Virus record (IMG/VR): IMGVR_UViG_3300043427_001767
Coordinates: 1 to 39,728 of that record
Reading direction: 5' to 3' (one strand)
DNA from: a virus
Length of the DNA: 39,728 bases
A model generated the notes under the pieces. It made no database searches and had not been told where the DNA came from. It saw only the letters and a program-made list of their open reading frames with translations. How positions within the stretch are numbered: the first letter of the stretch is position 1; every line of letters starts with the position of its first letter. The translations under genes and the position numbers were made by a program. This document shows positions 1-39,728 of the stretch, piece by piece.

Positions 1-763
1 GGTCGCCCTGCGGTCCGGCGGGACCAGTGGCCCCTGCTGCCCCAGCAGGACCAGTCGCGCCTGCTGGCCCCTGCGGACCGACCAACGACGCCAGCCACTG
101 CGCTTCAGTGCCGATGAAGCCGCCGGCTACTGCTGCTTGATAGGCGCTGCTGCCAGTGGCGCCGGTTGCGCCCGCGGGGCCTTGTGGGCCCACGTCACCC
201 TGCGGTCCTTGAGGCCCTTGCGCACCGGCTGGACCTTGCGGCCCTTCTGCACCGGCTGGACCCTGAGCACCGGTCGCACCAGCTGGGCCGATGATCGACA
301 CCCCAGCCGGCCAGACACCTGCTGCTTTCGGCCCGTAGATGGTCGAGGTAGCTGTGTCAATGAAGAAGTCGCCATCAGTGCCCGTCGCATTACTCGGAGC
401 ACTGGCACCGCTCAGCAGTGTCCGCCCGTCAGCGCCGGCAGGGCCCGTTGCCCCGGTTGCACCAGTCGGACCTGCAGGGCCAGTTTCACCAGCTGGCCCC
501 TGCTGCCCCTCGGCAATGTTGAAGATGACCGAACCCCAGGCCCCGGCGGCTTTTGGCCCGTAGATGTCGCCAGTCTCGGTGTCCAGGTAGAAGTCGCCGG
601 TGCTGCCCAGCTCAATCGCCGGGGCGCCCTCGCCCTGCAGCCAGGCGGCTGCGGCGCCCGTAGGGCCCGCCGGACCTTGAATCCCTTGCGGACCGGGAGC
701 GCTGATCTCAGCCGTTGCCGGAACGCTGGCGCTGCTGATTGCGACTTGAACCTGATTGCTCAT
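1..763 (-). CDS. Collagen-like tail fibre protein (3' part outside window)
   Basis: Reading from ATG at 763 down to base 1 stays open for 254 codons and runs off the left edge, so the C-terminus is missing. The product has long Gly-X-Y stretches ([33 protein letters not shown]), expected to form a collagen-like trimeric shaft. Two copies of a short module interrupt them, with cores [19 protein letters not shown] and [19 protein letters not shown], as commonly seen in phage fibres. A further segment, [20 protein letters not shown], is also typical of fibre proteins. The start overlaps the upstream stop as ATGA (760-763), implying translational coupling. Role inferred: distal tail fibre or host-contact shaft. 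The receptor-binding tip would lie outside the window. Confidence 0.85.
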
Positions 764-1107
764 TGGTCGTCCGTCAAGCCAACATCAAGCACAGCCGAAC
801 CTTCAAGCCAGTAATCCGCTGCGCCACCGGGCTCGATCACCAGCAGATCCCAGAATCCGCTGCGGGTGATGGCCCTGGTTTGCGCCCGCGTCAGCGACAG
901 CTTGATGCTGCCAGTCGCACGGTTCACATATTGAACCGTCAGATCCGCCAGCTTCTCCCGTCGCTTCTCGTCCCTCCAGATTGATGCCAGCACCGTGTAG
1001 CCGGTCAGATTGACCGCGACACCGCCAGCCTTTAGCACCATCGACTCCTCCAGCGTTGCTCGCTGAGGGATGCGCAGGCTGTAGGTGGCAGGACGGATCC
1101 GGGGCAT
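760..1107 (-). CDS. Fibre-associated / baseplate-type protein with NLTGYTV motif
   Basis: 115 residues. The pattern of a beta-rich N-terminus, a motif [12 protein letters not shown], and an end like [13 protein letters not shown] matches the small phage proteins usually found directly before collagen-like fibres (BppU N-terminal-like beta sandwich). It overlaps the fibre gene by ATGA and probably connects the fibre to the tail tip. The start ATG at 1107 lies 3 nt after a copy of the CGGAAAGCTGA motif, whose GGAAAG could also serve as a weak ribosome site. Family assignment is by pattern only. Confidence 0.65.
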
Positions 1108-1110
1108 GCC

Positions 1111-1121
1111 TCAGCTTTCCG
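1111..1121 (-). promoter_or_regulatory. Recurrent motif copy (CGGAAAGCTGA)
   Basis: Exact copy, 3 nt upstream of the 115-aa gene start. Its TGA is the stop of the 49-aa gene. Confidence 0.45.
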
Positions 1122-1260
1122 CCTCTGGTGCCGCCGGCCGCTTCCGCGCAGGCTTGACCGCTTCAGGCTGGGGCTCCGGCTCGGGCTCGATGTCCTGCTG
1201 ACTCATGGCCAGCAGCATCTGCTCAACCGTCACGCCCTGGGGCATTGCAAACGAAGCCAT
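1111..1260 (-). CDS. Small hypothetical protein (49 aa), Pro/Glu-rich
   Basis: ATG at 1260 to TGA at 1111. The product begins MASFAMPQGVTVEQMLLAMS and ends in an acidic/proline stretch (EPEPEPQPEAVKPARKRP). It sits in the minus-strand operon between the 152-aa and 115-aa genes, with only 3 nt to the next start. No function is recognised. The codon use and tight spacing support it as a real gene, perhaps a small virion or fibre-module accessory protein. Confidence 0.55.
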   Translation of the reverse strand: MASFAMPQGVTVEQMLLAMSQQDIEPEPEPQPEAVKPARKRPAAPEAES

Positions 1261-1324
1261 CGCTCAGTCCTCGTAGATAGTTGAAAGCCCTACGGCGCAA
1301 GAATGCACCGCAGGGCCGGGTGGA

Positions 1325-1783
1325 TCAGTAGGCCAGGTCGACGCTGATCGTGTTCACCCCGGCGGGGGCATTCGCCTCGGTGCCGGCATTGGCACGAATC
1401 GCCACCACACGCACATCACCGGAAGTGATCGATGCGCCGGTAGCAGCCAGGGCGCGAACCTGAGCGCCGCTCAGTGCGATCTCCTGGATACCAGGAGCGC
1501 AGGTGATCACGGCGATGGTGGCGTAGTGGCTGTTATTGACGGTCCCGCCTTCGGGAACGTGAGCCACCTGCACGGTGTACTGCCCGGCAGCCGAGGCATT
1601 GCCACGGGCGACGAGCTTGAAGGTGTCCTGAGCCTCCAGGCGGGTGTTCAGGATCTGAGCGGCACCGGTGCGGGTGGCGGCGGCACGGCCTCGGGTGCCA
1701 GCAGCGACGGGGCCCACCAGGACGGTGGCCGCGTCGAGCGTATAGCCCCTGCGGGGCAGAAGGCCAGTAGAGCGAGCTCCCAT
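1325..1783 (-). CDS. Hypothetical structural protein after capsid (possible decoration protein)
   Basis: 152 residues, beginning MGARSTGLLPRRGYTL and rich in Ala, Thr, Val and Gly, which suggests an all-beta protein. It is transcribed directly after the major capsid gene (34 nt gap). A decoration or head-stabilising protein often occupies that position. No specific family was recognised, so the decoration role is inference from position. ATG at 1783 is the first start in the frame. Confidence 0.5.
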   Translation of the reverse strand: MGARSTGLLPRRGYTLDAATVLVGPVAAGTRGRAAATRTGAAQILNTRLEAQDTFKLVARGNASAAGQYTVQVAHVPEGGTVNNSHYATIAVITCAPGIQEIALSGAQVRALAATGASITSGDVRVVAIRANAGTEANAPAGVNTISVDLAY

Positions 1784-1817
1784 GATGTGTTACCTCAGGA
1801 TGAATAGATAGAAGGGA

Positions 1818-2738
1818 TCAGGCCACCACGGCCGCATCAGTCACACCGGTCAGGCGGGCAGCAGAGCGGCCGTTGTAGATGGCCATGCCGCAGTACCACT
1901 CGATCCGGGTGCGATCGACCGGTGCATCGTCCACCTCACCCAGCTGCCGCACCGACACGCCGAACTGACCGCGAGCGCGGCCCTGGATGGCGGTGGTGAG
2001 CAGATCGCCGAACGCCACGCAGTAGATGCTGGTGGAGCTGTTGGCTTCAGTGAAGGGCTGGATCTGTTGGTTCTGTGCGTTCACATCGGTGACGATGATC
2101 GGCACATCGCCGTACTGGGTGACGCGGCGACCGAACTGATCCTGGGTGTAGTTGATAAACCCACCGATGGACGAGTTGCGGCTGGCGGTGTTGAGGCGCC
2201 GACGCATCTTCTTGTTCATGATCAGCACCTTGTTGCCGCCCATGGCGTCGCAGGCGTCGATCAGCTCATCGAGAGCGGTGAGCGACAGGGCGCCACCCAT
2301 GCTGATCGCCTGGGAGCTGCCGGTGTTGATGCGGCGGCGCAGGCCATCAAACGCGCGAGGGTTGGTCGACTCATCACCGTTGATGAACTGATCCTCGAAG
2401 GTCATCCGCAGGCTGCGGACCTTCATGCGGATCTGATCAGCGATGGCCTGCGGGCCACGCATGTCGATGATGGCGGTGTCGACATCGACCTCGGCACCCA
2501 TGATCTTCAGCTTCTCAGCCTGGGGATTCATGACCCCATAGGTGGCCTCAAGGGTTTCGTTGATGCCACGGAAGCCGACGGCAGGCAGTTCGCCTTCCTG
2601 GTCGTAGAAGACGCCCTCACCGTCGATGTCCTGGAAGGGCACGACGCCCATCAGGTCACCTTCGGAGAGCTCGGAAATAACGGCGAGGCGGGCCGGATCA
2701 CGCTCCGACTTGGCCGCCTCCAGAAGAGTCAGTCCCAT
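1818..2738 (-). CDS. Major capsid protein (HK97-like fold, putative)
   Basis: 306 residues from ATG at 2738. The plan fits HK97-type capsid proteins. After a short helical N-terminus comes a Gly-rich E-loop-like stretch (about 40-60, GVFYDQEGELPAVGF), then a long spine-like helix (about 100-120, ADQIRMKVRSLRMTFEDQFI), the common GDEST turn, and a beta-rich C-terminus. There is no obvious N-terminal delta domain, which agrees with a separate scaffold gene just upstream (2852..3664). A GC-rich hairpin separates the two genes. The gene is about 20 kb from the portal and terminase, which is unusual. No other ORF in the window is a better capsid candidate. Confidence 0.82.
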   Translation of the reverse strand: MGLTLLEAAKSERDPARLAVISELSEGDLMGVVPFQDIDGEGVFYDQEGELPAVGFRGINETLEATYGVMNPQAEKLKIMGAEVDVDTAIIDMRGPQAIADQIRMKVRSLRMTFEDQFINGDESTNPRAFDGLRRRINTGSSQAISMGGALSLTALDELIDACDAMGGNKVLIMNKKMRRRLNTASRNSSIGGFINYTQDQFGRRVTQYGDVPIIVTDVNAQNQQIQPFTEANSSTSIYCVAFGDLLTTAIQGRARGQFGVSVRQLGEVDDAPVDRTRIEWYCGMAIYNGRSAARLTGVTDAAVVA

Positions 2739-2817
2739 TGCTACAGGGGGAAATGGTTGGCTTTGATGGCGTCACGCCAGTGGGGGTGCATCACGCTTCC
2801 CCGAATCGCTGCAAGTT

Positions 2818-2845
2818 GCCCCCGGTTGCAAACCACGCCGGGGGC
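2818..2845 (-). terminator. GC-rich hairpin between scaffold and capsid genes
   Basis: GCCCCCGG (2818-2825) pairs perfectly with CCGGGGGC (2838-2845) around a 12-nt loop, between the scaffold stop and the capsid start. No U-tract follows on the minus strand. It could therefore be a leaky terminator, an RNA-processing or stabilising element, or a means of setting the scaffold:capsid ratio. The hairpin is seen directly; its role is inference. Confidence 0.45.
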
Positions 2846-2851
2846 TTGTGA

Positions 2852-3664
2852 TCAGGACCGCTTGGTGCGACCGAAGGCGGCGGCAAACTTCTCGGCGGTG
2901 CTCAGTCCCGACAGGTCTTGGCCGTTGCTGACTCGGCCATCGAAGCCACCACGGGCACCACCGCCGGCGCCATAGCGCGGCTTGAAGTGGATGCCGTGGA
3001 CGGGGTCGTCGCGGAGCTTGGAGAAGTAGTCCTTGACGGTGACGCGTTTGTTCGTCTCCGGGTCCAGCAACGGCAGGCCGGTGTCGTCCTTGATGTAGCG
3101 GCCCTGGCCGTCCTCCGCAATCTTGTCGCCATGCAGCAGCCAGACGTAATCAAAGGGCGTGCGGCCATCGACGGAGGAGGCTTCCACTAGTCCATCAGCG
3201 GAGAGGAAGTCGCGTTCGGCCTTGACTCGCAGGGCATCGCGTTCGGCGGCGGCGGCACGCTGCTGCGCTTCGCCGAGCACCTTGGCGGTCTTCTCCTCCA
3301 GCTGCCGTTGCATCTGCTGGATCTTGAGGTTCGCCTTCTCCTCAGCCAGCTGGCGAGCCTGTTCGGCGGCTTCCGCCTTGCGTTGCGCCTCTTCAAGGAT
3401 CTTCGGGTTGGCGTCACCGACCTCGCGGAGCTGCGCTTCAGCGGCCTTGGCGCGGTTGCGTTCGCGGCGCGATTCCTCGCGGAGCGCTTCAATCACCTTG
3501 CGGAGCTTGGCGGCCTCGTCGCTATCGCCATCAGCGCTGCCGGTATCACCAGCGGAGGCAGGATCAGGAGCGCCGCCGCCATCGGGCTCATCAGCGGGGT
3601 CAGGATCGACGGTGGTCCAGGTCTGAGGCAGGCCGGTCAGGGACCAGCGGTGGGGAATGAACAC
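2852..3664 (-). CDS. Capsid scaffolding protein
   Basis: 270 residues. The N-terminus is acidic and disordered-looking (DPDPADEPDGGGAPDP). A long charged coiled coil follows (about 50-150: repeated EEA/EKA/KAEAAE, LREESRRERNRAKAAEAQL). The C-terminus is basic (FGRTKRS), as expected for a domain that docks on the capsid inner surface. This architecture, plus position just before the capsid gene, supports a scaffold. Translation probably starts at GTG 3664. An ATG at 3671 overlaps the upstream stop but lies in another frame and yields only a short peptide. A CGGAAAGCTAC motif copy sits 22 nt before the GTG. Confidence 0.82.
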   Translation of the reverse strand: MFIPHRWSLTGLPQTWTTVDPDPADEPDGGGAPDPASAGDTGSADGDSDEAAKLRKVIEALREESRRERNRAKAAEAQLREVGDANPKILEEAQRKAEAAEQARQLAEEKANLKIQQMQRQLEEKTAKVLGEAQQRAAAAERDALRVKAERDFLSADGLVEASSVDGRTPFDYVWLLHGDKIAEDGQGRYIKDDTGLPLLDPETNKRVTVKDYFSKLRDDPVHGIHFKPRYGAGGGARGGFDGRVSNGQDLSGLSTAEKFAAAFGRTKRS

Positions 3665-3670
3665 GTGGCA

Positions 3671-3799
3671 TCACGCCTTGGGCTCCGTAGCTTTCCGGGC
3701 CTGTTGCTGCTTCTGCAGCTTGAGGCGTTGATTGGCGATCCGCATCTGCGCGGCATCTACCAGGGCGGCTTCGGAGTCGGTGAGGGGTTGGGTGGTCAT
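3671..3799 (-). CDS. Small hypothetical protein (42 aa), coiled-coil-like
   Basis: ATG at 3799 overlaps the upstream stop as ATGA and TGA lies at 3671. The product starts MTTQPLTDSEAALVDAAQ and continues as a basic helix (RIANQRLKLQKQQQARK). It lies directly before the scaffold gene. Coupling on both sides supports it as a real gene, but no function is recognised. Confidence 0.55.
   Translation of the reverse strand: MTTQPLTDSEAALVDAAQMRIANQRLKLQKQQQARKATEPKA
3687..3697 (-). promoter_or_regulatory. Recurrent motif copy (CGGAAAGCTAC)
   Basis: Variant copy of the CGGAAASCTGA motif, 22 nt upstream of the scaffold GTG start and inside the end of the 42-aa gene. Confidence 0.4.
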
Positions 3800-4740
3800 G
3801 GCGTCAGGTCAGCGGCAGAAAAGCCGAGCGCCAGGCACATCTGCCGGCAGTAGTCGGGGTCGTCCCAGTCCCAGAAATAGGAAGGAAGGATTGATGGGGG
3901 GTAGCTGTATGTCGGAGCAGGTACGGTAGAGTCGCCGAGGGACAATAGTAATGCGAAGTTGGTTTCATCAACAGACTCGGGATCCCCAAGCCATTCAGCG
4001 AAATAAAATCTCTTTTCAACGGGCTCTCTTTCTGGATTACCTCCAATCCCTCCGCTCAGGATGCCGAATCTATAATCTCTAAGGATATAGTTTTTGCCAG
4101 CTGGAAACTGCTTGGAGCCGACTCCTAGATATTGAAAGACTGAAGGCGAATACTCCCCCTCAAAAGCAGACGCATCAGCCCATCCTACGTCTGAGCTATA
4201 GAAAAGATCGTTGGTTTGCAGCCCGGAGAGAAGCGACTGCAGGGAGGGCGGCACGGCAATCTGCTTGGCGGTTGATGAGCCAACCAGGAACGCAGCAACA
4301 AATGCCAGCGCTTCGGTTTGGAATGCGTAAAGGCACGGCACAACGATGCCAGCATCGCCTCCAACGGGGATGATAAAATAATTAGCACCTGGCACTCCTT
4401 CGTTTATCGGTTGAACGTAACCGGTAGTACCTTGCAGGCGAATTGAGTAATCCCCTGAGCGGACTTCCCAATCGTAGCTTAAGGCAGCCCCGCCTGATAC
4501 CTTATAACCAAACCAAGCAACGCCAATCTTTCTCCCGCTATCCTCGGGAATCGCCGCCGGCTTCGGCAGCCGCCACGTCTTGCTGCTGGCGCCGATCTTG
4601 ACGAACTGCGGACGAGGCCGCAGTGACGGCCGTGGCCGCTGCTGGTCCTGCTGCAGCCGCCTGCGGTTCGCCAGAATGCGTGCCTTGACCGCTTCAAGGA
4701 TGGCGAACGGCACCTCCTCCAGGTTGATGTTGAGCGTCAC
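3796..4740 (-). CDS. Unknown virion-associated protein, possible receptor-binding/adhesin
   Basis: 314 residues from GTG at 4740, chosen because it overlaps the preceding stop as GTGA. The open frame further upstream (to 5016) is a shadow of the neighbouring gene. Residues 1-45 are helical and basic (RILANRRRLQQDQQRPRP). The rest is rich in aromatic and beta-prone residues with no familiar domain, ending WDWDDPDYCRQMCLALGFS. About 3880-4530 is visibly poorer in GC than its neighbours, suggesting an exchanged cassette. It lies between tail-fibre-type genes and the scaffold. Host-contact function is inference from context and divergence. Confidence 0.6.
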   Translation of the reverse strand: MTLNINLEEVPFAILEAVKARILANRRRLQQDQQRPRPSLRPRPQFVKIGASSKTWRLPKPAAIPEDSGRKIGVAWFGYKVSGGAALSYDWEVRSGDYSIRLQGTTGYVQPINEGVPGANYFIIPVGGDAGIVVPCLYAFQTEALAFVAAFLVGSSTAKQIAVPPSLQSLLSGLQTNDLFYSSDVGWADASAFEGEYSPSVFQYLGVGSKQFPAGKNYILRDYRFGILSGGIGGNPEREPVEKRFYFAEWLGDPESVDETNFALLLSLGDSTVPAPTYSYPPSILPSYFWDWDDPDYCRQMCLALGFSAADLTP

Positions 4741-5138
4741 GGCTTGATGCCAAGCGTGATGTTGAAGCCGCGGGACTGACCGACCGCCAGCAGGATCGGC
4801 GTGTCGAGCAGGTTCACCGCATAGGGCATGGTGCGCGTGGTGCCGATCTTGATGATCACCGCGTCGTATTGAAACCCTGCACCAGTGGCGGGACCGAACT
4901 GCCCGGTCAGCACCGGCGATTCCCACCGACCGGTGCTGGTGTTCAGGCTGCCGGTGCCGACGGTGCCGGTCACAGCCGCATAGCCTGCGGTAGCCGCCAG
5001 CTCTGCCGCCTCCCATGCCGCGAGCGTACTGGCGGCCGTGAGGCTGCCAGTAGTGGCGGCGAACACCTTGAAGGACTGACCGGCGAGCACCAGGCCGTGC
5101 TCAAACTGCAGTTCACCCTGCGTGATGACGAAGGGCAT
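4737..5138 (-). CDS. Hypothetical tail/fibre module protein (133 aa)
   Basis: Starts at ATG 5138 (MPFVITQGELQFEHGLVLAG), two bases after the upstream stop. The in-frame extension to 5180 overlaps the previous gene and has no support. The product is Ala/Thr/Gly-rich and beta-prone, with a compact C-terminus (VIIKIGTTRTMPYAVNLLDT). It is coupled to the 141-aa gene before it and the 314-aa gene after it. No family recognised; probably a structural component of the tail-tip or fibre module. Confidence 0.6.
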   Translation of the reverse strand: MPFVITQGELQFEHGLVLAGQSFKVFAATTGSLTAASTLAAWEAAELAATAGYAAVTGTVGTGSLNTSTGRWESPVLTGQFGPATGAGFQYDAVIIKIGTTRTMPYAVNLLDTPILLAVGQSRGFNITLGIKP

Positions 5139-5140
5139 GA

Positions 5141-5566
5141 TCAGGCCACCACACCAGAGAAGATGCCAGCCGCATCCCATGCGATCTGGAACGGCGTGCC
5201 GGCTGCAGCAGTCTTCGTCTCGCCGAAGTCAATCCATGCCAACGGTGGATCATCTGTGACTGTGTCGTTGTAGATCTGTGCCCCGATGGCTTCGATGGTG
5301 CCGCCGGATGCGTTCCATGTCACATCATCTGCATCCCACTTGGCGTCGTTGGTGCTGACGGTGCTGACGGTGATGTTCGCCAACGTGGCGCCGCCAGTGG
5401 TGTAGCCGTTGCCGTTGGCCACCTCCGTGGCGCCTGTGCCGGCGAGCGTTGTGTGCGTGGCGTCGAAGCTGCCAGAGCTGACGAGCCGGACCTTGTAGGT
5501 GTCTCCGATGCCACGCTCCAGCAGCAGCTTCGACGTGTGGTTGTAGAGGCTGATAGTGGCGGGCAC
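5141..5566 (-). CDS. Phage structural protein of fibre module (141 aa)
   Basis: Begins at GTG 5566 (PATISLYNHTSKLLLERGIG). The middle is small and polar with a beta repeat, and a conserved-looking block near the C-terminus reads DDPPLAWIDFGETKTA followed by FQIAWDAAGIF. That arrangement is familiar from many tailed-phage minor structural proteins encoded beside fibre genes, but I cannot name the family. A CGGAAAGCTAG motif lies 21 nt upstream of the start. Confidence 0.6.
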   Translation of the reverse strand: MPATISLYNHTSKLLLERGIGDTYKVRLVSSGSFDATHTTLAGTGATEVANGNGYTTGGATLANITVSTVSTNDAKWDADDVTWNASGGTIEAIGAQIYNDTVTDDPPLAWIDFGETKTAAAGTPFQIAWDAAGIFSGVVA

Positions 5567-5587
5567 AGACAGGCGGGAGCTTGTGTC

Positions 5588-5598
5588 CTAGCTTTCCG
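5588..5598 (-). promoter_or_regulatory. Recurrent motif copy (CGGAAAGCTAG)
   Basis: Variant copy of the CGGAAASCTGA motif, 21 nt upstream of the 141-aa gene start. Its TAG is the stop codon of the preceding gene. Confidence 0.4.
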
Positions 5599-5998
5599 GC
5601 GGCACCGGCCAGGAGATGGCGAACGGATTCGGCTGGGTGGTCAGCTCACGCAGCTGTTGCCGGTAGATGGCCCAGGCGGGGCGATCGGCACCGAGGTCAA
5701 AGTCCTCAATCTGGGTCCAGTCGCTGGCTTGCAGGAGCTGCAGGCGCTGTTCGCGGATCTGCTGCCATTGCGCCTCCAGCTCGGCGTCGTTGTAGGCCCG
5801 CACCAGGAAGCTGCTTCCGTCCCAGTCGACGGTCTCGGTGGTTTCGTCACAGCTGGGCCTCTCAAAGGGGCCGGTGAAACCAGCGGCCTCTAGCTCCTCC
5901 GGCGTGAAGGTGCTGGCGTCCGTGCGGGTGCTGCCGTCCGGCAGGCGGATGCGGTGGGGCAGTGGGGCAGGAATGGCGGATTGGTGGGAATAGAGCAT
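5588..5998 (-). CDS. Tail fibre assembly chaperone-like protein (Phage_tail_APC type)
   Basis: 136 residues. The N-terminus is a small polar domain with a TFTPEELEAAGF turn. The C-terminal third contains the arrangement typical of the Phage_tail_APC/fibre-assembly family: RLQLLQASDWTQIED, then RPAWAIYRQQLREL, then NPFAISWPVPP. Such proteins help fold or attach fibres and are encoded next to them, as here after the Gly-rich adhesin-like gene. Start ATG at 5998. Confidence 0.7.
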   Translation of the reverse strand: MLYSHQSAIPAPLPHRIRLPDGSTRTDASTFTPEELEAAGFTGPFERPSCDETTETVDWDGSSFLVRAYNDAELEAQWQQIREQRLQLLQASDWTQIEDFDLGADRPAWAIYRQQLRELTTQPNPFAISWPVPPES

Positions 5999-6004
5999 TT
6001 GTCG

Positions 6005-6940
6005 TCACCCAACGCGATAACGAACAATCACGATCCCAGAGCCACCTTTTCCTCCGCCGGCACCGCCACCGCCGCCAGTATTGGCCGCTCCATTAGTGGC
6101 CGATTGGCCTGCAGGAGAATTGTTCCTGCCAAGTCCGCCACCTCCTGATGCAGTGCCTGATGTTGCTGAGTCATAGTTCGCACCAGCGCCGCCACCAGCT
6201 CTTTCTACTGCCGTCCCAGTAATAAATGAAGTAATGCCAACTCCGCCATTACCAGGCGCACTTCCTGATCCGTTACCGCCTACGCCGCCAGCTCCACCGC
6301 CACCACCACCGCCAAACACTCCAGTTTGGCCGGCCGTTCCACCGGCAAATCCTTGTCCAGTGGTGCCAGCGCCACCGCTGCCAGAAAACCAAGCACCTCC
6401 GCCAGACCCTCCGCTGCGTCCACTGGCAGTGTTGTCAGCGCCGCCACCGCCACCACCACCATTGGCGGTAATCGCTGCAAACTGACTATTGTTGCCATTA
6501 GTGCCTCGCAAGTCGAAAGTGCTTGTGTTGGAGTAAGTCGCATTGCCCGCGCCACCATCTCCAACAACGACTGTGTAAGAACCCGGCGTAAGCACAAGCG
6601 GGCTCTCACCAGCCTCGCCAGCAACAGCAGATCGATAGCCGCCGGCTCCACCGCCAGCACCCCTGCTTCCTCCGGATCCGCCACCCCCGCCGGCAATCAC
6701 TAGATACTCAAAGATGCCACCTGTCGACACTTCTAAGGATGATGTGCCCACTGTTGTGAATGTGTGCACTCTGTAAGCAATGCCATCAATAATGATCGTT
6801 TCTTCAGATCCACCACTTGCAACGGCACGCAATGAACCGCTTCTAAAGATCGCCTGTTCTTTTAGCGTCCATGCGCCTGGAGCCGCTTGTGCTGACCAAA
6901 TACGCCTCGCCCCAATCAACCCACCATTAAATCCCAACAT
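6005..6940 (-). CDS. Glycine-rich tail fibre / adhesin-like protein
   Basis: 311 residues. The N-terminus (1-75) is a small globular attachment region. From about residue 80 the chain is dominated by Gly runs (AGGGGGSGGSRGAGGGAGGYRS, split by LTPGSYTVVVGDGGAG) and ends GKGGSGIVIVRYRVG. This is the classic phage glycine-rich domain protein, which can form packed polyglycine-II helices in adhesins. GC content is lower than in neighbouring genes. ATG at 6940 overlaps the preceding stop (TGATG). Confidence 0.75.
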   Translation of the reverse strand: MLGFNGGLIGARRIWSAQAAPGAWTLKEQAIFRSGSLRAVASGGSEETIIIDGIAYRVHTFTTVGTSSLEVSTGGIFEYLVIAGGGGGSGGSRGAGGGAGGYRSAVAGEAGESPLVLTPGSYTVVVGDGGAGNATYSNTSTFDLRGTNGNNSQFAAITANGGGGGGGADNTASGRSGGSGGGAWFSGSGGAGTTGQGFAGGTAGQTGVFGGGGGGGAGGVGGNGSGSAPGNGGVGITSFITGTAVERAGGGAGANYDSATSGTASGGGGLGRNNSPAGQSATNGAANTGGGGGAGGGKGGSGIVIVRYRVG

Positions 6941-7299
6941 CAGCTGATGTCCTCATACGAGATGACCAGCTCCAGATCACCAGCAGCGCTGGCCTGTGCT
7001 CTCAGGCTCTGGCCTTCCTCCAAGTAGACGTAGGCGTCCCGGCTGATCAACACCTGCGTTGCATCAGCCGGAACGGTGATCGTGTGCGCCACTTCGTATC
7101 CCGTCGTGCCGTCCCAGTGCTGCAGCGTGATGTCTGCTGCAGCGGTGCCGTCCACGTTGGCGCAGTAGACGCTGTTCACCTTCAGCACCTTGCCGCTGGC
7201 GGCACTGTTGCTCAGCGCTGCCGCCATGCTGGTCGTGACCGCATAGCCGATCGTCTTGCCGGTGATCGTGGTTGGGCTTTTGAGGTTTGGGGCGGCCAT
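6940..7299 (-). CDS. Small structural protein of fibre module (119 aa)
   Basis: Starts MAAPNLKSPTTITGKTIGYA. The compact all-beta-looking sequence contains GKVLKVNSVYCANVDG and VLISRDAYVYLEEGQSL. Proteins with this ITGKT...VYCANVDG layout recur beside fibre genes in cyanophages and other tailed phages and are virion components of undefined role. A motif-like CGGCAACCTAG lies 17 nt upstream of its ATG. Confidence 0.6.
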   Translation of the reverse strand: MAAPNLKSPTTITGKTIGYAVTTSMAAALSNSAASGKVLKVNSVYCANVDGTAAADITLQHWDGTTGYEVAHTITVPADATQVLISRDAYVYLEEGQSLRAQASAAGDLELVISYEDIS

Positions 7300-7316
7300 G
7301 GCAAGGGCTCAGTGCT

Positions 7317-7327
7317 CTAGGTTGCCG
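7317..7327 (-). promoter_or_regulatory. Weak recurrent motif copy (CGGCAACCTAG)
   Basis: Degenerate copy of the CGGAAASCTGA motif, 17 nt upstream of the 119-aa gene start. Confidence 0.25.
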
Positions 7328-7328
7328 G

Positions 7329-10300
7329 TTAATCCGCCCACCAGTCGGGATAAAGGTCGCTGTCCCATCCGTAGTTCTGCAACACCCAGTCACTCCAGTA
7401 GTCGGAAGTCGGGGCTGCTGTGCTCGCTGTCGGCGCCAATCCGGTGAGCGCAATAGACGCCAGCGGCACATCCACCAGGTCCGAGGTGGCGACAACTGGC
7501 GCCAATCCGGTGATGGTGACAACCGCAGCCGGCACATCAACGACGGTGCTTATTGCCACCTCTGGGGCCAGGGCGGAGATGGTCAACGTCGCGGCAGGAG
7601 CGGCGATGATGACAGCCAGCGGCGGCTGAACATGCTTGCCGCTTGCCACGGTCCAGGTGGTTCCTGCTGCGTTGCCCTCAAACACCCAGCTCTGGTTGGC
7701 AGCAAAGGTGCCGGAGGCCAGTGCAGTGGTGGCGGTTGCCAGCATGAGCGGACCCGCAACGCTGCCGGCGACATTGCCTGTGCGAACCTCCAGCCACTGA
7801 GAGCCGTCGCCGTTTGGCGAGTAGAAGGTAACCTCATGGAAGCGGTTGCTGTTCCCGGCGCCCGCCGCAAAATCGGAGTTCCCTTCCCAGCGAATTCTGA
7901 ACTCGTCGGTGCCGACCTTAGTGTAGACCCGCTGATAACTGAAGTCACCGGAGCCGACGTGCAGCTTCGGCAGGCTTGGTACAGATTCGCCCAAGTTTAC
8001 GTATTGATTACTGGTGCCGCCGAAGGTGATATAGCCATTGGAGTTGACGTAACAGGTGGCGTAGGCAACGTTGCTGAGCGTGAACTCAAAGCCGAAGTTG
8101 CCCGTCTGTGTCGCGCCTTCGTCTGCCGCGCTATTGAAGATGAGCTGCCAGCCATCATCTGTTGCTGCCGTAGTTGGCGACACTTGACCGGCGCCAAGCA
8201 CGGGCGCTGCGGTTCTTTCGACAATCAACCGCGAATAAGGGTCAATCAAGATGTCGGTTCCATCGACAAACGGCCCAGCCGCCAGTACATCCTCATCTGT
8301 TCCAGCGTCCAGCTCGTACTCAACCTCCACCACCCGCAGCGACGGCCCAGCGGCTACCGTGAAGCGCTCCAGCGTCAGTGTTGGCTGCACCAGTGTCACA
8401 TTGCTGCGCCATTCCTTGAACACATCCGCCCCATTGGTAGGAAGCGCTGTGAACACCGACGACAGGTTGCGCACGTCAAACCCACCAGGGATGTTGATGC
8501 TGTTCGCCTTGACTGGACTGGCCTCCACGGTCGTGCCACCTGCTGGGCCAATGGCAGACGGTGCCACCGGCAGCCGCAGCCAGCTGGTCGCCGGCGCGCT
8601 GGCCCCGTCGTAACCGGTCACGCCGATCAGCATCAGGTCGCTGCTGACGACCATCCCCTCAGGGCCCCAGGCGTAGCTGACGGCATCCAGCAGAAAGGCG
8701 CCCTCGATGCCGGCCAGGCGGATGTAGACCGGCGAGAGGTCCAGGGTTGGTGTCTCATTGAAGCCGGAGACGATGTTCTGGCCAAAGGAATGGCCGATGT
8801 CGAGCGCCGCTTCGGTCTGACCGAACTTTTCCGCTGCAGCACGGGCATTGCTGCGGTAGAGCTTGCGAATGCGCTTGTCGTAGTAGAAGTAATCATCCGG
8901 CGCGTACGGCATCGCATAGGTCGCTGTAACGGTCGGGTCATTGTCGTTATAGGACTGTCCATCAAACACCACCTGTCCGGTGATGGATTTGTCGTTGTTG
9001 ACCTCAGGCTCTGGGTTGAAGTAGGTGGTGTCGGTGTTAAAATCCTCAAAGCCAAACGGTGTGTTGTCTGCCCAGTCAGGGATGCCGTCACCGTTGCTGT
9101 CGATCGCTGTATTGAATGGGTCGCTTGGATCGGTAACGTAGTCCTGCCAGTTGCCGCTCGGCAGGTTATCGGCCCAGTCGGGGATGCCGTTGCCGTTGCT
9201 GTCGATCGGCGTGCTCTGCCAGTTAATCGGATCGACGACATAATCCTGCCAGTTGCCGGATGGCAGATTCTGCGCCCAGTCAGGAATGCCGTCGTTGTCA
9301 GTGTCAATAAAGGTATTCTGCCAATCCAGGGGATCGGTTACGAAGTCCTGCCAGTTACCGGATGGCAAGGTGCTGGCCCAATCCGGCACGCCGTCGCCGT
9401 TGCTGTCGATAAAGGTGTTAAACGGGTCGCTGGGATCCGTGACGTAGTCCTGCCAGTTGCCCGAAGGCAAGAGGTCGGCCCAGTCTGGAATGCCGTCGTT
9501 GTTAGTGTCGATCGCTGTGCTTTGCCAGTCAATCGGATCGGTAACGAAGTCCTGCCAGTTACCGCTAGGCAGGAAGTCCGCCCAGTCGGGAATGCCGTCA
9601 CTGTTGGCATCAATGGCGGTATTGAGCGGATCACTTGGATCGGTAACGTAATCCTGCCAGTCTTCACCTGGCGGCAAAAAGCTGGCCCAATCCGGCACGC
9701 CGTTGCTGTTGCTGTCAACGTTGACGTCCTCCCAGTCAATCGCAGGCGGCACATAAGCAGCCCAGTCAGGGACGCCGTTGTTTGACGTGTCGACGTTGAA
9801 GTCCTGCCAGTCCACTGATGGCGGGATGTACTCCGCCCAGTCGGGGATGCCAGTGCTGCCGCTGTCGGTGTTGATGTCCTGCCAATCAATCGCCGGTGGC
9901 ACGTAGGCTGCCCAGTCCGGCACGCCGTCGCCGTTGCTGTCCAGGTCGTAGTCCTGCCAGTCCACCGATGGCGGCACATACGCTGCCCAGTCCGGTACGC
10001 CGTTATCGGTGGTGTCTTGATTGAAGTCCTGCCAATCAACGGACGGCGGCACATAATCAGCCCAGTCCGGCACGCCGTTGCCGCTGGTATCAACGTTGTA
10101 GTCCTCAAACGTCTGCGGCACGAACGGCGCCCAGTCAGGCAAGCCATTGCCCGTGCTGTCTCGGTTGAAGTCCTGCCAGTCTGCGGTAGGCGGGACGTAA
10201 GCAGGCCAGCCCCTGTCGTTGCCGAACACCTCAGTCGGCGTAGCACCAGGCGGGATGTCGACGCCGTTAGTGACCTCACTGCCGGCCAGCTCGGAGTCGG

Positions 10301-11069
10301 AGGGCTTCGACGGGACAGGAGCGCGGCCGATGGAGACCTGAACTTCAGCGCCCTGGAACACCAGCTCCGAGTAACGACTGATCGCATCGTTGATGCGCGT
10401 TGAGCTTGCGATGTTGAGATCCTTGACCGCTTTCATCCAGCGCTCAAATGAGCTCTTGCCTTCGCTGGAAAGACCTAGCGCAATCCATCGGCTGGTTTTG
10501 GTGCGCGTGAAGTCACGACCGTCAGCACCCTTGGCCTGCTCGTACTCAACGATTGTCCGCTGACTCAGGTAGAGACTGGATGGCGGATCGTAGTAGAAGG
10601 GACTGAATAATAAACCACTCAACACGGTCCACCAGTATGGGATGCCCTGCAGCTGACCGGCAAGCGAGATGCCAGTAATGCTGACTTCTGTCGTTTCCCT
10701 GAACAGGATCGGCCCATCAACTGATGTTCGGTACTCGTATCTGGTTTCGGAGATCTCCTCATCATTGCCAGACGGGAGCCCACGATTGAACTTCAGCCGT
10801 GCGGAAACGTACTCAGGGTTGACCGACGCACGGGTTGTGACCTTGACATCTCTCTTGGAAACCTGTACGTCTTGCGTCTTTCGACTTCCTTCTCTGTCGA
10901 TGTAACTCAGTACCTGATAGCTTGATGTGCTGCTGCTTTTGGTTGTACTCAGCAATAGCTGCGTCTTTTCCTCCGGCTGCTGATTGCCGACTGGCTCGCT
11001 TTTCCATGCGATCGTGATCTTGTCCGGCGCGGAAATCGTCTCACTCTTTGTCCAATCTAGCAGGCTCAT
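7329..11069 (-). CDS. Giant repeat-containing tail-tip/baseplate protein
   Basis: 1246 residues. Residues 1-285 are a beta-rich hub-like N-terminus (SLLDWTKSETISAPDKI). Residues about 290-672 hold thirteen tandem PDWA repeats in two classes: seven short (about 25 aa, e.g. VDTSNNGVPDWAAYVPP) and six long (34 aa, e.g. IDSNGDGVPDWAS). Many contain a DxNxDGxxD loop like thrombospondin type-3/EF-hand calcium sites. Residues about 690-1110 are beta-rich, including a NIDO-like stretch (YVNSNGYITFGG). Near the C-terminus a 22-residue unit (ITGLAPVVATSDLVDVP) occurs 2.5 times. The start overlaps the previous stop as ATGA. Likely role: central fibre or host-specificity component, stabilised by calcium. 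Confidence 0.75.
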   Translation of the reverse strand: MSLLDWTKSETISAPDKITIAWKSEPVGNQQPEEKTQLLLSTTKSSSTSSYQVLSYIDREGSRKTQDVQVSKRDVKVTTRASVNPEYVSARLKFNRGLPSGNDEEISETRYEYRTSVDGPILFRETTEVSITGISLAGQLQGIPYWWTVLSGLLFSPFYYDPPSSLYLSQRTIVEYEQAKGADGRDFTRTKTSRWIALGLSSEGKSSFERWMKAVKDLNIASSTRINDAISRYSELVFQGAEVQVSIGRAPVPSKPSDSELAGSEVTNGVDIPPGATPTEVFGNDRGWPAYVPPTADWQDFNRDSTGNGLPDWAPFVPQTFEDYNVDTSGNGVPDWADYVPPSVDWQDFNQDTTDNGVPDWAAYVPPSVDWQDYDLDSNGDGVPDWAAYVPPAIDWQDINTDSGSTGIPDWAEYIPPSVDWQDFNVDTSNNGVPDWAAYVPPAIDWEDVNVDSNSNGVPDWASFLPPGEDWQDYVTDPSDPLNTAIDANSDGIPDWADFLPSGNWQDFVTDPIDWQSTAIDTNNDGIPDWADLLPSGNWQDYVTDPSDPFNTFIDSNGDGVPDWASTLPSGNWQDFVTDPLDWQNTFIDTDNDGIPDWAQNLPSGNWQDYVVDPINWQSTPIDSNGNGIPDWADNLPSGNWQDYVTDPSDPFNTAIDSNGDGIPDWADNTPFGFEDFNTDTTYFNPEPEVNNDKSITGQVVFDGQSYNDNDPTVTATYAMPYAPDDYFYYDKRIRKLYRSNARAAAEKFGQTEAALDIGHSFGQNIVSGFNETPTLDLSPVYIRLAGIEGAFLLDAVSYAWGPEGMVVSSDLMLIGVTGYDGASAPATSWLRLPVAPSAIGPAGGTTVEASPVKANSINIPGGFDVRNLSSVFTALPTNGADVFKEWRSNVTLVQPTLTLERFTVAAGPSLRVVEVEYELDAGTDEDVLAAGPFVDGTDILIDPYSRLIVERTAAPVLGAGQVSPTTAATDDGWQLIFNSAADEGATQTGNFGFEFTLSNVAYATCYVNSNGYITFGGTSNQYVNLGESVPSLPKLHVGSGDFSYQRVYTKVGTDEFRIRWEGNSDFAAGAGNSNRFHEVTFYSPNGDGSQWLEVRTGNVAGSVAGPLMLATATTALASGTFAANQSWVFEGNAAGTTWTVASGKHVQPPLAVIIAAPAATLTISALAPEVAISTVVDVPAAVVTITGLAPVVATSDLVDVPLASIALTGLAPTASTAAPTSDYWSDWVLQNYGWDSDLYPDWWAD
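7410..7610 (-). repeat. 66-nt tandem repeats coding LTxxLAP units
   Basis: About two and a half copies of a 66-nt (22-codon) unit near the 3' end of the giant repeat gene. Translated cores are ISALAPEVAIS, ITGLAPVVATS and LTGLAPTAST. Each repeat may form one beta hairpin. Confidence 0.6.
9050..10195 (-). repeat. Thirteen tandem PDWA-coding repeats (75-nt and 102-nt classes)
   Basis: On the plus strand the array shows as recurring GCCCAGTC-GG-ATGCCGT blocks. Seven units at the promoter-proximal side are about 75 nt. Six distal units are 102 nt and alternate between an SDPxN and a DWQxT subtype, giving a higher-order period of about 204 nt. This could change copy number by recombination. Confidence 0.8.
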
Positions 11070-11791
11070 GCCGATCGCTCCGCTGCTGTATAGGTCACGA
11101 TGTAGTTATCAGCCGGCTCCTGCCCCACCGTGATCGGCTCGATGCTCACTAGGTTGCCTTCCCGTAACACCGGACCCTTCCCACCTTTGCCCAGGTTCAG
11201 AGGCACCACCTCAAACGTCTCGTCCGGCTTGATGCGCCCGAAGCAGCACTCCGAGCGGATCAGATCACCCATCACCTGCACATAGCCGCCGGACAGGTCC
11301 AGGCTGGGGCGGAGGAACGCGAACTCCAGCGGCCGGCTGCTGGCGGCCAGCGTGAGGCCGATCTTTGCCAGGCAGAACTCCAGCACCTTCTGCGCATAGA
11401 TCGGCCGTGGCGCCAGTGCCTGCTCCTCTGCCGTCAGTCCTGCCCACCACGGCGGTGCGTACAGGTCCGGCGTGTAGGCGATCGGCTCCTTGCGCTCCTT
11501 CATCAACGTCAACCGGCAGCCCACCTCAATCTCAGAGCGGCGCTCCAGCGGGTAGCTGACGGATCGGATCACCCGCAGCGGCTTCGGGAACCGCGTCACC
11601 TTGCCGGTCTGGCTGCAGGCCACCAGGAACCGCACCAAAGTGCCACGGGCCGGCGTGATGATGCCATCTGCCTGCAGCCGGCCCTGGGTCATCACCAGGC
11701 CTGAACGGTCGCTGATCAGGTTGCTACCCAGGTCGCCGGTGGTGACGATCCCGAGATCCGTGGCAACGACAGCGCGAAGGTCAACCGTCAT
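11066..11791 (-). CDS. Baseplate hub-like tail protein (241 aa)
   Basis: Starts at ATG 11791 (MTVDLRAVVATDLGIVTTGD), overlapping the upstream stop by one base. The longer open frame to 12286 is a shadow. The product has a beta-rich N-terminus, an SVSYPLERRSEIEVG segment and a C-terminal end reading VPLNLGKGG...NYIVTYTAAERS. It is coupled by ATGA to the 1246-aa gene, whose N-terminus looks like a continuation of the same hub fold. By position after the tape measure gene it should belong to the tail tip. The hub assignment is inference. Confidence 0.6.
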   Translation of the reverse strand: MTVDLRAVVATDLGIVTTGDLGSNLISDRSGLVMTQGRLQADGIITPARGTLVRFLVACSQTGKVTRFPKPLRVIRSVSYPLERRSEIEVGCRLTLMKERKEPIAYTPDLYAPPWWAGLTAEEQALAPRPIYAQKVLEFCLAKIGLTLAASSRPLEFAFLRPSLDLSGGYVQVMGDLIRSECCFGRIKPDETFEVVPLNLGKGGKGPVLREGNLVSIEPITVGQEPADNYIVTYTAAERSA

Positions 11792-12537
11792 CAGCGCACC
11801 TGCTTCAGGTCCAGTGACACCAGGAACCGCGTCACCCGGGCGCCCGCGACGATCACCGGCGTCTGCTCGATCACCGGTGGCGTGACCGGAAACCAGGCGT
11901 TGACGGCTGGCGTGGTGGCGATGGTGGTCTCGTACCAGGTGCGGATCGTCGCGGCAGCCCCGGCGGTATGGGTCCAGCCCTGGATCCGCTTCATCTTGCT
12001 GGCCAGCAGCGGGCCGCGGATCACATGCGTGCCGGTGGCGGCCAGCTCCATCGTCGGGCCATCCTCGAAGCCATCCGATGCGGCCGTCAGGTTGAGGGTG
12101 ATGGTGCCGAGCGTGTAAGTGCCGTAGGTGCTCTCGTTGTCCTCGATCTCGGTGGCGAGTGCATCGCTGCGGAGCATCACCGCGAGCATCTGCGCGGCAT
12201 CCGCCAGCTCGAAGCTGACCGACACCATCGCCCCGGCCGCTGATGGTGTCGGCGGTGACGTGAACCAGGCGGCGACGTTCGTCCACGTCATCCCCCAGAC
12301 CTTGCCGCTGGTGTTGACGGTGCTGCCGACCGTCAGACTGACCATGGTGTCCGGGTCCGCCAGGCGCGCTGCCCGCCAGGTGGAGTAGATGCCGTCAAGC
12401 GTCAGCCACTCGGCTGGCGTGAGGATCGCCTGCACGGGCCAGCGGCGGGCCGTCTGCCCGCTCAGGCTGTCGCCGGCATGGGCGAAGGGCAGCTGCTGGT
12501 GCTGCTTGATGGTGAGGCTGCCGACGGTGATGGACAT
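11791..12537 (-). CDS. Tail tip protein (distal-tail-like, 248 aa)
   Basis: First gene transcribed after the tape measure gene (1-nt gap), beginning MSITVGSLTIKQHQQLPF. It is predicted all-beta. One segment, LTPAEWLTLDGIYSTWRAARL, recalls the helical insertions of distal tail proteins. The C-terminus is PVIVAGARVTRFLVSLDL. Distal tail or baseplate adaptor is the expected product at this position in siphophages. No residue-level signature confirms it. Confidence 0.55.
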   Translation of the reverse strand: MSITVGSLTIKQHQQLPFAHAGDSLSGQTARRWPVQAILTPAEWLTLDGIYSTWRAARLADPDTMVSLTVGSTVNTSGKVWGMTWTNVAAWFTSPPTPSAAGAMVSVSFELADAAQMLAVMLRSDALATEIEDNESTYGTYTLGTITLNLTAASDGFEDGPTMELAATGTHVIRGPLLASKMKRIQGWTHTAGAAATIRTWYETTIATTPAVNAWFPVTPPVIEQTPVIVAGARVTRFLVSLDLKQVR

Positions 12538-12538
12538 C

Positions 12539-15500
12539 TCAGCTCAGCAGCGTTCTCATCACCTGGGAGCCGGTGGGCCCGGTGCGGTGCTGGACGTGAA
12601 CGGACCAGTCGCGGCGGGCGAGGTTACCGACCTCCTGCCGTAGCTTGCCGACCTCGATCGCCAGCTCTGCCGTGCCGCCCCCGGTGCCGCTGGCTTCCAC
12701 CGCGGCGCGAGCCTGCAGCTGAGCCGTCATGCCGGCAGGGATGACCACGCCGTCAGATGGCGCGCGCCAGACCGAGTTGGCCGGGGCATTGATGAGGCTG
12801 AGCCGACCGGCCGACAGGAACGCCTCCTGGCCCAGCTCGTTGATCTTGTACTCACCGCCTGCCTCGACCGGGCCACCGGTCCATCGGGAGCCGGGGAGGT
12901 TGGAGGCTTTCTCCAGCTCTCGGAAGAAGTCGCCTGCGGCCCTGGCCGCCTCGGCCGTGCGGTCCCTGACCGCGGCCATGCTGGACTCCAGGCGGATGTC
13001 ACGGATGTTCTCCGCGAAGGACTTGGCCTTGCTCAGCCAGCCGGCGAAGTCACGGGCGCCCTGCACGGCAGCGGGGGCGCGATTGCCGACCTGCAGGAAT
13101 GCTTCAGCCACGGCCCCGGCCGGTGTGGCGGAGTCCTTCAGGCTGTCCTTGAGCCCATCGGCTTCACCCTTGGTGTTTTTGGCCCTGCCCTCAGCGTCAC
13201 CGAGGAAGCCAGCGATCTGATTAGCCGGCGTCCCCGCGGCCTGCAGCGACTGCCGGACGCCATCGGTGGCGGTCTTCGTCTGCCCAGCGGCCCTGCCCGT
13301 GGCGTCATACCCACCCTTGGCGCCGGCGAGCTGGCGGTTCATCTCCTCAACCGACCGGTTGACCTCCTGCTGGCTGCGGCCCAGCACCAGCGTGCCATCA
13401 GCTGCCCTGCCGATCGCCAGGCCCGACTGCCGCGCCAGCTCGGTGTAACGCTGCTGATCCGTAGCGCTGGCCTTGGTGACGGTACTGATCCGGCCCTGGA
13501 GCTCCACCAAGGTATTGGCCGGCTGGAGGGTGCCGTTCACGGCAAAGGCATAGCCCTTGGCCGCTGCCTCTGCCCGCAGGCCGTTGGCGGCCGCTTCCTG
13601 CTGGAAGCCCAGTGCGGCGCGCTCCAGGGGCTGGGTTTGAGCGAGCAGGTCGACCTGCTGGCCCTTGATGCCCAGGATCTGCGCCTGCAGGTTCACCTGG
13701 GCCTGTGCAGCATCGATGGCGAACTTGTCGCCACCCGCAACCGCCTTCTGCAGCTCCGCCTGCGCCTTCAGCAGCTCCGCCCGCTGCTGCATCACCGCCA
13801 GGTTCGCCTCTGTCCGCGCCTTCTCCTGCGTCAGCGCCAGCATTGTCCGCTGCAGCGCCTGCTCGGTCTGCAGTGCCTGGAAGCGGGCCTGCAGTGCCGC
13901 CTTGTCGTTCGCCTCGATCCGGGCCTTGATGGCACCGATCTGCTGCTCGCTGGCGCCGCGCCTCTCCGCCTGCTGCAGCTCAAAGCCCAGCGCCGAGCGT
14001 GTGACGGCATAGCGCGACTGCTCGGCCTGCCCGATCGCCTGCGCCAGGTTCAGCAGCTGCTGGCCGACCGCGAGCTGAGCGTCCAGATTGCGGATGGGGG
14101 CTTCGGCGATGATCTTGTTCAGCTGCGCCTCAGCGGCCGCCCGCGCCTTGATGGCTGCCTCCTGCTCCTTGGTGGCTGCCGTGATCTTCTGATTGGCCGG
14201 CAGCAGGGAGTTGAGCTGCTGCAACCGGATGTCGCTCAGCCTGATGTCCTGCCCGGCGGCCTTCGCCAGCGCTTCGTATTCCTTCGCAAGCTGCTGGTTG
14301 CCGCTGTTGCGTGCGGCTGCTGCCAGCTGCAGGTATTGATCCCTCAGCTTCACCGCCTGATCCCTGGCTGCCACCAGGGCGTTCGCCGTCGCGGTGATCT
14401 GCTGCAGCTGCGCAGTGTTTGGCGGGCCACCAGCATTCCTCAGCTCGGCAAAGAGCTTGCCCGCTGCGTTCTGTGCCGCAGCGGCCTGAGCCTGAAGGTT
14501 GCCAAGGGCAATGCCGGCTTGCTCCAGTCCTTGCGTGGCGTTAGCGTCATCAAATGCACCTTTGAGTGATCTGGCAAGTGCCATAAAGCCATCAATCGCC
14601 AGCTTGAGCGGTGGCATGCCAGCCAGGATGACATTCCAGATGTTTTTTAACGCATCGGCCGCAAAGTTACCGATACCGGGAATGTTCCGCAGTGGAGCAA
14701 GAAAGCCCTCCACCGAGATGGCGCCGTTCTGCCATGCCCTGGCGAACGGTCCGCCCAGTGTCGTGAGCTCACTGGTCTTGATGCCGGCGGCGGTGAGCGC
14801 CTTGGTCAGCTCCATCTGGCCCGCAGCCGCCGACTGGGCGATCCTCTGTGAATCAGCAGTGCTGGCGTTGTAGGAGGCGAAGGCCGCAGCGACACCGCCA
14901 ACGGCAAGCGCAAGCGGGCCGAACTTGGTTGCAAGGCCGACGATCTGCTGCTGCAGCTCACCAGTCTGCACAGAGGTCTTGAAGGCCAGCCACGCAGCTT
15001 TTGCGGTGGCGATGTCTGCGATGAACTGCGTTTTCAGCAGCACACCAAGAGCCTTGATGCCATCCATCGCGGCTTTGATCTGCCCACCGATCAGTTCGCT
15101 GTTGAAGGCGATCACTGCCAGCCGTGCCGCCACATAAGCAGTCGGGAGGCCGACCACCACCGCTGCGAGCGCCTTCAGCGGTGCCGGCGCGTCAATCGCG
15201 GCCTGCGCTGCATCCGCCAGACCCTTGGCGATGTTGGTCAGTGCCTCGATGACCGGTAATGACGCCCGCACAAAGACATTGCCGACCGTGACGCTCAGCT
15301 CATTCCATGCAACCCGCTGGGCATTAATCCGCTCCTGCGTAGATTGCAATGTAGTGCCGAGCTTGCTCAGCTCGGCTTCATTCATGCCTCGGATCGCCCT
15401 AATCACGATGTCGGAGGTGATCTTGCCTTCACTGCCGAACTGCTTAACCTGCCCAACGGTGATGCCCATCTCCTTGGCAATCGCCTGAGCGATCGGCGGC

Positions 15501-16546
15501 ATCTGCTCCATGATGGAGCGCAGCTCATCACCCTGCAGAGTGCCAGCCGCCAGGCCCTGGCTCAACTGCAGCACTGCCGCTTGCACACTGCCGGCGCTGA
15601 GGCCGAAGTTCTTGGCGGCAGCGTTGGTGGCTGTGAAGACGGTGCTGATGTCATTCAGGCTGATGCCCGTTGGTCGTAGAGCCCCGTAGAGCTGCAGGAA
15701 GCCCTCTGCCGCCTCGGTGTTGGTGATATTGAGCTGTTTTGCGCTTTTAGCCACCAACTGCTGGATCTGATCCGTCTCACCGAACTGACCGCCGAGCGCC
15801 TTGATGCGCACCTGGGCAGACTCGGCGGCTACAGCAGCGTCATAGGCGCCCTTGGCGAAGGCGGCCAGTCCGGTGCCAATGCCGATGGCAGCAATCGCCG
15901 GGCCAAGGGACTGCATCACGCCCTGTAGTCCTGATGCCGACTGCGTGGCGTCCCTCAGCTCCCCTTCGGTTTCGCGGATGGCACCCTGCAGCTCCTTGAA
16001 TCGCTGGCTGCCGATCGGCACCTTGGCCAGTTCGCTCTGCAGGCCTTGCAGTTTGGTATTGAGCGCCGTGATGCTGTTGGCATCAACACTGACGAGGATC
16101 TTGTTCCGCTCAACCTCTGCAATCTCCGCCTGCGTGCGATCAATCTGCCGCTGCAGATCGATGAACTCACTGCTGTCAACGTCAACCTTGACCTGTGCTG
16201 ACTGCAGCGCCTGCAGCTTCGACTGCAGCGCCGTGATAGACCGGCTGTCAACACCGATCGCCACCTGCCGGCGCTGGATGGCATCCAGCTGAGCCTGCAC
16301 CGCCTTGATCTGCTGCCCGGCGGCAGTGAACGCCCGGCTGTCAACATCGACCTTGAGCTGCCGTTGCGTCAACCGCTGCAGCTCCTGCTGCAGGGCTGTG
16401 ATGCTCCTGCTACTGAAACCCTGCAGGCCCTCCGCCAACCCCCTGCCCGCACTGGCGCCTGCCGCCTTGGCGTCCTGCTCCAGCTTGGCGAAGCCGCGCA
16501 GGATCGCGCTGGCGTCAAAGTCAACTGAGACTGTGAAGTCGCTCAT
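12539..16546 (-). CDS. Tail tape measure protein
   Basis: 1335 residues, by far the longest helical protein here. Its length would set a tail of siphovirus size. Residues 46-197 contain three 55-residue repeats alternating helix and VDVDS-type strands. Residues about 200-430 match the conserved tape-measure N-terminal domain (SAGSVQAAVLQLSQGLAAG, GDELRSIMEQMPPIAQAI, GKITSDIVIRAIRGM). Two hydrophobic stretches follow (about 445-470 and 525-545), as expected for membrane insertion during DNA delivery. Long Gln/Ala-rich coiled coils fill about 680-1000. The ATG overlaps the preceding stop (ATGA). Confidence 0.93.
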   Translation of the reverse strand: MSDFTVSVDFDASAILRGFAKLEQDAKAAGASAGRGLAEGLQGFSSRSITALQQELQRLTQRQLKVDVDSRAFTAAGQQIKAVQAQLDAIQRRQVAIGVDSRSITALQSKLQALQSAQVKVDVDSSEFIDLQRQIDRTQAEIAEVERNKILVSVDANSITALNTKLQGLQSELAKVPIGSQRFKELQGAIRETEGELRDATQSASGLQGVMQSLGPAIAAIGIGTGLAAFAKGAYDAAVAAESAQVRIKALGGQFGETDQIQQLVAKSAKQLNITNTEAAEGFLQLYGALRPTGISLNDISTVFTATNAAAKNFGLSAGSVQAAVLQLSQGLAAGTLQGDELRSIMEQMPPIAQAIAKEMGITVGQVKQFGSEGKITSDIVIRAIRGMNEAELSKLGTTLQSTQERINAQRVAWNELSVTVGNVFVRASLPVIEALTNIAKGLADAAQAAIDAPAPLKALAAVVVGLPTAYVAARLAVIAFNSELIGGQIKAAMDGIKALGVLLKTQFIADIATAKAAWLAFKTSVQTGELQQQIVGLATKFGPLALAVGGVAAAFASYNASTADSQRIAQSAAAGQMELTKALTAAGIKTSELTTLGGPFARAWQNGAISVEGFLAPLRNIPGIGNFAADALKNIWNVILAGMPPLKLAIDGFMALARSLKGAFDDANATQGLEQAGIALGNLQAQAAAAQNAAGKLFAELRNAGGPPNTAQLQQITATANALVAARDQAVKLRDQYLQLAAAARNSGNQQLAKEYEALAKAAGQDIRLSDIRLQQLNSLLPANQKITAATKEQEAAIKARAAAEAQLNKIIAEAPIRNLDAQLAVGQQLLNLAQAIGQAEQSRYAVTRSALGFELQQAERRGASEQQIGAIKARIEANDKAALQARFQALQTEQALQRTMLALTQEKARTEANLAVMQQRAELLKAQAELQKAVAGGDKFAIDAAQAQVNLQAQILGIKGQQVDLLAQTQPLERAALGFQQEAAANGLRAEAAAKGYAFAVNGTLQPANTLVELQGRISTVTKASATDQQRYTELARQSGLAIGRAADGTLVLGRSQQEVNRSVEEMNRQLAGAKGGYDATGRAAGQTKTATDGVRQSLQAAGTPANQIAGFLGDAEGRAKNTKGEADGLKDSLKDSATPAGAVAEAFLQVGNRAPAAVQGARDFAGWLSKAKSFAENIRDIRLESSMAAVRDRTAEAARAAGDFFRELEKASNLPGSRWTGGPVEAGGEYKINELGQEAFLSAGRLSLINAPANSVWRAPSDGVVIPAGMTAQLQARAAVEASGTGGGTAELAIEVGKLRQEVGNLARRDWSVHVQHRTGPTGSQVMRTLLS
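15955..16411 (-). repeat. 55-residue coding repeats in tape measure N-terminus
   Basis: Units of 24 + 31 residues (SRSITALQ...VKVDVD followed by SxxF...VAIGVD) occur at residues 46-100, 101-155 and 156 to about 197, the last being incomplete. Each ends with a VDVD/IGVD strand. Confidence 0.7.
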
Positions 16547-16968
16547 GCGCTCACCACGGCTGTGACGTTGGTCCAGGCGATGACCACCTGATCAATGACG
16601 CCGATCCCCTCACCAGGCGGATCGCCATCCATCGCCCGGGCCGTGGCGCCAGGCAGGAGGGCCATCACCCGCTCGGCCATCGCCTGCAGGGTGTCGGCGG
16701 CACCCCAGGCGGCGACGTAGATGCGGAACGTCGGGTTCAGCAGCACCCCGCTGTAGAGCGTCCGCGGCCCGTACATCGGCAGGCGGCTGATGCTCACCTC
16801 GATGCCGTCCATCGTCGTGCCCGGCGGCAGGCTCTCACCAGCGAACAGCGGCACCATCGCGGGCGCTGTCGTGCCGTCCTTGAACGTGTAGGTGCCCAGG
16901 CCGTCCGCGATGGCCTCATCTGCCATCAGCAGATCGAACAGCTCGGCAGCGGTCGCGGGGAGGGCCAT
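16543..16968 (-). CDS. Tail completion/terminator-like protein (141 aa)
   Basis: Begins MALPATAAELFDLLMADEAI at ATG 16968 and ends with VIDQVVIAWTNVTAVVSA. Size, alpha/beta pattern and position between tail tube and tape measure genes fit a small tail-completion protein. Lambda gpU-like or gpG-adjacent proteins are alternatives. It is coupled by ATGA to the tape measure gene. Motif CGGAAAGCTGA lies 3 nt before its start. Confidence 0.5.
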   Translation of the reverse strand: MALPATAAELFDLLMADEAIADGLGTYTFKDGTTAPAMVPLFAGESLPPGTTMDGIEVSISRLPMYGPRTLYSGVLLNPTFRIYVAAWGAADTLQAMAERVMALLPGATARAMDGDPPGEGIGVIDQVVIAWTNVTAVVSA

Positions 16969-16971
16969 GCG

Positions 16972-16982
16972 TCAGCTTTCCG
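16972..16982 (-). promoter_or_regulatory. Recurrent motif copy (CGGAAAGCTGA)
   Basis: Exact copy, 3 nt upstream of ATG 16968, in the 41-nt gap between this gene and the divergent plus-strand gene at 17010. Confidence 0.45.
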
Positions 16983-17009
16983 GCAACCTCTCCCAACCGC
17001 TGCACCGCC

Positions 17010-17249
17010 ATGGGACTGCCGCTGCACGAACAGCTGAGCCATGAGAAGTGGCGGCGGATGATCAACGACGCCGTACCGGGCGACCTCGAAGCGCTCCGGC
17101 AGCTGACGCACACGATCTTGAACTGGGGCATCGCCTGCCGTGGCCTGGCGCTGGAGCGGGCCCGCCAGATGCTGCCGCAGCAGGAAGCCCCGACCGCCGA
17201 GGCGACCGGGGCCGTGCCGTCACCCTGTGATCAGAACTCCAGCTCGTAG
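17010..17249 (+). CDS. Hypothetical plus-strand island gene (79 aa)
   Basis: Begins MGLPLHEQLSHEKWRRMIND. The first 50 residues look helical and well composed (LEALRQLTHTILNWGIACRG); the C-terminal 25 are low complexity and overlap the tail-tube gene end by 19 nt on the opposite strand. It is one of four single plus-strand genes inside the minus-strand morphogenesis operon, so it probably has its own promoter in 16969..17009. No function recognised; moron-like accessory gene by context. Confidence 0.55.
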   Translation: MGLPLHEQLSHEKWRRMINDAVPGDLEALRQLTHTILNWGIACRGLALERARQMLPQQEAPTAEATGAVPSPCDQNSSS

Positions 17250-18070
17250 GGGCCGTAGGCCCGCACGGTGGTGCTGTACTTCACGATCGTGCCAGCCTGC
17301 GGCGACTCCTCGAAGCCAGTGAAGCGGCCGTAGCCGTAGCTGGTCTCGTTGAAGCCGGTCGGGCCCTGGCGGGCGTACTTGATCATCAGGCCCTCGCGCA
17401 CGCTCTCCTTGGCAGCGATGCGCATGAGCTTGTAGGCGGCATCGTTGTGATCGGTGACGCCCTCCAGGCTCCAGCTCATCGACTTGCTGGTGGCAACGCT
17501 GGTATCGAACGACTTGGTTTCGTCGTCGTAGGTGATGATCGTCTCCTCACCTTCCGACTCGCTCGGGGCGCAGTTCATCAGGCCCAGCAGGCGGATCGGG
17601 CTGTCCGTGCCATCAAGGGCGAGCACCGCGCCGCTGACGGTGCCGGCGTTGACGGTGGCCTCGGCCTGGTTCGTCTCGGTCGTGGCGAACGTCAGCGTGA
17701 AGGGGCTGTTGGTCGTCACGCCGGTGATCACCCGGGTGCCGTTGAGGCCCGCGAACGGAGACGGCAGGCCGGCCACCACGATCGTGGCACCATTAGCGAA
17801 GCCGTGGGCGGCAGCGAAGGTCAGCGTGGCGACGCTGCTGGCGATCTGCGCTTTGGTGACGGTCTTGGTGCCGCCGGCGATTAGCTTGAAGGTGGCGCCC
17901 GTACCGGTCGGGAACACCAGTGCGCTGTTGCTCAGCAGGGTGGTGTTGTTGATGAACTTCCCGGCACCGAGGCCCGCACTGGGCAGCAGGGTGGCCAGGT
18001 CAACGGCCGACTTCTTGATGACCTGAAAGAAGAAGTTGTAGCCGTAGGCCTGTGAATAGACCTGAGACAT
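17231..18070 (-). CDS. Major tail tube protein
   Basis: 279 residues from ATG at 18070 (MSQVYSQAYGYNFFFQVIKK). The longer frame from 18151 adds an unlikely leader. The C-terminal half carries typical tube features: YDDETKSFDTSVATSKSMSW, then NDAAYKLMRIAAKESVREGL, and the ending TVRAYGPYELEF. Residues about 70-155 form an inserted Thr/Val/Gly-rich beta domain (TFAAAHGFANGATIVVAGL), resembling Ig-like/surface modules found in phage structural proteins. It lies downstream of the chaperone pair and upstream of the tape measure gene. Confidence 0.82.
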   Translation of the reverse strand: MSQVYSQAYGYNFFFQVIKKSAVDLATLLPSAGLGAGKFINNTTLLSNSALVFPTGTGATFKLIAGGTKTVTKAQIASSVATLTFAAAHGFANGATIVVAGLPSPFAGLNGTRVITGVTTNSPFTLTFATTETNQAEATVNAGTVSGAVLALDGTDSPIRLLGLMNCAPSESEGEETIITYDDETKSFDTSVATSKSMSWSLEGVTDHNDAAYKLMRIAAKESVREGLMIKYARQGPTGFNETSYGYGRFTGFEESPQAGTIVKYSTTVRAYGPYELEF

Positions 18071-18176
18071 GATCGGCGATCCAGTGGACTCGCCGTCAGT
18101 GGTCCCGATCGCACAAGCCGACCCGCTGGCTTGCGGATGGGCCTGGAACACTGACCAGAGCTACCCACCGCAAGCC

Positions 18177-18506
18177 GTGAGCGCCTACCCGCCCGGGATC
18201 AGCTATGTGCCGGAGGTGAACAAGATCCGGCCGTTTCAGGCCCGCTTTACCTGGCAACGCCGCCGCTACTCGCTCGGCTACTTCCGCTCGGTACTGGAGG
18301 CCGAGCTGGCGCTCAACCGCGTCAGGCGGGAGGCGGCAGAATGGGCAGAGATGCAGCTGCCACCGCCCACACTGCAGCGGGTTCTGGCGCGGCAGGGACG
18401 GCAAGCCACACCGTCGCCTCCGGTTGCCCCGGCGGATGAAACGCCCGCGGCTGAGCCGATGCCTGCCCCTCAGCGATCAGGAAGCCCGTCCAGCCCTGCG
18501 GCGTGA
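18177..18506 (+). CDS. AP2-like DNA-binding domain protein (plus-strand island)
   Basis: Using GTG at 18177 the product begins SAYPPGISYVPEVNK and continues RPFQARFTWQRRRYSLGYF followed by an EAELALNRVRREAAEW helix. That is the three-strand-plus-helix pattern of a small AP2/ERF-type DNA-binding domain. An ATG at 18069 in the same frame would add 36 residues but overlaps the start of the divergent tail-tube gene. Neither start has a clear ribosome site. The C-terminal low-complexity tail overlaps the end of the chaperone GT gene for 185 nt on the other strand. Possible regulator or remnant of an HNH-AP2 element. Confidence 0.6.
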   Translation: MSAYPPGISYVPEVNKIRPFQARFTWQRRRYSLGYFRSVLEAELALNRVRREAAEWAEMQLPPPTLQRVLARQGRQATPSPPVAPADETPAAEPMPAPQRSGSPSSPAA

Positions 18507-19526
18507 ACCGCGGCGCCAGCAGGATCGCATCGGTGGCCACCAGCGCCAGGGTTGGCGGCGGGTTGGCGTCCTTGCCGGCAGCCTGCAGGGCCCCGTAGAA
18601 GGCCAGCGCCCAGGACGGGAACTGCCCGGCGGCGATGAGCGCCAGCATGGCGGCACCAGCCTCAGCAGGCGGCGCATCACCGGGCTGGCGGGGCTTAAAC
18701 AGGAACAGGTCGTCCAGCTCCGGCACCTTGCCGCCCTCGCGGGTGTGGCAGGCGATCAGCCGCTGATGCAGGTAGGCGATCGGGATCTCGGCGTGGTGCA
18801 GCCGGCTCAGCTCGCGGCGTTCGCCTTCCTCGATCGCTTCGAGGATGTAGGTGACGGGGAGTCGGGCGAAGTGGTCGCGGCTGAAGTCTCGATCACCGGG
18901 CCAGAGCTCGCGGCATCGCCAGTAGGCGGCGCCCCAGTCGGTGGGCTTTGGGAGTCGGCCGGCCCGAGCTTTCCCAGCGTCTCGACCATGCCCTCGATCA
19001 GCTCCTCAGGACTGCGCTGCGGCTGGTTGGCGTTGCGCTCGCTGTCGATGAACGCGGCGATCGCCTGCTGCAGCGGTTGCGGCAGGGTGTCGGTGTCATC
19101 AACGGTCCAGGCCTTGCAGCCGGGCAGTCGATGGGCGATGGCGGCGGTGACGGTGCGGCGCACCTGCTGGGCGTAGTCCGCGGCCAGCGTGGCCTGGATC
19201 CTGGCCACCAGGTCGGCATGACGCAGGAGGATGCGCTGCTCAGCGGGCTCCAGTGGCACGGGGATGCCGAGACGGGTTGAGAGGCAGCGGATGGCGAGCC
19301 GTTGCGCTTCCGTCTCTTCGCTGCCTTCGCTCACCAGTGCATCGGCCAGTCGGGAGGATTCGCGGTAGACAGCAGCCTGGTAGTCGCTGTCGCGGATGTC
19401 CACCTCCTCGCCGGCCAGCAGGGAGCCGAAGACGGGAAACTCAAGGCTGCAGGTCTGGCCGTTGATCTCCGCGCTGATGGTGCGCGTCTCGCGCTTGGGC
19501 GCGACGACGAAGGGAAGCGATGGCAT
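18322..19526 (-). CDS. Tail assembly chaperone GT (-1 frameshift fusion product)
   Basis: Predicted 401-residue product: 186 codons of the G frame to the slippery site GGGAAAG (18969-18975), then 215 codons in the -1 frame to TGA at 18322. The -1 frame is closed by a TGA at 19006-19008 and open from there to 18322. The translated extension is protein-like (RDHFARLPVTYILEAIEEGE, AYLHQRLIACHTREGGKVPE), not noise. In lambda the T domain recruits tail tube subunits while G binds the tape measure. Expected to be a minor product. The same architecture and slippery sequence as lambda G/GT make this a strong call. Confidence 0.85.
18807..19526 (-). CDS. Tail assembly chaperone G (unshifted product)
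   Basis: 239 residues from ATG at 19526 (MPSLPFVVAPKRETRTISAE). The N-terminal part is a compact alpha/beta domain with EFPVFGSLLAGEEVDIRD. After about residue 190 the zero frame becomes Ser/Thr/Pro-rich (TSAATTSPDSPSPTSSKRSR), which is typical of the non-functional tail left where a frameshift site precedes. Non-virion chaperone that coats the tape measure protein during tail assembly. CGGAAACCTGA lies 21 nt upstream of its ATG. Confidence 0.85.
   Translation of the reverse strand: MPSLPFVVAPKRETRTISAEINGQTCSLEFPVFGSLLAGEEVDIRDSDYQAAVYRESSRLADALVSEGSEETEAQRLAIRCLSTRLGIPVPLEPAEQRILLRHADLVARIQATLAADYAQQVRRTVTAAIAHRLPGCKAWTVDDTDTLPQPLQQAIAAFIDSERNANQPQRSPEELIEGMVETLGKLGPADSQSPPTGAPPTGDAASSGPVIETSAATTSPDSPSPTSSKRSRKANAAS
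18969..18975 (-). promoter_or_regulatory. -1 ribosomal frameshift slippery site GGGAAAG
   Basis: In the zero frame it reads G GGA AAG, the X XXY YYZ pattern, with the same heptamer as lambda G/T. It lies inside the only stretch where both frames are open (19005 down to 18807). No comparable in-frame heptamer was seen in that stretch; a CCCAAAG 20 nt downstream is out of frame for slippage. Confidence 0.85.
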
Positions 19527-19547
19527 GGCTGCCGGTGGTGGGGTGCT

Positions 19548-19558
19548 TCAGGTTTCCG
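19548..19558 (-). promoter_or_regulatory. Recurrent motif copy (CGGAAACCTGA)
   Basis: Exact consensus copy (S = C), 21 nt upstream of the G/GT ATG and immediately after the stop of the upstream gene. Confidence 0.45.
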
Positions 19559-20008
19559 TCAGCGGCTGGCCTTGAACCTCGCCAACCAGACATCTCGGAG
19601 CCGCTGCTCCAGCGGGAAGGGCTTGATGCCGGGCACCTGCACGGTGCCGAGCACGGCGGAGGTCCAGGGGCGGGCGGGCCACTGCGAGGCGCTGCCGTCA
19701 GCGCGCCGGCGGCGATAGCCCTCATGCACAGCCGTGGCGTAGTTGGCGGACCAGACGAAGCGGGCCGAGTAGGGCCCGGTCATCTGGTAGGTGCCGGACT
19801 GACGCAGGTTCCCGATGTCGATGATGTTCCGCGGGCTACCGGCGGTGCCGACCGTGCGCTGCGTGGTGCCAGGCCATGCCCAGGCCTTAGCGGTGAAGCT
19901 CTGCTGAAACGCCGCGAACAGCTCGCGCATCGCTGCCTCAGTGGCCTTCTTCGCCGCGTCCTCGGCCCGCCCTTTGAGGCTGCCGTTGACCTTGACGTTG
20001 ATACTCAC
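19559..20008 (-). CDS. HK97 gp10-like tail completion protein
   Basis: 149 residues. A basic helical N-terminus (MSINVKVNGSLKGRAEDAAK) is followed by DIGNLRQSGTYQM and YATAVHEGYRRRRADG, then ARPWTSAVL. This DxGxLRxS...YAxxVHEG...RPW order is the signature layout of HK97 gp10/minor tail completion proteins that join head connector and tail. It overlaps the upstream gene by ATGA and lies just before the chaperone pair. Confidence 0.75.
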   Translation of the reverse strand: MSINVKVNGSLKGRAEDAAKKATEAAMRELFAAFQQSFTAKAWAWPGTTQRTVGTAGSPRNIIDIGNLRQSGTYQMTGPYSARFVWSANYATAVHEGYRRRRADGSASQWPARPWTSAVLGTVQVPGIKPFPLEQRLRDVWLARFKASR

Positions 20009-20493
20009 GCCACCACCTGCAGCTCGACCGTGATCGCGTCACCAGTGACGGCCCGCAGCTCCGCACCGATGCCGCCGGAGCCAAAGGTGCCTGACAGGCC
20101 CTGGATCGTCGCCTCACCCTGCTGCGGGTTGCCGGTCAGTGCCGGCAGGTCCGGCAGGGCACCGAGAAAGCCGGGGCCGCTCATGCCGACCATCAGCCCG
20201 TCAGGCGCCAGGCCAGTCTCGTCCCAGGTGAAGGCGGATCGTGCCGCCAGCCAGTCGGTTTCGGCCGGCAGCGTGGCCCAGGCGGTGATGTAACCGGCGA
20301 GAATGCGCTTGCTGGGGTCGATCGACGGCGGGCCCGGGGCATCACGGCCGGCGCCCTGCTCCGCCTTGGCGAACGCCTCGATCACCCAGGCGCCTCTGCT
20401 GACCGGCAGGCCATCGCGCAGGCTCTCGGGCGCCTCCGCCGGCTGGGGGATCAGCAGGCGGAGATTGGCGTAGGGGGCGAAGTCGGTGGCCAT
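20005..20493 (-). CDS. Head-tail connector region protein (162 aa), unknown
   Basis: Starts MATDFAPYANLRLLIPQPAE with ATG at 20493 overlapping the preceding stop (TGATG). It contains a Trp/Ala-rich middle (AGYITAWATLPAETDW) and a C-terminal beta segment (AVTGDAITVELQVVA). Position between a connector-like gene and the gp10-like gene suggests a neck or tail-completion role. No family signature seen. Confidence 0.55.
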   Translation of the reverse strand: MATDFAPYANLRLLIPQPAEAPESLRDGLPVSRGAWVIEAFAKAEQGAGRDAPGPPSIDPSKRILAGYITAWATLPAETDWLAARSAFTWDETGLAPDGLMVGMSGPGFLGALPDLPALTGNPQQGEATIQGLSGTFGSGGIGAELRAVTGDAITVELQVVA

Positions 20494-21005
20494 CAGGAGC
20501 GCAGCAGCGTCGCCTGGCCACCGTCGGCCCGATCGCTGGCCTTGATGCCGAGCGTCTGCAGGATGCGGCCTTTGAGCAGGGCGACGCGCGCGGCGATCGT
20601 CCCGCCAGCAGTGGCATCAGGTCGGCCGCCGCTCTGGTAGCTCACTCGCAGCAGGCTGGTATCCCACTCCAGGACGTCGGCCTTCTTGCGCAGGTCATCG
20701 CGCGTGAGGTTGGCTCCTGGTGTCGGCCCTTCGTAGCTCTCGACATTGCCGAGGTGGGCAGTGCCGTCGGCCACCTTGTCGGCCCAGTCGAGCTCCAGGT
20801 TTTCCACCTCATCAATCCATGCCTGCACCTGCGCGACGGTCGCGGCGGAGGTGTCGGCCGCGCGGTTGAGGATGCTGGTCAGCTGCGTCAGGTTGTAAGC
20901 CGAGACGGGCCAGTTGGCATAGCTGCGGATCAGCTCGCGGTCATCGCGGGTGCTGCCACCGTTGGGCCGCCACAGGGCATTGAGCGTAGGGATTGTGGCC
21001 GGCAT
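20493..21005 (-). CDS. Head-tail connector-like protein (170 aa)
   Basis: Starts at ATG 21005 (MPATIPTLNALWRPNGGSTR). The frame upstream to 21347 is antisense to a plus-strand gene and is rejected. The product is largely helical (AATVAQVQAWIDEVENLELD) with a conserved-looking C-terminus (AARVALLKGRILQTLGI). Small helical proteins at this point of the operon are usually adaptor/connector proteins below the portal. A weak motif CGGCAACCTAC lies 19 nt upstream. Confidence 0.6.
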   Translation of the reverse strand: MPATIPTLNALWRPNGGSTRDDRELIRSYANWPVSAYNLTQLTSILNRAADTSAATVAQVQAWIDEVENLELDWADKVADGTAHLGNVESYEGPTPGANLTRDDLRKKADVLEWDTSLLRVSYQSGGRPDATAGGTIAARVALLKGRILQTLGIKASDRADGGQATLLRS

Positions 21006-21024
21006 TTCGGATAGCTGGGCTGCC

Positions 21025-21035
21025 GTAGGTTGCCG
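21025..21035 (-). promoter_or_regulatory. Weak recurrent motif copy (CGGCAACCTAC)
   Basis: Degenerate copy of the CGGAAASCTGA motif, 19 nt upstream of ATG 21005. Confidence 0.25.
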
Positions 21036-21083
21036 GTTTGGCTTGCACGGTGCGGGCAAGCTGCGGCAGTCATCTGATGGACC

Positions 21084-21254
21084 ATGGCCCGCTCCTACAA
21101 ACGCGACTCCGGTGGCAGGTTTGCCGGTGGAGGTGGCGGGAGCAAGCCGGCTGCGATGAGCAAGGGCGGTGGGAAGAAAAAGAAGAGGGGCGGCGGTGGA
21201 TCGTTCGCGCTTAATGCTCCCAAGGGCGGCAAGGGTCGCCGCAGTCCGGCCTGA
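21084..21254 (+). CDS. Small basic Gly/Lys-rich protein (plus-strand island, 56 aa)
   Basis: ATG 21084 to TGA 21254. It starts MARSYKRDSGGRFAGGGGG and contains a KGGGKKKKRGGGG stretch, ending GKGRRSPA. The N-terminal MAR-Y-RD-GRFA pattern is one I associate with many small phage-encoded proteins. Strong positive charge suggests nucleic-acid or capsid-DNA contact, which is inference. It sits alone on the plus strand between two minus-strand genes. Confidence 0.6.
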   Translation: MARSYKRDSGGRFAGGGGGSKPAAMSKGGGKKKKRGGGGSFALNAPKGGKGRRSPA

Positions 21255-21258
21255 AGCC

Positions 21259-21459
21259 CTAAGCCACCAACCGCGACAACCACAGCCGGCCGCTGCCGCT
21301 GATGCTTCTATGCAGCGTGCCGGCGACCTTATGGCCGGTCGTGGCACTCATCTCGGTCGCCACCATGCGTAGCGCCTGGCGGGTGACCTCTTCATCGCGG
21401 GCGCTCACAGCTGCGTGCAACAGCAGGAACGCCGCGAGGTCTGGCGGTGGGGATGCCAT
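21259..21459 (-). CDS. Small hypothetical protein (66 aa)
   Basis: ATG 21459 to TAG 21259; MASPPPDLAAFLLLHAAVSA, then a helical middle (DEEVTRQALRMVATEMSATT). It shares a 53-nt divergent promoter space with the cyAbrB gene. The composition looks coding, but no family is recognised. Confidence 0.45.
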   Translation of the reverse strand: MASPPPDLAAFLLLHAAVSARDEEVTRQALRMVATEMSATTGHKVAGTLHRSISGSGRLWLSRLVA

Positions 21460-21512
21460 TGCTGCTGCGGTCGCGTAGCGCTACGCTAACGGTTCCCACC
21501 ACCAGCATTCAC
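21460..21512. promoter_or_regulatory. Divergent promoter/leader of cyAbrB gene with palindrome
   Basis: Contains a perfect 14-nt palindrome GCGTAGCGCTACGC (21473-21486). It also carries the block GCGCTACGCTA (21478-21488) ... CCCACCA (21495-21501) CCAGCATTC (21502-21510), which recurs in the same order upstream of the gene at 33439. TACGCT may be a -10-like element and the following bases a short leader. Confidence 0.6.
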
Positions 21513-21989
21513 ATGCTCACCGGCACCGAGCTGCTCGCCAAGATCAAGGACATGGGCGATGCGTCCCGTGCTGACGTCGCCCGCGCCTGCGGCTACGTCA
21601 GCACCAAGAAGGACGGCAGCGAGCGGATCAACTTCACCGCCTTTTACGAAGCCATCGTCGACGCCAAAGGCGTCACCCTGGCACCACCTGTTGCCAAGGC
21701 CCGCAGCAGCCGCGGCAAGGCACCCAGCTACAAGGCCACCATCAGCGCCAAGGGCATGGTGCCGATCGGCGCGGCCTACACCAGCGAGGCTGGCTGGGGC
21801 GGCGGCGACACCGTTGCTATCACGGTCAGCGGCGACACCATCACCCTGACCCGGATCGCCACTGCCTCGGATGAGGCAACCGATGCCCCTGCTGCCGCAG
21901 CTGAGGTACCCGCGCCTGTGGTCGTGACCGATCAGGTCATCACGTACGACAGCACGCCCGCCCCTGCTCGCGAGCTGGCGCCGTTCTAG
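21513..21989 (+). CDS. cyAbrB-type transcriptional regulator (plus-strand island)
   Basis: 158 residues from ATG 21513. The order of elements matches cyanobacterial AbrB-like regulators: N-terminal LTGTELLAKIKDMGDASRAD, then VARACGYVSTKKDG-ERINFTAFYEAI, then a C-terminal SpoVT/AbrB-like swapped-hairpin segment (YKATISAKGMVPIGAAYT). An Ala/Pro-rich tail ends in RELAPF. Host cyAbrB proteins regulate carbon/nitrogen and redox genes, so a phage copy could reprogramme host transcription. The stop shares a CTAG with the convergent MuF-like gene. Start favoured over ATG 21447 because the shared leader block precedes it. Confidence 0.85.
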   Translation: MLTGTELLAKIKDMGDASRADVARACGYVSTKKDGSERINFTAFYEAIVDAKGVTLAPPVAKARSSRGKAPSYKATISAKGMVPIGAAYTSEAGWGGGDTVAITVSGDTITLTRIATASDEATDAPAAAAEVPAPVVVTDQVITYDSTPAPARELAPF

Positions 21990-23254
21990 TCGAACAGCGG
22001 CACGCTTTCCCGCAGCGTCTCCGCACCTTTTCCGAACAGCCGCCGCTCTGATGCGGTCGGTGTCCTCAAGGCCTGGGCCAGCTCGGCTCGGGCCTTCACC
22101 ATATCTGGCCCGCGCTCCACAAGCCGCTGCAGCTCAGCGCTCAGCGCATCCTTGCGGTCGCCGTCGGCGGCTCTCTCCACCTGGCCCTGCAGCACCTTGA
22201 TTCGCTCCTGATGGCGCGCTTCGGCATAGGCCTCAACGCCGCGCTCGTGCTCTTCCTGCCAGCGCTCGGAATCGAGCAGGGTTGAGCGCAGGGCCGGATC
22301 AGTCTCAGTGACAGCTTCGTTATTGACTTCTACCAGGACGCACCGGCAGCGAGGATGAAGTGGAACCGTGATCCGATCCACCGGGTAGACGCGCCCATTG
22401 CGGCTCGCGCACGTCGGGCAGGTGCGTTCGTCATTGCTGGCCAGGAGGCGCACGTAGGCCACCCCACGCGCTTGTGCCGTCCGCAGGGTGCCATTGCTGT
22501 AGGCCGCTGCCAGCTCAGTCCGGGCGATGAGCTCGGCGCGTTGCTCCAGGCCCAATCGCTTGGTGATGCCCTTCGGATCCTTGGCACCCACCAGCGCCTG
22601 CCTGATGTCGCGCTCCAACCGACGGGGCCCCCATCCCCTGCTGGCGCCTTCGCTGACGACCTGCACGATCTGATCGCGGAAGCGTGCCGTCTCGCCTTGG
22701 ATGTAGGCCGATGCCTGCAGCGCCGCGGCGCGGATCGCGTCAGGGTTGGCGCCAGCGAACGGCACTGCGGCATCCGGCCGGCTCACCATGGCGACCAACT
22801 CCTGGCCCAGGAACTGCACCTGAGCGGGTGTCGTCGGCCCCATGCCCGGCGCTGGTGTCGGCAGCTGCTGCAGGCGGTTCAGCTCAGAGGCCAGCTCTAC
22901 ACCGAGCGTGGCCGCCTCGCGCAGGTCCTGCTGGTAGCGCACCTGCCACTGCTCCAGCTCGATCGGCGGCAGGAAGCCGGCGGCATCGCGCAGGATGGCG
23001 CGGAACTTCGCCGTTGCCTCTGCTGAGGTGTAGCTGCCCGGCCGGCGGATGTACTGCCCGGACGGATCGCGGGACATGGGCCCCAGCGCTTCGAGGTAGA
23101 GCGCATAGGACCGCTTCAGGTCCGCGAGGGTGCGTTGCAGGGAGCGCCGCAGCAGGGCCTTGGTGTTGCGGACTGCGCGGCGCTCCAGTTGATCCAGGGC
23201 CCTGGCGTAGTCGTCAGCGACACCGACGAGGCGGCGCGGGCCTGGGGTGATCAC
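21986..23254 (-). CDS. Phage head morphogenesis protein (SPP1 gp7/MuF-like)
   Basis: 422 residues from GTG 23254, overlapping the 55-aa gene stop (GTGA). The long helical N-terminal region is followed by the typical MuF-domain core: LIARTELAAAYSNGTLRTAQ, then the metal-site-like ERTCPTCASRNGRVY (about 275-289) and PLHPRCRCVLVEV (about 297-309). About 110 residues of coiled coil follow. Encoded directly after the portal, as is usual. It is probably packaged in small copy number in the head. Confidence 0.88.
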   Translation of the reverse strand: MITPGPRRLVGVADDYARALDQLERRAVRNTKALLRRSLQRTLADLKRSYALYLEALGPMSRDPSGQYIRRPGSYTSAEATAKFRAILRDAAGFLPPIELEQWQVRYQQDLREAATLGVELASELNRLQQLPTPAPGMGPTTPAQVQFLGQELVAMVSRPDAAVPFAGANPDAIRAAALQASAYIQGETARFRDQIVQVVSEGASRGWGPRRLERDIRQALVGAKDPKGITKRLGLEQRAELIARTELAAAYSNGTLRTAQARGVAYVRLLASNDERTCPTCASRNGRVYPVDRITVPLHPRCRCVLVEVNNEAVTETDPALRSTLLDSERWQEEHERGVEAYAEARHQERIKVLQGQVERAADGDRKDALSAELQRLVERGPDMVKARAELAQALRTPTASERRLFGKGAETLRESVPLFD

Positions 23255-23418
23255 TCGGCAGCATCCTCGCTGTCGTCGTCATCACCAGCGGAGAGCATGA
23301 CGTTGATGAGGTCAGCCTTGGCCAGCTCCAGGGCGCAGACCACATCGGCGAGGGTGATCGCTTCATCATCCAGCGCCTGCTCGATCGTGGCGCGGAAGGT
23401 CTCGAAGAGTTCGGTCAT
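23251..23418 (-). CDS. Small acidic protein between portal and MuF genes (55 aa)
   Basis: ATG 23418 to TGA 23251. MTELFETFRATIEQALDDEA begins a helical region and the end is strongly acidic (GDDDDSEDAAE). It overlaps the MuF-like start as GTGA. CGGAAACCTGA lies 21 nt upstream. Function unknown; likely a small head-assembly accessory. Confidence 0.6.
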   Translation of the reverse strand: MTELFETFRATIEQALDDEAITLADVVCALELAKADLINVMLSAGDDDDSEDAAE

Positions 23419-23434
23419 GGTGGGGAGGGACTGG

Positions 23435-30421: not shown

Positions 30422-32599
30422 TCAGTTTTTGATCCAGACGCGCAGGCGAGCGCCACCGATCGCGATGCGGTTCTGGTCGTAGCCGAGGGCCTTCATGATG
30501 TCGGCGACGGCCATCTGATCAGCGCGGGTCTGCCGCTCCAGGGGCTTGAGGACGGCCTTGGTGAGGATGCGTTCGGTGGTGAGTTGGTCAACCCTCGACT
30601 CACCGTGCGTGAGCCAGCTGGTGATGGCCTCGACCCATGGAGTGTCGAGCTGGTAGTGCTCGTTCTCCTTGGTGACCTCCGCCGATTGCTCTGCTGAGAG
30701 GTAGCTCAGTGCCCCGGCGCGGTAGGCGTGAACAGCTGCAGACCAGATCGCATCGCGTTCGGCCGCGAGGTTTGGCGTGTCGATCGGCTGCGCCTCGGTG
30801 CGGGTGGTAGGGATGATCCAGAAGCGGCGATTGCCTGTGTCATCCACCAGCAGACCGGTGGAGCGGTTGGTGCTGCCGACGATGATGCCGCGACGCGGGA
30901 AGTTCTCCGTGCTGCGGGCGTAGGGAGCGCGGAAAACGTCGGAGGACTGGGAGAGAAAGGCCTTGACCTGCCCGGCGTGCTTGCGGTTGGTGATGTGGTC
31001 AAGTTCGGCCCACTCCATGATCCAGGAGCGGTGGAGCACCATCAGGTCATCCTTGGAGCCGATGTCACGGAGTGAATCGGAGAAGAACGGCCCGCCGAGT
31101 GCGGACCAGAATGAGGACTTGCGAGCACCTTGATCACCGGCGAGAACGCAGGCGGTGTCGTGCTTGCTGCCGGGCTCAAACGCACGCTTGACGGCACCGA
31201 TAAGGGTGGCCTTGAGCATCGCGTCGTAGAGGGTCGGACCGCCTGATGCCGCATCTTCTGGCCGCAGGTAAGCGGTCGCCAGACCGTCGATGTAGACCGG
31301 CTCGATGGTGTCAGCGACGCGGTTGAGGTATTCAGTCACCGGGTCGTATTTGTTTTCATAGGCCACCTGCATCAGGCAGTCAACGGCGAGATCCTTGGTG
31401 ACCTTGAAGTTGCGCTGCTCGGCGAGGACAAGATAGAAGCGTTCGATACCTTCGATCGGCTGGCCGTTGACTTCGATTGACTGGGTAAAGACGTTCCAGC
31501 GGATCGGCACATCAGCAGCATTAGCCCGCAGGTAGCGGAGCAGATCAGCCGCCTCCAGCTTGATCGGCTTGTCACTGATCGGCGCCGCCGCCTGCTCACG
31601 CTCAGGTTCTGCCTCCTGGCCCTTCCGCTTGCGCTGCGGCCGCTTGCGCTCCGAGGTCGGCCGCTGCTGTTGCCTGGTGTGGAAGGCCAGCCGCGACAGG
31701 AGCTGATCCAGCGGTGTGCCGGGATGTGGGTTGCGGTCTGCGGCGCCTTTGAACCGCCGCCACGCCTTGCGGGTGTCAAAGTCCTTGGCCTTGCCGCGTG
31801 CGGCGTTGATGTGCTGCTCAAAAGCCTGCTCGGCCGTGATGTCCGGCTGATGGCCCTGGGCGCGGATCCAGGCCTCGGTGCCAACGAGATCCAGCGAGAG
31901 GGTGAGCTGGTCATCGTTCCAGCTGCCAGGTGTGCCGCCGTCCTCGCACAGCTCGCGGGAGGCGCGCGTGACCATCTGCAGCAACGGGATGGGCCCGGCG
32001 GTGCCGACCGGCTGCGTGATCGCCAGCAGCGGCTCACGGACAGGTTCCGGGTCGTGCAGGAGCAGCTCGATCAGGGCGGTGGGCGCCTCGGCGATCGGCA
32101 GGTCTGCGGGGCTGCGGTCCTTAAGCCAGTGGTAACCGCTGGTCTCTGGGTGAGCGCCGATGACGACGGAGAAGTGCCCGGTCCAGCGAAGGTCCAGCTG
32201 CTCGGCCTTGCCGTCGGCGTCGAGTTTGCCGGTCTTGAAGACGCGGCGCCCACGCATGGCGGACCAGAACTGCTCAGGGACGCGGTAGAGGATCTGGAAG
32301 CGGCCGTCCTTGCCGGAGGTGACACCAACAGAGGGCGGCAGGCTGCTGAGCGGCAGGCCGAGGCGTTCGAGCTCGGCGGTGGCGCTGATGCCGTCGTGGT
32401 CGACGAACAGGAGGCCGCCGGAGGCAGGGCCGGCGATGGCACCGATGGCCTTGGCGTTGCCGGCACGGATCTCAGCGGCGGCCGCCTGCTTGGTGAGTGG
32501 GTTGCGCTGCCAGGCGTTGTGGTAGGCACGCTTGTTGCCATCAACGGCCACAAGGCCCCACTCATCGGGCAGCGCCCGGAGGAGGGTGAGGAGGCTCAT
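30422..32599 (-). CDS. Primase-polymerase / VapE-type helicase fusion
   Basis: 725 residues. Residues 1-180 are a prim-pol-like domain with GLLFVDHDGISATAELERLG (catalytic Asp pair) and VVIGAHPETSGYHW. A basic Lys/Arg/Glu linker (about 310-340) follows. The C-terminal half is a VapE/SF3-like ATPase: VLAGDQGARKSSFWSALGG (Walker A, about 487-497), MEWAELDHI (Walker B-like), GIIVGSTNRSTGLLVDDTGN-RRFW (sensor and arginine finger). Expected to initiate and unwind phage DNA. The Walker A reads GARKSS, with Arg where the usual second Gly sits. Confidence 0.88.
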   Translation of the reverse strand: MSLLTLLRALPDEWGLVAVDGNKRAYHNAWQRNPLTKQAAAAEIRAGNAKAIGAIAGPASGGLLFVDHDGISATAELERLGLPLSSLPPSVGVTSGKDGRFQILYRVPEQFWSAMRGRRVFKTGKLDADGKAEQLDLRWTGHFSVVIGAHPETSGYHWLKDRSPADLPIAEAPTALIELLLHDPEPVREPLLAITQPVGTAGPIPLLQMVTRASRELCEDGGTPGSWNDDQLTLSLDLVGTEAWIRAQGHQPDITAEQAFEQHINAARGKAKDFDTRKAWRRFKGAADRNPHPGTPLDQLLSRLAFHTRQQQRPTSERKRPQRKRKGQEAEPEREQAAAPISDKPIKLEAADLLRYLRANAADVPIRWNVFTQSIEVNGQPIEGIERFYLVLAEQRNFKVTKDLAVDCLMQVAYENKYDPVTEYLNRVADTIEPVYIDGLATAYLRPEDAASGGPTLYDAMLKATLIGAVKRAFEPGSKHDTACVLAGDQGARKSSFWSALGGPFFSDSLRDIGSKDDLMVLHRSWIMEWAELDHITNRKHAGQVKAFLSQSSDVFRAPYARSTENFPRRGIIVGSTNRSTGLLVDDTGNRRFWIIPTTRTEAQPIDTPNLAAERDAIWSAAVHAYRAGALSYLSAEQSAEVTKENEHYQLDTPWVEAITSWLTHGESRVDQLTTERILTKAVLKPLERQTRADQMAVADIMKALGYDQNRIAIGGARLRVWIKN

Positions 32600-33171
32600 G
32601 GTTGAGGTGCCCCCTCAATCCAAGCGAATGTCTGCTGAACGCGGCGAGGGATCTTGACGGCGCCGTTCCTGAAATTGCAGGTATGAGCAAAGCCGCGGGC
32701 CCTGAGGTAGAAATAGCAGTGAACGTTTGGCTCCTCAGTGCCGCGCCAGGCTGGGGGCGACCAGGCCGGCGGCTCCTCTGCCGGCTCGCGAAGGAAGAGG
32801 GACTCGCCGTTAGAGCGGAATCCAGCCCAGTCCCTGCTAAAGCCAAGCACGCGAAACATGCCGTAATCGGGAAGGCCGTTCAGTAGCAGAACGATGTGCT
32901 GCGGATTGGCAACTGCAAAAGCGTTGGCCTTTTCGCTTGAATTGCCGTAGGGCTTCACTTCGCAGTAGACCGAATCCCAGAGCAGGAAGTCCGGCAGGTA
33001 GGACCGGCCATCAGGGAGTTTTACGGCGTGCGGTTCGTATTGCCAAGGGATGCCTGAGCAGCAAAAGAAAACGGCCCATCTGGCTTCGAGCTGACTGCGG
33101 AAGTTGCAGTCGTATGCGCGTGTTGGTGTAGCGGCCAGGCGATAGCCTGGAGGGGGAGATTGGCGTTCCAT
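32596..33171 (-). CDS. PD-(D/E)XK-like nuclease
   Basis: 191 residues. FRSQLEARWAVFFCCSGIPW, then YEPHAVKLPDGRSYLPDFLL, then VYCEVKPYG gives the E...PD...ExK arrangement of a PD-(D/E)XK nuclease, a fold widespread in phages as resolvases or replication nucleases. The C-terminal third is unassigned (EEPNVHCYFYLRARGFAH). Start ATG 33171 overlaps the ribbon-helix-helix stop and its stop overlaps the primase-helicase start, so the three are coupled as an early operon. Confidence 0.8.
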   Translation of the reverse strand: MERQSPPPGYRLAATPTRAYDCNFRSQLEARWAVFFCCSGIPWQYEPHAVKLPDGRSYLPDFLLWDSVYCEVKPYGNSSEKANAFAVANPQHIVLLLNGLPDYGMFRVLGFSRDWAGFRSNGESLFLREPAEEPPAWSPPAWRGTEEPNVHCYFYLRARGFAHTCNFRNGAVKIPRRVQQTFAWIEGAPQP

Positions 33172-33353
33172 CAGGCCGAACGCCCGACGGCTTCCATGTC
33201 CTGCTCGACCAGCTTGCGGACGTAGGCGGCCCTGCTAACCCGCTGAGAGACACCGGTCAGCTCGCGGGCCCTGCGGTCGAGGTGCTCGACCATTTCGGCC
33301 GGCATCTCAAGGTTGATCTGCCGCCGACCGGGCGGGAGCGGGTGGGTTGCCAT
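33171..33353 (-). CDS. Ribbon-helix-helix (Arc/CopG-like) protein
   Basis: 60 residues. A strand RQINLEMP is followed by helix AEMVEHLDRRARELTG and helix SRAAYVRKLVEQDMEAV, the size and order of a minimal ribbon-helix-helix DNA-binding protein. First gene leftward of the divergent region, whose GTAGC/GCTAC repeats are natural operator candidates, so autoregulation and control of both arms is likely but inferred. Start ATG 33353. Confidence 0.8.
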   Translation of the reverse strand: MATHPLPPGRRQINLEMPAEMVEHLDRRARELTGVSQRVSRAAYVRKLVEQDMEAVGRSA

Positions 33354-33438
33354 GTGGCTGCGTGTCGCTGACGCTGCTACTGTAGCGGGGCCGTGGCGCT
33401 ACGCTACGGGAGCAACCCACCACACCAGCATTCCGCCC
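33354..33438. promoter_or_regulatory. Divergent control region with GCTAC/GTAGC repeats
   Basis: 85 nt between the leftward ribbon-helix-helix gene and the rightward operon. It contains the inverted repeat GCTAC-T-GTAGC (33376-33386) and direct repeats GCGCTACGCTAC (33396-33407). The leader CCCACCA (33416-33422) ... CCAGCATTC (33425-33433) follows. The GCGCTACGCTA ... CCAGCATTC block is shared with 21478-21510. Confidence 0.65.
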
Positions 33439-33696
33439 ATGACCCCATTACCCCGGCCCGTGTGGCCTAGCTCGGCGCTTCTCGGCCCCATGCAAGCCGA
33501 CGGCACCATTGACGCCGGCATCGTCTCCTACCAGCCAGCCCAGTACCGCCAACCCCGCCGCATCACCCAGCTCTGCGGCAGCGCCGAGGGCATCCATGCC
33601 CTGTGCGACGACGGCAGCGTGTGGCACCTGATCGGCGGCGTGTGGTGCCCCGAGCCGGGTATTCCGCAGCGGCAGATGGGAGGGGACGACGCATGA
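33439..33696 (+). CDS. Hypothetical protein (85 aa), first rightward gene
   Basis: ATG 33439 directly after the shared leader block. The in-frame ATG at 33313 lies inside the divergent gene and is rejected. The product (MTPLPRPVWPSSALLGPMQA...) has a beta-rich end (IHALCDDGSVWHLIGGVWCP) seen in some small phage proteins. Overlaps the next gene as ATGA. Function unknown. Confidence 0.65.
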   Translation: MTPLPRPVWPSSALLGPMQADGTIDAGIVSYQPAQYRQPRRITQLCGSAEGIHALCDDGSVWHLIGGVWCPEPGIPQRQMGGDDA

Positions 33697-34190
33697 TCAC
33701 CACCCACTGGATCAACCTCACCAACGGCCTGCAGGCGATCCGCGACTACGGCCTGACCGACTGGCGAGCGCTCCGGCTGCAGTCGACCTGGTGCGAGCAG
33801 AAGCGCTGGGAGGACGTGCTGGCCAGCGTGCCGGATGAGATGCTGCTGCGCCTGGCACTGGGCCAGGAGTGCCGCGTCTACGACTACGGCGCCCGCAAGC
33901 CACAGAGCCGCGCCTGCTGGCAGGGCCTGGAGTGGGTCCGCTATGCGCTGACGCGCCGCTGGACCGGCGAGCTGCTGCAGCCGGTGGGCCGCGCGGCAAG
34001 CATGGCCGGCTACCTGGACCAGCAGTATCAGCGCCTGAGTGACCGGACCCTCCGCCGGCTCGACTATTACGCCACCGCGGCGGGGTCACCGGGCCGGCCG
34101 GTGCTGACGGCGGTGTGCGGGCCGACCGAGCGGGACGGGGATCGGGAGTGGCTGTTCAGTGCCCTGCGGGGTGTGGAGGTGGTGGCGTGA
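33693..34190 (+). CDS. Hypothetical protein (165 aa) upstream of helicase-methylase
   Basis: ATG 33693 overlaps the preceding stop. Contains NGLQAIRDYGLTDWRALRLQ, QKRWEDVLASVPDEMLLRLA and RACWQGLEWVRYALTRRWTG; helical, Trp/Arg-rich. The stop overlaps the GTG of the helicase-methylase gene (GTGA), so it is likely co-translated with it and may assist it. No family recognised. Confidence 0.65.
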   Translation: MITTHWINLTNGLQAIRDYGLTDWRALRLQSTWCEQKRWEDVLASVPDEMLLRLALGQECRVYDYGARKPQSRACWQGLEWVRYALTRRWTGELLQPVGRAASMAGYLDQQYQRLSDRTLRRLDYYATAAGSPGRPVLTAVCGPTERDGDREWLFSALRGVEVVA

Positions 34191-36685
34191 GCAACTACCA
34201 GCAGTTCCTCTCCGAGAAGGTCCGCATGGCACCGCGGGCCGGTTTTGACGTGGCGCCGGATGATGTACATCAGATCCTGCTGCCCCATCAGCGCGATGCC
34301 GTGCGGTGGGCCTGCGCTGGTGGCCGCCGTGCGCTGTTCGAGGCGTTCGGCCTCGGCAAGTCGGTGCAGCAGATCGAGATCCTGCGCCTGTGCCGGCTGC
34401 AGTCATCGGGGCCGGCGCTGATCGTGGTGCCGCTCGGTGTGCGTCAGGAGTTCCGCCGTGATGCGGCGATGCTCGGCGTGCAGACGCGGTTTATCCGCAC
34501 CGATGCGGAGGTGGATCCTGAGTTTGATGGCATCCACCTGACCAACTACGAATCGGTCCGCGATGACAAGCTGGACCCGGCGCAGTTCATCGCCGCCAGC
34601 CTTGATGAAGCGTCGGTGCTGCGATCGTTTGGCAGCAAGACGTATCAGACGTTCCTGGACAAGTTCCGCGATGTTCGCTACCGCTTCGTTGCGACGGCGA
34701 CGCCATCACCGAACCGCTATAAGGAGCTGATTCACTACGCCGGCTTTCTCGGCGTGATGGATACCGGACAGGCGCTGACCAGGTGGTTCAAGCGCGACAG
34801 CACGCAGGCGAACAACCTGACGCTTTATCCGCACAAGGAGCGTGAGTTCTGGCTGTGGATGGCGAGCTGGGCGCTGTTCCTGCAGCGGCCGTCGGATCTG
34901 GGCTACAGCGACGACGGCTACAGCCTGCCTGACATCAAGGTGCATTATGTCGAGGTCGAGGTTGACCACGGCACCGCTGAGCCGGACCGCGATGGGCAGG
35001 GGAACTTGTTTCGTGATGCAGCGCTGGGTGTCACGTCTGCCAGCCGCGAGAAGCGCCACACGCTGACCGCGAGGGTGGATGCAGCGGCTCAGATCGTGGA
35101 TGCCCATCCGGGCAGTCACTGGATCCTGTGGCATGACCTGGAAACGGAACGGCACGCGATCCAGAAGGCAATCCCTGAGGCCGTCAGCATCTACGGCAGT
35201 CAGGATCTGGACCTGCGCGAGCAGGCAGTGATCGACTTCTCGGAGGGCAAGTTCCCGATCCTGTCAGCTAAGCCTGTGATTGCCGGCAGTGGCTGCAACT
35301 TCCAGCGCCACTGCCACCGTGCGATCTATGTAGGCATCGGCTTCAAGTTCAACGACTTCATCCAATCGCTACACCGCATCCAGCGATTCCAGCAAAGCAA
35401 GCCTGTCGAGGTGTGGATCATCTACGCCGAGTCGGAGCGCGTGGTGCTGAAGACGTTGCTGGAGAAGTGGGAGCGTCACAAAATCATGGTGGAACAAATG
35501 AGCGAGATCATCCGCGAGCATGGCCTAAGCCAGGCGGCGATGGCCAGCATCCTGACCCGTTCGATCGGTGTGGAGCGCATCGAGGCGAGCGGCAATGGCT
35601 GGATCGTCGCAAACAATGATTGCGTCGAAGAGTCCAAGCTGATCGCTGCTGACAGCGTGGGGCTGATCGTCACGTCAATCCCGTTCAGCAACCACTACGA
35701 ATACAGCCCGAGCTACAACGACTTCGGCCACACGGACAACAACGATCACTTCTGGCGCCAGATGGATTATCTGACGCCTGAGCTGCTGCGAATCTTGAAG
35801 CCGGGTCGGATTGCTGCGATCCACGTTAAGGACCGCATTCAGTTCGGCAATGTCACCGGCGCAGGTTTGCCAACGGTGAGCCCATTCCATGCGGAGACAA
35901 TCTTTCACTACCGCAAGCATGGGTTCGACTTCATTGGCCTGATCACGGTCGTCACTGACGTGGTGAGAGAGAACAATCAGACCTATCGGCTGGGTTGGTC
36001 TGAGCAATGCAAGGACGGCTCGAAGATGGGCGTCGGATCACCTGAGTACATCGTGCTGATGCACAAGCCGCAGACCGATCGCACGCGCGGGTATGCGGAT
36101 GAGCCGGTGAAGAAGTCGAAAGACGACTACAGCCGAGCACGTTGGCAGACCGATGCCCATGCGTTCTGGCGCAGCAGCGGCAATCGCAGCCTGACACCGG
36201 ATGAGCTGTCGCAGCTTGGCCCTGATCAGTTGGCCAAGATCTACACCGCCTACAGCCTGGCTGAGATCTATGACCATGAAGCGCATGTGCACATCGGCGA
36301 AGAACTCGACGGTCGCAGCTGCCTGCCATCAACGTTTATGTCGCTGGCGCCAGGAAGCCACGCAGATCATGTCTGGCATGACGTGAACCGGATGTTGACG
36401 CTGAACGGCGAGCAGACGAAGCGGGGCCTGGAGAACCACATTTGCCCACTTCAGTTCGACATTGTTGACCGTCTGATCCGTCGCTACAGCAACGAAGGCG
36501 ATCTGGTGTTTGATCCGTTCGGCGGTCTGTTCACGGTGCCATTCAGAGCGCTGCATCTGGGCCGCAAAGGTCGCGCTGCGGAGCTTTCGACGGCGTACTT
36601 CATGGACGGCGTGAAGTATCTGCAGGCGGCCGAGCACAAGGTATCAATGCCGTCGCTGTTTGATGTTGCGGAGGTGGCAGCGTGA
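34187..36685 (+). CDS. SF2 helicase / DNA methyltransferase fusion
   Basis: 832 residues from GTG 34187. N-terminal helicase: LLPHQRDAVRW Q-like motif, FGLGKS Walker A (54-59), LDEAS motif II-like (about 139-143), TATPSPNRY motif III (about 169), QSLHRIQRFQQ motif VI (about 394). C-terminal methyltransferase in beta-class order: catalytic TSIPFSNHYEYSPSYNDFG (about 496), then SAM-binding VFDPFGGLFTVPFRALHLG (about 775). The first Pro of the usual S/D-PP-Y/F is Ile. Possible protection from host restriction or a DNA modification/transactions role. No cognate endonuclease is recognisable beside it. Confidence 0.88.
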   Translation: MSNYQQFLSEKVRMAPRAGFDVAPDDVHQILLPHQRDAVRWACAGGRRALFEAFGLGKSVQQIEILRLCRLQSSGPALIVVPLGVRQEFRRDAAMLGVQTRFIRTDAEVDPEFDGIHLTNYESVRDDKLDPAQFIAASLDEASVLRSFGSKTYQTFLDKFRDVRYRFVATATPSPNRYKELIHYAGFLGVMDTGQALTRWFKRDSTQANNLTLYPHKEREFWLWMASWALFLQRPSDLGYSDDGYSLPDIKVHYVEVEVDHGTAEPDRDGQGNLFRDAALGVTSASREKRHTLTARVDAAAQIVDAHPGSHWILWHDLETERHAIQKAIPEAVSIYGSQDLDLREQAVIDFSEGKFPILSAKPVIAGSGCNFQRHCHRAIYVGIGFKFNDFIQSLHRIQRFQQSKPVEVWIIYAESERVVLKTLLEKWERHKIMVEQMSEIIREHGLSQAAMASILTRSIGVERIEASGNGWIVANNDCVEESKLIAADSVGLIVTSIPFSNHYEYSPSYNDFGHTDNNDHFWRQMDYLTPELLRILKPGRIAAIHVKDRIQFGNVTGAGLPTVSPFHAETIFHYRKHGFDFIGLITVVTDVVRENNQTYRLGWSEQCKDGSKMGVGSPEYIVLMHKPQTDRTRGYADEPVKKSKDDYSRARWQTDAHAFWRSSGNRSLTPDELSQLGPDQLAKIYTAYSLAEIYDHEAHVHIGEELDGRSCLPSTFMSLAPGSHADHVWHDVNRMLTLNGEQTKRGLENHICPLQFDIVDRLIRRYSNEGDLVFDPFGGLFTVPFRALHLGRKGRAAELSTAYFMDGVKYLQAAEHKVSMPSLFDVAEVAA

Positions 36686-36834
36686 CCCGCCTCGGCATCC
36701 TCCTAGCCCTGTTGCCGGCGCTCTGCTGGCCCTGGCAGCTGCGTGATCCATGCGGGCCGATTGGTGAGGCGTGGCAGCAGTGCGCAGCGCATCACCAGGG
36801 TGAGCATCAGCAGCCCGAACCTGAACAGAACTGA
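36682..36834 (+). CDS. Small secreted or membrane peptide (50 aa)
   Basis: GTG 36682 overlaps the helicase-methylase stop (GTGA). N-terminus TRLGILLALLPALCWPWQL is a signal-peptide-like or single membrane segment. A short polar His/Gln/Pro-rich tail (HHQGEHQQPEPEQN) with two Cys before it follows. Role unknown; a lysis-associated or envelope peptide is possible but not shown. Confidence 0.5.
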   Translation: MTRLGILLALLPALCWPWQLRDPCGPIGEAWQQCAAHHQGEHQQPEPEQN

Positions 36835-36859
36835 CCTTCATTCCTTCATCTGAACGACC

Positions 36860-37552
36860 ATGACTTTGATCCCCCGTTTCCTCATCACTGAAGCCGCTGA
36901 CAGCATCACCGGCACCAACTTCTACGACTCGATCGCCAGCCTCGGCGGCAACGACACCATCAACGGCCTGGCCGGCAACGACCACCTGGACGGCGGCGCT
37001 GGTGACGACTGGCTGGATGGCGGCACCGGCAACGACACCCTGCTGGGCGGCAGCGGTAACGACACCCTGATCGGTGGCGATGGCGATGACCTGTTGAGCG
37101 GCGGGCAGGGCGACGACCTGCTCTGCGGCCTGGCGGGCCACGACACCCTCGTCGGCGGCAGCGGCAACGACAGCCTCGGCGGCGGTACCGGCAACGATCG
37201 CCTGCAGGGTGGCGCCGGCAATGACCTGCTCCAGGGCGGGCAGGGCGATGACCTGCTGATCGGCCATGCGGGATTTTCAGCTGCTGGCGAACTGGACACC
37301 CTCGTCGGCGGGGGTGGCGCCGATGTGTTCGACGTGGCAGCCGGCTACATGGGGGCCGGCTATGCGCTGATCCTCGATTTCAGGCCCACCGAGGGCGACC
37401 GGCTGAAGCTGGCGCATGGGCCTCAGTACCGCTACGAGCAGTCCGGCGGGGCAACAGGCATCTACGCAGGCGCCGATCTGGTCGCCGTGGCCAACGATGC
37501 TGCGCTGGGGTCCGGCATCATCACCAACGCGACGCCGTGGGCGATCATCTGA
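36860..37552 (+). CDS. RTX (hemolysin-type calcium-binding repeat) protein
   Basis: 230 residues. After [19 protein letters not shown] come eleven GGxGxDxLx nonapeptides (such as [27 protein letters not shown]), which fold into a calcium-bound parallel beta-roll. The C-terminal domain ([20 protein letters not shown], then [12 protein letters not shown]) is typical of RTX endings and may contain a secretion signal. There is no catalytic domain. In a phage setting it could be a moron altering the host surface or a virion decoration. Confidence 0.88.
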
Positions 37553-37587
37553 CCGCTGCACAGGAGCAAACCACTAACACTGAGGCT

Positions 37588-37863
37588 ATGAACGACGAGA
37601 TCACTGTTTATTGCGTGAAATACGCCCTGACCGTGGGCATTGTGCAGTATCAAGGCTCGCTATTGAAGAGTGGAAACTTCTACGGCAAACCGGCTTCCGG
37701 TTTGGGTCACTCTTGCGCTCTTGTCCTTGGCAAAAAAGAGTTCTGCTACACCATTGAAGATGCGATGAGGCTGGCTGAGGAGGTCCGCACTCGAAAGATC
37801 GCCTCACTGGAAAAGCAGCTCGCAAAGGTTCGCAGTATGACCATCAAAGTCAAGCAGCCCTAG
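37588..37863 (+). CDS. Hypothetical phage protein (91 aa), YCVKYALTVGI family
   Basis: MNDEITVYCVKYALTVGIVQ opens a small alpha/beta protein; it ends with a basic helix (SLEKQLAKVRSMTIKVKQ). The I-VYxVKYALTxGI opening is familiar from small phage early proteins. ATG 37588 follows a CCACTAACAC leader (37571-37580). Lower GC than most of the window. Function unknown. Confidence 0.65.
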   Translation: MNDEITVYCVKYALTVGIVQYQGSLLKSGNFYGKPASGLGHSCALVLGKKEFCYTIEDAMRLAEEVRTRKIASLEKQLAKVRSMTIKVKQP

Positions 37864-37880
37864 ACCATCCCACTAACACC

Positions 37881-38231
37881 ATGGAACAACTACACCCGGT
37901 TCTGCCGACACAAGAACAGCTCAAGCAATGGGAAGACGACTGGCACAACGAGCGCGAGCACGCTGATGTCCTGCTGATTCAAGCCTTTCAAGCAGGCGCT
38001 GACGCCGAGCTGGAGGCGTGCTGCGAGTGGGTAGACGACGCCACCGCCCCCGAAGGATATGAACTTCGCGCCGCCCGCCGCCCGAAGCCTCCGAGCTTGA
38101 AGCAGCAGGCTTGCAACGCTCTGCGAAACTCTCATTTAGAGGAAAGTGTCACTACCGGCACTTCCTACCTCTGCCTGGATGCCGACGCCGAGCTTGTCAT
38201 CCGCCGCGCCCTTAAGGCGCTGCCTGACTGA
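37881..38231 (+). CDS. Hypothetical protein (116 aa)
   Basis: MEQLHPVLPTQEQLKQWEDD, then a Cys/Trp-containing middle (ADAELEACCEWVDD) and a C-terminal AELVIRRALKALPD. ATG 37881 abuts a CCACTAACACC leader with no Shine-Dalgarno-like sequence. Composition is coding-like; no family recognised. Confidence 0.6.
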   Translation: MEQLHPVLPTQEQLKQWEDDWHNEREHADVLLIQAFQAGADAELEACCEWVDDATAPEGYELRAARRPKPPSLKQQACNALRNSHLEESVTTGTSYLCLDADAELVIRRALKALPD

Positions 38232-38266
38232 CCACCACTGGACTATTCCGATCATCTTCTCTAGTG

Positions 38267-38899
38267 ATGGCCAAACAGAAAATCCTTGAACTTCCACCGT
38301 ATGAGCGACTGCATAGCCTCTTTGAGGTTGTGCCCGTCACTAAGATTGGCGTTGACAGTGGACTTCTGTGGCGAATCTCTCCCTGCTCCAGCATCAAGGC
38401 TGGATCCGTTGCCGGCACAAGAGCTGCAAATACTAAGCAGGCTGGCAGGTTCGACTGGCGAGTAGCGATCAGCTTTCAGAAGTTCCAAGTTGCGCGGATC
38501 ATTTACAAGATGGTCCACGGCGTTGATCCAATGGATCTGACAATAGATCACTTGGATGGAAACTCGCAGAACAACAACATTGCCAATCTCGCCCTGGCCA
38601 CTCGGCATCACCAAGGGCTAAATCAGCGACTTAGGAGCGACAACACTTCTGGCGTTCGCGGCGTTTCTCTTCACAGAGACGGCTGGACAGCTCAGATAGG
38701 TATCAACAACAAGCTGATTCGTCTTGGCTGCTTCAAGTGCAAGAAGAAAGCAGCTCTTGCTTACAACGAAGCGTTGCGAAAACGATGCTTGCTGAGGTAC
38801 GAGCGATTGCATAACAGAATCGAAAGCATTGCTTGCGACTGTGATCAATGCACCGCTGGACCATTCGAGAACACTGCCCCCGAGGCCGAGAATGCCTGA
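38267..38899 (+). CDS. HNH endonuclease with AP2 domain
   Basis: 210 residues from ATG 38267 (a GTG lies just before). Residues about 85-115 carry the HNH core: LTIDHLDGNSQNNNIANLAL then ATRHHQGLN. An AP2 DNA-binding domain follows (about 122-160): SGVRGVSLHRDGWTAQIGIN then RLGCFKCKKKAALAYNEA. This is the standard homing-endonuclease architecture common in cyanobacteria and their phages. GC is clearly lower than in neighbours, consistent with mobility. It could promote its own spread or domination of co-infecting phage. No intron is evident. Confidence 0.9.
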   Translation: MAKQKILELPPYERLHSLFEVVPVTKIGVDSGLLWRISPCSSIKAGSVAGTRAANTKQAGRFDWRVAISFQKFQVARIIYKMVHGVDPMDLTIDHLDGNSQNNNIANLALATRHHQGLNQRLRSDNTSGVRGVSLHRDGWTAQIGINNKLIRLGCFKCKKKAALAYNEALRKRCLLRYERLHNRIESIACDCDQCTAGPFENTAPEAENA

Positions 38900-39101
38900 C
38901 CCCAACCCCACCGCCCGCGCCATGGTGGCGGCCTTCGACGCCCGCTACGAACTGTGCGGCCCGTTTGACGACAACTGGCAGGAGGTCTGCCTGGCGGATG
39001 CGTTGCAGGTGCTGGCGGATCAGATCGAGCACCACTGGGATGGCGCCGAGTGCTTCGACTACGTGCAGCGCCTCGCCGCCGAGCTGGAGGCCCAACCATG
39101 A
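38892..39101 (+). CDS. Hypothetical protein (69 aa)
   Basis: ATG 38892 overlaps the endonuclease end by 8 nt. MPDPNPTARAMVAAFDARYE, then ADALQVLADQIEHHWDGAEC; short, acidic and helical. It overlaps the next gene by 4 nt. No family known to me. Confidence 0.6.
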   Translation: MPDPNPTARAMVAAFDARYELCGPFDDNWQEVCLADALQVLADQIEHHWDGAECFDYVQRLAAELEAQP

Positions 39102-39376
39102 CCACCCTTTCCCCCGCCGCGCAGGCGATCAAAGCCGCCATGCTGGCCACCTACGACAGTCGCGTCCGCCGCGATGACGCCCTCTGGCGCCTGGAGCAGC
39201 CCGGCGCTGTCTCCGCCCTCCGCGCCCTAGCCGACCACCACCCATCACCCATCACCCTGGGCCAGCCGATCGACCACTGGCACCCCGACGAGCGCACCCG
39301 CCAGGAGTTGCGGAACATCGCCGCCGAGCTGGCCGGTGAGCCCACTGACATCACCACGGAGACGACTGATGACTGA
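39098..39376 (+). CDS. Hypothetical protein (92 aa)
   Basis: MTTLSPAAQAIKAAMLATYD opens a helical protein with LRALADHHPSPITLGQPIDH and a Thr/Asp end. It contains an AIKAAM...ALRALAD layout like many small cyanobacterial phage ORFs. Coupled to both neighbours by overlap. Confidence 0.6.
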   Translation: MTTLSPAAQAIKAAMLATYDSRVRRDDALWRLEQPGAVSALRALADHHPSPITLGQPIDHWHPDERTRQELRNIAAELAGEPTDITTETTDD

Positions 39377-39440
39377 TCTTCAATCTGTGCTGCTTTTTGC
39401 AGTTGCTTGTCTTGCTATCACTGCTTGGTTTTTCAAATGA
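39369..39440 (+). CDS. Tiny single-membrane-segment protein (23 aa)
   Basis: ATG 39369 to TGA 39440, overlapping the previous gene by 8 nt and the next by ATGA. The product is essentially one hydrophobic segment (SVLLFAVACLAITAWFF) with a Lys C-terminus. Base use is T-rich, unlike neighbours, as needed for a hydrophobic helix. Tiny membrane proteins in phages include lysis or host-takeover factors; no specific role can be claimed. Confidence 0.5.
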   Translation: MTDLQSVLLFAVACLAITAWFFK

Positions 39441-39728
39441 CCGACCTGCACGCCCTGATCCACCGCATGGCGGACGAGCTGGATCTCTACCACCAACACG
39501 TTCAGGACGATCGCATGGCCCGGCACTCCCTCGCCGCCGAAGCCCGCGCCGCCCTGGCCGCCGAGCCGGTGGGGGAGGGGGTGACGCCCGACTACATCGA
39601 CCCCGAGCACACCGGAGCCGACCGGGACATGCTGGAGGTGTTCTATTCCGCCTGCCGGGGTGAGGGTGGCACTGCCGATGAGATCCACCTGCGGGGCCTC
39701 CGCGCCGTCCTGGCCCGCTGGGGCCGCC
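39437..39728 (+). CDS. Hypothetical protein, 3' end cut by window edge
   Basis: ATG 39437 (ATGA overlap); 97 codons read to the right edge. MTDLHALIHRMADELDLYHQ, then SLAAEARAALAAEPVGEG and a C-terminal RGEGGTADEIHLRGLRAVLA. The helix plus AEARAALAAEP linker resembles that of the DUF551-like protein at 25624..26025, and such N-terminal modules are shared among small phage proteins. Confidence 0.6.
   Translation, partial: MTDLHALIHRMADELDLYHQHVQDDRMARHSLAAEARAALAAEPVGEGVTPDYIDPEHTGADRDMLEVFYSACRGEGGTADEIHLRGLRAVLARWGR

Follow-up and report, generated by a model that had tools for sequence, protein, structure and literature searches.

The tail module of this viral genome very likely encodes a tail-assembly chaperone pair of the G/GT kind, made by programmed -1 frameshifting at a slippery heptamer. 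The window, i.e., the whole stretch of 39,728 nucleotides that was analysed, carries a G-like gene followed by a second domain (T) in the -1 frame, and a ribosome slipping back by one base would join the two into a GT fusion (Table 1). Programmed -1 frameshifting in this gene is strongly supported by sequence comparison, given that the site, its phase and the open -1 frame are conserved in relatives, the frame under selection changes, and usable starts in the -1 frame are few; from these sequence patterns, we infer the slippage itself. The chaperone role is suggested by the position in the tail module, by the G/GT architecture and by the absence of the corresponding proteins among the listed virion proteins of the cyanophage P-SS2.

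Table 1. Positions in the window of the frameshift gene, its parts and the neighbouring tail-module genes.
Feature	Position	Strand	Remarks
Neck / tail-completion (HK97 gp10-like) gene, upstream of the pair	19559..20008	-	phrog_5; Pfam below cut-off
Whole frameshift gene, predicted GT fusion of 401 aa	18322..19526	-	
G-like gene, zero frame, 239 aa (ATG)	18807..19526	-	Folded domain to about residue 186, then Ser/Pro-rich tail
Slippery heptamer G GGA AAG (GGGAAAG)	18969..18975	-	In phase with the 239-aa ORF
Dual-coding overlap 3' of the slip site (zero-frame tail and -1 frame T)	18807..18968	-	159 nt plus stop
T domain, -1 frame, slip site to stop	18322..18975	-	217 aa including the shared G-K
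Major tail (tube) protein, downstream of the pair	17231..18070	-	phrog_38654 (tail protein), phrog_1407 (major tail protein)
Small conserved tail-module gene, S-CBS2 gp18 homologue	16543..16968	-	Tail terminator is a guess
Tape measure protein	12539..16546	-	TMP_3 and PHROG match

The heptamer had been pointed out in an earlier note on this DNA, and both its coordinates and its reading as G GGA AAG in the zero frame were verified on the minus strand. It is the sole in-phase heptamer of the X_XXY_YYZ form found in a scan of the 239-aa ORF. As the note had also described, the -1 frame is closed upstream by a TGA (19008-19006); it is open from 19005 and reaches its stop at 18324-18322, and joining the two frames at the heptamer gives the fused product of the expected length. 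A start-to-stop ORF listing returns the very pair that conventional gene calling had been predicted to report, namely 239 aa from the ATG and 134 aa from a GTG at 18726. The first ATG, GTG or TTG of the -1 frame lies 249 nt past the heptamer.

Relatives were collected by searching viral contigs, and named phages as well, with each half of the gene and then with alignments of both halves. Profile search detected both halves in 132 records, and an in-phase GGGAAAG, AAAAAAG or GGGAAAA was present in 131 records, which gave 75 distinct fusions after identical ones were merged (17 clusters at 50% identity). Some of these pairs end at a contig edge, and two loci stand outside the 75: L003, which has no canonical heptamer, and L072, whose 5' end is cut before the junction. 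The site, its phase and the open -1 frame are kept throughout these pairs: the second ORF is shifted into the -1 frame in 75/75 and every junction carries a heptamer in phase (GGGAAAG in 59, AAAAAAG in 15 and GGGAAAA in one). In 12 pairs the heptamer is immediately followed by the zero-frame stop, in three the stop comes within 15 nt, and the remaining 60 have 57-198 nt of dual coding. A scan of genome contigs with a single pattern recovered no relative. A chance heptamer is ruled out, since the three strong heptamers are present at all 75 junctions and occur 0 times in the 13,278 upstream in-phase codons of the same pairs, where 11 heptamers of any X_XXY_YYZ form were found. In L003 (about 1345-1380), GGAAAAG takes the place of GGGAAAG and the zero-frame stop comes 15 nt further on; its close relative L002 has GGGAAAG, and the difference reflects either genuine variation at the site or an error in the sequence.

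Structures were modelled from alignments covering 44 of 50 representatives for each half, with the four named-phage loci and loci cut at an end left out. The G model (mean pLDDT 84.7; 44 sequences) consists of a beta hairpin and a helical body, and its well-predicted part ends near residue 186, the lysine of the slippery site; the last 50 residues have a pLDDT of about 50-60. The T model (mean pLDDT 89.8) is helical in its first half and beta-rich in its second, and begins about 14 residues past the site. The confident part of the modelled G fold is thus predicted to end at the slip site, with a separate T domain starting beyond it. Neither half matched a named chaperone in Pfam, PHROGs or PDB sequence searches. 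Neither fold had a convincing match among solved structures: for G, the best E against the PDB was 0.48, and the best VIA-align Z scores (G, 7.2, to channel helices; T, 3.8) are within the range that this tool treats as common. Each half had one match below 0.001 in BFVD, to the unnamed entries F4YCJ6 (181) and C7F4B1 (177), which from their lengths would be S-CBS2 gp15 and P-SS2 ORF065. The window's G half matched no PHROG. All 44 aligned T domains matched phrog_34388, a family of unknown function; for the window's T the match begins at residue 45 of the -1 product, so that the family represents only part of T and does not show the fusion.

The genes are transcribed in the order neck, G/GT, major tail protein, small conserved gene and tape measure. 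The product assigned as major tail protein has 49% identity over 127 aa to gp19 of S-CBS2, and gp19 passes Pfam Phage_tail_2. A major tail protein homologue lies 3' of T in 61/75 pairs and 5' of it in 0/75; such a match is absent from five of the 64 pairs with at least 1000 nt downstream (L023, L121, L123, L125 and L126). Among named phages, T matches occur in eight records, every one of them a cyanophage, and the named relatives are S-CBS2, S-CRES1-3 and P-SS2; the host is therefore probably a picocyanobacterium.

The virion data from these phages bear on the role of the pair. Judged by the order of the accessions, G and T of P-SS2 (ACT65626 and ACT65627) are its ORF064 and ORF065. In the accessible portion of the P-SS2 report, the virion proteins of ORFs 061, 062, 063 and 066 are given averages of 16, 3, 5 and 2.5 peptides, and its Table 2, in which a protein is included for a database hit, a proteomic detection or a metagenome hit, jumps from 063 to 066, so that ORF064 and ORF065 are absent from it (PMC2784084). 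The S-CBS2 record names gp13, gp14, gp18, gp19 and gp20 as structural and gp15 and gp16 as hypothetical. In lambda, gpG and gpGT are not found in mature virions, according to the accessible portion of a published account (PMC5009743). The P-SS2 table and the S-CBS2 names agree with a release of both products before virion completion, as described for lambda (PMC5009743), non-detection being by itself a weak indication.

A real frameshift pair might also serve another purpose, for example as a neck or tail-completion protein whose minor form has extra C-terminal sequence, and this is the alternative that survives best, albeit as an unlikely one. It would suit a pair that adjoins a neck gene, precedes the major tail protein and matches no known chaperone family in Pfam or PHROG, and the tape measure gene of P-SS2 (54104-59761) lies about 18 kb from T (35765). 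However, a neck protein of the virion would be expected in virions, and the accessible P-SS2 table contains the neighbours of ORF064 and ORF065 and not these two. Furthermore, the gap between major tail protein and tape measure in S-CRES1 is 96 nt, and therefore no second chaperone pair can be hidden there. A tail-assembly chaperone pair remains the preferred reading of the frameshift gene.

Frame-specific selection was measured as the synonymous share of single-change codons. The comparison used 54 pairs of long-overlap representatives, not independent of one another, whose overlaps are equally long and whose DNA is 60-97% identical. Upstream of the site, this share was higher in the zero frame (0.73) than in the -1 frame (0.14). 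Within the overlap, the -1 frame had the highest value, 0.55, followed by the zero frame (0.29) and the third frame (0.22), and past the overlap the shares were 0.63 (-1 frame) and 0.18 (zero frame). Purifying selection thus moves from the zero frame into the -1 frame at the heptamer, and the downstream frame is constrained as a coding continuation of the first ORF.

It is very improbable that the two ORFs are independent genes, with the -1 ORF starting by itself (at the GTG at 18726, giving 134 aa) or by re-initiation past the zero-frame stop and with no frameshift at all. The deposited records of S-CBS2, S-CRES1, S-CRES3 and P-SS2 do annotate the pair as two CDS, an ATG, GTG or TTG occurs in the -1 frame by +90 nt in 13/75 pairs (e.g., the ATG at +21 in L002), and rare starts such as CTG or ATT might conceivably serve. 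Against this, the -1 frame has no ATG, GTG or TTG up to +90 nt in 62/75 pairs and up to +45 nt in 69/75, despite the conserved T residues that fall inside this mostly start-less stretch; P26, F31, L39 and Y43 are examples, and all four would be lost from a product started at GTG 18726. The start-codon scan rules out an independent start of the -1 ORF for most relatives, and independent genes would leave the conserved heptamer unexplained. Slippage of the RNA polymerase instead of the ribosome is scarcely credible, since it needs longer runs than the runs of at most three in the GGGAAAG of 59/75 pairs, the six-A run of AAAAAAG in 15/75 being what speaks for it.

Under programmed frameshifting, most ribosomes on the G-like gene would reach the zero-frame stop and produce G, and some ribosomes at G GGA AAG would move back by one base, pair anew with GGG AAA and continue in the -1 frame, yielding a GT protein of 401 aa. 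On the lambda model, the tape measure protein would be coated by plentiful G together with a little GT, the T domain of GT would recruit the major tail protein, and both G and GT would depart before the virion is finished. Signals that might stimulate the slip were sought on both sides of the heptamer. Folding of the 75 nt 3' of the heptamer against shuffles in 50 representatives gave a mean z of -0.53 with 5/50 below -2, as compared with a mean z of -0.10 and 11 below -2 in 177 control segments from 30 representatives, and the window's own value was -0.08; a general downstream RNA element was not found among these representatives. The five folds with z < -2 were those of L021 (-4.92), L088 (-4.83), L121 (-2.61), L081 (-2.35) and L046 (-2.18). 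The folds of L021 and L088 are unusually stable and not common to the others, and they may represent a lineage-specific stimulator. Shine-Dalgarno duplexes before the site had mean energies of -4.81 (33), -8.12 (4) and -5.11 (13) against -3.39 in 490 controls, in a test that was uninformative because its positive control failed, the value before G starts being only -1.81 (48).

Several other genes of the window were observed in passing. An opposite-strand ORF (18069-18506, plus strand) is conserved, converges with T and overlaps its 3' end; its product, which seems AP2-like, has no Pfam match, and the S-CBS2, S-CRES1 and S-CRES3 records annotate an HNH endonuclease at this place. A reverse-strand match to this ORF or to the S-CBS2 HNH endonuclease was found in 66/75 pairs, a count that overstates independence because part of the match covers T's own coding sequence. 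A minus-strand gene (7329-11069) encodes a protein of 1246 aa that has no Pfam or PHROG match and in which a repeat of about 20 residues (DWQDFN...NGVPDWA..VPP) recurs many times, and a long antisense ORF (7287-9785, plus strand) lies opposite it. A plus-strand gene (34115-36685), running against the structural genes, encodes an 856-aa protein that combines a SNF2-type helicase part with an N6/N4 DNA methylase part.

For siphoviruses related to Synechococcus and Prochlorococcus phages, this reading would correct the annotation of two hypothetical or loosely named genes to one gene with a frameshift extension, and it predicts which proteins guide tail assembly in them. A search confined to the space between the major tail protein and tape measure genes misses such pairs. 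No published description of this pair was found in a literature search by title and abstract opening, and words starting with "frameshift" occur 0 times in the P-SS2 paper (PMC2784084).

A 2004 survey by Xu and others reportedly dealt with frameshifted tail chaperone pairs. In the accessible portions of the published accounts, such pairs form a well-known functional class (PMC5009743; PMC10885494) whose members share little sequence (PMC5009743). The general picture of tail-chaperone frameshifting is unchanged by the present pair, which has the overlapping, shifted-frame downstream ORF within the tail module that characterises the class and occupies an unusual position in it. The likeness to lambda, which the earlier note had put forward as a lambda-type G/GT pair, holds for the heptamer, GGGAAAG being also found in lambda G by the same scan, for the T extension in the -1 frame and for the location in a tail module. 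It does not extend to gene order, and no kinship in sequence was detected. The alignment with lambda G/GT that the note had suggested gave no match by hhalign against single lambda sequences, and the genes of lambda run U, V, G, T, H, whereas here G-T precedes the major tail protein and does not lie between it and the tape measure gene, as it would in the narrow lambda sense. In addition, 15 nt of zero frame are left after the heptamer in lambda and 159 in the window. The pair was therefore not classified as a homologue of the lambda one, given the undetected similarity and the different gene order.

Closer counterparts are found in cyanophages. In P-SS2, ORF064 is a homologue of G with 29% identity and ORF065 one of T with 32.5%; the T part likewise occupies the -1 frame, GGGAAAG is in phase, and the pair precedes a homologue of the small conserved tail-module gene; unlike in the window, there is no major tail protein match just downstream of the pair, and the two are annotated as hypothetical proteins. 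In S-CBS2 (gp15/gp16), S-CRES1 and S-CRES3, T is homologous (34-39% identity) and in the -1 frame with an in-phase slippery heptamer, and the pair is upstream of the major tail protein. S-CBS2 and S-CRES1 differ in having AAAAAAG with the zero-frame stop directly after it, and S-CRES3 has GGGAAAG with 3 nt of zero frame left as against 159 in the window. It is conceivable, though doubtful, that the cyanophages share a pair unrelated by descent to that of lambda, which reached the G/GT solution independently from a different place in the operon. In this reading, that place is beside the neck genes, before the major tail protein and, in P-SS2, far from the tape measure, and the signal of the family takes two layouts, one with the stop directly after the heptamer and the other with a dual-coding overlap of up to about 200 nt.
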